A stretch of DNA of 49,951 bases from Candidatus Iainarchaeum sp. (GTDB taxonomy: Archaea > B1Sed10-29 > WALL01): the NCBI GenBank assembly GCA_021162685.1, contig JAGGYF010000015.1, positions 1-49,951 on the forward strand, given 5' to 3'. Positions 1-49,951 of this stretch are shown one piece after another (position 1 is the first letter of the stretch; each line of letters opens with the position of its first letter). The position numbers and the translations under genes were made by a program. The notes beneath the pieces were generated by a model. That model searched no databases. It had not been told where the DNA came from and worked only from the letters and a program-made list of their open reading frames with translations.

Positions 1-288
1 AAATACTTCCTAAACCTGACAACAAATGATTGGGACACAACACCAATCATGCACTCCATATCCATAACATACAAACCATTACTATCAAACCTCACATACA
101 CAGTAAATCTTGACAATGGCATACAATGGGTAGCTCTGAACAGAAGCGATGGCACACAAATAGCCAACGAAACTGTCTCAAACTGTAATACCTTCTACAC
201 AAACACAGAAGAGGTAAACACAGATTATACGTATACAATCATAGCAAAGGACTGCTCTGGAAACACTCACACAGAAAGTTATCCATAA
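1..288 (+). CDS. C-terminal fragment of a probable secreted/surface protein (5' end outside the window)
   Basis: Frame 1 is open from base 1 (KYFLNLTTNDWDTTPIMHSISITYKP...) to TAA at 286-288. Thr/Asn-rich composition with paired cysteines (SNCNTF, KDCSGN). Confidence 0.6.
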   Translation, partial: KYFLNLTTNDWDTTPIMHSISITYKPLLSNLTYTVNLDNGIQWVALNRSDGTQIANETVSNCNTFYTNTEEVNTDYTYTIIAKDCSGNTHTESYP

Positions 289-392
289 TACTAATAATGG
301 GATCTTGTATCCCACCACGAACGCCCATATGTAATTTGGGCATAGCAAAGGACTGCTCTGGAAACGCTCATACGAGGAGTTATCCGTAACTT

Positions 393-1397
393 TTATCCTA
401 TAGGTGATTTTTCAAAATCCCATGGTTCATACACAGGCCATTCCAAAACCTTCCAAGCCTTTACACTATATTTCTTCGCTATTTTTCTGGCTGTTTCAAC
501 ATCTGTTTCAATCCGTTTTTTCTTTCTGTTATAGTAAAGCCCCTCCTTTTTCGCTATCTCTTTATGCCCGTCTATCACTCCTTTTACAATCAACCCATAT
601 CTATTGACCTTTTCCCAGGGTTTCTTTATTACATTTGCCCTTCTTTTCAATCTCCTTGTCAGTTGGACACCATGTTTAACGAAAACAGAACAGAAGTGCG
701 CCTTTACGCCTCTCTTTTCAGCATATCTCAAAACTTTCAATGCAAGCTTCTTTGAACCAGTTACAGCATTTGTATATTCATCATGTTTCATTCCATGTCT
801 TTTCATTCGTTTCCAATTGGAGTCTGAGAATTCAAGTTCATTCAAATTCAGAAAGATATCCTTTTCTGCGCAAAAGTCAACAACCCTCTTAAGTCGCTTC
901 CAATCACCTGGAATAACAGGGATCTCAATACCAACATCCATGTTGGTTTTCAATGCTGGCTCTAACCATTCAAAATGTTCAAACACATGAAATCTTATCT
1001 CATCAAGCCCTGCTTGTTCAAGTTTTTCAACATTTTCTTCTGTTGCCAATTTTCCATATGTATATAGATGTATATGAAAGCGTTTTCCAAATGTACTCTT
1101 CAATAGTTCTATATAACGACACACTCTGTCCACAACCAATAGGGGTTCGCCGCCAGTTATTCCTGCGCCCAGTGCGTTCATCTCCTTTGCCTCTTTTATG
1201 ATGTCTCTATCGTTTCGTACAGGCCTTTCATTTGCATATACTACATCTTTTCCTGCTCTTTCCAATGATATAGGGCAGTACCAGCATTTTTCAGTACATC
1301 TACCTGTAACAAAGAGAACAAGTTTTGCTCCTCTATGACAAAGGATACATCCCTTTGGGAATCCATCTGTGAGTATTGCATGGTCTCTCTCGCGCAT
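393..1397 (-). CDS. Radical SAM domain protein
   Basis: CxxxCxxC motif in LFVTGRCTEKCWYCPISLERAG, followed by GAGITGGEPLL (GGE motif). Confidence 0.85.
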   Translation of the reverse strand: MRERDHAILTDGFPKGCILCHRGAKLVLFVTGRCTEKCWYCPISLERAGKDVVYANERPVRNDRDIIKEAKEMNALGAGITGGEPLLVVDRVCRYIELLKSTFGKRFHIHLYTYGKLATEENVEKLEQAGLDEIRFHVFEHFEWLEPALKTNMDVGIEIPVIPGDWKRLKRVVDFCAEKDIFLNLNELEFSDSNWKRMKRHGMKHDEYTNAVTGSKKLALKVLRYAEKRGVKAHFCSVFVKHGVQLTRRLKRRANVIKKPWEKVNRYGLIVKGVIDGHKEIAKKEGLYYNRKKKRIETDVETARKIAKKYSVKAWKVLEWPVYEPWDFEKSPIG

Positions 1398-1430
1398 ACC
1401 TTTATTTAAAACATCTGTTATTAATTAACC

Positions 1431-2342
1431 ATGCGTGTCCGTAAGACAAGGAGAAACTGGGTTCTGTTTGCTTTGGTCATTGTGCTACTCTTCATCCTCC
1501 TATTTACTGGCTTCTTTCTAGCAGCATTACTTGGCATGGACTTTGAGGGGGGCAAAGTAGGAGTTGTGCCTATAAAAGGCCCGATAGTAAGCGAAACCTC
1601 TGAGAATGTATGGGGAACCCAAGTAGGTGCAAGGGACATCATAAAGCTTATAGAAGCAGCAGATAATGATGAAAGCGTTTCTGTTATCCTTCTTGATATA
1701 AACAGCGGCGGTGGCTCAATAGTTGCGAGCAAGGAGATAATGCGCGCAGTAAAAAGGGCAAAGAAGCCAGTTGTTGCCTACATCGGAGATGCTGGCGCAT
1801 CTGGTGCATATTACATCGCAAGCGCTGCAGACATAATTGTTGCTGATGAGGATTCTATTACAGGAAGTATAGGTGTTCTTGCGATGATTCCTAATTACAA
1901 AGAGCTTATGCAGAAGATAGGCCTGAATATGACTATATTGAAGGAAGGGAAGAACAAAGTGATGGGAAATCCATACGAGGAGATGACACCTGAACAGAGA
2001 CAGATATTCCAAAATATCCTAAAACAAGCATATGAAGAGTTTAAATCAACAGTGATTGAGAACAGAAGGGGAAAGATAACAGAAGAGGCATTTGATAGTA
2101 TTGCAGATGGAAGAATACTAAACGGAAGGCAGGCAAAAGAGTGTGGACTGATTGACTACACAGGTTCAAGGGACCTTGCGCTCCGAAAAGCAGCAGGGTT
2201 AGGCAACATAGAAGGAAGACCAAAAGAGAAACTATTTGAGAAGAAGATAAGTCCGCTTTCATCAATACTTGGTGAGGCAGGATATGCATTTGGAAAAGGC
2301 ATGTTAAATGCAATACAGCAAGACGTGGTGGTGAGGGCATGA
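1431..2342 (+). CDS. sppA: Signal peptide peptidase SppA (S49 family)
   Basis: N-terminal TM segment; DINSGGGSIVASKEI and GDAGASGAYYIASAADIIVADEDSITGSIGVL are S49 signature regions. Confidence 0.9.
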   Translation: MRVRKTRRNWVLFALVIVLLFILLFTGFFLAALLGMDFEGGKVGVVPIKGPIVSETSENVWGTQVGARDIIKLIEAADNDESVSVILLDINSGGGSIVASKEIMRAVKRAKKPVVAYIGDAGASGAYYIASAADIIVADEDSITGSIGVLAMIPNYKELMQKIGLNMTILKEGKNKVMGNPYEEMTPEQRQIFQNILKQAYEEFKSTVIENRRGKITEEAFDSIADGRILNGRQAKECGLIDYTGSRDLALRKAAGLGNIEGRPKEKLFEKKISPLSSILGEAGYAFGKGMLNAIQQDVVVRA

Positions 2343-2911
2343 AACAAAAGGTAAAAAACATATTCAAAGCATTTTTTACTGGCTTCCTAACAGTTTCTAT
2401 CCTCCTCCTTCTAATGCACATTGTCGCACCAACATTAGGTATAAGATATATAACAACATTCACATCCACGTTTAATCTAAGTGTACCTCAATCTGGTAGA
2501 GTTCTCTATTTTTCACTAATGACACCAATCCTTGTTGGTGTGTTGTTTGCAATTGTTCAGTTTTTTGAGGATTACGAAGGACATTTATCTAGACAATACA
2601 GAAAGGTCGTGAAAACAAAAGAAACAGAGGAATTTATCGCAATTGTTCAGAATACATTATGGGGAACAGCAATTGGATTCTTCACAACGATGGTACTCTT
2701 CATATACCTGATGGGAAAACAGGGAACGTATACCATCCCCTATATTATAACAGTTACATCATCTGGGGGATTTGTTTCTGGTTCAACAACAATCATTTCT
2801 ATTTGCACTATTCTTGGTTTATTATATGGGTTATGGCAAGCAGTTAGGATAAGCAAACATAAGGGGAAGGGCAGGCATGTTAGAAAAACTCGTGTTACCA
2901 AAAAGACTTGA
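2339..2911 (+). CDS. Multi-pass membrane protein of unknown function
   Basis: ATGA overlap with sppA; several hydrophobic segments; basic C-terminus. Confidence 0.6.
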   Translation: MKQKVKNIFKAFFTGFLTVSILLLLMHIVAPTLGIRYITTFTSTFNLSVPQSGRVLYFSLMTPILVGVLFAIVQFFEDYEGHLSRQYRKVVKTKETEEFIAIVQNTLWGTAIGFFTTMVLFIYLMGKQGTYTIPYIITVTSSGGFVSGSTTIISICTILGLLYGLWQAVRISKHKGKGRHVRKTRVTKKT

Positions 2912-3054
2912 GAAAACATGTGACGAGGGTATTGAAAAAAGGAAACATTGAAGTAATTATCAAAAACATAGAACAATTGAGGAAATCTGGTATTTTTACA
3001 GAGCAACATGAAAAGCTACTCTCAAGAATATCTCGGAAATCCACAACCAAATAG
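2877..3054 (+). other. Candidate small ORF split by a +1 frameshift at an A6 run
   Basis: 2877-2951 encodes MLEKLVLPKRLEKTCDEGIEKRKH*; the GTG-started frame 2920-3054 encodes ...KKGNIEVIIKNIEQLRKSGIFTEQHEKLLSRISRKSTTK*. Removing one A from 2935-2940 joins them. Confidence 0.35.
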
Positions 3055-4090
3055 TGTTTTATTAGATGAGGTACACAATATAATCCCTATGTGGTCTCGC
3101 GAGGAGCTTCAGTTTTGCGTAAAATATCCTTACTCTAGTAGAACAAAGGAGATAGTGCGATGGTTAAATTTTGACCTAGAATCTCTTGACCCACAGGTAC
3201 TTGAAAGAGCATTGCAGAGGGCAAAAGAAGGCATAGAGATAGGCGTGATAAATCCAGAGGTTGCATCACGCTCACAGAAGATATTACTTGTAGAAATTCT
3301 CTCATACCCTGTTGCTAAAATCATTGTTTCATTGACAAAGGACAACTATCTTATAAATAGATATGCACATGCAGAGGCGAATACAGCAAGAAGATTTCTA
3401 TACAGAGATGACAACGGTGTAGTAGATGGGATTGCAACAGATGTTGGAATAAACATGCACAACAGAAGTGTGTTCTTTGTTGATTACCTAAATAACATTC
3501 CACTACAAGAACAATTCAAACTTGTAAATGCACCATTGGATAAAGGCAGGGTCACACTAACAAGGGAATCTGAGATAGAGATGATTGCTGAGGTACTACG
3601 AAATAATATTATACGTGACTTAAAGAAGCGATATGATATTCCTTCTATTTATTCAACCTATGCAAAAGAACTTAAACAGGGAGTAAGTGCAGAGAAGGCA
3701 GTAATCAGCGATGAGGACCTTGGTCCAGTAGATGCATCTTTGTTCCCCCCCTGTATAAAGGCATTGCTCTCTCGCGCACGTGCAGGCGAAAACATGGCTC
3801 ACCAACCGAGATTTGTTTTGGCCACCTTCTTAACTTCTATTAACATGCCAATAGACCAAATCATTTCAGTTTTCAGGAACATGCCAAATTTCAATGAAAA
3901 GAAGACAAGATATTACATAGAATATTCTGCTGGAAAGCGAGGTTCTGGTGTAAAATACTCTCCTCCTGCATGTGAGAAAATGAAATACTATGGACTGTGC
4001 GTTAATCCAGATGCACTATGCTCAAAAGTAAAACATCCATTGAGCTATTACGCAGCCAAGAAAAAGGGTAAGAGATATGCAAAGCATTGA
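3008..4090 (+). CDS. priL: DNA primase large subunit PriL (true start may be the ATG near 3089)
   Basis: Fe-S domain cysteines PPCIKALL...PACEKMKYYGLCVNPDALCSKVKHPLSYY; directly upstream of priS. Confidence 0.92.
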   Translation: MKSYSQEYLGNPQPNSVLLDEVHNIIPMWSREELQFCVKYPYSSRTKEIVRWLNFDLESLDPQVLERALQRAKEGIEIGVINPEVASRSQKILLVEILSYPVAKIIVSLTKDNYLINRYAHAEANTARRFLYRDDNGVVDGIATDVGINMHNRSVFFVDYLNNIPLQEQFKLVNAPLDKGRVTLTRESEIEMIAEVLRNNIIRDLKKRYDIPSIYSTYAKELKQGVSAEKAVISDEDLGPVDASLFPPCIKALLSRARAGENMAHQPRFVLATFLTSINMPIDQIISVFRNMPNFNEKKTRYYIEYSAGKRGSGVKYSPPACEKMKYYGLCVNPDALCSKVKHPLSYYAAKKKGKRYAKH

Positions 4091-5195
4091 TTTTATAAGA
4101 AGGGCATTAACAGAATGGTATCAAAAACATACTGTTAAGGCTCCTCCCCAAATAGAAAGAAGGGAGTTTGGTGCAGGTGTAGACAAAAAGATAGATTTCA
4201 GACACTTGAAGTTTAGGGACGAGCAATCCTTAAACATGTATATAAGAACATCCTCCCCACTCTATATCTCATATTCTGCAGCATACTACGAATTCCCAGA
4301 TGGCAGGCCAATGGAAAAAAAGAACTGGTTAGGTGCAGACCTTGTTTTTGACCTTGATGCAGATGAGTATGAAACACCATGCACACACCCGAATGATTTA
4401 GTGTGTGAGATATGTATGGACAGGGTTAAACAAGAAGCAATAAAACTCATTGAAGAGTACCTTATACCTGATTTTGGCTTCAATAAAAACGACCTCTACA
4501 TTGTCTTTTCTGGGAATAGAGGGTACCACATACACATACGGAACGAGGAGGTACACCCACTTTCGCAAAATGGCAGGAAGGAAGTGGTTGATTATCTGAC
4601 AGCAAATGGGCTGGAACCGCAGTACCTTGGTTTGGTGGAGATGGGCAAGAGAATCTATGGACCAAAACTTGATAGCAAGGGATGGGCAGGAAAAATAGTA
4701 AGCGAAATATATAGCATACTCAGCAGTGATGATAAAAAGTTTATAGCAAAACAGTTGGGGATACCATCAAAAACTGCTGAGAGAATCATAAATGAAAAGG
4801 ATTTTATTCTTGAAGGCATAAAACATGGAGAGTGGTATAGGGCAGGTATACCAAAAAAGACATGGGAAAAAGCATTCAAAATCATTGCGATGAAAAAGGC
4901 AGCAGGAATTGACAAAAATGTCACGATTGACGTTTCAAGACTTATGCGTGTTCCTACATCCATACATGGTTCAACAGGATTACAGGCAGCTGAGATAAAA
5001 AACATTGATACGTTTGATGTGTTTAAAGACCCTGTTGTACTACCAGATGACCCAGTGACTGTTGTTGGAATAAAAAACATTGATTTCGTTCTCGCAGACC
5101 AGACATTTGAAATAAAAAATAACTTAAAGATTGAACTTCCAAAATATGCAGCAGTATATGCATGTGGAAAGGATATGGCAAAAGTGATTGAATGA
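4077..5195 (+). CDS. priS: DNA primase small (catalytic) subunit PriS
   Basis: LVFDLDADEYE catalytic Asp motif and FSGNRGYHIHI motif. Confidence 0.95.
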   Translation: MQSIDFIRRALTEWYQKHTVKAPPQIERREFGAGVDKKIDFRHLKFRDEQSLNMYIRTSSPLYISYSAAYYEFPDGRPMEKKNWLGADLVFDLDADEYETPCTHPNDLVCEICMDRVKQEAIKLIEEYLIPDFGFNKNDLYIVFSGNRGYHIHIRNEEVHPLSQNGRKEVVDYLTANGLEPQYLGLVEMGKRIYGPKLDSKGWAGKIVSEIYSILSSDDKKFIAKQLGIPSKTAERIINEKDFILEGIKHGEWYRAGIPKKTWEKAFKIIAMKKAAGIDKNVTIDVSRLMRVPTSIHGSTGLQAAEIKNIDTFDVFKDPVVLPDDPVTVVGIKNIDFVLADQTFEIKNNLKIELPKYAAVYACGKDMAKVIE

Positions 5196-5761
5196 ATTAC
5201 GAAGAGATACGGAACATCCAAAGAAAAGAGCAAAACTCCTCACGCATTGTTGAGATAGATAGCAATTTCTATCAGCGTCTAGCTGATTTTGTCAAAGAAA
5301 AAACAGAGGCATATAAAAAAACTCAGGATCCAACAGAGTTCAGAGAGCTTGAGAATGTTGTAAAGCTTGCAAGGAGGGTTTTTGATTCAAGAGAGCAGAA
5401 GATAGTCATGAAAGCCCTCAGATCTGTTCGCATGAAGGAGTACGACGACAAAACAATGACTCCTGAAGAGAAGGAGATATATGCCGCGCTTGTAAATGTG
5501 CTAAAAAAACATAGAAAGTTCTTTGAGGGCGTTTTGATTGGTAATTACCAGTTCAATGGCCAAAAAAAGCAAGGAGATAGCACAACGCTTATAAATGGGG
5601 AGAATAATAACATACTGCTTGTCAGGATACGTAAATCTGTGCCGCGTTTTGTTGGCGCGGACTCAAAGGAGTACGGTCCTTTCAAAGCAAACGATATTGT
5701 AAAACTCCCAAAAAGGGAGGCCGACCTTCTAAAGGATCAAGGTTTGGCAGAGGTTGTTTGA
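5192..5761 (+). CDS. GINS complex subunit (Gins51-like)
   Basis: Gins-type helical N-terminus and C-terminal beta domain (VRIRKSVPRFVGADSKEYGPFKANDIVKLPKREADLLKDQGLAEVV); located next to the primase genes. Confidence 0.85.
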   Translation: MNYEEIRNIQRKEQNSSRIVEIDSNFYQRLADFVKEKTEAYKKTQDPTEFRELENVVKLARRVFDSREQKIVMKALRSVRMKEYDDKTMTPEEKEIYAALVNVLKKHRKFFEGVLIGNYQFNGQKKQGDSTTLINGENNNILLVRIRKSVPRFVGADSKEYGPFKANDIVKLPKREADLLKDQGLAEVV

Positions 5762-5773
5762 TAGGGTGAGAGT

Positions 5774-6058
5774 ATGCAGATGCCAGATGAGATCAATACA
5801 TACTGTCCGTATTGCAGAAAGAAAACAAAACATAAAGTAAAGTTGTACAAGAAGGGAAAGGTTAGAACACTCGCAGAAGGGCAGAGGAAACACCTTGCAA
5901 AGGGAAAAGGGTACACAAGTAAGATTGCAGGAAAGGTTACAGTGTATAAACAGGCAAAACACCAGACTGTTGTGCTAACATGTACAGTCTGTAAGAAAAA
6001 GCATACAAAAACAATTGGTTCCAGGACAAAAAAGACACTTGAATTAAAGAAGAGGTGA
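5774..6058 (+). CDS. rpl44e: 50S ribosomal protein L44e
   Basis: CPYCRKKTKHKVKLYKKGK...CTVCKKKHTKTIGSRTKKTLE. Confidence 0.95.
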   Translation: MQMPDEINTYCPYCRKKTKHKVKLYKKGKVRTLAEGQRKHLAKGKGYTSKIAGKVTVYKQAKHQTVVLTCTVCKKKHTKTIGSRTKKTLELKKR

Positions 6059-6237
6059 GGCCTATGCTGACAAGGACAAAATTTATACGAGTGAAGTGTA
6101 GCGAGTGCGGTTCAGAACAGAATACATTCAGTTCTGCAAGTATGAAGGTAAAGTGTAAAACATGTGGAAAAATTTTAGTAGAACCTACTGGTGGAAAAGC
6201 AAAGATTAAGGATAAGATAGTGAAGGTGTTGTCTTGA
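6055..6237 (+). CDS. rps27e: 30S ribosomal protein S27e
   Basis: FIRVKCSECGSEQNTFSSASMKVKCKTCGKILVEPTGGKAKI zinc ribbon. Confidence 0.95.
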   Translation: MRPMLTRTKFIRVKCSECGSEQNTFSSASMKVKCKTCGKILVEPTGGKAKIKDKIVKVLS

Positions 6238-7004
6238 AGAGAGAAGAGTTCCCTGTTGTAGGAGAACTTGTGGTTGTCAAAATAAAAAACATAAAAAATT
6301 ACGGAGCATTTGTTGAGCTTATAGAATACGGAAAAGACGGATTCATACATGTTTCAAATATCGCAAGTGGATGGGTAAAAAACATAAGAAGTCATGTAAA
6401 TGAAGGACAGATAAGAGTTGCTGCAGTTGTGAATGTAGACCCTAAAAAGAATTTAATTGATGTATCGCTTAGGAAGGTCTCATCCAGTCAAGAGAAAAGG
6501 AAGATACAGGAGTGGAAAAGAGCAAAGAAGGCAGAGAAGCTATTGGAGAGGGTTGCACGCAAATTAAAAGTTCCAATGGAAAAGGCATGGAAGGAAGTAG
6601 GATGGCCATTGGAGGATGCATTTGGTGATCTATTTGCGGCATTTGAGGCAGCAAGTGCTGATGGAATGGATGCGTTTAAAGGCCTAAAAATCCCAAAAAA
6701 ATGGACAGAGGAGATTGTTAAGGTAGCAAAGGAGAGTGTGTCACCACCAACTGTGACAATAAGGGGAAAACTAAAAATGAAATTCTACTGCTCAGATGGT
6801 TTGGATAAGATAAAACAAACAATCAAGAAGATATCCTCAAAAAATGTAAATGTTTCATATCTTGGCGCACCTGATTATATGATAACAGTAACTGCCATGG
6901 ATTATCCAACTGCTGAGAAGCAACTCAAAGAGATCATAAAGATTGCTGAAACAGAGGCAAAAAAGAATGATGGTGAGGTAAGTTTTGAGAGGCTAGAAAA
7001 ATGA
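6234..7004 (+). CDS. eif2a: Translation initiation factor aIF2 subunit alpha
   Basis: N-terminal S1 domain (GELVVVKIKNIKNYGAFVELIEYGKDGFIHVSNIASGWVKNI) and typical alpha C-domain. Confidence 0.95.
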   Translation: MKREEFPVVGELVVVKIKNIKNYGAFVELIEYGKDGFIHVSNIASGWVKNIRSHVNEGQIRVAAVVNVDPKKNLIDVSLRKVSSSQEKRKIQEWKRAKKAEKLLERVARKLKVPMEKAWKEVGWPLEDAFGDLFAAFEAASADGMDAFKGLKIPKKWTEEIVKVAKESVSPPTVTIRGKLKMKFYCSDGLDKIKQTIKKISSKNVNVSYLGAPDYMITVTAMDYPTAEKQLKEIIKIAETEAKKNDGEVSFERLEK

Positions 7005-7150
7005 AAAGATTGCGGTACTGCGATGTATGTAACAGTTACACAATGAAAGAGATTCACTGTAATAAACCAACGAGGTCTGCATACCCAGCAAAGTTTTCAC
7101 CAGAGGATAAATGGGCAAAATACAGAAAGAAAGCAAGGGGATTAGCATGA
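7001..7150 (+). CDS. nop10: H/ACA RNP protein Nop10 (absent from the supplied ORF track)
   Basis: Translated by hand: MKRLRYCDVCNSYTMKEIHCNKPTRSAYPAKFSPEDKWAKYRKKARGLA*; ATGA overlaps on both sides; usual position after aIF2-alpha. Confidence 0.93.
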   Translation: MKRLRYCDVCNSYTMKEIHCNKPTRSAYPAKFSPEDKWAKYRKKARGLA

Positions 7151-7920
7151 TGGAAACAGAAGTCATTATTGAAAGGGAGATAAGATTGGATAAACCTATA
7201 CTTATAGAAGGTTTGCCTGGTTTGGGCTTAGTTGGAAAGATTGCAGCAGAGCATATGCTTACTGAGTTAAATGCAGAACGATTTGGAACGTTGTATTCAC
7301 CGCATTTTCCACCACAAGTAATCATTGAGGATGATGGCGTTGTCAGGATGATGCGAAACGAATTTTATTATTGGACAGCTGAGAATGAAAACCAACATGA
7401 TTTAATATTTATTGTGGGTGACCACCAAGGGCAAACACCAGATTCACATTATGAACTTGTTGGGAAGATTTTAGATGTTTCACAGATGTATAATACAAAA
7501 ATGATATATACTTTGGGAGGATATGGCACAGGCAGATTACCAAGACATCCAAAGGTCTTTGGCGCTGTAAACGATAAATCATTAATAAAACCATTGAAAG
7601 AAGCAGGCGTTTCATTTGAGAAAACTGGCGGCGCAATAGTCGGTGCTGCTGGCCTACTTTTGGGGCAAGGGAAGCTGAGAGGAATAAAAGGCGCATGCCT
7701 CATGGGAGAAACACATGGCCAGATCATAGATGCCAGGTCTGCAAAGGCAGTACTTGAAATCCTATGCAAACTTCTCAATTTAAGCATAGACCTAACAAAA
7801 CTTGAGAAAAAGGCAAAGGAAACAGAGAAGATGCTTGAGAAGGCAATGAAGGCTGAGCAGCAACAACAGCAGATTATGAAACCACTACCCATTGGGGAAG
7901 GACCTACCTACATAAGATAA
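7147..7920 (+). CDS. PAC2 family (proteasome assembly chaperone-like) protein
   Basis: IRLDKPILIEGLPGLGLVGKIAAEHML; start re-assigned to the ATG overlapping nop10 stop rather than 7111. Confidence 0.88.
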   Translation: MMETEVIIEREIRLDKPILIEGLPGLGLVGKIAAEHMLTELNAERFGTLYSPHFPPQVIIEDDGVVRMMRNEFYYWTAENENQHDLIFIVGDHQGQTPDSHYELVGKILDVSQMYNTKMIYTLGGYGTGRLPRHPKVFGAVNDKSLIKPLKEAGVSFEKTGGAIVGAAGLLLGQGKLRGIKGACLMGETHGQIIDARSAKAVLEILCKLLNLSIDLTKLEKKAKETEKMLEKAMKAEQQQQQIMKPLPIGEGPTYIR

Positions 7921-8267
7921 TTTGTTTCTTCTTCATCTAATCTCTGGAAGAGTTTCCAAAGTTTATCCGATTTTTTATTGTATTCTTCTTCTATCCTTTC
8001 TCTCTCTTTCACTATCTTCTCAAGCTTTTCTTTATCTTTTTCATCAAGTTTCATCAGGACGATTTTTGATGTCAGCTCCTCCCTCTTTTCGCTCATCTCT
8101 CTGAGTTCCTTAAATTTATCAGCCAGATACCGCAACGTTTTTGGAGGATAAGTGCATTGTCCATAAAGAAGTGATGAGCACATCATAGATACTGGGTCAC
8201 TTTTTTGTTCTGAAAATTCCTTTTTCTCAGCAAGATTCTTCATGAACACGTGATGCAAGCGCATCAC
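7908..8267 (-). CDS. Coiled-coil protein of unknown function (GTG start; possibly the 3' part of a frameshifted gene beginning at 8374)
   Basis: Charged helical protein ...KFKELREMSEKREELTSKIVLMKLDEKDKEKLEKIVKERERIEEEYNKK. A short ORF 8374-8264 lies directly upstream. Confidence 0.5.
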   Translation of the reverse strand: MMRLHHVFMKNLAEKKEFSEQKSDPVSMMCSSLLYGQCTYPPKTLRYLADKFKELREMSEKREELTSKIVLMKLDEKDKEKLEKIVKERERIEEEYNKKSDKLWKLFQRLDEEETNYLM

Positions 8268-8426
8268 AAAGTTTCTCTACCAGTACTCTCCAATTCTTCC
8301 AAAAATCGTTTTGTAGTTCTAAATACCTCTTCCCTCTTCTTTTTCTCCAACAATCTCCTCTCAATTTCAGGCATGTGCTATACAAAGCATTATCTCTTTA
8401 AATAACCTCACGCAAAATTAGATAAT

Positions 8427-9671
8427 ATGCAGATTGTCGCAGATTTTCATATCCACTCAAAGTATTCCAGAGCAACATCCAAAAAGATGAATGTTGTTGA
8501 CCTAGCATTAGCTGCAAAAGAAAAAGGGATAAATCTTCTCGGCACTGGAGATTTTACTCATCCACTATACCTCAAAGAACTGAAACAAAACCTGCAAGAA
8601 AAAGGAAACGGAATATACGAATGCAATGGGATGAATTTTGTTCTTTCTGTTGAGCTCTCAAGTATATACAAACAGGGAAATAAACTCAGAAAGATCCATC
8701 AGGTCATATTGGCTCCCTCCTTTGAAGTCGTTGACCAGATAAACGATAAACTCAGTAAGCATGGTAGATTAGACTATGACGGAAGACCTATCTTCGGACT
8801 ATCTGCCCCTGAAATTGTTGATCTGGTTATGGAAACAGACAAAGATTGTTTTATATTTCCGGCACACATCTGGACTCCATGGTTTTCACTATTTGGAAGC
8901 AATTCGGGATTTGATTCAATTAAGGAGTGTTACCAAGATACACTGAAACACATACATGCATTAGAGACTGGCTTATCCAGCGACCCACCTATGAATTGGA
9001 GATTATCCCAGTTAGACCCATTTACTTTGGTTTCATTTTCCGATTCTCACTCTCCATACTCATGGCGTTTGGGTAGGGAAGCAACGGTTTTTGATACTCA
9101 GATGAGTTATTTTGAGATCATTGATGCGCTGAGAAAAAAGGATCCAGAACGGGTAAAGTTTACTATTGAAGTAGATCCTGCTTATGGTAAATACCACTGG
9201 GACGGTCATAGAAATTGTAATGTCTCTTTATCACCAAAAGAAACAAGAAAGTACAATGGTATATGTCCTGTCTGCCACAAGCCTTTAACCTTGGGCGTGG
9301 AATATAGAGTGGAACAACTTGCGGATAGGCCAGAAGGGTTTGTGCCAGAGAATGCTATTCCATTTAAACGTTTGCTTCCACTAGCAGAAATACTATCCGC
9401 TATTATGAAAAGAGGCATAGCAACAGCATCTGTTATGAGGGAATATAACAATCTTGTAAAAGGAACCACTGAACTTGATGTGCTTTTGAATATGTCTCCC
9501 TATGAACTATTGGAGAGAACAAATAGAAAGATTGCAGAGGCAGTTATGAAAAACAGAGAGGGCAAAATAAAGATAAGACCAGGATACGATGGCGTCTATG
9601 GAACTATACTCTTTGATAATACTGTTGAAAAAGAGCAGAAACATACCCAAAAAACGCTTGGTGAGTTTTGA
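8427..9671 (+). CDS. PHP-domain endonuclease Q (EndoQ)-like DNA repair protein
   Basis: ADFHIHSKYSRATSKKMNVVDLALAAKEKGINLLGTGDFTHP; Zn-finger CNVSLSPKETRKYNGICPVCHKPL. Confidence 0.88.
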   Translation: MQIVADFHIHSKYSRATSKKMNVVDLALAAKEKGINLLGTGDFTHPLYLKELKQNLQEKGNGIYECNGMNFVLSVELSSIYKQGNKLRKIHQVILAPSFEVVDQINDKLSKHGRLDYDGRPIFGLSAPEIVDLVMETDKDCFIFPAHIWTPWFSLFGSNSGFDSIKECYQDTLKHIHALETGLSSDPPMNWRLSQLDPFTLVSFSDSHSPYSWRLGREATVFDTQMSYFEIIDALRKKDPERVKFTIEVDPAYGKYHWDGHRNCNVSLSPKETRKYNGICPVCHKPLTLGVEYRVEQLADRPEGFVPENAIPFKRLLPLAEILSAIMKRGIATASVMREYNNLVKGTTELDVLLNMSPYELLERTNRKIAEAVMKNREGKIKIRPGYDGVYGTILFDNTVEKEQKHTQKTLGEF

Positions 9672-10345
9672 TGGATACTACAATCAATGGTCTTGAATGC
9701 TCAATACATGAACCAGAAACATATAAATCAATAATTATCATGTGTAATGGATTTAATGCACCGAAGGATAGTCCACATAGGATAAGAATTGCTAATTACC
9801 TTTTCCAACATAACTATAGGATTGTACGTTGGGATTATAGAAGCAGAACAACAGGCAAACCAACAAAAACCCTTACAGAAGATCTAAACGATCTGTTACT
9901 TCTTATCAATCATTTTGATGCATCTGGCATATATGGTTCAAGTTGGGGAGGGCTGTTAGCACTACATGCAGCATCCAGAAACAAAAACATAAGGGCAATT
10001 GTATTGAGGGTCCCAGTTATTGAACCAAACCATTTCAAAAACAATCCAGAACTTCTAAATAACCCATTACTGGCTGAAAATTTCCTTGAGGATTTTTTAT
10101 CATACAACACCTACAGAGATAGCTTGAAGAGAAAGTTCGCTACTCTCCTGTTTGCAGGAAAACACGATGATATTTGTCCGTTGGAATATGCAAAGAGATT
10201 ATTTAGTCTTCTTCCGCAGCCAAAAAAGCTAATTGTTTTAGATGAAGGCCACCAATGGAGCGAGCAATCTTATACAACACTCTCAGAAGAATCTATAAAA
10301 TGGTTCAACACTTATCTTTCAAAAACATCCTCAAACTTTAGATGA
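9668..10345 (+). CDS. Alpha/beta hydrolase
   Basis: Nucleophile elbow GIYGSSWGGLLALHAA; DEGHQW catalytic His region; KHDDICPLEYAKRLF Asp region. Confidence 0.85.
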   Translation: MMDTTINGLECSIHEPETYKSIIIMCNGFNAPKDSPHRIRIANYLFQHNYRIVRWDYRSRTTGKPTKTLTEDLNDLLLLINHFDASGIYGSSWGGLLALHAASRNKNIRAIVLRVPVIEPNHFKNNPELLNNPLLAENFLEDFLSYNTYRDSLKRKFATLLFAGKHDDICPLEYAKRLFSLLPQPKKLIVLDEGHQWSEQSYTTLSEESIKWFNTYLSKTSSNFR

Positions 10346-10731
10346 TAATCATATGGCTTAAACACAATAGTTTTTGCCCTTTTTCTATCAAGTTGTGCTG
10401 CCAAAAATTCTCTAGGATAAAAACATAGACGCTTCCTTCTCTTGTCATTTTCATCCTTTCTCCCTCTCCAATGTATAACTACATATGGCTCTGCTCCTGC
10501 TGCATCTGCCTTAGCAATCAACTTAACAATCTCATCTCTTGGAATCCTAAACTCTTCTTTATCTGTGTTTTTACATTCTAAGAAAACTGTTGTGTAATAC
10601 TTCCTAGAAGATGCGATAATGTCAACCCCTTTTGATGATGGAGCCCTCTGTGCAAACCACTGACTTGTCTTGTTTATCCTATTAACCAGCATTTTTTCAA
10701 GTGCGTACCCTTTTTTGTACTTTGTCTGCAT
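10312..10731 (-). CDS. hjc: Holliday junction resolvase Hjc-like endonuclease
   Basis: YKKGYALEKMLVNRI...RAPSSKGVDIIASS...TTVFLECKNTDKEEFRI follows the E-GxD-(V/L)ECK nuclease pattern. Confidence 0.75.
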   Translation of the reverse strand: MQTKYKKGYALEKMLVNRINKTSQWFAQRAPSSKGVDIIASSRKYYTTVFLECKNTDKEEFRIPRDEIVKLIAKADAAGAEPYVVIHWRGRKDENDKRRKRLCFYPREFLAAQLDRKRAKTIVFKPYDYHLKFEDVFER

Positions 10732-11770
10732 TACGTTCCCTCATCTCCTCAAAATTCATCCCCTTTTCAACAACATCTAATAGCTTTTTCGGATCAAATT
10801 GTATCTTATATTTTTTCCTTTTGTTGTCTTTGCAATCGTATGTGTTAAGGAATTCTGCAAGATTTTTCGCATTTATCTCCCTATCCGGATTATCCGGGGC
10901 CAATGCTTTTTTAAGAACACGCGTAGCAGATATTAATAAGTGTATCTGGTACCGCCATTCTAAGTTAGGAAGATAATAATCAGCAATTTGTTTTACTAAC
11001 TTTTTCTCTGATTCTCTAAGCAGGTCCTCTCTGACCATTGCCCACCCACTAGTTTCATGTATTATGGCTAAAACACTGACCAGATTATTGTACACTGAAT
11101 CATAATGTTTTAGTCTGGCGCGCGCTTCCCTTTCTTCCATCCAATCCAATTCATCTCTGAGTTTTGACATAGGCTCGGGATGTGCATATGTCGCCAGCAT
11201 ACTCTCAAGTTCGCGCGAATAAAACTTGTTCAAAAACATAGCGCTCATACGTTCAAAGGCGTCTTTATCCAGGAATATCTTCACCATCTTCTTCCCTTTC
11301 AACGCACCACTGTCTAATGTTGTTACCTCTAGGTCCCCTTCTTTCATCAACCTTTTTATGAAATCATCTTTTTTATCAACATAAAACACAGGGTAGTAGT
11401 AGTCAGTTCTATTCCTCCATTTGTTCACATGGAGTGGCAGGTCTGAGAGATCTTCCATAAGATCAAATTTATCCATAATACCATGGTACAAGATATGGAG
11501 TTGCGGTTTCTTCCCATCTGTTTCTTCCACCCCTTTGCATCTTATGGATATCTTATTATTCCGCTCTTTATCTATAATCTGCAGCACATAAGCGAAATTT
11601 TTTTCGTCAAGTGACTCCCTTCTTTTTATCTTTTCAAATAATCTTCTAAGTCTGCTGCGCCGCTCTTTTCCCCCCTTTTTTACAATAATATTTTCTGTCA
11701 ACCTCTTTATCCTTTCCTCTAATTCTGGTTTCATACCTATTCCCATCAAGATATTTTTATACATATACAT
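10697..11770 (-). CDS. Hypothetical protein, 357 aa
   Basis: Intact long ORF in the minus-strand operon; no motif recognised. Confidence 0.65.
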   Translation of the reverse strand: MYMYKNILMGIGMKPELEERIKRLTENIIVKKGGKERRSRLRRLFEKIKRRESLDEKNFAYVLQIIDKERNNKISIRCKGVEETDGKKPQLHILYHGIMDKFDLMEDLSDLPLHVNKWRNRTDYYYPVFYVDKKDDFIKRLMKEGDLEVTTLDSGALKGKKMVKIFLDKDAFERMSAMFLNKFYSRELESMLATYAHPEPMSKLRDELDWMEEREARARLKHYDSVYNNLVSVLAIIHETSGWAMVREDLLRESEKKLVKQIADYYLPNLEWRYQIHLLISATRVLKKALAPDNPDREINAKNLAEFLNTYDCKDNKRKKYKIQFDPKKLLDVVEKGMNFEEMRERNADKVQKRVRT

Positions 11771-11785
11771 TTAAAACTTTTTGCA

Positions 11786-12319
11786 CTAAAACAACGATAC
11801 GATGGAGATCCCAGCACTAACCACCAATGCATACCTTGTTAATTTACCAAGAAAGCAAGCAAGCGCAAACAGTTTATAGTCATATTTGTAATAACCAGCA
11901 ACGATATCAAATAAAAACATAGGTAGGGGGGTTACTGCGCCCAGATATATGGCAGCAAATCCCCACTTTCTTATAAGTTTTACATACGGCCGTGCATGCC
12001 TATGTTTTGCAAGGTTTCTCAGCTTCTTTTTTCGCTTCCTTTTCATCTCCAATTTCTTCCTTATCCAGTTTGTGAACCTATGCACTGCATCATAATATCT
12101 CTCTGCCAACTCATGTCCACCTAAACCTAGTGCATATACTGTTGATTCCCCCAATGTTGCTCCAGTCGCAGCCACAACCAACCACAATGGAATATTCACA
12201 TTCATCCCAGATAATGCCAAGACCAAGAGTTCAAAGGGTAATGGCAGAAGAGTATTGGATACAAATGCAGCTATGAAAAAACCTATAATCCCAAACTGGG
12301 CAACAAGCCAATCAAGCAT
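11786..12319 (-). CDS. DedA/SNARE-associated (VTT) family membrane protein
   Basis: FIAAFVSNTLLPLPFELLVLALSGMN...GATLGESTVYALGLGGHE...KWGFAAIYLGAVTPLPMFLFDIVAGYY. Confidence 0.8.
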   Translation of the reverse strand: MLDWLVAQFGIIGFFIAAFVSNTLLPLPFELLVLALSGMNVNIPLWLVVAATGATLGESTVYALGLGGHELAERYYDAVHRFTNWIRKKLEMKRKRKKKLRNLAKHRHARPYVKLIRKWGFAAIYLGAVTPLPMFLFDIVAGYYKYDYKLFALACFLGKLTRYALVVSAGISIVSLF

Positions 12320-12339
12320 GGATTAAAAGAGAGAATCAT

Positions 12340-13188
12340 TTAATAAAAGCCTTTTCTTTTCATATGATCTCCTTTTGCAAGCTCCCTCCATCTCCTCAGA
12401 TTTTGTGGACTCTCTTTTATTCCAATATGTTTAAGTATGGAGTGGAACCTCTCAATCGCTTCATCTTCGCCAGATATAAGCGAGGTATAAATTATTTTCC
12501 TCAAAATCCCCCTGGCGCTTCTGCTCATGTATGGGAGGTGCTTTTCCATTTTTTCTTCAATCATATCAATCTCATCTGGGCTTAGGTCCCTAATTGCAAT
12601 AAGCGCAGTGCCGTTTGTTTCTTTTATGACATTTATTATCCCCCTTAGTGCTTTCTTCTCTGCATTACTCAACCTGAAGGGTTTTCCAGACATGCCTCTT
12701 TTGATAGATACAGCAGCAGTCTTTGCTACACTTATGCTAACTAGATCATCTCTTAGTGCATCAAATACATCACTACTTAGTGGAATAATTGCTTCTTTAA
12801 GTCCCTTCAAAACCCCTCTATCTATTACCCTCTTTTTTACAGGCATATGGCGCCCATCCAAAACGGGATAGTACTTTTTGTCTTTAAGTACAACCGCGTG
12901 TTCCTCATATGGCAGTACAAGGTCCTTTTTGACATTCTCATCTATTGTAACCCTTCTTTTTCCACTTCTATAATCATACCTTTTTCGTATGGTTTTACCA
13001 TCATGGAACGTAACTAGTGTTATCCTTCCTCTCCCACCTGCTCTCACAAATACAATCCGGTGTATTGGCTCCTCCAAGGTGGTTGGCGTATATCCCCTGG
13101 GTATGCTACGGATGAATCTTTTGATAGGCACATGTTTTTCCACAACAGCAATATGCCTATTCAAAAACTTAATAATCTTATTGGCCAT
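12340..13188 (-). CDS. Hypothetical protein, 282 aa, directly downstream of hisS
   Basis: Intact ORF, 8 nt from hisS stop; no recognised motif. Confidence 0.65.
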   Translation of the reverse strand: MANKIIKFLNRHIAVVEKHVPIKRFIRSIPRGYTPTTLEEPIHRIVFVRAGGRGRITLVTFHDGKTIRKRYDYRSGKRRVTIDENVKKDLVLPYEEHAVVLKDKKYYPVLDGRHMPVKKRVIDRGVLKGLKEAIIPLSSDVFDALRDDLVSISVAKTAAVSIKRGMSGKPFRLSNAEKKALRGIINVIKETNGTALIAIRDLSPDEIDMIEEKMEKHLPYMSRSARGILRKIIYTSLISGEDEAIERFHSILKHIGIKESPQNLRRWRELAKGDHMKRKGFY

Positions 13189-13196
13189 ATTCTCTA

Positions 13197-14462
13197 TTAC
13201 TCACTTCCTATTTTAATACTATTTGCAAGTTCCTCAATTTTCACCTTCCTCTCTTTTCCAGATACCATATCTCTAACAGTTACCTCTCCATCTTTCAGCT
13301 CTTTTGGCCCAACAATGACACAATACCTTATGCCTTTTGCATTCACATATTCAAACTGCTTTCTCAGATTTCTTTCCATAACGTCTGTTTCAACGCAGAA
13401 ACCAGAAGAGCGCAATTGCGTTGCAATTTTTAGCGCCTCCACCCTAACATCCTTATTCACGGGTGCGACATATACCTCAGTCTTTTTCAACTCTGGGAAC
13501 AAACCCTGTTCTTCCATCAATTGTATGACCCTTTCAACACCATATGATATGCCTGTTGCAGGCGTTTTTCTTCCACCATATAACTCAATCATGTTATCAT
13601 AACGGCCTCCACCCCCACAAGACCATTTACCTCCTGCTTTTATCTCAAAAACCAAGCCAGTATAATACTCCAGTCCCCTAACAATACTCAGGTCAAGTTC
13701 TAGATAATTATCAATCCCCATTGCTTTTGCTATTGAGAATAATTCATCAATCTCTTCTGCTCCTTCCTTTCCAATATCAAATGCTTTAAATTCCTCTTTT
13801 ATTCTGTTCTCCTCTATCAGTTCCATAAGCTTTTCAGCATTTGGTACCTCTCTTTGCTCAAGCTCTTCTTTTACACCATCCCAACCTATCTTATCCAATT
13901 TATCAATGCTTCTGAACGCGTCTAATGTTTTTTCTTTTGGTATGCCTGCAGCCAATATCAATGCCTCAAGAATCTTTTTGTTGTTTACTTTGATCTTGAA
14001 CTCCTTGAATCCAAGTGCTTTGAAAACATCTATACTGCATTGGATTACTTCAAAATCAGCCATAACAGATGGACTACCAAAGATATCTATATCTGCTTGG
14101 GTAAATTCTCTATACCTTCCAGCCTGTGGCCTATCATACCTCCAAACCTTATCAATACAATACCTTTTGAATGGCTTAACAAGTTCTGGTTTTGAAGCAA
14201 CAACCCTTGATGTTGGTACAGTTAGATCAAACCGTAATCCAAGTTCCCTTCCAGATTTGTCTTTAAAGTAATATATCTCATCCTTTATTGCCTCTCCTCC
14301 ACCTCCCTTCGCAGCCAGTAGTTCAAAACTCTCAACTGCGGGTGTTTCCATGGGTTCAAACCCATATCTCTGAAAAACCTCTTCCATTACAGAGAACACA
14401 TACTTTCGTTTGCGCATATCCTCTGGAAGAAAATCCCTCATACCACGAACAGTTTGATACAT
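13197..14462 (-). CDS. hisS: Histidyl-tRNA synthetase
   Basis: RGMRDFLPEDMRKRKYVF; RYDRPQAGRYREFTQADIDIFGS; VRGLEYYTGLVFEI; GGGGRYDNMIELYGG. Confidence 0.97.
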   Translation of the reverse strand: MYQTVRGMRDFLPEDMRKRKYVFSVMEEVFQRYGFEPMETPAVESFELLAAKGGGGEAIKDEIYYFKDKSGRELGLRFDLTVPTSRVVASKPELVKPFKRYCIDKVWRYDRPQAGRYREFTQADIDIFGSPSVMADFEVIQCSIDVFKALGFKEFKIKVNNKKILEALILAAGIPKEKTLDAFRSIDKLDKIGWDGVKEELEQREVPNAEKLMELIEENRIKEEFKAFDIGKEGAEEIDELFSIAKAMGIDNYLELDLSIVRGLEYYTGLVFEIKAGGKWSCGGGGRYDNMIELYGGRKTPATGISYGVERVIQLMEEQGLFPELKKTEVYVAPVNKDVRVEALKIATQLRSSGFCVETDVMERNLRKQFEYVNAKGIRYCVIVGPKELKDGEVTVRDMVSGKERKVKIEELANSIKIGSE

Positions 14463-14491
14463 GCTATCACCTTCTCACTCCATATTTTTAT

Positions 14492-16009
14492 TTATTTCAT
14501 TTTACCTATCTCACTTTCAACTGCTTTTAGTATCCTCCCTTGCTTTACGACCTTACTTAGCCTCTCTATGTCCTTATATAGTGGTCTATCCTCACCCAAA
14601 AATTTCACATATTTTCTGACCTCATCATATGCTGCTTTTACTCCTTTTCCAGGTTCGCCCCCTCTAAAATCTAATGCTTGGGCAGCTGCCAATAGCTCAA
14701 TAGCAACAACAGCCGCTGTGTTATCAATAATCTTTTTCGTTTTCAATGCAGTGTTCATCCCCATGGACACAAAATCCTCCTGGTCAGCAGCTGTTGGTAT
14801 ACTTCCAATTGCAGCAGGTGTGGAGAGCACTCTATTCTCATTTACTAGGAACGCAGCCGTGTACTGGGGAATCATTATACCAGAGTACATGCCTGCTCCC
14901 TCTATAAGAAATGCTGGTAATCCTTGGTTCAAATTTGGGTTTATGAGCCTGTTTAACCTTCTTTCTGATATCACGGATACTGTGGTTATGCCTATTCCAA
15001 GTAATTCCAAAGGCAATGCTATTGGAGTGCCCTGGAAGTTTGCGCCAGTAAGATACACCCCATCTGGGAAGAACAATGGATTGTCTGCGCCACCATTCAA
15101 CTCTATCTCAACCTGTTTCTTCACAAATGCGATGATATCTTTTACAGTACCCACTACCTGAGGGGTGCTCCTTATAGAATATGCATCCTGTACTCTCTCC
15201 TGCTTCACCAATATCTCAGAACCCTCTATTAACCTTCGTATGTTTTCTGCTGATTTTATCCCACCTGGAAACCCCCTTGCCTTTAGTATCCTCTCATCAA
15301 ACGCCATCGTAACAGCTTTCAATGCCTCAAAACTCATAGCTGCTGCAATCTCAGAGGTTTTTGTTATCACATCAGCATCGTATATCTCTAATGCAGCCAT
15401 ACCTGTAATCAGTTGTGAGCCGTTTATTGCAGCCAAACCATCTCTTATCTCAAACCTTATTGGTTCAATACCCGCTTTCCTCAGCGCGTCTTTACCCTCC
15501 ATTCGCTCTCCATTGTAAAATGCTTCCCCCTCCCCTATCAACACCAACATAGCTTGTGCCAGAGGCGCTAGATCACCGCATGCTCCAACACTTGCAGGAT
15601 ACATTACTGGTGTTATACCTCTGTTCATTATCTCAATCATCTTTTCAACAACCTCAGTGCGTATCCCAGATATCCCTTTACATAGGGTATTTATTCGTGC
15701 AGTAATGGCAGCTCTTACATATTCCTCTTCCACAGGTTCTCCATAACCTGCTGCGTGACTATAAACCAAATACTTTTGGAATTCCCTTGCCTGCTGTTCT
15801 GTTAATATGACATCAGCTAGCTCTCCTATCCCCGTTGTTGTACCATACACTGCTACCTTTTTCTCAAACAGTTTCTCAACCGTTTCTCTACTTCTTTTTA
15901 TCCTCTCTTTGGTACTCTCATCTATCTCAATCCTCTCTTTCCATCTTGCAATTCTCACAATCTTTTCTACTGTTAATGTTTTTCCATCAAGTTTAATCAT
16001 CTTTCTCAC
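14492..16009 (-). CDS. hutH: MIO-family aromatic amino acid ammonia-lyase, histidine ammonia-lyase-like, with Ala-Cys-Gly at the cofactor site
   Basis: VYGTTTGIGELAD, KYLVYSHAAGYGEP, PASVGACGDLAPLAQAML, INGSQLITGMAALE, ADQEDFVSMGMNTALKT. Confidence 0.85.
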   Translation of the reverse strand: MRKMIKLDGKTLTVEKIVRIARWKERIEIDESTKERIKRSRETVEKLFEKKVAVYGTTTGIGELADVILTEQQAREFQKYLVYSHAAGYGEPVEEEYVRAAITARINTLCKGISGIRTEVVEKMIEIMNRGITPVMYPASVGACGDLAPLAQAMLVLIGEGEAFYNGERMEGKDALRKAGIEPIRFEIRDGLAAINGSQLITGMAALEIYDADVITKTSEIAAAMSFEALKAVTMAFDERILKARGFPGGIKSAENIRRLIEGSEILVKQERVQDAYSIRSTPQVVGTVKDIIAFVKKQVEIELNGGADNPLFFPDGVYLTGANFQGTPIALPLELLGIGITTVSVISERRLNRLINPNLNQGLPAFLIEGAGMYSGIMIPQYTAAFLVNENRVLSTPAAIGSIPTAADQEDFVSMGMNTALKTKKIIDNTAAVVAIELLAAAQALDFRGGEPGKGVKAAYDEVRKYVKFLGEDRPLYKDIERLSKVVKQGRILKAVESEIGKMK

Positions 16010-16016
16010 CTCGTAT

Positions 16017-16034
16017 AGGGCCCAAGCCGGGATT
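16017..16034. repeat. 18-bp exact copy of the tRNA-His 3' terminus (other copy 16087-16104)
   Basis: agggcccaagccgggatt occurs at both positions, 70 bp apart. Confidence 0.95.
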
Positions 16035-16088
16035 CAGCGTCCCTAGGGGGGCACATCCCCTCTGGACTCTTTTCATCACCCTTTCCAG

Positions 16089-16161
16089 GGCCCAAGCCGG
16101 GATTTGAACCCGGGCCAGCAGATCCACAGTCTGCTATGCTGCCTACTACACCACTTGGGCC
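16089..16161 (-). tRNA. tRNA-His (anticodon GTG)
   Basis: Minus strand GGCCCAAGTGGTGTAGTAGGCAGCATAGCAGACTGTGGATCTGCTGGCCCGGGTTCAAATCCCGGCTTGGGCC. Anticodon stem GCAGA/TCTGC, T-arm CCGGGTTCAAATCCCGG, encoded G-1 opposite C73. Confidence 0.96.
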
Positions 16162-16169
16162 GCATTCTT

Positions 16170-16335
16170 TCACGTTTTTAGAAATAGGTTTTCCTTGCTC
16201 GTTGTTAGGTTTGGTTATCACTATCTGTTCCCCATCAAATACAGCAAGAACCTCGTCAGCAATGCCAAGCGATTCACGTGCTTCCAAGGGCAGAACTAGC
16301 CTAAACTTCTTATCTAGCTTTATTCTCCAAGCCTT
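16170..16335 (-). pseudogene. Second AbrB-like segment running into tRNA-His; probable gene fragment
   Basis: FTKAWRIKLDKKFRLVLPLEARESLGIADEVLAVFDGEQIVITKPNNEQGKPISKN. 30/31 nt identity with the first copy (16292-16322 vs 17166-17196). Confidence 0.55.
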
Positions 16336-17029
16336 TGTGAAGTAACTCCCCCCTATAAGACCGCGTTACTGCGGCTTCTGCAAGTACTTGCAATGAATCA
16401 ATTAGTGTTATGTCGCAATCCCCTTGTCTCAATACGATAGGAAGTTCCGTACACCCCAAAATAATTGCCTCAATCTTCTTATCTTTAAGGTCTTCAATTA
16501 CTTGAAGTAATCTCTCTTTTTTCTCTCTTTTTTTGCCTGCTATAATATTCATTATGCATTCAGTGACTATCTCTTGTTGTTTTCTATTTGGCACTATGCA
16601 TTGTATCCCCCTTTTTTCAAGGGCATTTTTGTACGCACCCATCTTAATAGTAGTTTCCGTTGCGAGAAGACCAACCCTTCTAAATCCTCTTTTTTCACAA
16701 GCTTTTGCTGTCTCCTCAATGATACTCATTATGGAGATCTCACTTTCCAACCTCTTCGCAAAGATTGATGCTGTATTGCATGGAATACAAACGAAGTCCG
16801 CACCATAGCTTTTAAGGGACACGCATCCACCAGCTAAAAACCTAAGTAAGACATCCTCGTTTCCCTTTTCTGAGATAACATCAACAGTAGGTAAATTTAA
16901 GATTATGATAGGTGGAAAATCCTCATTCTTTTTTGCGCCGAACTTCGTTTGGCAGATAGATATCATCCTTCTGTAAAACTCTCCTGTGGCTTCTGGCCCC
17001 ATTCCTCCCAATACTCCAATGGTTTCCAT
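16310..17029 (-). CDS. Aspartate/glutamate racemase family protein (in-frame ORF extends upstream to 17158 through an AbrB-like segment)
   Basis: METIGVLGGMGPEATGEFYRRM; CIPCNTAS; AIILGCTELPIVL (two catalytic Cys motifs). Confidence 0.9.
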   Translation of the reverse strand: METIGVLGGMGPEATGEFYRRMISICQTKFGAKKNEDFPPIIILNLPTVDVISEKGNEDVLLRFLAGGCVSLKSYGADFVCIPCNTASIFAKRLESEISIMSIIEETAKACEKRGFRRVGLLATETTIKMGAYKNALEKRGIQCIVPNRKQQEIVTECIMNIIAGKKREKKERLLQVIEDLKDKKIEAIILGCTELPIVLRQGDCDITLIDSLQVLAEAAVTRSYRGELLHKGLENKAR

Positions 17030-17200
17030 TTTACCTATCTCTTCACAGTTTCTAGAGATCAATGTTCCCTTTTCTCCATTGGGCTTGGATAGAACCAGTG
17101 AATTGCCAATAACCTTAATTTCAACCGAGTCAGTTACTCCGAGCTTTTCTCTTGCCATGAGGGGTAGAACTAGCCTAAACTTCTTGTCTAGCTTTACCCT
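17030..17200 (-). other. AbrB/SpoVT-like hairpin-domain coding segment, in frame with the racemase
   Basis: FTFRVKLDKKFRLVLPLMAREKLGVTDSVEIKVIGNSLVLSKPNGEKGTLISRN. I find no ATG/GTG/TTG before the ATG at 17158. Confidence 0.55.
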
Positions 17201-17345
17201 GAATGTAAAGCCACCTCCAAACCCGCCTCCTTGAAGGCAGGTGAAGTGAATCGCCTTTCATAGTCATCCCGTAATGTTATGTTATTCCCACTATATAAAT
17301 GTTTTTGCACGAAGTATTTTATGCTCCAAAAAACTAAAAGAAAGC

Positions 17346-19682
17346 ATGAAACAAGCACTCCTCTGGAAACCATTGGAGAATAAAACAGTGCAGTGTAACC
17401 TCTGTAATAGGCACTGCATTATACCAGACGGAAAACGAGGGCTTTGCAGAGTAAGGGAAAACCGCGACGGCGTTTTGTATGCAATGACATATGCAAAGCC
17501 ATGCTCAATTGCAATTGATCCAATAGAGAAAAAACCATTGTTCCATTTCCTTCCTGGTACTTCTTCTCTATCAGTAGCAACAGTTGGTTGCAACTTTTTC
17601 TGTAAGCATTGTTTTGTACCAGAAACGTTCGTTATTACAAAAGATGGGGCACACACAATAGAGGAATTATTTAAAAAAGAAGACATCCACGTTCTAACAA
17701 AATCAAATGAGCTACATAGGGTCACAAAGCGATTTAAACATCCCTATTCTGGAAAAATCCTAAAAATAAAGGCAGCATTTCTACCTGAGGTCTTGTGTAC
17801 ACCTGACCACACGTTTTTTGCTACCACTGAGCCAAAGGATGGAATATCTGAGGTTGAAGCTAGAGACTTAACCAAACAACATTTCCTTGTTGTTCCAAGA
17901 AAACGCCCAACGAGTACAATGCCAATTATTGATGCCCGCACAATCCTCTCAAAATTTGAAACTAGAAGTTTCCAGGTAAAGAGAAAGAGACTAACTTCTC
18001 AGATTTTAGAGAAAATGATCAATCTAAAGGAAGAAGGGAAAACATCAAGAGAGATAGCATCTTGTTTGGGTTTCCATCCTACCTATATCAGGAAAATATT
18101 TTCCATTTTGAAACACCATGGAAAGGAAAGACTACTAACACGTACCTTTGAAACCAGTCTTGTTTTTGGTGAACGCATCCGATTTAAAAATGAGAAAGGT
18201 GTAGGCATACCTAAAGAAGTAAAACTTGACAAAGACCTAGCATATCTTTTCGGTATGTACTGTGCAGAAGGCAGCGTCTCCCGACATCCTTCCCGACCAA
18301 ATTCTTTGCTTCTTTGTTTCTCGTTTGGAAAGCATGAAAAGAAACTTGTAGACAAAACAAGTTTATTAATAGAAAAGGTATTTGGGATAAAACCCAAAAT
18401 CGGGATAACTAAAACCACATTGCAGGTTAGGGTGTCTAGCTCCTCGCTTGCTGCGTTCTTTGGCGTACTTTGTGGTATGAAGAGCCAAAATAAAAAAGTT
18501 CCAGAACCTCTCTTCTGCTCTCCAAAGCGCGTGATAGGCGCATTTTTGAAAGGATATTTTGATGGGGACGGCTGTTATAAGAAAAAATACGTTGATGCAG
18601 TTTCTGTTTCAAAAAAACTTATTATGGGGATATGCGAACTCCTTATCATGCAAGGCGTGCTACCTGGCTTTTACGAGCATATACCAAGAAAAGAAAGGCA
18701 AATCTGTGGAAGAAAGGTACATGTGAAACCAGAATACATAGTCAGATTTTCATCAGATTTTGATTTTGAAAAAGGCATCTGGAGAAGGAGGAGACATAAA
18801 AAATACCACTATAAAGAAACCGACAAATACTTTTTCGTTCCAATCAGAAAGATGTCGGAGCAACATTTTGAAGGATATGTATACAATTTAGAGGTAGAAA
18901 ACGACCCAACATACACTGCAAATTTTGTAGCGGTCCACAATTGCCAAAATTGGGGAATATCGCAAGCAAGTCCAGAAGATTTTTTGACAGAAGAAGTACT
19001 TCCAAAAGAGCTCGTTTCTATTGCTAAGAAAAACAACTGTAAAAGCATTGCCTATACATACACAGAGCCAACAATCTTTTTTGAGTACGCGTTTGATACA
19101 TCTAACCTAGCGCATGAAAGCAACATAAAGAATGTTTATGTAACTAATGGATACATGACTGAGGACATGTTAGATATGTACAAAAGCTTAGATGCGGCAA
19201 ATGTTGATATAAAAGGGGACGAGCGGTTCTATAAAGAGGTATGTGGAAACGTTGAGATGGAAAAAATCCTAGAGAATATAAAATACATGAGAAAAAAGGA
19301 CATCCATGTTGAGATAACAAACCTAATTATTCCAGGATACAATGATGACAAGGATTCTATAACACGCATAGCACAGTTCTGCAAGGATACTGATCCAGAC
19401 ATGCCTCTGCACTTCACCGCATTCTACCCAGCATATAAAATGTTAAACGTTCCTCCAACAAAGCGCGAGGTATTAGTAAAAGCCAGAGAAATGGCTCTAG
19501 ACATTGGCGTAAGATATGTATACTGCGGAAATACCTACCCTGGTGACCCCTATGAGAATACCTATTGTCCAAATTGCGGCCATCTGCTCATAAAGAGGCA
19601 TGGTTTTTCTGTTTTAAGTATAGATATGAATGGGGATAGGTGTCCAAGCTGTGGTATGAAAATACCTATTGTTCTTGAATAA
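17346..19682 (+). CDS. AmmeMemoRadiSam-type radical SAM enzyme interrupted by an intein
   Basis: Exteins: QCNLCNRHCIIPDGKRGLCRVREN...PLFHFLPGTSSLSVATVGCNFFCKH / CQNWGISQASPEDFLTEE...YTEPTIFFEYAFDTSNLAHE. ATG at 17346 preferred over 17274. Confidence 0.92.
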   Translation: MKQALLWKPLENKTVQCNLCNRHCIIPDGKRGLCRVRENRDGVLYAMTYAKPCSIAIDPIEKKPLFHFLPGTSSLSVATVGCNFFCKHCFVPETFVITKDGAHTIEELFKKEDIHVLTKSNELHRVTKRFKHPYSGKILKIKAAFLPEVLCTPDHTFFATTEPKDGISEVEARDLTKQHFLVVPRKRPTSTMPIIDARTILSKFETRSFQVKRKRLTSQILEKMINLKEEGKTSREIASCLGFHPTYIRKIFSILKHHGKERLLTRTFETSLVFGERIRFKNEKGVGIPKEVKLDKDLAYLFGMYCAEGSVSRHPSRPNSLLLCFSFGKHEKKLVDKTSLLIEKVFGIKPKIGITKTTLQVRVSSSSLAAFFGVLCGMKSQNKKVPEPLFCSPKRVIGAFLKGYFDGDGCYKKKYVDAVSVSKKLIMGICELLIMQGVLPGFYEHIPRKERQICGRKVHVKPEYIVRFSSDFDFEKGIWRRRRHKKYHYKETDKYFFVPIRKMSEQHFEGYVYNLEVENDPTYTANFVAVHNCQNWGISQASPEDFLTEEVLPKELVSIAKKNNCKSIAYTYTEPTIFFEYAFDTSNLAHESNIKNVYVTNGYMTEDMLDMYKSLDAANVDIKGDERFYKEVCGNVEMEKILENIKYMRKKDIHVEITNLIIPGYNDDKDSITRIAQFCKDTDPDMPLHFTAFYPAYKMLNVPPTKREVLVKAREMALDIGVRYVYCGNTYPGDPYENTYCPNCGHLLIKRHGFSVLSIDMNGDRCPSCGMKIPIVLE
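17610..18941 (+). other. Intein, 444 aa, with LAGLIDADG-type endonuclease and HTH-like segment
   Basis: Begins CFVPETFVITKDGAHTIEEL, block B-like EVLCTPDHTFFA, LAGLIDADG-like DLAYLFGMYCAEGS and AFLKGYFDGDGC, ends YTANFVAVHN followed by Cys+1. Confidence 0.95.
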
Positions 19683-19985
19683 TCATTTAATCCCGAACAA
19701 AACCATGAGAGCAATTATCACTAGGCCTGGCAACCCAGCAATCAGTGCGATTAGTATATTCAGCGCATTTATCTGCACTTCATACCCAATATAAGGAGCA
19801 ACAAAGTGCATGACTATCAGACCAATACCACCAATAATAGAATTCAGAATAAGCTGTTTTACCACTTTGTATATTATATAACCTGTAACAATCACAAGCA
19901 TCGCACCTATGACAAAAACAACAATTCCATTTGTAGAGAACAGTTGCAATGGAGCAGTCGCGTTTACAGTCGCATTGAATGCCAT
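19683..19985 (-). CDS. BofA-like (pro-sigmaK processing inhibitor family) small membrane protein
   Basis: VVKQLILNSIIGGIGLIVMHFVAPYIGYEVQINALNILIALIAGLPGLVIIALMVLF; internal ATG at 19985 preferred. Confidence 0.7.
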   Translation of the reverse strand: MAFNATVNATAPLQLFSTNGIVVFVIGAMLVIVTGYIIYKVVKQLILNSIIGGIGLIVMHFVAPYIGYEVQINALNILIALIAGLPGLVIIALMVLFGIK

Positions 19986-20021
19986 ACCATTATAAAAACC
20001 CCACAATATATAAAAACCTAC

Positions 20022-20654
20022 ATGGTTGAATTCACAAAAGAACAAGCGAGGATTGCAAAAGCACTTGTTCCTGGACCAAAAACAATTGAGGAGCTTAGGA
20101 GAGAACTAGAAATACCCATGAACAAACTGACAGAGGAGCTTGCACAACTTATGAAACTGAAGCTTGTTTCTCAAAAGGGATTCCCAACAAAGTACTATAT
20201 AATAGATGAAGTGAGGCGAGGCGTTATGGAAGAAGAAAAAACAAATAGACCATTTAAGGCACATTTCATTATAGAAGGGATAAGCAAAAACAAAGAGGCA
20301 TTAAAGAACGCTCAAAAGGCTCTTATAGAGCGTATGAAGAAGGATAAACTTCTACGCGTTCAGAACATAGAGGAGAGCGATATTGCTGAGGACAATGGAA
20401 ACTACTCCACATTTTTTGAAGCAGATATCTCCACAAAAACATTTGAAGACATGGTCTATGCAGTTTTAACATATGGACCATCGTCTGTTGAGCTCTTTGA
20501 GCCAGAGGAATTCACACTAAAAAGGCAGGAGATGCAAGGTGCACTCATGGATATTGCTACTATACTCCACAGCTATATGGGAATAATCGCACAACTAAAG
20601 ATGAAACTTGACGAAGAACAGATCATCATAAAGGATAAGGAGGGTAAAAAATGA
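20022..20654 (+). CDS. Putative winged-HTH protein of unknown function
   Basis: MVEFTKEQARIAKALVPGPKTIEELRRELEIPMNKLTEELAQLMKLKLVSQKGFPTKYYI is wHTH-like; start re-assigned from 19806 to 20022. Confidence 0.65.
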   Translation: MVEFTKEQARIAKALVPGPKTIEELRRELEIPMNKLTEELAQLMKLKLVSQKGFPTKYYIIDEVRRGVMEEEKTNRPFKAHFIIEGISKNKEALKNAQKALIERMKKDKLLRVQNIEESDIAEDNGNYSTFFEADISTKTFEDMVYAVLTYGPSSVELFEPEEFTLKRQEMQGALMDIATILHSYMGIIAQLKMKLDEEQIIIKDKEGKK

Positions 20655-20869
20655 GAGCAAAACCAATTGTTTCGTCCTTGCTTCTGATAACATTCTTAGT
20701 AGTATTACTAACAGGTATAGCACTATGGATATCACCACGGGGCGTTGGCAAGCATACCATTACACAAGTCCATACCATCATAGGTTTTCTGATGAGCGCC
20801 TTGATCATTGCGCATTTCTGGCTAAATTACAGGATTTTCATCGGAGAGATTAGGAATATAAAGCAATAA
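20651..20869 (+). CDS. DUF4405-like small membrane protein
   Basis: Two TM segments with His residues: ITQVHTIIGFLMSALIIAHFWLNYRIF. Confidence 0.6.
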   Translation: MRAKPIVSSLLLITFLVVLLTGIALWISPRGVGKHTITQVHTIIGFLMSALIIAHFWLNYRIFIGEIRNIKQ

Positions 20870-21060
20870 TAGAAATTTACTGCAAATAACGGAATTTTCC
20901 TTATATTCCCCGAAATTCAGACCCCTTTTTAAACCAGAAATGCTTTTAAGTAACCCTTTTCATAATACCTGGGTCAGGGGTGGCGACGGATTATTTACGT
21001 TAAAAAGCGTAAAATCTATGGAGGAGAAAAACATCCAAAATCACGCTGAAAGGCGAAAAG

Positions 21061-21070
21061 TATATAAATA
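21061..21070 (+). promoter_or_regulatory. TATA-box-like element upstream of the S-layer gene
   Basis: tatataaata about 20-28 nt upstream of the hairpin start at 21089. Confidence 0.65.
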
Positions 21071-21088
21071 AAATATGATTTGATGTTC

Positions 21089-21143
21089 ATCAAGGGTAGA
21101 GATCCCTCTCTATGCATGATGCGGGAGGGGTAATGCCCTTGAT
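21089..21143 (+). promoter_or_regulatory. Nested stem-loop in the S-layer gene 5' leader
   Basis: Outer stem ATCAAGGG (21089-21096)/CCCTTGAT (21136-21143), 8 bp; inner stem ATCCCTCTC (21102-21110)/GGGAGGGGT (21123-21131) with two G-T pairs. Confidence 0.75.
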
Positions 21144-21178
21144 ATAAATTTTTTCAAGATGTATGAGGTGAAAAAGGA

Positions 21179-23617
21179 ATGAAATCAACAACAATAAAGA
21201 AGGTAGCTGCTGTGGCGGCAGGTACCGCAATGTTGGCAGGCGCAGTATTCGCAGCAACAATCCCAACATTGGAAAAGAGTTTCTTTTGGGATGACAATGG
21301 AAACGTAAATGTGCAGATTGTTGTCGGTTCTAATGCAGCAGCATCCGACGCAATCGCAGCAGCAAACCTCGCGGCTGTCATAGGAAGCAAGGCCTATGTC
21401 GCTGCAGGTGAAGAAGTAACAGTGGAACCAACAGTCACAGGAGAAGCAAAGATAAAGGTCACAGGTACAGCAACAACACCAAGTGAGGGAACATATGTTG
21501 ATGACCCAGCAAACGATCCAATTGACACGGGAGTAAATAACCTAGCACTTGGTGAAGCACACGGCATGTACAAAGGAACATTGACATACAACGATACTGA
21601 CTATGACTACAAGGAATCTGTTGAAGTCAAGAACATAAAGCTAAAGTATGAAGAGGACAAGGACCACCATGGAATCTACTTTGAGAACACAGGTGGTGTA
21701 AACAAAATCTTCTACAAGTTTGACTTCATAAAGAACTTCCCAATTCCTGAGGGAAAGTTGACAAAGACAGCAGAGATCAGGTTCCTTGGAACAGACTACG
21801 TAATCAATGAGTTGAAGTCTGATAAGATTGTCCTTGTAAAGGGTGCAAAGAAGACCCTCGGTATTGGACAATCAACAGATGAAACAATTGGCGACAACAC
21901 CTATACAGTTAAGTTGGTAGATGCAGCATTTAACGAAGAAACAAACAAGGGAGAAGCAACAGTTGAAGTAACAAAGCCAGACGGAACAACAACAAAGGTC
22001 CAGTTAGATACATCGTCCGACAGAGACGCAACAATTGGAGACATGTATATCTACCTACAGAGTGTTGCAAAGAGTTATACACCAGGCCTTGGAGGTACAG
22101 CAACCTTCAGGATTGGTGGAGAGAAGCTAACACTTGAGAATGCAATGCCTTATCCAAACAATGAGGATTGGAAGGTAAAGATATACACGGCAGATAGTGG
22201 TAGCAAGCTTGACTACATAAAGGTTTACCTAAACAAGAACTACGGTAAGGACGACAAGATGACAGAGATTGTAGGTCCAGAGAATTACTTTACAATAAAG
22301 TATGATGGGACCCAGGCAGACAGAGGCGAAATAGAGGTTGACAAAGTGAAGTTTACAGGAACAGAGGATGACGAAAAGTATGTGATCAAAGAGATAACCT
22401 ACACAGATGAGTATGAGAACGAATACACAGTGGAGCTATGGGACTCAACACACAACAGAAATAGAGTATTCTTGGCAACAGGTGGTGCAATTGTAGGATA
22501 TCACCAAGGAGATGAGACATATAATGCAACAGGTTACCTCCCACTAAGACCAGGCGACTATTTCATTGTGAAGGAACAGCCTGTAAAGGTAAACAGCATT
22601 GTATATAAGTCAGCAGACCCCTCACAGAGCAAGATCAAGTTGAATGGCGTGGAGTACGACTTCGCAGATTGCAGCAGTGCACCGAGTCCAAAAGGAGATC
22701 CAGACTTAACAAATGATACAACAGGCTATTACTTTGGGTTTAATAGCTCAATAAGTGGCGCAAAGATCATCTGTAAGGACATAATAGTAAGTGTAAACCA
22801 GGGAACACAATCTGTTGGGATATGTATAACATCTGATGACTATGCGTATTACGACGACCCAATAGCATGGATAAAAACAAACGCAGATAGCTACGTAAAC
22901 AGCGATTACTACACATTGCAATGGACTAACCCAACCTACAATGCATCTGCATCAGCGAACGACTACATAGCAATGGGCAACACATCGGTCCTTATGAACC
23001 TGACAACATTGGATGCAGCTCCAACTAGTCTCAATATAAGTTACATCAAGAGTGGAGATTACGAGGGAATTAGAGTACACGATGGTGCGGATAACAGGAT
23101 AGACCAAGCGAGGGAGAAAGCATCAGAGGACAGATACAAGTACCACATGTGGAAGAGTGCAATGGCAGAGGCAACTGATACCAGCACAGTAGAAATCAAG
23201 GTACCGAAGGAAGTGTTAAAGCTCAGGACAATCTTGTCACCTGGTGAAGTTGTAACAACAGAGCCAGGCGTAACAACAGTGACAACAGCCGACACATTCC
23301 CATATGAGGTCAGCACAGGTGTGAGCGTTGAAGAGTTGACATGTACAGCAGAACCTGTAACATACACAACAGGTTACACCTTTGGTGAAGTTGGTAAGTT
23401 CGTCGTTGACGATATGGGCATACCAACCGGCAATGCAATCGTCGTCGGTGGACACTTGGTGAACCAACTCGCAGTTGGTGTAACTGAGGACAAGCTCACA
23501 GCTGCTGGCGACCAGTATGTTGACCTTGTTGGCAACACACTGTACGTCGCTGGTTACACTGCAGCTGACACAGCAGCAGCAGTTGATGACCTCATAGCAG
23601 CAATAAAGGCACTCTGA
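21179..23617 (+). CDS. S-layer protein (methanogen/MJ-type family)
   Basis: MKSTTIKKVAAVAAGTAMLAGAVFAATIPTLEKSFFWDDNGNVNVQIVVGSNAAASDAIAAANLAAVIGSKAY; C-terminal VVDDMGIPTGNAIVVGGHLVNQLAVGV. Confidence 0.92.
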   Translation: MKSTTIKKVAAVAAGTAMLAGAVFAATIPTLEKSFFWDDNGNVNVQIVVGSNAAASDAIAAANLAAVIGSKAYVAAGEEVTVEPTVTGEAKIKVTGTATTPSEGTYVDDPANDPIDTGVNNLALGEAHGMYKGTLTYNDTDYDYKESVEVKNIKLKYEEDKDHHGIYFENTGGVNKIFYKFDFIKNFPIPEGKLTKTAEIRFLGTDYVINELKSDKIVLVKGAKKTLGIGQSTDETIGDNTYTVKLVDAAFNEETNKGEATVEVTKPDGTTTKVQLDTSSDRDATIGDMYIYLQSVAKSYTPGLGGTATFRIGGEKLTLENAMPYPNNEDWKVKIYTADSGSKLDYIKVYLNKNYGKDDKMTEIVGPENYFTIKYDGTQADRGEIEVDKVKFTGTEDDEKYVIKEITYTDEYENEYTVELWDSTHNRNRVFLATGGAIVGYHQGDETYNATGYLPLRPGDYFIVKEQPVKVNSIVYKSADPSQSKIKLNGVEYDFADCSSAPSPKGDPDLTNDTTGYYFGFNSSISGAKIICKDIIVSVNQGTQSVGICITSDDYAYYDDPIAWIKTNADSYVNSDYYTLQWTNPTYNASASANDYIAMGNTSVLMNLTTLDAAPTSLNISYIKSGDYEGIRVHDGADNRIDQAREKASEDRYKYHMWKSAMAEATDTSTVEIKVPKEVLKLRTILSPGEVVTTEPGVTTVTTADTFPYEVSTGVSVEELTCTAEPVTYTTGYTFGEVGKFVVDDMGIPTGNAIVVGGHLVNQLAVGVTEDKLTAAGDQYVDLVGNTLYVAGYTAADTAAAVDDLIAAIKAL

Positions 23618-23622
23618 ATCCG

Positions 23623-23660
23623 GAAAAGGGCTTAACCCCTTTTCACCTCTTTTTTATTTT
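23623..23660 (+). terminator. Hairpin plus T-tract after the S-layer gene
   Basis: GAAAAGGG (23623-23630)/CCCTTTTC (23637-23644) perfect 8-bp stem followed by ctcttttttattttt. Confidence 0.75.
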
Positions 23661-23718
23661 TAAAATTCTACTCCGATGATAGAAAAATTTATATATAATG
23701 CTACTGTAAACGTTGGAT

Positions 23719-24971
23719 ATGTGGAAAAAAGAACTCATTGAAGACTTCTTCTCAGAGAGATTCATTTTAGAGGTATAGAAAGAGAACTAAGGATACCCAA
23801 GACCAACAAAATAGTGTCTATTGTTGGTCCAAGAAGAGCAGGAAAAACATGGTTCTTTTACTATCTGTTTGAGAACATGAAAAATGCAGCATATATAAAC
23901 TTCGAGGATATTGCATTTAGAAACCTTAAACCAGAGGAATTTTTTGACGTTATTGAACTCTTTTCCGAACTGAAATATAGACCAAAAATATTTCTGTTGG
24001 ATGAGATACAGGTTGTTGATGGATGGCAAGTTCTTGTCAGATCCCTGTACGATAGAGGGTATAAGATATTCCTTACTGGGTCATCTTCTCAATTGCTTTC
24101 GAGAGAGATAGCAACACAGTTGAGGGGCCGCACATTAACGTATTTGTTATTCCCTTTCAGCTTTAATGAGTTCTTAAGGGCAAGAAATATTTTGATTGAT
24201 ATACATAGTTTTGAGGGAAAAGGCGAGATACTAAAAAACATGAGGGAGTATCTTCATTTCGGTGGATTTCCAGAAGTTGTTTTGAATGAAAACAAACCAA
24301 AAATTTTGAAACAGTATTCAGATGAAATATTTTATAAGGATTTTGTGGAAAGACACAAAATAAAGAGTTTAGAGTTTGGAAGGTTTCTGTTTGAGTTTTC
24401 ATTCCAGAATTTTGCTAAGGAGGTAAGTTTAAGAAAAATAAAGAGTTTCTTTGGAAAAACGATATCTGAAACCACCCTATATAGCTATTGTGAAAAACTT
24501 CAGGACACAATGGCAGTGTTTTTCTTAGAAAAGCTATCCAAAAACGTATACTCGAGGAGATCATGGCCAAGAAAGATATATGTTTCTGATGTTGGGATAT
24601 CAACTATATTTGGCTTTTCTGAAGATCTAGGGAAAAGGATGGAGAATACAGTGTTTATTGAGCTGATGAGAAGAACCAATGCTATGCCAATGCTGTCTTT
24701 CTACTATTGGAGAGACGCACAACAAAGGGAAGTTGATTTTGTAATAAAGGAAGGCACAAAAGTAAGGCAGTTGGTCCAGGTAACTTACGCTTCAAGCAGG
24801 GATGAGATAAATAAAAGGGAAATAGACGCATTGTTAAAAGCCAGTAGAGACTTAAAGTGCAATGACCTAATTATTATAACATGGAGTTATGAGGATGAGT
24901 TAACTAAAGACAAGAGGAAGATATTATGTGTGCCACTCTGGAAATGGATACTAGGATTAAAAATATCATAG
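23719..24971 (+). CDS. DUF4143-type AAA ATPase, apparent frameshift near 23765-23768 (intact ORF 23814-24971)
   Basis: SIVGPRRAGKTWFFYYLF Walker A; IFLLDEIQVVDGW Walker B; LTGSSSQLLSREIATQLRGRT; YYWRDAQQREVDFVIKEG. Upstream 19-codon ORF MWKKELIEDFFSERFILEV* completes the N-terminus in another frame. Confidence 0.85.
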
Positions 24972-25735
24972 CAGTTCTTGCATTGTTTTTGATATCTTTT
25001 GGTATTGGGTATGTTGTTCTTTCTGGGTCACCAAGCGAGCCATTAAAGATTGTCTCTTTTGATGTAGAGCCACAGCCCTCATCCATTGGTTGGGTGACTA
25101 TAACAATAGAAACGAATAAGCCAGCAAACCTAACTGTTTTTGTTGGAGAGAAGATGGCAGAACAATATAGGGTTGAGAATAACACGTATGTTTTCAGATA
25201 TTTTGTGTCACCTTATGAGGAGGACGGATTAAAGCAGATTATAGTTACAGGTGAGCTGTACAATGATAGTTTTGGATTGGTTGTGAATAAAACCGAAACA
25301 ATTGTTACTGTTAGGGGCATTGCATTCTATTCAAACAAAGGAAAATTTGTTGTTAAGGATAGAGTATACTTTTTCACAGAACTTGACCCAGGAAGGACTG
25401 AGAGGAATAAGAAAATCATAGAGGAGTTTACACCTTTCCTATCTAACCTTGCAAAGGCATACAATGTGACATTCTATGCTGTTGAGGCGGATGAAGAGAA
25501 GTGGTTAAGCTGCTATGATTCAAATAATACTGTTGTTGATGTACAAGAATGTGAAAATATAAGCCAAAGCAATCCGAGTATTATCTTAAAACTTCCAGTT
25601 TATCCAACATCACAGGTTTTTGTTGGGAATAATACAATAGAGGTACAGCCAAGTATAGAGGAAATAGGGAAGACATTAGCAGCAGTCTATACGTTTATTC
25701 CTAAGCCAACTAATATAACTGTTCCAGAACAGTAG
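24944..25735 (+). CDS. Membrane-anchored extracellular protein of unknown function
   Basis: N-terminal TM (IKNIIAVLALFLISFGIGYVVLSG) followed by a beta-rich region with N-x-S/T sites. Confidence 0.6.
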   Translation: MDTRIKNIIAVLALFLISFGIGYVVLSGSPSEPLKIVSFDVEPQPSSIGWVTITIETNKPANLTVFVGEKMAEQYRVENNTYVFRYFVSPYEEDGLKQIIVTGELYNDSFGLVVNKTETIVTVRGIAFYSNKGKFVVKDRVYFFTELDPGRTERNKKIIEEFTPFLSNLAKAYNVTFYAVEADEEKWLSCYDSNNTVVDVQECENISQSNPSIILKLPVYPTSQVFVGNNTIEVQPSIEEIGKTLAAVYTFIPKPTNITVPEQ

Positions 25736-26807
25736 TTGCATAGCATCCCTTTGGCAGAGAAAACCTGACTTTTACATAATCTTCTCCTTTCTCAATGATC
25801 TCAAAGTCGTTGATCTCAATATATAGGGGCCTGCGCATGCCTTTGCTGCTCAATTCGGGCATACCACGGATTTTAAAATCATCCAAGGTTAGCCACTCCT
25901 CCTCTAAAATCTTTTGCTCAATCTCCCCTTGTATGCCCTCAGCAAGTTTCATTTCATAGCCATATATAGGGCCTGTTGGGACGCCATTCTCTAAGATATC
26001 CCCTGGCTTCTTGTCCAAACCGATCTTCATGCGCTCTTCAAGTACCTTGTTGAATAGATAGCTCTGATAGGCGTGTACAAACATTATCAAAAGTTTTCTT
26101 GGGAGTTTTCTTAATGCACCAACATAGTCATTTGGATGTTGTGACAGATGAGACAATAGTGTTCTTTCATGTTTCAAATGCTTTGGAAAATAATCTAAAG
26201 CGCTTTTGAAGTTCTGTTCTTTCTCCAGCCTCTTTCTGGCCTCTCTATCCTCCTCCTTTTCTGTTTCAAACCACTTCCATAGATAAAGTTCAACAGCTTC
26301 TTTGTAGTGTTCGTTTACTATGGCTTTTCCTACGAGGTGGGTTATGGGCCTATATTTTCCAAAGCGTTGTTCTCCAAAGAAATTTGGGATCTTCTTTGGG
26401 ATTTTTATGTCAGTTACATCTCTGATTGTTATTGTGAATCTGTTGCCTTTAAGGTCTCCAAGGTTTATTCTTTTGGTTGAGTAGTATAGTGGTTTGAACA
26501 CCATGTCTTTGATGTGCAATCTTTCAAGCTGTTCCTTTTCTATGTTCCAGAGGCTCATAATCTGTGTTGTCCATGCCTTCCTATCCTTTGTACCTGCATA
26601 CCCTATCCGCTTCTGCGAGATATGTAATGTTTTACAGATCTTCTTAGCTGCCTGGATTGTATCCCAATTCTTTTTCTCAAGCACAAAGATTAGTTGGTCT
26701 CCTGAACCTTTTTCCCACTTTTCTTTTTTTCCAACTTCATATATTGTGCCATCTAACCCAATTTCTTCAACAATAAAATCCTCAGGTTTTTGTTTTATCC
26801 TCATCAT
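25710..26807 (-). CDS. truD: tRNA pseudouridine(13) synthase TruD
   Basis: KRIGYAGTKDRKAWTTQ; NFFGEQRFGKYRPITHLVGKAI; MRRPLYIEINDFEI. Confidence 0.95.
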   Translation of the reverse strand: MMRIKQKPEDFIVEEIGLDGTIYEVGKKEKWEKGSGDQLIFVLEKKNWDTIQAAKKICKTLHISQKRIGYAGTKDRKAWTTQIMSLWNIEKEQLERLHIKDMVFKPLYYSTKRINLGDLKGNRFTITIRDVTDIKIPKKIPNFFGEQRFGKYRPITHLVGKAIVNEHYKEAVELYLWKWFETEKEEDREARKRLEKEQNFKSALDYFPKHLKHERTLLSHLSQHPNDYVGALRKLPRKLLIMFVHAYQSYLFNKVLEERMKIGLDKKPGDILENGVPTGPIYGYEMKLAEGIQGEIEQKILEEEWLTLDDFKIRGMPELSSKGMRRPLYIEINDFEIIEKGEDYVKVRFSLPKGCYATTVLEQLY

Positions 26808-29707
26808 CTAAACCTCAAAATAGCACCAATACCTCCAAATCCTCTGAAAAATTGTTCTCCTTCTGGTGTGTCTGTTGAAATGATCTCTACCTTTGTCCCT
26901 ACCATCTCAGCAAGTTCGCTTAGATCTTCAACAATATCCTTTTCTTCAGTTATATTCATGAGGACGCCGCACTTTTCACATTTTTCCTGTTTTGGTTTGC
27001 TTCTAACACTCTTTTGGACTTCATACCCACAATGCGGACATTTTAAAGTTACCCTCTTCCATTCAAGCTCTTCTGATAAGAGGAGAGTATCAACTTTTCC
27101 TTCAAGTAATGCTTGTCTTACCTGTTTTTCACCATATGTTGCTAAGCCGCCAGTGGATGCCTCCTTCAAGAATTTGTTTACAAGCTGTTTTTCTTTTATT
27201 ATGTCTAGGTCCTTCATTATCTCTCCGGCTTTCTGCATCATCTCCCGGATGCCAAATTCATCTGTGTAACTAGTATCAATTGTGCCTATTATCTTCTGTT
27301 TTACTTTTGCATTCAGGTAATCTGCATTGAGGAACGAATTTTTTGTGGGGCCAGGGCCACCAATGATTACTCCTTTAATCTTTTCATCTGAAAATGTTTT
27401 ATTTGCAAGCTCTCCAACCTTTTTGAACCATTCATGTGCAGCAATCTCTATCAAACGCTCAAAGCGCACTGAACTGTTGTGTAAGATGAAATTGTTTGCC
27501 ACAAAACATTCAGTTTCAGGGACAGTTAAGTCATAGAATACTGCATTTAGGTATGTTTTGTCTATGTGTTTTATTTCTGCTTGGATTACATCTGCATGAT
27601 ACACATCCCAGAGCAGACGTAGCAGGTGTGCACCAGTTGTCAGCATTTCTTTTTGTTTATTCATTAGCACGTTTTTCACGCTTGAAATACGCTCAGGATT
27701 CTTGTCAAGACCTTTTTCTATTCTATATATAGGGTAAACACTCAATCCTAGTTCTTCAGCAACTTCCTTCATTGTGAGTCTGAGACGTTTTCTAAACGTT
27801 CTCAAGTTTTGGCTTTTTGCGTTTTCTATTTCCTTGAGTCTTTTTTCAACAGGTTTTATTATTACTCTTCTGAACACATTAAAACTCATCTTTCTTTCGT
27901 CCCTGAAAAAGTTTGTTGAAGTGGCAAAGTCCTCTGTATTCATCTTAAGTTTTTTTACCAAATTTAACATTTGCTTGCCACTAACAGGAATCTGATTTGT
28001 GTTTGTACTCAACTTTCCATATATTCTACCCAACTTTTTCATCTTTTTTTCTGAGGAGAAACCTATATATCTTCTGAAATTCATTAGCGATTCTGAGTCG
28101 CATATTTCAAGTGTGAACTGGTGAGATTCTTTAAATCCTCTGCCTCCTTTTGAGATTTTTTTTCGTACAGAGGCAATTATTCCAAATCTGAGCAGTAACA
28201 TCTGTAGCTGTTTAATAAACTTCTCAGCAACCATTGTAAGAGATACACGATTACTGGTTACATAACCTTCAGCATCAAACACCCCTCTTATAAATGCAGC
28301 CACCTCTTCATTTTTTGCAATCATTATGCTTTTGGGAACCACTAGATTGTGGCTCGGGTAAAAAACCTCTCCGAACAAGAGATCAATCGTCTTTACTAGT
28401 TCTTTTCCGTAGAATGCTAGCCGATAACATCCTCTCCTTCTTCGTTTGTCTATTGAGACAGATACCCCAAACAGTAACTTGATTAATTTCATATATTTGC
28501 GAAGAAGATTAATATCACTATCGCACAAACAGATCCTATACTCTTCCTTATATCCGTCTCCTGATATGTAGCCAAGCAGCTGAGCCAATTCTTTCGTTAA
28601 TGTTTTTGGGAATCTAAAAGCAGGAGTTTTTTTCATGAATTTTTGCGAGAACGCTTTTTTGTCAACACCATATAATTCAATTAATTCCATTATTTTATCA
28701 TGGCTTATTTTACCATTGTTTGTCTCAAATTTAGATATGGTTGCTTGTGCAACTCCTAATATTTTTGCCACTTCTTGCTGGGATAGCCCTCTTTCTCTGC
28801 GCTTGTTTGTTAGGTAGTTAATACCCTGTTTTGTTGGATATTCTACATGTGGAATGTCTATGTTTAGATGTACCTCTCTCCCTCTTACGGGGCTGCATTT
28901 TGCCACTAGAATTTGGTTTCCAGGTTTGAGGTCCTCTGCGTACTTCACTCCCATACCACAGGAATCCGGGACAAAAAACAGATGTTCTGGGGTAACTATA
29001 ATTTCAAGCGTAGGATATTTTGTTTTGATGACATATGCACGTCTCCTTTTTCTTGAGAATACGTGGGAGCAATTAGCAATCTTTGTTTTGTAATTGGAAT
29101 GACTTAGAATAGCATCTCCTCTTTGAACGTTCTTTATTTCTGTAATAATTCCGTTTCCAAGCTGTATAAGAGAGTCCTCATGTACGCATTGCCCGCCCGC
29201 CCTATGTTTTCCTGGCACTTGTGATGTCATGCTTCTTACAATTTCTATACGTTTGCCTTTCAGTATGGCAATTGTTGCCTCTCTTCTATCAACTGTCAGT
29301 AAACCATATGCCTCTTTTGGTTCAAGCATCTCAAGTAATGGTTCCAGGAAAAATGTAGAGTCACATCTATATGTCTGAATAGGAACAGGTTCTGGTGGCT
29401 CTAGTTTGAATAACTCAATCTTGTCATTTATGTTTCCAGCGAATAACACCAAGCCATTTTCAGGAGGTTTTCTGTAGGCTTTTAGCGCATTTAACAACCG
29501 TTCAATTGCAGCAGTCACATTCTTTCTTGTTTGTTTGCTCTTTATATTCATTGCTTGGCCAGCTTCTTCTCTAAGTTTATTAGTCACCTCTGAGATCTGA
29601 TAGTTTGGGGGTATGTATATGCTAATGAGTTCAGTACCCTGACCTCTAAGTTTTGCCAATTCTTTTACTATCTTTTTAAACTCATAATTTACTCTTGAAT
29701 TCATCAT
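26804..29707 (-). CDS. prf1: Peptide chain release factor aRF1, interrupted by an intein at GGQ
   Basis: Exteins: ELISIYIPPNYQISEVTNKLREE...VPGKHRAGGQ / SSVRFERLIEIAAHEWFKKVGE...LKCPHCGYEVQKSV. Spliced length 396 aa. Confidence 0.96.
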   Translation of the reverse strand: MMNSRVNYEFKKIVKELAKLRGQGTELISIYIPPNYQISEVTNKLREEAGQAMNIKSKQTRKNVTAAIERLLNALKAYRKPPENGLVLFAGNINDKIELFKLEPPEPVPIQTYRCDSTFFLEPLLEMLEPKEAYGLLTVDRREATIAILKGKRIEIVRSMTSQVPGKHRAGGQCVHEDSLIQLGNGIITEIKNVQRGDAILSHSNYKTKIANCSHVFSRKRRRAYVIKTKYPTLEIIVTPEHLFFVPDSCGMGVKYAEDLKPGNQILVAKCSPVRGREVHLNIDIPHVEYPTKQGINYLTNKRRERGLSQQEVAKILGVAQATISKFETNNGKISHDKIMELIELYGVDKKAFSQKFMKKTPAFRFPKTLTKELAQLLGYISGDGYKEEYRICLCDSDINLLRKYMKLIKLLFGVSVSIDKRRRRGCYRLAFYGKELVKTIDLLFGEVFYPSHNLVVPKSIMIAKNEEVAAFIRGVFDAEGYVTSNRVSLTMVAEKFIKQLQMLLLRFGIIASVRKKISKGGRGFKESHQFTLEICDSESLMNFRRYIGFSSEKKMKKLGRIYGKLSTNTNQIPVSGKQMLNLVKKLKMNTEDFATSTNFFRDERKMSFNVFRRVIIKPVEKRLKEIENAKSQNLRTFRKRLRLTMKEVAEELGLSVYPIYRIEKGLDKNPERISSVKNVLMNKQKEMLTTGAHLLRLLWDVYHADVIQAEIKHIDKTYLNAVFYDLTVPETECFVANNFILHNSSVRFERLIEIAAHEWFKKVGELANKTFSDEKIKGVIIGGPGPTKNSFLNADYLNAKVKQKIIGTIDTSYTDEFGIREMMQKAGEIMKDLDIIKEKQLVNKFLKEASTGGLATYGEKQVRQALLEGKVDTLLLSEELEWKRVTLKCPHCGYEVQKSVRSKPKQEKCEKCGVLMNITEEKDIVEDLSELAEMVGTKVEIISTDTPEGEQFFRGFGGIGAILRFR
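27476..29188 (-). other. Intein, 571 aa, with LAGLIDADG endonuclease and two XRE-like HTH segments
   Basis: Begins CVHEDSLIQLGNGIITEIKN, LEIIVTPEHLFFVPD block B-like, LAQLLGYISGDGY and AAFIRGVFDAEGYV, ends ECFVANNFILHN before Ser+1. HTHs: RRERGLSQQEVAKILGVAQATISKFE and RKRLRLTMKEVAEELGLSVYPIYRIE. Confidence 0.96.
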
Positions 29708-29752
29708 ATCACTTTATATTTTAGGATTGATTTATTTAAAAGAGGTGTTACA

Positions 29753-30436
29753 ATGAAGCCGTGCGTCATTAAAATCGGCGGTTCAATTCTTGCTGATGGG
29801 AAGCCAGATGTTGACTACATTAAGAGTATAAGTTCTATGCTTGAAGATTTAAATAAACGTATGGTTATTGGTGTTGTAGTAGGGGCAGGAAAAGTGGGGG
29901 GTGTTTATGTAGATGCTGCCCGTAAGCTAAAAATAAACCAATACCAGCAGGATTCATTGGCAATAGATGTTACAAGAGTAAATGCAAGATTACTGGCAAA
30001 TGCACTTCCTTCTGCATTACATAGTATCCCACGAACAGTAGGAGATGCACGTGCATTGATGGAAGCATCTCCAAAGAGGATTGTTGTGATGGGTGGAACA
30101 TTCCCTGGCCATACAACAAACGCTGTTGCAGCACTTCTTGCTGAAAATACAGGAGCAAAGCTTGTAAATTGTACAAACGTTGATGCTGTGTATGATAAGG
30201 ACCCAAACAAATTCAAGAATGCTAGAAAGTTCTCAAAAATGAGTGCGGATAAATTAGTTGAGTTAGCAGCAAAGTATGATACAAGGGAGGCAAGGGGACA
30301 CTTCATTATTGATCTACTTGCAGCAAAGATCATACAGCGTTCCAAAATAGAAACACATGTGGTTAATGGGAGAAAGTTGAGTGAGATAAAAAAGGCAGCA
30401 CTTGGGAAAAAGCATAATGGTACTGTAATTAAGTGA
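29753..30436 (+). CDS. pyrH: UMP kinase (archaeal PyrH)
   Basis: VIKIGGSILADGKPDV; VVGAGKVGGVYVDAAR; CTNVDAVYDKDPNKF. Confidence 0.93.
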   Translation: MKPCVIKIGGSILADGKPDVDYIKSISSMLEDLNKRMVIGVVVGAGKVGGVYVDAARKLKINQYQQDSLAIDVTRVNARLLANALPSALHSIPRTVGDARALMEASPKRIVVMGGTFPGHTTNAVAALLAENTGAKLVNCTNVDAVYDKDPNKFKNARKFSKMSADKLVELAAKYDTREARGHFIIDLLAAKIIQRSKIETHVVNGRKLSEIKKAALGKKHNGTVIK

Positions 30437-30441
30437 GCAAC

Positions 30442-30849
30442 ATGAACGTATGTGTGGGCGGCACATTTGATAAGTTACACGAGGGACACAAGTATCTCTT
30501 GGATGTAGCATGCGCTTTTTCAGAAACATTGTTTGTTGGACTGACAAGTGATGAGTTTGCAAGGCGAACGAAAAAAAGAGAGATAAGGCCATATTCTGTA
30601 AGGAAGCACGAGCTTGAGAAATATTTAGAAGGAAAACCTGTTGAAATTATTGAGATAGATGATATGTATGGGTTTGCTGCAGATATGAAGGATTTGGATG
30701 CCATTGTTGTCAGCACAGAGACATATGCAAAAGCATGTAAGATAAATAAGAAAAGAGAGGAAAAAGGATTAAAACCTTTGCTGATTATTGTAATACCATT
30801 GATCAAAGATGAGAAAGGGAATAAGATATCTTCAAGAGGGGTTAGATGA
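30442..30849 (+). CDS. coaD: Phosphopantetheine adenylyltransferase (archaeal type)
   Basis: MNVCVGGTFDKLHEGHKYLLDVAC nucleotidyltransferase motif; KISSRGVR tail. Confidence 0.9.
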   Translation: MNVCVGGTFDKLHEGHKYLLDVACAFSETLFVGLTSDEFARRTKKREIRPYSVRKHELEKYLEGKPVEIIEIDDMYGFAADMKDLDAIVVSTETYAKACKINKKREEKGLKPLLIIVIPLIKDEKGNKISSRGVR

Positions 30850-32192
30850 GTTATAGCAAAAGGATTGAAGACGAGTTGAAGAAGAAAGGCATAAAAATAG
30901 GGGACAGAGTTAAGGTAGGAGATGTTGAAGGATTACTTATGCCTTCTCCTGAGATAACAGGAAACCCAGACTTTTTAGTTATAAAATTAGACAATGGATA
31001 CAACATAGGTGTTAAATTCAAAGGAAAGATTGAGAAGAGCAGCACAAAGGAGCCACAACGTATCAAAAAAGAGTTTGAATACGAGGTAGAGGAAACACAT
31101 GCGCAAAGCATACCCAAGTGCCACGATCTACCGATGATATCATTGATATCTGCTGGTGGAACAATATCAAGCAAAGTAGATTATAAAACAGGGGCTGTTT
31201 ATCCCTCTTTCACATCAAGGGATTTGTTTGCTCAAGTACCTGAGCTTTCAAAAATAGTCTGCTTTAAGGAACTGAAAACGGTTTCAGAGGTATTGAGCGA
31301 GGACATGTGTTACGAGGATTGGATAGAGATTGCAAAGGAGTGTGCATACCAAATTAATGATGGTGCTGGGGGCGTTATTGTGGCACATGGTACTGATACA
31401 ATGCACTATACATCTGCAGCATTATCTTTCATGCTTTCTGGACTATCAAAACCAGTGGTTCTTACAGGGGCACAGCGATCAACAGACAGGGGCTCTGCTG
31501 ACTCTGCTATGAATTTAATCTGTTCAGCTCATGCTTCCATCTCAGATATTGCTGAGGTAGGTATTGTAATGCATGCAGAAACAGATGATAGCTATTGCTT
31601 TTTTATAAGGGGAACAAAAGCAAGAAAGATGCACACAACTATGAGGAACACATTTAGGCCTATAAATGATTATCCTATTGCAAAGATTTGGCCAGACGGC
31701 AAAGTAGAGCCATTACAAACATACAAAAAGAGAGCAGACGGAAAGGTAAAGGCAGACACAAAGTATGAGCCAAATGTCGCACTTGTTAAAGCATATCCAA
31801 ATTCAGACCCGACCATTATTGACTATTTTGTTAAGAAGGGATGCAAAGGGATAATTATAGAGGGTACAGGTTTGGGTCATGTCCCCACGCAAAATAAGAA
31901 ATATTCTTGGATACCTCACGTAAAAGAGGCAGTAAATTCTGGCGTATTTATCGGCATTGCACCTCAGACATTGTACGGTAAATTAAATCCAGATGTTTAT
32001 GCAAATGGGAGGATTCTTGCCTATGAGGCAAATGCAGTACACCTGAAAGATATGCTCCCAGAGACAGCATATGTTAAGCTTGGTTGGGTTTTGGGCCATA
32101 CAAAAAGCATGAAGAAGATAAAAGACATGATGTTAACGAATTACGCTGGTGAATTCAAAGAGAGATTGCAGCCAGACATGTTTTTATATTGA
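30846..32192 (+). CDS. gatD: Glutamyl-tRNA(Gln) amidotransferase subunit D
   Basis: MISLISAGGTISSKVDYKTGAVYPSF and VIVAHGTDTMHYTSAALSFML asparaginase-type motifs. Confidence 0.95.
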   Translation: MSYSKRIEDELKKKGIKIGDRVKVGDVEGLLMPSPEITGNPDFLVIKLDNGYNIGVKFKGKIEKSSTKEPQRIKKEFEYEVEETHAQSIPKCHDLPMISLISAGGTISSKVDYKTGAVYPSFTSRDLFAQVPELSKIVCFKELKTVSEVLSEDMCYEDWIEIAKECAYQINDGAGGVIVAHGTDTMHYTSAALSFMLSGLSKPVVLTGAQRSTDRGSADSAMNLICSAHASISDIAEVGIVMHAETDDSYCFFIRGTKARKMHTTMRNTFRPINDYPIAKIWPDGKVEPLQTYKKRADGKVKADTKYEPNVALVKAYPNSDPTIIDYFVKKGCKGIIIEGTGLGHVPTQNKKYSWIPHVKEAVNSGVFIGIAPQTLYGKLNPDVYANGRILAYEANAVHLKDMLPETAYVKLGWVLGHTKSMKKIKDMMLTNYAGEFKERLQPDMFLY

Positions 32193-32202
32193 GGTGTTAT
32201 AT

Positions 32203-32733
32203 GTGATTATTGGTTTAACAGGTAAAGCAAGGAGTGGAAAGGACACAATTGCCAAATATCTATGTGAGCACTATGGGTTTAAACATTACGATTTTTATAA
32301 AGATGTGCTTGTCCCAGAACTTGAAAAAAGGGGTTTGGAGCCAACAAAGATGAACGCGAGCCTTGTAGGCAACGAAATGAGAAAAGAGGAGGGAATGGAT
32401 ATTATGGCTAAACGCCTTCTCAAAAAGATTGATGTTCCAGATGCTGTGGTAACGGGATTTAGAAGTCCAGAAGAGGTTGAATATTTTAAGGAACATACTC
32501 ACGATTTCACTTTGGTATTTGTGGATGCAGAACCAGAGGTTAGATTTTCAAGAAGAAGCCCTCTGGATCCACAAACAAAGGAAGAATTTTTTAAGAGAGA
32601 TGAGATGGATGAAAAGGGCAAGAATATGGAGGCAGTTTTTTTGATGGCAGATAATGTCATAGATAATAATGGCACATTAGATGAATTATATGAAAAGGTG
32701 GAGGAACTGCTTGATGAGATAGTTGGTGAGTGA
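32203..32733 (+). CDS. UPF0200/dephospho-CoA kinase-like P-loop protein
   Basis: IIGLTGKARSGKDTIAKYL; VVTGFRSPEEVEYF; GTG start at 32203 preferred. Confidence 0.75.
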   Translation: MIIGLTGKARSGKDTIAKYLCEHYGFKHYDFYKDVLVPELEKRGLEPTKMNASLVGNEMRKEEGMDIMAKRLLKKIDVPDAVVTGFRSPEEVEYFKEHTHDFTLVFVDAEPEVRFSRRSPLDPQTKEEFFKRDEMDEKGKNMEAVFLMADNVIDNNGTLDELYEKVEELLDEIVGE

Positions 32734-34554
32734 ATGGATTACCAGAAACTTGGATTCAAGGCAGGATTGGAGATACACCAACAATTAGATACTAAGGAGA
32801 AACTTTTCTGTCATTGTAGCACGGAATTAAGCGATAAATTTCCAATAACAGTTGAAAGGAAACTCAGAGCAGTTGCAGGTGAATTGGGAAAAGTAGATGA
32901 AGCAGCCAGATACGAATTCAAAAGACAGAGAACATTTTTCTACAAAGCAAATCCAGAGACAAGTTGTCTTGTTGAATTAGATGAACAACCACCAGAGAGC
33001 ATGAATAAAGAGGCACTTCATATAGCACTACAATTCTGCAAGCTTGTTAGTGCCAATATTGTTGACGAGATACATGTGATGAGGAAAACTGTTGTAGATG
33101 GAAGCAACACATCTGGCTTCCAAAGAACTGCAATGGTTGGGTTAAATGGGAAGATAAAGACAAGTAAGGGCGTAGTAAGGATACCAACTATACAGATTGA
33201 GGAGGATGCAGCAGCACCGATTGATAGGACTGAAGATACTGTTACTTATAGGTTGGATAGATTGGGCATACCTCTAATAGAGGTTGCAACAGGGCCAGAT
33301 ATAAAAGATCCGGAGCATTTGAAAGAGACAGCACTTACAATTGGAAGACTATTACGTGTCTTGAATGTCAAAAGAGGAATAGGCACGATAAGACAGGACG
33401 TTAATATTTCTATTAGTGGTGGAGCAAGGGTTGAAATAAAGGGTGCCCAGGATCTAAAGCTTCTCCCAAAGATTGCAGAGAGGGAAGTAATACGGCAGAG
33501 GAATCTCTTAGAGGCCAGAGAAGAACTCATAAAAAGGAATGCATCTGTTTGTGATGAGATCTTTGACGTCACTGATCTATTTAAAGAGACGAAATGTAGG
33601 TTTTTGAAAAACGCAAGAGCCATCCTTGCAGTAAAGCTTGAGAGGTTTTCAGGAATACTTGGCAGGGAGATACAAAATAATAGAAGAGTTGGAACAGAGC
33701 TGAGCGATTATGCGAAGACTCAGGGGGTTGGAGGCATAATTCATTCTGATGAAGATATGAAGAAGTATAATATAGAGGAGATGGACGCAGTTAGAAAAGC
33801 ATTAAATGCAAATAGAGAGGATGCAATAGTTTTATGTGCATCCACGCGATTGAAGGCAACAAGGGCTCTCAGGCAAGTGATAAAGAGAGCAAAGATGCTT
33901 TTGGAAGGTGTGCCAGAGGAGGTTAGGAAAGCGCTTCCAGATGGAAACACACAATATCTCAGACCAATGCCAGGAGCCTCAAGATTATATCCAGAAACAG
34001 ACATACCTCCTCTAGTTATAGATGAGAAGACAAAAGATGAGGTAGAAGTACCAGAAAGACCAGAGAGAATAATGGCCAGACTGAAGAAGATTGGTTTGAG
34101 TGATGAACTTGCAGAGCAATTATTCAGTTCAAAAAGGTTGAAGGTCTTTGAGAGGATATATGCAAAACATAATGCAGACCCAGTTCTCATTGCTACAACG
34201 TTGGAGAATACTCTTGTGGCATTACGTAGAGATGGTGTGCCTGTTGAGAATATATCAGATGAGGCACTTGAAGAACTTTTTGATCTGTATTATGAAGGGT
34301 ATATCTCAAAAGAGGGGATTCCAGATGTCCTCACGACAATTGCATTAAACCCAGGAAAGAGATTGAGGGATATGCAGTTGAGGAAAATGAGTGAGGAAGA
34401 AGTAAGAGAAAGGATAAGAGAGATAGTGAGCAAAAACAAACATCTCTTAAAACAACATAACCCATTCAAAAAGATTATGGGAGAAGTTATGAAGGAATTG
34501 AGAGGAAAGGCTGATGGAAAACTCATAGCAAAGATAGTAAAGGAGTTTATATGA
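32734..34554 (+). CDS. gatE: Glutamyl-tRNA(Gln) amidotransferase subunit E
   Basis: KAGLEIHQQLDTKEKLFCHCSTEL; RPMPGASRLYPETDIPPL. Confidence 0.96.
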   Translation: MDYQKLGFKAGLEIHQQLDTKEKLFCHCSTELSDKFPITVERKLRAVAGELGKVDEAARYEFKRQRTFFYKANPETSCLVELDEQPPESMNKEALHIALQFCKLVSANIVDEIHVMRKTVVDGSNTSGFQRTAMVGLNGKIKTSKGVVRIPTIQIEEDAAAPIDRTEDTVTYRLDRLGIPLIEVATGPDIKDPEHLKETALTIGRLLRVLNVKRGIGTIRQDVNISISGGARVEIKGAQDLKLLPKIAEREVIRQRNLLEAREELIKRNASVCDEIFDVTDLFKETKCRFLKNARAILAVKLERFSGILGREIQNNRRVGTELSDYAKTQGVGGIIHSDEDMKKYNIEEMDAVRKALNANREDAIVLCASTRLKATRALRQVIKRAKMLLEGVPEEVRKALPDGNTQYLRPMPGASRLYPETDIPPLVIDEKTKDEVEVPERPERIMARLKKIGLSDELAEQLFSSKRLKVFERIYAKHNADPVLIATTLENTLVALRRDGVPVENISDEALEELFDLYYEGYISKEGIPDVLTTIALNPGKRLRDMQLRKMSEEEVRERIREIVSKNKHLLKQHNPFKKIMGEVMKELRGKADGKLIAKIVKEFI

Positions 34555-35333
34555 AAGTTCTTGTGAGGTATGGGGAGCTGTTTCTCAAATCAGAGCCAGT
34601 AAAGAAGAGGATGATAAATCAGCTAGTTTCAAACATCAAGGCAGGAATACCAGATGCAAACGTGGACATAAAACGAGGCAGACTAATTATTAATACTGAA
34701 TTTGGTAGAGCGAAGCCCATACTAAAAAGAATATTTGGTATTGTTTCGTTTTCTCCTGCATTTGATGTCACAACAGATATGGAACAGATAAAGAAACAAT
34801 GCCTCATGCTTGTTGAGCCAAATAAAACATTTGCTATAAAGACAAACAGGCCCTATAAAAAGTTTCCAATGACAAGCCAAGAGATAAGCAGGGAGGTAGG
34901 AGCATACATTGTTAAACATACAGGAGCAAAAGTGAACCTAACGAATCCAGAGCAGACGATTTATATTGAGTTATTTAAAGACACAACATTCATATTCAAC
35001 AAGATTGAGAGAGGAATAGAAGGCCTACCTCTTGGCGTTTCTGGAACAGTTTGTTTGGAATGCTATAACAAAGATGATGTACTTGCAGGGCTTATGATGA
35101 TGAAAAGAGGATGTTCTTTGATTGTAAAAGGAAATAGGTCAAACATATTAGATGAGTGGAGCATTGGCCATCCAATAACATATGTTGATTCATTCAAAGA
35201 ATGCAAAGCTGTTGTGTCTGGCACAAGAGATATAAACAAAATAAAGGGAAGAGAAGTACCAGTGTTTTATCCCCTTATTGCGCTTCCTGATTGTAAGATA
35301 AAAGAATTGAGGAAAACTTTTTATTTGGCATGA
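34551..35333 (+). CDS. ThiI-like THUMP protein with degenerate PP-loop
   Basis: MKVLVRYGELFLKSEPVKKRMINQLVSNIK THUMP/ferredoxin-like start; VSGTVCLECYNKDDVLAGLMMMKRGC where SGGxDS is expected. Confidence 0.75.
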   Translation: MKVLVRYGELFLKSEPVKKRMINQLVSNIKAGIPDANVDIKRGRLIINTEFGRAKPILKRIFGIVSFSPAFDVTTDMEQIKKQCLMLVEPNKTFAIKTNRPYKKFPMTSQEISREVGAYIVKHTGAKVNLTNPEQTIYIELFKDTTFIFNKIERGIEGLPLGVSGTVCLECYNKDDVLAGLMMMKRGCSLIVKGNRSNILDEWSIGHPITYVDSFKECKAVVSGTRDINKIKGREVPVFYPLIALPDCKIKELRKTFYLA

Positions 35334-35791
35334 ACATTATGGTTAATATGGCTGATAAGAAGCAACCAAAGGCAAAGGTAGATATTGACGAGAGCCATAA
35401 GAAGGTCTATGTTCTACCTTACATGCCACGAGAGAAGAGAACATTTGGCCAAAAGGCTGCTGATGCAATTGCTGAGTTTGGTGGTAGCTGGACATTTATA
35501 GTCCTTTTCCTGATTTTCCTTTTTCTCTGGATGGGTCTGAATACTTGGGCATTTATCACACACTGGGACCCCTATCCATTCATTTTGCTAAATCTTGCCC
35601 TTTCATGTCTTGCAGCAGTCCAGGCACCAATTATCTTGATGTCACAGAATAGAGCAGCTGAGCGCGATAGAAGGAAGGCAGAGATGGACTACATTGTGAA
35701 CAAAAAGGCAGAGATGGAGATCAAAGATATGCAGAACGATCTAGACGAGATAAAAGCAATGCTGAGGGAATTAAACAAAAAGGTCAAGTGA
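35330..35791 (+). CDS. DUF1003-like membrane protein
   Basis: GQKAADAIAEFGGSWTFIVLFLIFLFLWMGLNTW...DPYPFILLNLALSCLAAVQAPIILMSQNRAAERDR. Confidence 0.85.
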   Translation: MNIMVNMADKKQPKAKVDIDESHKKVYVLPYMPREKRTFGQKAADAIAEFGGSWTFIVLFLIFLFLWMGLNTWAFITHWDPYPFILLNLALSCLAAVQAPIILMSQNRAAERDRRKAEMDYIVNKKAEMEIKDMQNDLDEIKAMLRELNKKVK

Positions 35792-36944
35792 GTTTTTTGC
35801 ACGCCTTTTCAATCCTGTCCATTGCTTCCTCTATAAGTTCATACTTTGTAGCATAACTCAATCTTATAAAGCCTTCTCCATACCTCCCAAACTCTGTTCC
35901 TGGGACAGTAAGCACCTTCGCTTCTTTTAGTAGGTATTCACAGAACCTATTTGATGTCATATTGAAGTGTATGCTTGGAAACATATAAAATGCGCCTTCT
36001 GGTTCATTGAGCGAAAATCCATCAATCTCCTTCAACCGCTTGTACATAAACTTTCTTCTTCTATCATATGACGTTCTCATCTCTTCAACACAATCCTGCG
36101 ACCCTTTCAGAGCAGCAGTTGCAGCGATCTGTGACATAGTTGGTGCACATAACGAGGTATGTATGTGTAGGTCAGTCATTGCTTTGATAATCTTCTCAGA
36201 ACCAACTGCATAACCTATGCGATAACCTGGCATTGCATATGTTTTTGAGAATGACTGTAATGCTAAAACATAATCCTTCATCCCATTTAATGATAGCATA
36301 GAAATATGCTTTTTTCCATACACTAACTTTTCATATGCTTCATCAACCATCACAAGCAAATCGTATTCAACAGCAATATCAGCAAGTTCCTCTAATCGCT
36401 TTTTGTCAAGTACTGTTCCTGTTGGGTTTGATGGGTTGCATATAATTATGGCCCTAGTCCTTTTTGGATCCTTTATAGCATTTTTCACATCCTCAACAAA
36501 TAACTGAAATCCGTTCTCTTCTTTCAGAGGTACTGATACTGGATAACCATTAAACAATTGCGTCAGGGGTTCATATATAATAAACGAAGGGTCTGGGACC
36601 AGAACCTCCTCTCCTGGATCAACAACACTTGCTAAACCCAGCATAATTGCCTCAGTGGATCCACACGTGACTATGACCTCATTCTCAGGGCTTACATCAA
36701 CGTTGTAATCTCTCTTAAACTTCTCTGCAATAGCCTCTTTTAATTCCATCCTACCAGATATTGGTGAGTAATGCGTTTTTTCCTCATCAAGTGCTTTTTT
36801 TGTTGCCTCTCTTATATGCTCTGGTGTTGTAAAATCTGGCTCACCAGGCCCTAATGATAAAACATCCTTTGTTTCCGCTGCCAGCCTCAAAATCCTAACA
36901 AATGTGCTATCTGGCAACTGTGAAACCCTTTCAGATATCTGCAT
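35784..36944 (-). CDS. PLP-dependent class I/II aminotransferase
   Basis: SLGPGEPDFTTPEHIREA; NPSNPTGTVL; SFSKTYAMPGYRIGY (Schiff-base Lys). Confidence 0.93.
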   Translation of the reverse strand: MQISERVSQLPDSTFVRILRLAAETKDVLSLGPGEPDFTTPEHIREATKKALDEEKTHYSPISGRMELKEAIAEKFKRDYNVDVSPENEVIVTCGSTEAIMLGLASVVDPGEEVLVPDPSFIIYEPLTQLFNGYPVSVPLKEENGFQLFVEDVKNAIKDPKRTRAIIICNPSNPTGTVLDKKRLEELADIAVEYDLLVMVDEAYEKLVYGKKHISMLSLNGMKDYVLALQSFSKTYAMPGYRIGYAVGSEKIIKAMTDLHIHTSLCAPTMSQIAATAALKGSQDCVEEMRTSYDRRRKFMYKRLKEIDGFSLNEPEGAFYMFPSIHFNMTSNRFCEYLLKEAKVLTVPGTEFGRYGEGFIRLSYATKYELIEEAMDRIEKACKKLT

Positions 36945-36962
36945 GTTTTCTGTTACAACTCC

Positions 36963-37874
36963 CTACTTTAAATGCTTTATCTCTTCCACCATCTCACATG
37001 CCTTGCATATCTCTCCAGCGCAGGGTTCCCCGCATACCTTACATGTGTTCGGCATTTCCTCTACCACAAATGTCTCCTTTAGTATCTCAACCAATCTATC
37101 ATTACTACGTAAGATGCTGTGCTTTGTCCCAGGGAATTTTGCTTCCAACTCATTAAGCATGTCTCTTATCTCAGCCCTGTATGCCTCATGGACATATCTG
37201 CACTCAACAAAATTAGATTTTATCCCCCTAAGCATTGCATAAACAACAACCTCTCTCTCTGGTATAGTTCTAAGCGGCTTAACCCTAGGAATAAACTTTT
37301 CATGTTCTATAAGGCCTTGTTCTTCTCCCATTCTTACCATTCTCCAATATTCCCCTCTTATGAAGTTCATTAGGGCAACCTGGGCCTCATCATCTAAATT
37401 ATGACCCATTACTAACTTTTTACATCCTAGCTCCCTCGCCTTCTTATTCAACAAATTTCTCCTTAAAACGCCACAATATGAGCAAATCCCCCTCCTCCTT
37501 CTCTTTTTTGCTATTTCATCAATAGTTATGCCATATTCCTCTTTAAAACGGAATATATACAGAGGAACATCCAATCTGCTGCACAGGGTTTTAGCGTCCT
37601 CTATCAGGGCATCTCTATATCCTTTTAGGCCCTCATCAATTAGTATAGCAACAACATCCGCTCTTTTCACAAACTTTTTTATGAGATAAAGGGTTGTTAG
37701 GGAATCCTTTCCTCCGCTGATAGCCACTCCAATCATCTCATTATGATCAAATTTCCCATGAATATTCTTTCTAAACCTATTTTCAAAATATCTTTTAAAA
37801 TGCTCCTCACATAATGCTTTTCCAGCGTATCTAATCTCTATAATTGCTCTTTTATTGCATTTTGAACACTTCAT
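36963..37874 (-). CDS. NcsA/TtuA-like tRNA 2-thiolation PP-loop ATPase
   Basis: MIGVAISGGKDSLTTLYLI; N- and C-terminal CxxC zinc fingers; CSYCGVLRRNLLNKKARELGCKKLVMGHNLDDEAQ. Confidence 0.88.
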   Translation of the reverse strand: MKCSKCNKRAIIEIRYAGKALCEEHFKRYFENRFRKNIHGKFDHNEMIGVAISGGKDSLTTLYLIKKFVKRADVVAILIDEGLKGYRDALIEDAKTLCSRLDVPLYIFRFKEEYGITIDEIAKKRRRRGICSYCGVLRRNLLNKKARELGCKKLVMGHNLDDEAQVALMNFIRGEYWRMVRMGEEQGLIEHEKFIPRVKPLRTIPEREVVVYAMLRGIKSNFVECRYVHEAYRAEIRDMLNELEAKFPGTKHSILRSNDRLVEILKETFVVEEMPNTCKVCGEPCAGEICKACEMVEEIKHLK

Positions 37875-38668
37875 ATCCCGTACACTCTCTCAGCATTTTT
37901 ATATAATATCATATCCTTTTCATCATCAGATATGTCCAAGGATTTTATTTTCTCTAATTCTGATTTAAAATCCCCCCATGGGTTATCAGAAGCAAAAAAT
38001 ATGTTTTTTACGGAATCTAAGTAATTTACTGCCCATTTAACAGCAAATCCTCTTGCCCATGATGTATCAGCGTATACTTCCAGCCCTGTTTCAATCCATT
38101 CCTTCAAGCGAGGGATTAGTTTAAAATGGCCTCTAACAGTGCCTCCCATATGAACCAAATGAATCCTTGGGCTGTATTCGTCTATAAGCTTCTCTACGTG
38201 CTCTATATCTGAATTCTGGCTTCCAGTATGCATTTGCAGGATTAATCTACTCTCTATTGCCTTTTCCATGATCTCTCTAACATCTCTATTCCATGAATTT
38301 GGGTCCGGAGTAAATTGTTTCCAGGCATTAGGACTCATTTTAAGCGCTATTATGCCTTTTTTTATGTTATTCAATACTTCTTCTGACTTTTCTTTGAATT
38401 CTGGGATGGGATTTATCCATAATGCGCCATATACCCTATCTAACTGCTTTACTGCTTCTTCCACTAACCTATTATACCTAAATGCAATGTTTCCATCTGG
38501 GCAGTATGTAGGGCAAACAATAGACTTTGCAATATTATTCTTTTGCAAAAAAGTCTCGTAATCCTCAACATCTTTTATCTCAAATCCCTCAAAAGGAGAA
38601 ATCCTGTACTTCCTGTATTCCCATGTACCCCATTCTCCAATATGGTTATGTGCGTCAACAATCTTCAT
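37871..38668 (-). CDS. Amidohydrolase family metal-dependent hydrolase
   Basis: IVDAHNHIGEWGTW; LQMHTGSQ; IHLVHMGGTVRGH; FASDNPWGDF. Confidence 0.85.
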   Translation of the reverse strand: MKIVDAHNHIGEWGTWEYRKYRISPFEGFEIKDVEDYETFLQKNNIAKSIVCPTYCPDGNIAFRYNRLVEEAVKQLDRVYGALWINPIPEFKEKSEEVLNNIKKGIIALKMSPNAWKQFTPDPNSWNRDVREIMEKAIESRLILQMHTGSQNSDIEHVEKLIDEYSPRIHLVHMGGTVRGHFKLIPRLKEWIETGLEVYADTSWARGFAVKWAVNYLDSVKNIFFASDNPWGDFKSELEKIKSLDISDDEKDMILYKNAERVYGI

Positions 38669-38862
38669 CCTCCACTCACCACTGGAATGATTTTTATGTT
38701 ATCCTTTGGCTTAATCTTGACATCCGAGGTTACAATCTTGCCATTAATTGCAACAATTACTGTCTCCTCTGTTTCACCCATTGCTTTGATGAGTTCTGAA
38801 ACAACGGGCTTGCACTCAACAGTTTTCCTGCCTTCTCTCAAATCCTCCACCAAGAATCGCAT
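38665..38862 (-). CDS. Ubiquitin-like sulfur carrier (MoaD/ThiS/SAMP-like) ending in Gly-Gly
   Basis: 65 aa; VIVAINGKIVTSDVKIKPKDNIKIIPVVSGG*; ATGA overlap with the downstream hydrolase. Confidence 0.8.
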   Translation of the reverse strand: MRFLVEDLREGRKTVECKPVVSELIKAMGETEETVIVAINGKIVTSDVKIKPKDNIKIIPVVSGG

Positions 38863-38912
38863 GTCCTTATTTTGTGTAAACTATATAATATGGTTTTGCC
38901 AAATATCTTGTT

Positions 38913-39455
38913 ATGCGAACGATGAAATGTATAAAAACAAGACGCTCCAGAAGGATGTTCTTAGAAAAGCCAGTAGATGATGGTATTGTAAAACAGTTGA
39001 TAGATGCAGCAAGACATGCACCATTTGGTGGACCACCAAAGAAAACATCTCAGCCATGGGAGTTCATCGTCATAAGGGATCCAGAAACAAAACAAAAACT
39101 TGCACTTCACTATAAGGATAGGCAATCCCTTAATCAAGCACCACTACTTATAGCAGTGTGTGCTGACAAAACGAGAGACCCAAAATACAAGGAATGGGAT
39201 ATCACATGTGGGTTAGCTATTGAAAATCTTTTACTTGCTGCCCATGATCTTGGATTAGGAGCGTGCTTTGTTACTACGTTTTCGCACCACGAAGGCCACA
39301 AAGAAGACAGGGAGGAATTGATAAACGCACTCCATCTTCCTGACCATATAAAACTTATTGCTATTATTGCTGTTGGGTACCCAGACCCAAATGAGAAGAT
39401 TGAGGAAAAGGAACTGAGAGATGTAGAGGAGATTATGCACAACGAGACATGGTAA
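38913..39455 (+). CDS. Nitroreductase family protein
   Basis: MKCIKTRRSRRMFLEKPVDDGIVKQLIDAARHAPFGGPPKKTSQPWEFIVI; LAIENLLLAAHDLGLGACFV. Confidence 0.9.
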   Translation: MRTMKCIKTRRSRRMFLEKPVDDGIVKQLIDAARHAPFGGPPKKTSQPWEFIVIRDPETKQKLALHYKDRQSLNQAPLLIAVCADKTRDPKYKEWDITCGLAIENLLLAAHDLGLGACFVTTFSHHEGHKEDREELINALHLPDHIKLIAIIAVGYPDPNEKIEEKELRDVEEIMHNETW

Positions 39456-39488
39456 ACCATTAATAAGTATGACATACAAAAGAGAAGT

Positions 39489-39854
39489 ATGCCATTAGCA
39501 AAGGAAAGAAAGCCACTTTTTAAACATAGTTTTGGTTTTAGGAGCCACGCGAAGGTCAGCTTACCCGAGCATAGGATAACTACTGAGTTCAGGGATGGAA
39601 AGCTAACAATATCAAAGGCAACAATGCGTGATTTAACTGTACATACTGTTGATTTCAAAACTGGAAAAAAAGAAACAAAGAACATGCCATTTGCCCAGCC
39701 AGAAGGAGCAACAGGATTTCCTGTATACACAAATGCACAAATCAGGCTTGAGCCAGGTGAGATAAAGAGTATCCTAAAGCAAATGGAAGGCAAGGTGGGA
39801 CCAGGAGACCTTGCTAAAATCAGGAGGCATCTGCTTTCGCTTCAGACTCGCTGA
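39489..39854 (+). CDS. Hypothetical protein, 121 aa
   Basis: Intact ORF between nitroreductase and AIM24-like genes. Confidence 0.55.
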   Translation: MPLAKERKPLFKHSFGFRSHAKVSLPEHRITTEFRDGKLTISKATMRDLTVHTVDFKTGKKETKNMPFAQPEGATGFPVYTNAQIRLEPGEIKSILKQMEGKVGPGDLAKIRRHLLSLQTR

Positions 39855-39902
39855 CCCCTAATCTTTATTAACACAAACCGCGTTTTTTTGTATGGTGAGT
39901 CT

Positions 39903-40652
39903 ATGAAATACAGCTTGCAAGGTTCAACAATGCAGATGTTGAATATAGAGCTGGATGAGGGGGAGGTAGTAACTGCAGAACCTGGAAGAATGGTGTACAT
40001 GACTGATAATATAAAGATGGATACCAATCTTGAAGGTGGCCTTTTTGGATTTTTAAAGCGTTCTATCATCGGAGAGTCAATGTTTCTTGTTCATTTCAGA
40101 AGCGAAGCAGGTACAGGCATAGTTGCATTTGGTCCCGAGGTTCCAGGAAAAATCGTGCCTATTGAGTTAAGCGGAGGAAAAGAGGTCATTGCCCAGAAGG
40201 AGGCATTTCTATGTATGTCAAAAGGTGTAGAATTTGACCCCACCTTTACGAGGGACCTTGGAGGAGGATTTTTAGGTGCAGAGGGATTGCTTCTGATAAA
40301 AGCCAAGGGAAATGGATACATCTTCTTTAATGTTGGAGGAGAGGTCACAAAAATACATCTTGCAGAGGGGCAAAAGTTAAGAGTAGACCCAAGGTCAATA
40401 GCCATGTTTGATTCAACAGTGAATTATAGTGTAGAGAGGATAAAGGGCATAAAGAATATGCTCTTTGGAGGAGAGAATTTATTTTTGGCAACATTAACTG
40501 GACCTGGTGATGTGTGGGTACAAAGCATAACGGTTGGAGAATTGGCGATGAAGCTCTACCACTTCATGCCACATCCACGCTCAGCCTCAAAGAGCGTAGG
40601 GTCAACTGTTGCTAATACAGCACTTGGTGCACTATTTAGGAGAAGTGTATAG
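39903..40652 (+). CDS. AIM24/TIGR00266 family protein
   Basis: MKYSLQGSTMQMLNIELDEGEVVTAEPGRMVYMTDNIKMDT; GGGFLGAEGLLLIKAKGNGYIFFNVGG. Confidence 0.85.
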   Translation: MKYSLQGSTMQMLNIELDEGEVVTAEPGRMVYMTDNIKMDTNLEGGLFGFLKRSIIGESMFLVHFRSEAGTGIVAFGPEVPGKIVPIELSGGKEVIAQKEAFLCMSKGVEFDPTFTRDLGGGFLGAEGLLLIKAKGNGYIFFNVGGEVTKIHLAEGQKLRVDPRSIAMFDSTVNYSVERIKGIKNMLFGGENLFLATLTGPGDVWVQSITVGELAMKLYHFMPHPRSASKSVGSTVANTALGALFRRSV

Positions 40653-40657
40653 GGGGG

Positions 40658-41014
40658 ATGAGCATTCCAGAAAATAATCTGTACAAGGAAGCAGGGAAAT
40701 CGTTTGTTGTAGGGACAGTCACAATAGCAATTGCACTTGTGATCGGATTAATACTAACGCTCATTATCTTTATGATTCTGTATTTCTTCTGGAAGCCACT
40801 TATGGTTGCGCTATTAACAGGTACAGCAATATTCATCACAATCTTTGCATTCTTACTTCTGTGGATGGCGATTGTTGCAATCATATTATATATTATCCAT
40901 GTTGGTACCTTTGTTAGATATTTTGGGAAGACAACAGAGGTAAGCAAAGAGCGTAAAAACTACTCTTTGACCAATGTTGAGGAAGCAGGCATGAGGACAA
41001 CAAAAGAGATGTAG
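40658..41014 (+). CDS. Small membrane protein
   Basis: Hydrophobic segments; 118 aa. Confidence 0.5.
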   Translation: MSIPENNLYKEAGKSFVVGTVTIAIALVIGLILTLIIFMILYFFWKPLMVALLTGTAIFITIFAFLLLWMAIVAIILYIIHVGTFVRYFGKTTEVSKERKNYSLTNVEEAGMRTTKEM

Positions 41015-41024
41015 TCTTTGTTCT

Positions 41025-41756
41025 ATGTCTGATGGTGCTTTTATGAACAAACGCATTCTCAAAGTTGTGGAGATGTGCGATATCATCCTTGAGGTAGTGG
41101 ATGCCAGAGATATTGATGGTACAAGGTCAAAAGCACTTGAAAACATTGTGAAAGAAAAAGGAAAGCATCTCCTCATTGTCATAAACAAATGTGACCTTGC
41201 AAAACCAAAAAGGATTCCAAAGAATGCAATACCCTTTAGTGCAAAGAAACGCTGGGGGACAAAAAGGCTTAGAAGTGAGATAAAGAGGATCATGAATAGA
41301 GATTGTTTGGATAAAGTGAAGGTTGGAGTAGTAGGCTATGCAAACACAGGAAAAAGCTCTGTAATCATTGCATTGGGGGGAAAAGCAAAGGCATCTAGCA
41401 GAGCAGGATTTACACGTGGTGAGCAATGGACAAAGATATCAAAGCACATTCTTCTTTTGGACTCACCTGGCATCATACCAAGAGGGGAAGGGGAGAAGAA
41501 ACTTGCAGTAAAGGGCGCCTTGGACGTAACCAAGATAGAGGATGCAGAAGGCGTCGCAATAGAACTACTGAAGAGGATACCAAAGAAATCACTTGTAGAG
41601 GCATATGGTGTTGAGCCCTATAACGACCCAGAAAAGCAGCTCATGGAATTAGCTGGAAAATGGATGATGTTCAGGAAGGGGGCAGAGCTTGACACAGACA
41701 GGGCAGCAAGGAAACTGATAAAAGACTGGCAGAAAGGGAAACTGCGCATTATATGA
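41025..41756 (+). CDS. Circularly permuted GTPase, YlqF/YawG-like
   Basis: G4 NKCDLAK precedes G1 VVGYANTGKSSVI; G3-like LLDSPGI. Confidence 0.88.
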   Translation: MSDGAFMNKRILKVVEMCDIILEVVDARDIDGTRSKALENIVKEKGKHLLIVINKCDLAKPKRIPKNAIPFSAKKRWGTKRLRSEIKRIMNRDCLDKVKVGVVGYANTGKSSVIIALGGKAKASSRAGFTRGEQWTKISKHILLLDSPGIIPRGEGEKKLAVKGALDVTKIEDAEGVAIELLKRIPKKSLVEAYGVEPYNDPEKQLMELAGKWMMFRKGAELDTDRAARKLIKDWQKGKLRII

Positions 41757-41791
41757 TATATTTAAATATTCTTTTCATCTTATTTCTATTT

Positions 41792-42547
41792 ATGAAAAGA
41801 ACGAACCTTTTTTTGATCATAGGTGCCGTCATAGTATTTTTGTTTTTGATTGGAGCCATGTGGATCATGGCAACACCCAAAGAGGCACCAAGACCACCTC
41901 AAGTACCTGTATGTGGCAATGGCATAATTGAGCCAGGAGAGACGTATCAAACCTGCTGTTTGGATGCTGGATGTCCTGAGGGGTTGGAGTGCATAAACAA
42001 TACGTGTATTACAAGAGAGGCACCAAAAGAGGTTGAAAAAGCAGAAACCACTCTGATAGGGTTTGGCGACGCATTCCTAACAAACAACGTTAGACTGAAT
42101 GAACTGAAAGATATACTTGTTTTGCAAGTACCCAGATTTTCAAATGACTCCGCAGATATAGTTGTCTATTGGATGTTTGGTGAACCTTCACACCTCTCAG
42201 TTGAGCAGGGGAAGAGCATATCAGAGAGATACATACGCTTTACATATCTTGGTATGAGGAATAATGCAGCATTCTTGGTGTTGACAGAAGATACGAAGAT
42301 AGTCAATCTAAAGAAGACATTTGTCCTTCTGTTTGGTGAAGCAGCTAGAGTTAATGGAACAAACGACGTTATAGAGTTTGTTAGTGTTGATGGTGAACCA
42401 CTGGTTAGGACTGGTAAGATAGGAAATCCTGGGAAGTCAAGAAAGGTTGCTGTAGGAGAACCATTTTCATTTGACAATATGAACGCAGAGTTAACATACC
42501 TGAAAGGCGATAAGGCATACTTTGTGGTATGGAGGGGAGAAATATGA
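41792..42547 (+). CDS. Membrane-anchored CGNG-motif surface protein (paralogue 1)
   Basis: TM then CGNGIIEPGETYQTCCLDAGCPEGLECINNTC. TATA-like atatatttaaata at about 41758; in-frame ORF extends to 41753. Confidence 0.7.
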   Translation: MKRTNLFLIIGAVIVFLFLIGAMWIMATPKEAPRPPQVPVCGNGIIEPGETYQTCCLDAGCPEGLECINNTCITREAPKEVEKAETTLIGFGDAFLTNNVRLNELKDILVLQVPRFSNDSADIVVYWMFGEPSHLSVEQGKSISERYIRFTYLGMRNNAAFLVLTEDTKIVNLKKTFVLLFGEAARVNGTNDVIEFVSVDGEPLVRTGKIGNPGKSRKVAVGEPFSFDNMNAELTYLKGDKAYFVVWRGEI

Positions 42548-45500
42548 GAAGAATTTTCTTGTTGATATTGCTCCTTAGTTTGGTAAGCGCTGCTTGTTCT
42601 TCAACCCCTTGTTCAAGTAGAGGATACACAGCTTGTACTGCTAGTGAATATTGTTATTGCAGCAGCACAACAGACTGTGGTGCGACATGGTATGTAGCCA
42701 CATGTAAGTGGACTGGAGGGATTGCTACAGGAAGCTGTTCAGTAGATTCTAAGACATCAACACAATGTACCTCTGACCAGAGATGCAGCTATAGCAAAGG
42801 TGGATGCTATGATGCTCTTGCATGTTACGCAGACATAGATGTAGCAAGCATTTCAATCCAAGGCGTGAATGCAAACAACGAGATAAAGGAGGGCACAATA
42901 ACTGTAAAGGTTACAGTAAAAAACAATGGAGGAATTAGTGGAAGCAGTACAATCTATGTCTATGTACGTGACAACGATTTCACAAGTATTGATGATTTGA
43001 CAGGTGTAGCTGAATGTGAAATATCAACAGGAACAATATCTGCTGGCTCATCAGTAACAAAGTCATGTAATGTAAATATAGATGTTGCAACACCTCAAAC
43101 AAGATACTTTGCTGCAAAGGTATCTGGTGGTAGTGCAAGAGCAGCAGACCCGGCAGATAATTGGAAGAAAACAAATGCTAAGATTGTGGAATGTTTCTAT
43201 AATACCGATTGTAATGCCAATGAATACTGCTCTGATCAAGTAGCTCCAGGAGATTGTAGATCATGTCCGGGAGCAAAGTGTTGTACTCAGTGGGATACCT
43301 GGCCAACAAGGTACGATTTTTCTCAGCCGAGCGATTGCTGTGATACATGCATTGTATACTTTGATACGAGCAACCATTGCGCTATGTATGTTGAACAATG
43401 CGGATATGATTGTTATGAGTGTAACGCGTATCCATCATCAGATTACTGCAGAGACTGCGACCCCGGTTCTACAGAAAGCCGGTCCTGCCCTTCAGACTGT
43501 ACAGATGTTGGAGCATGTTCATGTGGAACACAATCAAGAACATGCGATTCAAGTGGCCAGTGGGGGGACTGGAGCACTTGTACTGGCTATGTTGGACCTT
43601 CTGATGAAGTCTGTAATGGTATAGATGATGATTGTGATGGAGACATAGACGAAGGTGTTAAGAACACATACTACGAAGACGCAGATGGAGATGGATATGG
43701 AAATGCATCAGTAACTACTCAGGCATGTACTGCACCATCTGGTTATGTCTCAAACAATTTAGATTGTAATGATAACAATGCAGACATCCACCCAGGAGCA
43801 ACCGAGATTTGTAACGGAGAAGATGACGACTGTGATAACTCAATTGATGAAGGATTATCCATAGCATGTTCTTCTGATTCTGATTGTGGAACAGATGGTT
43901 GTTACTTCAACAGATACAGGAATTATTTTTGTGTAAACGCAGGTAACTGTTCATCATCTTGTACACATGTAACAGAGTCAGATAATGATGATGACGGATA
44001 CTCCCCTTCATGTGGCGACTGTAATGACTCTGATGCAAATGTACATCCTGGTGTGACAGATACATGTGATGGGATAGACAATGACTGTGATAACTTAATA
44101 GATGAAGATGCAAATTGTCCTTCTTATGAACAAGATGGACCTTATTGTTATTATAATGGGTTCTGTAATGGAACATCTGGTTGTGCTTTTGCTTCAGAAC
44201 AGTTCATAGCAGCAGTATCTGCCTATTATGAGAGTAATGGTGTATGCTATTATGGTTGTACAAGAACATGTACTGAGAATGGTTGGGTCAGAGATGATAG
44301 TACCTGCTCATCTGAGACAATAGATGATGGAGACCCATGCACAACAGATACATGTACAGCTTCTGGTGTAACCCATACCAACTGGTGTGAGCCAGAGGTA
44401 TGTGACGATGATATAGATAATGATGGGGACGGCTTAATTGATTGTCAAGATGACGATTGCCCTGCACCTGATTGTCCGACATGTCAATATGCTGCATGTG
44501 ACCAAACTACATATGATTGGTATTGCGAGAATTCTCCAACTACAGAGGAATGTGGGACATCCAATTGCCCAGATGATTATTGCTATTGGTCTGGTGGGAA
44601 GTTATACTGGAAAAATTATCCAGAAACATGTACAAGATATTGCGATGGATCTGGTTCATGCGCAGGTTGTACATGTTCTGCCACAACCACACAATGTGTT
44701 GCATATGGCTGTTGTGTCACAGCATGTTCTGATTCAACAGGATGTTATACAAAAGCAGGAACATGCTCAGATGTGTGTTCTTCATCGTCCCTCACAACAG
44801 GTAGAACGTGTTCTGGTTGTGGGTCAAATGGAGCTACTGGGAGCTGTGGTGGAGGTTCAGTGAAATATTGTACTTCTTCTGATTATACAGAGTGTGAGCA
44901 GGCAAGTTGTGGTGGCAATACATACTATTGTACTGATGAATCTGGGACTTGGCAATGGCAAACAACCAGTAAAAAATGCACAAATGACTGTCCAACAGCT
45001 TCAGCCAGTTCGAACACAACATCCATAAAGGTTGGGGAATCTGTATCCTTTGATGGTTCAAATAGCAATGATCCAGATGGGGACACGTTAAGCTATGTAT
45101 GGGACTTTGGAGATGGCACAACATCAACAGAACAAAATCCAACACATACATTTAGTTCAAGCGGAAGCTATACAGTAACACTAACTGTAAGCGATGGCTT
45201 CTGTACAGATAATGATACACTGACAGTTCAGGTAGCTAGTCTAGTGCCCCCAACCGTATCAATTTCCGCAGATCCGACATCTGGATATGCTCCTCTTAGT
45301 GTAACATTTTCATGCACTGCAAGCGACTCAGACGGAACGATTGTAAGCTATCTATGGGACTTTGGTGATGGAGTAACAAGCACACATGATTGTAGTTCAC
45401 CTTTCACACACACCTATTCTAGCGAAGGCACATACACAGTAACACTAAAAGTTACAGATGATGACTTGCAAGAAGCAAGTGATACAGTTACCATAAACGC

Positions 45501-46179
45501 AACACAGTCATTTCCAGACTTTATCATATCATCTATAACAGTAGACAATTCAACCCCAGTGCTAGGACAGAACGTACAAGTGGATGTTACTGTTGAGAAT
45601 ATTGGACATGCAGATGTTGTTGGGGATGTAGGTATAGAATTGAGAGATGGAGGGACATACCACAAAACAATTACAGACCTCGCAGTTAATTCCTCTAAAC
45701 TCGTTTCATTTACGTGGAGCAGTGGAATACCAGGCAATTATACATTAGTTGCAACAGCTGACTACAACAGCGTTTACCAAGAAGAAAGCGAGACAAATAA
45801 CAATGCAACATTGCAAATAAGAGTAAATGCACCACCAACAGCAAACGCTGGCTCTGACATAAACGCATACGAAGGAGATACTGTCATATTAAACGGAACA
45901 TGTACAGATGACAATCAAATAGTATCATGCCAATGGTATGAAGGAGACACGTTATTGGGAGACAACCCCTACTCTTATGACACAACAGGAAAGGCTGGAA
46001 CACACACACTAACATTAAAAGCAACAGATAACGATGGACTAACAGACACAGATGATATGGTATTGACTGTTCAGTCATTACAATGTACGATAAATATGAA
46101 TCTCTCAGGTCCAGAAACACTTGCATTGTTTGAGCCAGGCTTATGGGATGCAAGTGGTACAGAGGTGGTGTGCCCATGA
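42544..46179 (+). CDS. Giant Cys-rich secreted protein with MopE-like Asp-rich repeats, two PKD domains and a CARDB-like domain
   Basis: Signal peptide MRRIFLLILLLSLVSAACSS; EVCNGIDDDCDGDIDEG, EICNGEDDDCDNSIDEG, DTCDGIDNDCDNLIDED; PKD YVWDFGDGTTSTEQNPTHTFSSSGSYTVTLTVSDG and YLWDFGDGVTSTHDC. Confidence 0.88.
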   Translation: MRRIFLLILLLSLVSAACSSTPCSSRGYTACTASEYCYCSSTTDCGATWYVATCKWTGGIATGSCSVDSKTSTQCTSDQRCSYSKGGCYDALACYADIDVASISIQGVNANNEIKEGTITVKVTVKNNGGISGSSTIYVYVRDNDFTSIDDLTGVAECEISTGTISAGSSVTKSCNVNIDVATPQTRYFAAKVSGGSARAADPADNWKKTNAKIVECFYNTDCNANEYCSDQVAPGDCRSCPGAKCCTQWDTWPTRYDFSQPSDCCDTCIVYFDTSNHCAMYVEQCGYDCYECNAYPSSDYCRDCDPGSTESRSCPSDCTDVGACSCGTQSRTCDSSGQWGDWSTCTGYVGPSDEVCNGIDDDCDGDIDEGVKNTYYEDADGDGYGNASVTTQACTAPSGYVSNNLDCNDNNADIHPGATEICNGEDDDCDNSIDEGLSIACSSDSDCGTDGCYFNRYRNYFCVNAGNCSSSCTHVTESDNDDDGYSPSCGDCNDSDANVHPGVTDTCDGIDNDCDNLIDEDANCPSYEQDGPYCYYNGFCNGTSGCAFASEQFIAAVSAYYESNGVCYYGCTRTCTENGWVRDDSTCSSETIDDGDPCTTDTCTASGVTHTNWCEPEVCDDDIDNDGDGLIDCQDDDCPAPDCPTCQYAACDQTTYDWYCENSPTTEECGTSNCPDDYCYWSGGKLYWKNYPETCTRYCDGSGSCAGCTCSATTTQCVAYGCCVTACSDSTGCYTKAGTCSDVCSSSSLTTGRTCSGCGSNGATGSCGGGSVKYCTSSDYTECEQASCGGNTYYCTDESGTWQWQTTSKKCTNDCPTASASSNTTSIKVGESVSFDGSNSNDPDGDTLSYVWDFGDGTTSTEQNPTHTFSSSGSYTVTLTVSDGFCTDNDTLTVQVASLVPPTVSISADPTSGYAPLSVTFSCTASDSDGTIVSYLWDFGDGVTSTHDCSSPFTHTYSSEGTYTVTLKVTDDDLQEASDTVTINATQSFPDFIISSITVDNSTPVLGQNVQVDVTVENIGHADVVGDVGIELRDGGTYHKTITDLAVNSSKLVSFTWSSGIPGNYTLVATADYNSVYQEESETNNNATLQIRVNAPPTANAGSDINAYEGDTVILNGTCTDDNQIVSCQWYEGDTLLGDNPYSYDTTGKAGTHTLTLKATDNDGLTDTDDMVLTVQSLQCTINMNLSGPETLALFEPGLWDASGTEVVCP

Positions 46180-46910
46180 TAAGCGAAAGCACGTTGAAAA
46201 AGATCGTTGCGTTGCAAGTCATACTCATCTTTTTAATACTTGGCTTCTGGTTCTATCAGATACAACCCAAACCAGAACAATTGCCAACATGTGGAAATGG
46301 AGTCATAGACGAAAACGAGAACCAGATAACATGTTGTCTGGACGCAGGATGCAACAAAGGGTATCATTGTGTAAACAATATGTGCGTTGAGATTGCAGGC
46401 TCAGCAAAAAGCATTGGGTACCCAGACCTTTTTGTTGATATGAACAGACCATTCAAGATTAGAGAAGGACAAACAGCAGACTTGGGCATGGTGCGCTTGA
46501 CATTGATAGATGCAGAGGAGATGAGGATAAAGTTGGAATGGCCAGCAGTTACAACAGAGCATATGCTTACGGAAGGAACACCTTTGATTGAGAACTTTGT
46601 AAAGTTTGAAGTTATAAGCAGGAGCAATGATTATGTCATGCTTTTGGCTACTGATATCGCAAGAAAGGTAGAAGTTGGAAAAACATTCATATTAAAAGAA
46701 AACAATGTTGTTTCGGTAGAAGATGTGAGGATAAAGCTAGATGAGGTAGCAAATGGCAGAGCATCTGTCACAATTGTTTTGGATGGTGCAGTTACGAAGA
46801 AAACCCTTTCAGTAGGAGGGAAGGTGCAAGTCGGAGAGTACACATTGATGTATGTTTATCCAGGTAAGCTTGGAGATGTATTTGTGGTTGAGAAAGGAGG
46901 CGTTGCGTGA
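46176..46910 (+). CDS. Membrane-anchored CGNG-motif surface protein (paralogue 2)
   Basis: TM then CGNGVIDENENQITCCLDAGCNKGYHCVNNMC; ATGA overlap at both ends; ATG 46176 preferred over 46143. Confidence 0.75.
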   Translation: MISESTLKKIVALQVILIFLILGFWFYQIQPKPEQLPTCGNGVIDENENQITCCLDAGCNKGYHCVNNMCVEIAGSAKSIGYPDLFVDMNRPFKIREGQTADLGMVRLTLIDAEEMRIKLEWPAVTTEHMLTEGTPLIENFVKFEVISRSNDYVMLLATDIARKVEVGKTFILKENNVVSVEDVRIKLDEVANGRASVTIVLDGAVTKKTLSVGGKVQVGEYTLMYVYPGKLGDVFVVEKGGVA

Positions 46911-49900
46911 TGAGAGTATGGCCATTTTTGATTATTGTGATGTTTTTTGGAATGGTATGGGCCACTGCAGGCGCATGGCCTTTCTTTTCTCACGATTTAA
47001 GGCGCACTGGTTTAAGTCCATATAGTACGAGCGATAATCCAGGCACCCTCAAATGGAAATTCAAAACAGACAGTTGGGTTGAGTCATCCCCTGCAATCTC
47101 CTCAGACGGCACAATCTACTTCGGCTCAGGTGACTATTACCTCTATGCCCTCTATCCAAACGGCACCCTCAAATGGAAATACAGAACAGGCGGTGCTATT
47201 GGTTCATCCCCTGCAATCTCCTCAGACGGCACAATCTACTTCGGCTCATATGACTATTATCTCTACGCTCTCAACCCAGACGGCACCCTCAAATGGAAAT
47301 ACGAAACAGGCAGTCCAGTTTTTTCATCCCCTGCAATCTCCTCAGGCGGCACAATCTACTTCGGCTCACGTGACAATTACCTCTATGCCCTCTATCCAAA
47401 CGGCACCCTCAAATGGAAATACGAAACAGGCAGTCCAGTTTTTTCATCCCCTGCAATAGCATCAGATGGCACAATCTACTTCGGCTCAGATGACCATTAC
47501 CTCTATGCCCTCTATCCAAACGGCACCCTCAAATGGAAATTCAAAACAGACAGTTGGGTTGAGTCATCCCCTGCAATCTCCTCAGACGGCACAATCTACT
47601 TCGGCTCAAATGACAATTACCTCTATGCCCTCTATCCAAACGGCACCCTCAAATGGAAATTCAAAACAGGTAGTTATGTTTACTCATCCCCTGCAATAGC
47701 ATCAGACGGCACAATCTACTTCGGCTCAGACGATGATTACCTCTATGCCCTCAACCCAGATGGCACCCTCAAATGGAAATTCAAAACAAATAATTATGTT
47801 TTGTCATCCCCTGCAATAGCATCAGACGGCACAATCTACTTCGGCTCAGATGACCATTACCTCTATGCTATCGGTTTAACCCCCGGTTTGAATCTCGCTC
47901 CAAACATAGATATTCCAGATCAGAGTGGGCAGGTGGGTGTTGCGTTTCCAGACAATTTCGTTGATTTGTGGCAATATACGGATGACGAAGAAGATAGCGA
48001 CGATGCATTATCGTTTGAAATAACCACACAGTCAGATACAAGCATTACCCAATGTGCAATAGTTTCCAACAGATATATAGATTGTACAACACCAACAAAG
48101 GCAGGATTTACTGATATAACAGTAAATGTTACAGATACGGGCGGGGCATCCTCCCTGGATACGTTCAGGATAACTGTAAGTTCAACGAGTCCACCAACAT
48201 GTTCATTTACAGCAAATCCAGAGTCAGGAGATGCACCTCTGACAGTGCAATTTGATGCATCTGGAACAACGGGTCCAAGACCAATTGTTTCATATATATG
48301 GGACTTCGGCGATGGAGCGTCTGATTCTGGCATTACAACAAGCCATGAATATACTGCGGTGGATACATTTACAGCTACGTTAACTGCAACAGATGACAGT
48401 GGAGGGACATGTACTGCAACAAAAACAATAACGACAACATTGCCCACTGATGCAACAGGACCTGTTGCAGTGATTAGTGCAGACCCTACATCTGGATATG
48501 CTCCTCTAACTGTGTCCTTTGATGGTTCAGGAAGCCATGATGATGCAGGTATAATATGGTATGCATGGGACTTTGGTGATGGAGAGACAAGTGGAGATCA
48601 TGATATGATTGCAGCAGAGCATACCTATTATGATTATGGAACATATACTGCAACATTGACAGTGACTAATGAGTGGGGCATATCAGATAGTGATTCTGTT
48701 GAGATAGATACAACGATGTGCGAGCCAACAGAGATTGTTAAGTATATATGGGATTGGGGAGACGGTACGACTGAGGAAACAACAACAGATACAGCAACAC
48801 ATGCATATACACAGCCAGGGACATACACTATAACATTGACAGCAGTGGATTCATGTGGAAACGAAAACTCAACTACATGGGATGTGACCGTAGAGACAGA
48901 ATATCCTGTTGCAAATGCGGGTCCAGATCAAGTAGTTGATATATCTAAAACAAGTGAGGCAACACTAAACGGTTCTCTTTCGTATGCAACTGGAGGGAAG
49001 ACATTAGTGGATTATACTTGGGATGCAGATTATCCAAACGGCGTAATGGAGAGCGGTGAGATAACAACGCACGTTTACAATGAACCAGGCTTGTATACTG
49101 TGTTTTTGAATGTTTCTGATTCAGATGGGTTATGGGACAATCTATTTGACGAGAATAATACGGCGAAAGTTGCGGTATTTAATTACTCTGAGGAAAACCC
49201 AGACCTTGCAGTAACATCTGGAGGTATAGACTTCTCAGATGATTTTGTTAATGCAGGTGATGACATAGATATAGTCATAGATGTATTTAACTTAGGAGGC
49301 CAAGCGGCAGATTCCTATGTAAGTATCAGCTGGATAGATATGTATGGTGAGAAGTATAGTGCGGGTTCAAAGAGCGTTCACGTGGGAACATTTGACTATA
49401 CATCTGTTAAATTCTATGGTGTAAATGTGCCTGCGGATACTGTTGCACTTAAAGTTTATGTTAAGCCCGTTGAGAACGAGACAAATATTGATAATAATAA
49501 GGCGCAGAGGAAGATTTATGTTAACAATAGACCAAACGCAGTTGCGCAGGCAGAACCCGGATATCAGCCAGAGGTAACAAATCCATACTTCCAGTTTTAT
49601 GGCTATAGGTCAACAGATGATGAGGATTGCCCAGATTACACAGACCAAGATAACTGCAACTTAAAATACTTCTGGGATTTTGGTGATGGAACGTACTCAT
49701 CTGAGGTAAATCCAACCCATGGCTATTCTTTTAATGTTAGCATATACAGGGTCAGATTGGACGTATGGGATTCAGAGGGAGCGAAGGACACGGGGTATGT
49801 TGTTGTTGGAGTGGGTATTGCACCTGAGGGCGTTTTAGGATATGACTTGTATGCAGAAGAGATTAGTTTAAAAAGAGCACCAATTGTTGGTAGAGAGAAC

Positions 49901-49951
49901 GAGATAGTTGCCAAGGTTTCAAATATTGGAAATAATACAAGCCCTGCATTT
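46910..49951 (+). CDS. Giant secreted protein: signal peptide, 7-repeat PQQ-like beta-propeller, multiple PKD domains (3' end outside the window; absent from the ORF track)
   Basis: Open frame of 1014 codons from ATG 46910: MRVWPFLIIVMFFGMVWATAGAWPFFSHDLRRTGLSPYS...(GTLKWKF...SSPAISSDGTIYFGS..DYYLYAL.P.)x7...YIWDFGDGASDSG...WYAWDFGDGETSG...YFWDFGDGTYSSEVNPTHGY. Confidence 0.92.
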   Translation, partial: MRVWPFLIIVMFFGMVWATAGAWPFFSHDLRRTGLSPYSTSDNPGTLKWKFKTDSWVESSPAISSDGTIYFGSGDYYLYALYPNGTLKWKYRTGGAIGSSPAISSDGTIYFGSYDYYLYALNPDGTLKWKYETGSPVFSSPAISSGGTIYFGSRDNYLYALYPNGTLKWKYETGSPVFSSPAIASDGTIYFGSDDHYLYALYPNGTLKWKFKTDSWVESSPAISSDGTIYFGSNDNYLYALYPNGTLKWKFKTGSYVYSSPAIASDGTIYFGSDDDYLYALNPDGTLKWKFKTNNYVLSSPAIASDGTIYFGSDDHYLYAIGLTPGLNLAPNIDIPDQSGQVGVAFPDNFVDLWQYTDDEEDSDDALSFEITTQSDTSITQCAIVSNRYIDCTTPTKAGFTDITVNVTDTGGASSLDTFRITVSSTSPPTCSFTANPESGDAPLTVQFDASGTTGPRPIVSYIWDFGDGASDSGITTSHEYTAVDTFTATLTATDDSGGTCTATKTITTTLPTDATGPVAVISADPTSGYAPLTVSFDGSGSHDDAGIIWYAWDFGDGETSGDHDMIAAEHTYYDYGTYTATLTVTNEWGISDSDSVEIDTTMCEPTEIVKYIWDWGDGTTEETTTDTATHAYTQPGTYTITLTAVDSCGNENSTTWDVTVETEYPVANAGPDQVVDISKTSEATLNGSLSYATGGKTLVDYTWDADYPNGVMESGEITTHVYNEPGLYTVFLNVSDSDGLWDNLFDENNTAKVAVFNYSEENPDLAVTSGGIDFSDDFVNAGDDIDIVIDVFNLGGQAADSYVSISWIDMYGEKYSAGSKSVHVGTFDYTSVKFYGVNVPADTVALKVYVKPVENETNIDNNKAQRKIYVNNRPNAVAQAEPGYQPEVTNPYFQFYGYRSTDDEDCPDYTDQDNCNLKYFWDFGDGTYSSEVNPTHGYSFNVSIYRVRLDVWDSEGAKDTGYVVVGVGIAPEGVLGYDLYAEEISLKRAPIVGRENEIVAKVSNIGNNTSPAF
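47041..47880 (+). repeat. Seven tandem 120-bp repeats encoding 40-aa beta-propeller blades
   Basis: ggcaccctcaaatggaaa at 47042, 47162, 47282, 47402, 47522, 47642 and 47762, exact 120-bp period. Confidence 0.97.

Follow-up and report, generated by a model that had tools for sequence, protein, structure and literature searches.

The question raised by this locus is whether an intein placed at a ligand of an enzyme's iron-sulfur cluster acts as a regulatory switch or is an ordinary homing element in a conserved site. The window, by which we mean the whole 49,951-nucleotide stretch of Candidatus Iainarchaeum sp. that was analyzed, contains a radical SAM gene that is interrupted directly before the third cysteine of its CX3CX2C motif. 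The preliminary description had assigned the gene to the AmmeMemoRadiSam family, read the interruption as an intein, and suggested that iron, cluster binding, or redox state could sequester the intein's first cysteine and thereby gate splicing.

The assignments of the host and of the intein were both borne out. The 802-residue product of the open reading frame scores 331.7 bits against the NCBIfam model TIGR04337 (cut-off 220) and matches Pfam Radical_SAM at 1.6e-20; its two ends make up the radical SAM enzyme (AmrS), and the intein lies between them. In the same product, Pfam detects Intein_splicing (1.8e-17) and LAGLIDADG_3 (PF14528, 8.4e-13), and the NCBIfam models intein_Nterm and intein_Cterm both exceed their cut-offs. 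The range of 17595-18950 first given for the intein does contain it, with a few flanking codons added to the exact span of 17610-18941. For amrS itself, the ATG at 17346 (MKQALLWKPL) is a likelier start than 17274. The Memo and AMMECR1 partner families are also encoded in the genome. The features are summarized in Table 1.

Table 1. Features of the intein-containing amrS gene, in window coordinates
Feature	Position	Strand	Basis
Intein-containing AmmeMemoRadiSam-system radical SAM enzyme (AmrS), open reading frame, 802 aa	17274..19682	+	TIGR04337, Radical_SAM
N-extein, 88 aa from the 17346 start, last residues VGCNFFCKH	17346..17609	+	sequence, homologues
Cluster cysteines 1 and 2, residues -7 to -1 (C-7 N F F C-3 K H-1)	17589..17609	+	sequence; PFL-AE motif alignment
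Intein, 444 aa (Cys1 ... His443-Asn444)	17610..18941	+	Pfam, NCBIfam, alignments
Cys1 codon, predicted splicing nucleophile, at third-Cys position of the precursor	17610..17612	+	sequence
Block B, C63-TPDH (TxxH)	17796..17810	+	alignments of three AmrS inteins
Helix-turn-helix-like segment between splicing and endonuclease regions (LEKMINLKEEGKTSREIASCLGFHPTYIRKIFSILKHHG)	18003..18122	+	sequence
LAGLIDADG motif 1 (LFGMYCAEGS)	18246..18275	+	LAGLIDADG_3; alignment
LAGLIDADG motif 2 (FLKGYFDGDG), acidic residues present	18543..18572	+	LAGLIDADG_3; alignment
Blocks F/G (EGYVYNLEVENDPTYTANFVAVHN), terminal HN	18870..18941	+	intein_Cterm, alignments
Cys+1 codon, third Cys of the mature CX3CX2C	18942..18944	+	sequence; PFL-AE alignment
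C-extein (CQNWGISQ...), remaining radical SAM domain	18942..19679	+	Pfam, NCBIfam

Other genes in the window include a group just upstream of amrS on the opposite strand (13197-17158): a HisRS-like gene (13197-14462), an aromatic amino-acid lyase gene (14492-16009, 2.5e-165), and an Asp/Glu racemase-like gene (16310-17158). On the forward strand, 42529-46179 encodes a 1216-residue protein with PKD, MopE-like metal-binding, and CARDB repeats, which is probably a surface protein.

The junctions are unambiguous in the translation, which reads ...VATVGCNFFCKH/CFVPETFV...TANFVAVHN/CQNWGISQ... (slashes mark splice junctions). Without the intein, AmrS reads GCNFFCKHCQNW, and uninterrupted AmrS proteins are alike (GCNFRCKHCQNW and similar). 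The spliced segment GCNFFCKHCQN aligns to GCLMRCLYCHN, the CX3CX2C segment of pyruvate formate-lyase activating enzyme (PFL-AE; PDB 3c8f), and the motif CNFFCKHC matches both CLMRCLYC of PFL-AE and uninterrupted AmrS. The Cx3Cx2C reading of the spliced enzyme and the insertion before the third cysteine are therefore upheld, as is the observation that Cys1 occupies a 4Fe-4S ligand position, such that the precursor sequence (CNFFCKH/C1) retains CxxxCxxC. This recreation of the motif is automatic, however, because any intein that starts with cysteine and sits directly before a cysteine replaces that cysteine.

By its residues, the AmrS intein is a class-1 intein of the LAGLIDADG type. It starts with cysteine, where this class has Cys or Ser; its block B contains the class-1 TxxH as TPDH, which together with the preceding Cys63 is invariant in all three AmrS inteins described below; and it ends in Asn followed by Cys at +1 (VHN/C), where Cys, Ser, or Thr is expected. 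Both endonuclease motifs carry acidic residues (CAEGS, FDGDG). The block F Asp, which is usual and not strictly defining, is replaced by Asn (VYNLEV) in all three, a minority form that occurs in 8 of the 42 intein ends sampled by a simple motif search. The block F Asp is said to activate Cys1 by stabilizing its thiolate (review PMC10663303). Given this Asn, along with a penultimate intein residue that differs among the three (His, Cys, and Ser), AmrS splicing might be slow or altered. An AlphaFold model of the precursor (three sequences) had a mean pLDDT of 46 and a pTM of 0.40, too poor for reading a distance between Cys-3 and Cys1; within it, the helix-turn-helix-like segment is helical with a pLDDT of about 80.

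Three archaeal genomes, belonging to two phyla, carry this intein at one and the same site. One copy, in another Diapherotrites genus of the same family (genome G003), sits at the same codon with 49% intein and 61% extein identity; the other, on a Bathyarchaeota contig, shares 35% and 44%, respectively, and its second LAGLIDADG motif is apparently degenerate (LSGNG). Since the inteins diverge slightly more than their exteins, nothing points to a very recent transfer. Another genome of the family (G002), like most other archaea in which AmrS matched over its full length, has the protein without an interruption, and no AmrS intein was found among the IMG/VR viral contigs. The distribution is sporadic.

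If the third cysteine were special, inteins should favor it over the other two ligands, an expectation that we assessed in archaea and in viruses. A profile combining the radical SAM strand with intein block A, applied to 297 archaeal genomes, identified third-Cys inteins in eight of them, two in AmrS and six in the tetraether lipid synthase Tes, at 59-79 bits; all other matches reached 39.5 bits or less. In a scan of the Thermococcaceae phylum, 17 of 115 had third-Cys inteins, and all of those whose junctions were read were in Tes. Comparable profiles for the first and second cysteines found no insertions in the 297 archaeal genomes.

Viral contigs from IMG/VR were surveyed by pattern scans, with candidates checked against Pfam and NCBIfam. 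Third-Cys inteins were present in several radical SAM families (L164, L172/175, L206/208/210/217, L209, L212, L213/214/218, L215, and L221), with less complete examples in L150 and L149. L215 has no Pfam radical SAM match, yet matches the Rv2578c intein model. In L218, the intein-bearing radical SAM gene apparently occurs on both strands (about 3180-3223, reverse, and 8323-8366, forward), perhaps through an inverted duplication or an error of assembly. Tes and several viral families thus have inteins at the same third cysteine, an insertion site that the preliminary description had advised seeking in other radical SAM proteins.

The first, narrower viral control scans of IMG/VR for first- and second-Cys inteins came back empty; wider scans found both. 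Second-Cys inteins, with radical SAM hosts that are mostly B12-binding, were read at both junctions in L224, L233, L234, and L238 (hosts of L234 and L238 checked with Pfam) and at the N-terminal junction only in several more. First-Cys inteins were found in L248/L252, L249, L251, and L254, with the hosts of L249 and L251 checked. Within a single extein type of phages, CYANxFRASLYTxFFDN, the third cysteine is occupied by an intein in L209 and the first in L249. The viral scans demanded Cys1 or a VHN end together with particular flanking residues, and therefore yield no frequencies per cysteine. They do show that all three cysteines of CX3CX2C are intein targets, and the motif looks like a general target. 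We accordingly rejected the third cysteine as a special or selected site, as its occupation is no selected signature when viral inteins also sit at the second and first. Inteins usually prefer conserved active-site codons with Cys, Ser, or Thr at +1, and insertions at all three cysteines mean that this usual rule explains the placement.

The best explanation, and a very probable one, is that an ordinary homing intein has lodged in a conserved catalytic motif of amrS. We propose that a class-1 LAGLIDADG homing intein invaded amrS at the codon of the third cluster cysteine, a target that is conserved and supplies Cys at +1. Until the intein is excised, the precursor would lack a proper third ligand, and the catalytic cluster of AmrS could not assemble as it should. 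As its class-1 residues predict, the intein would excise itself, joining CKH to CQNWG and restoring the cluster motif. Until then, Cys1 would stand in the missing ligand's place, as the insertion rule forces. We infer the splicing, homing, and redox response of the AmrS intein from its residues and its likeness to other inteins.

The redox response has a precedent. In an intein of Pyrococcus abyssi described as residing in MoaA, a disulfide between Cys-3 and Cys1 blocks splicing until it is reduced (PMC3922620, PMC10663303). Because the AmrS spacing equals that of this redox-trapped intein, it is plausible, at slightly less than an even chance, that an oxidative C-3 to C1 disulfide would reversibly block AmrS splicing. 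Such a disulfide may be incidental or mildly useful, and it more likely follows from the choice of target site than explains it. The redox half of the originally suggested switch is reasonable in this light, while the layout does not point to Fe-S gating.

A stronger version would make the C-3/C1 disulfide the reason that the intein is retained: oxidation would keep an oxygen-labile enzyme inactive, and reduction would release it. The P. abyssi intein has been described in this way (PMC10663303), DnaBi1 is another documented redox-responsive intein (PMC6195587), the C-3/C1 spacing is the same in AmrS and in all Tes inteins that were read, and the AmrS site is kept across the three genomes and two phyla. 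Against this, most relatives have AmrS without the intein, and C-3 is conserved anyway for enzyme function. First-Cys inteins have no upstream motif cysteine as a partner and second-Cys inteins have theirs at -4; the existence of both means that the motif is invaded with or without an available trap at -3. We consider retention for this purpose unlikely.

It is considerably less likely still that the precursor holds a [4Fe-4S] cluster, or some other metal, through C-7, C-3, and Cys1, with Cys1 thereby tied up and splicing made dependent on iron or Fe-S status. The full CX3CX2C in the precursor is all that speaks for such binding, and a layout that arises automatically for any Cys1 intein at the third cysteine is uninformative. 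Because of this, and because first- and second-Cys inteins exist without a fully recreated motif, the coincidence does not point to an Fe-S switch. Furthermore, the remainder of the radical SAM barrel is located past the intein, and the nearest analogue, that of P. abyssi, is controlled by a disulfide and not by a cluster (PMC3922620, PMC10663303). The literature searched contained no study of Fe-S-gated protein splicing. Least probable of all is a decayed intein that has lost splicing and left AmrS inactive, as the block F Asn and variable penultimate residue might suggest, because the frame is open and both junctions are intact in three lineages whose inteins differ by 51-67%, the same Asn recurs among the sampled intein ends, and the partner families are present.

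A tree of the endonuclease region, built on about 150 columns and with many weakly supported inner nodes, places the AmrS inteins, at a support of 0.96, with other Diapherotrites inteins, including one in the IscU of G003, and apart from those of Tes; the position of the Bathyarchaeota AmrS intein is weak. This tree does not support a common origin of the AmrS and Tes inteins and suggests, as the better reading, that each entered the motif independently. The nearest other relatives in the scanned set are the inteins of L026 (the G003 IscU/NifU case), L018, and L029. In L026 (G003, contig C46, ORF 1030-2562, forward strand), an IscU/NifU-type Fe-S scaffold (PF01592, 2.6e-40) is split directly before its first scaffold cysteine (GNPV/CLLPETK...FCVHN/CGDVMYL); IscU was matched in 15 genomes of the phylum and is split by an intein only in this one. 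In the genome of the window itself, five or more other long frames (838-1706 aa; contigs C27, C41, C44, C25, and C6) include stretches that resemble the endonuclease region of the intein, a large number for a genome of 1.1 Mb.

The redox-trapped P. abyssi 'MoaA' intein was reportedly described by Callahan et al. in 2011. Genome G065 in our set is P. abyssi GE5, as its 3,444-base contig is 100% identical to plasmid NC_001773.1 over the 3,400 bases compared. In this genome, the frame of bona fide MoaA (TIGR02666) is continuous, and the one radical SAM intein found at a third cysteine interrupts tes (L044/L060); it is 455 residues long and has a cysteine at -3 (CNLNCWY/C...VSN/CFFYA). For these two reasons, the published intein is probably that of Tes. 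True MoaA was rejected as its host, given that the near-complete TIGR02666 copies listed for Thermococcaceae genomes, including P. abyssi, are all uninterrupted.

The finding of inteins at every cysteine of CX3CX2C is a more useful result than the AmrS case itself. AmrS, in two archaeal phyla, joins Tes as an apparently independent radical SAM family, so that unrelated pairs are now available for testing the published proposal of a Cys-3/Cys1 disulfide that guards an oxygen-labile radical SAM enzyme. The survey supplies controls in the form of natural first- and second-Cys inteins, in which this trap cannot form. A further suggestion is that tetraether lipid synthase, and not MoaA, is the host of the best-known natural redox-trap intein. 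Should the precursor bind a cluster or metal after all, splicing, and hence AmrS maturation, would report iron or redox status, and inteins that enter radical SAM motifs time and again would repeatedly give rise to Fe-S/redox control after translation.

Several known systems resemble the AmrS intein to different degrees. The mycobacterial SufB intein, which is in an Fe-S assembly protein and has reportedly been studied as a regulated element, differs in both host protein and site. The IscU/NifU intein of L026 likewise sits directly before an Fe-S cysteine, that of the scaffold (NPV/C...VHN/CGDV); it and the inteins of L018 and L029 are in other host proteins without CX3CX2C. Two curated NCBIfam models describe inteins in radical SAM proteins. 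NF045703, for intein-containing Tes of Thermococcaceae and others, shares the insertion point and differs in its extein and its separate intein lineage. NF038136, for an intein-containing Rv2578c-family protein, is matched by the viral third-Cys cases L212, L213, and L215; its extein is SplB/Rv2578c-like, and its intein is weakly related. The P. abyssi intein is the closest in geometry: as in AmrS, a class-1 intein beginning with Cys1 sits in a radical SAM host directly before the third cysteine, with identical Cys-3/Cys1 spacing (C-3 K H/C1 in AmrS). It differs in that its host belongs to another enzyme family, its lineage is not the one nearest to the AmrS intein in the tree of the endonuclease region, its block F keeps the Asp, and its penultimate residue is Ser; redox trapping is reported for it and is a prediction for the AmrS intein. 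Because inteins recur at all three motif cysteines and a redox-trapped example of the same geometry has been published, the AmrS intein joins a known kind.
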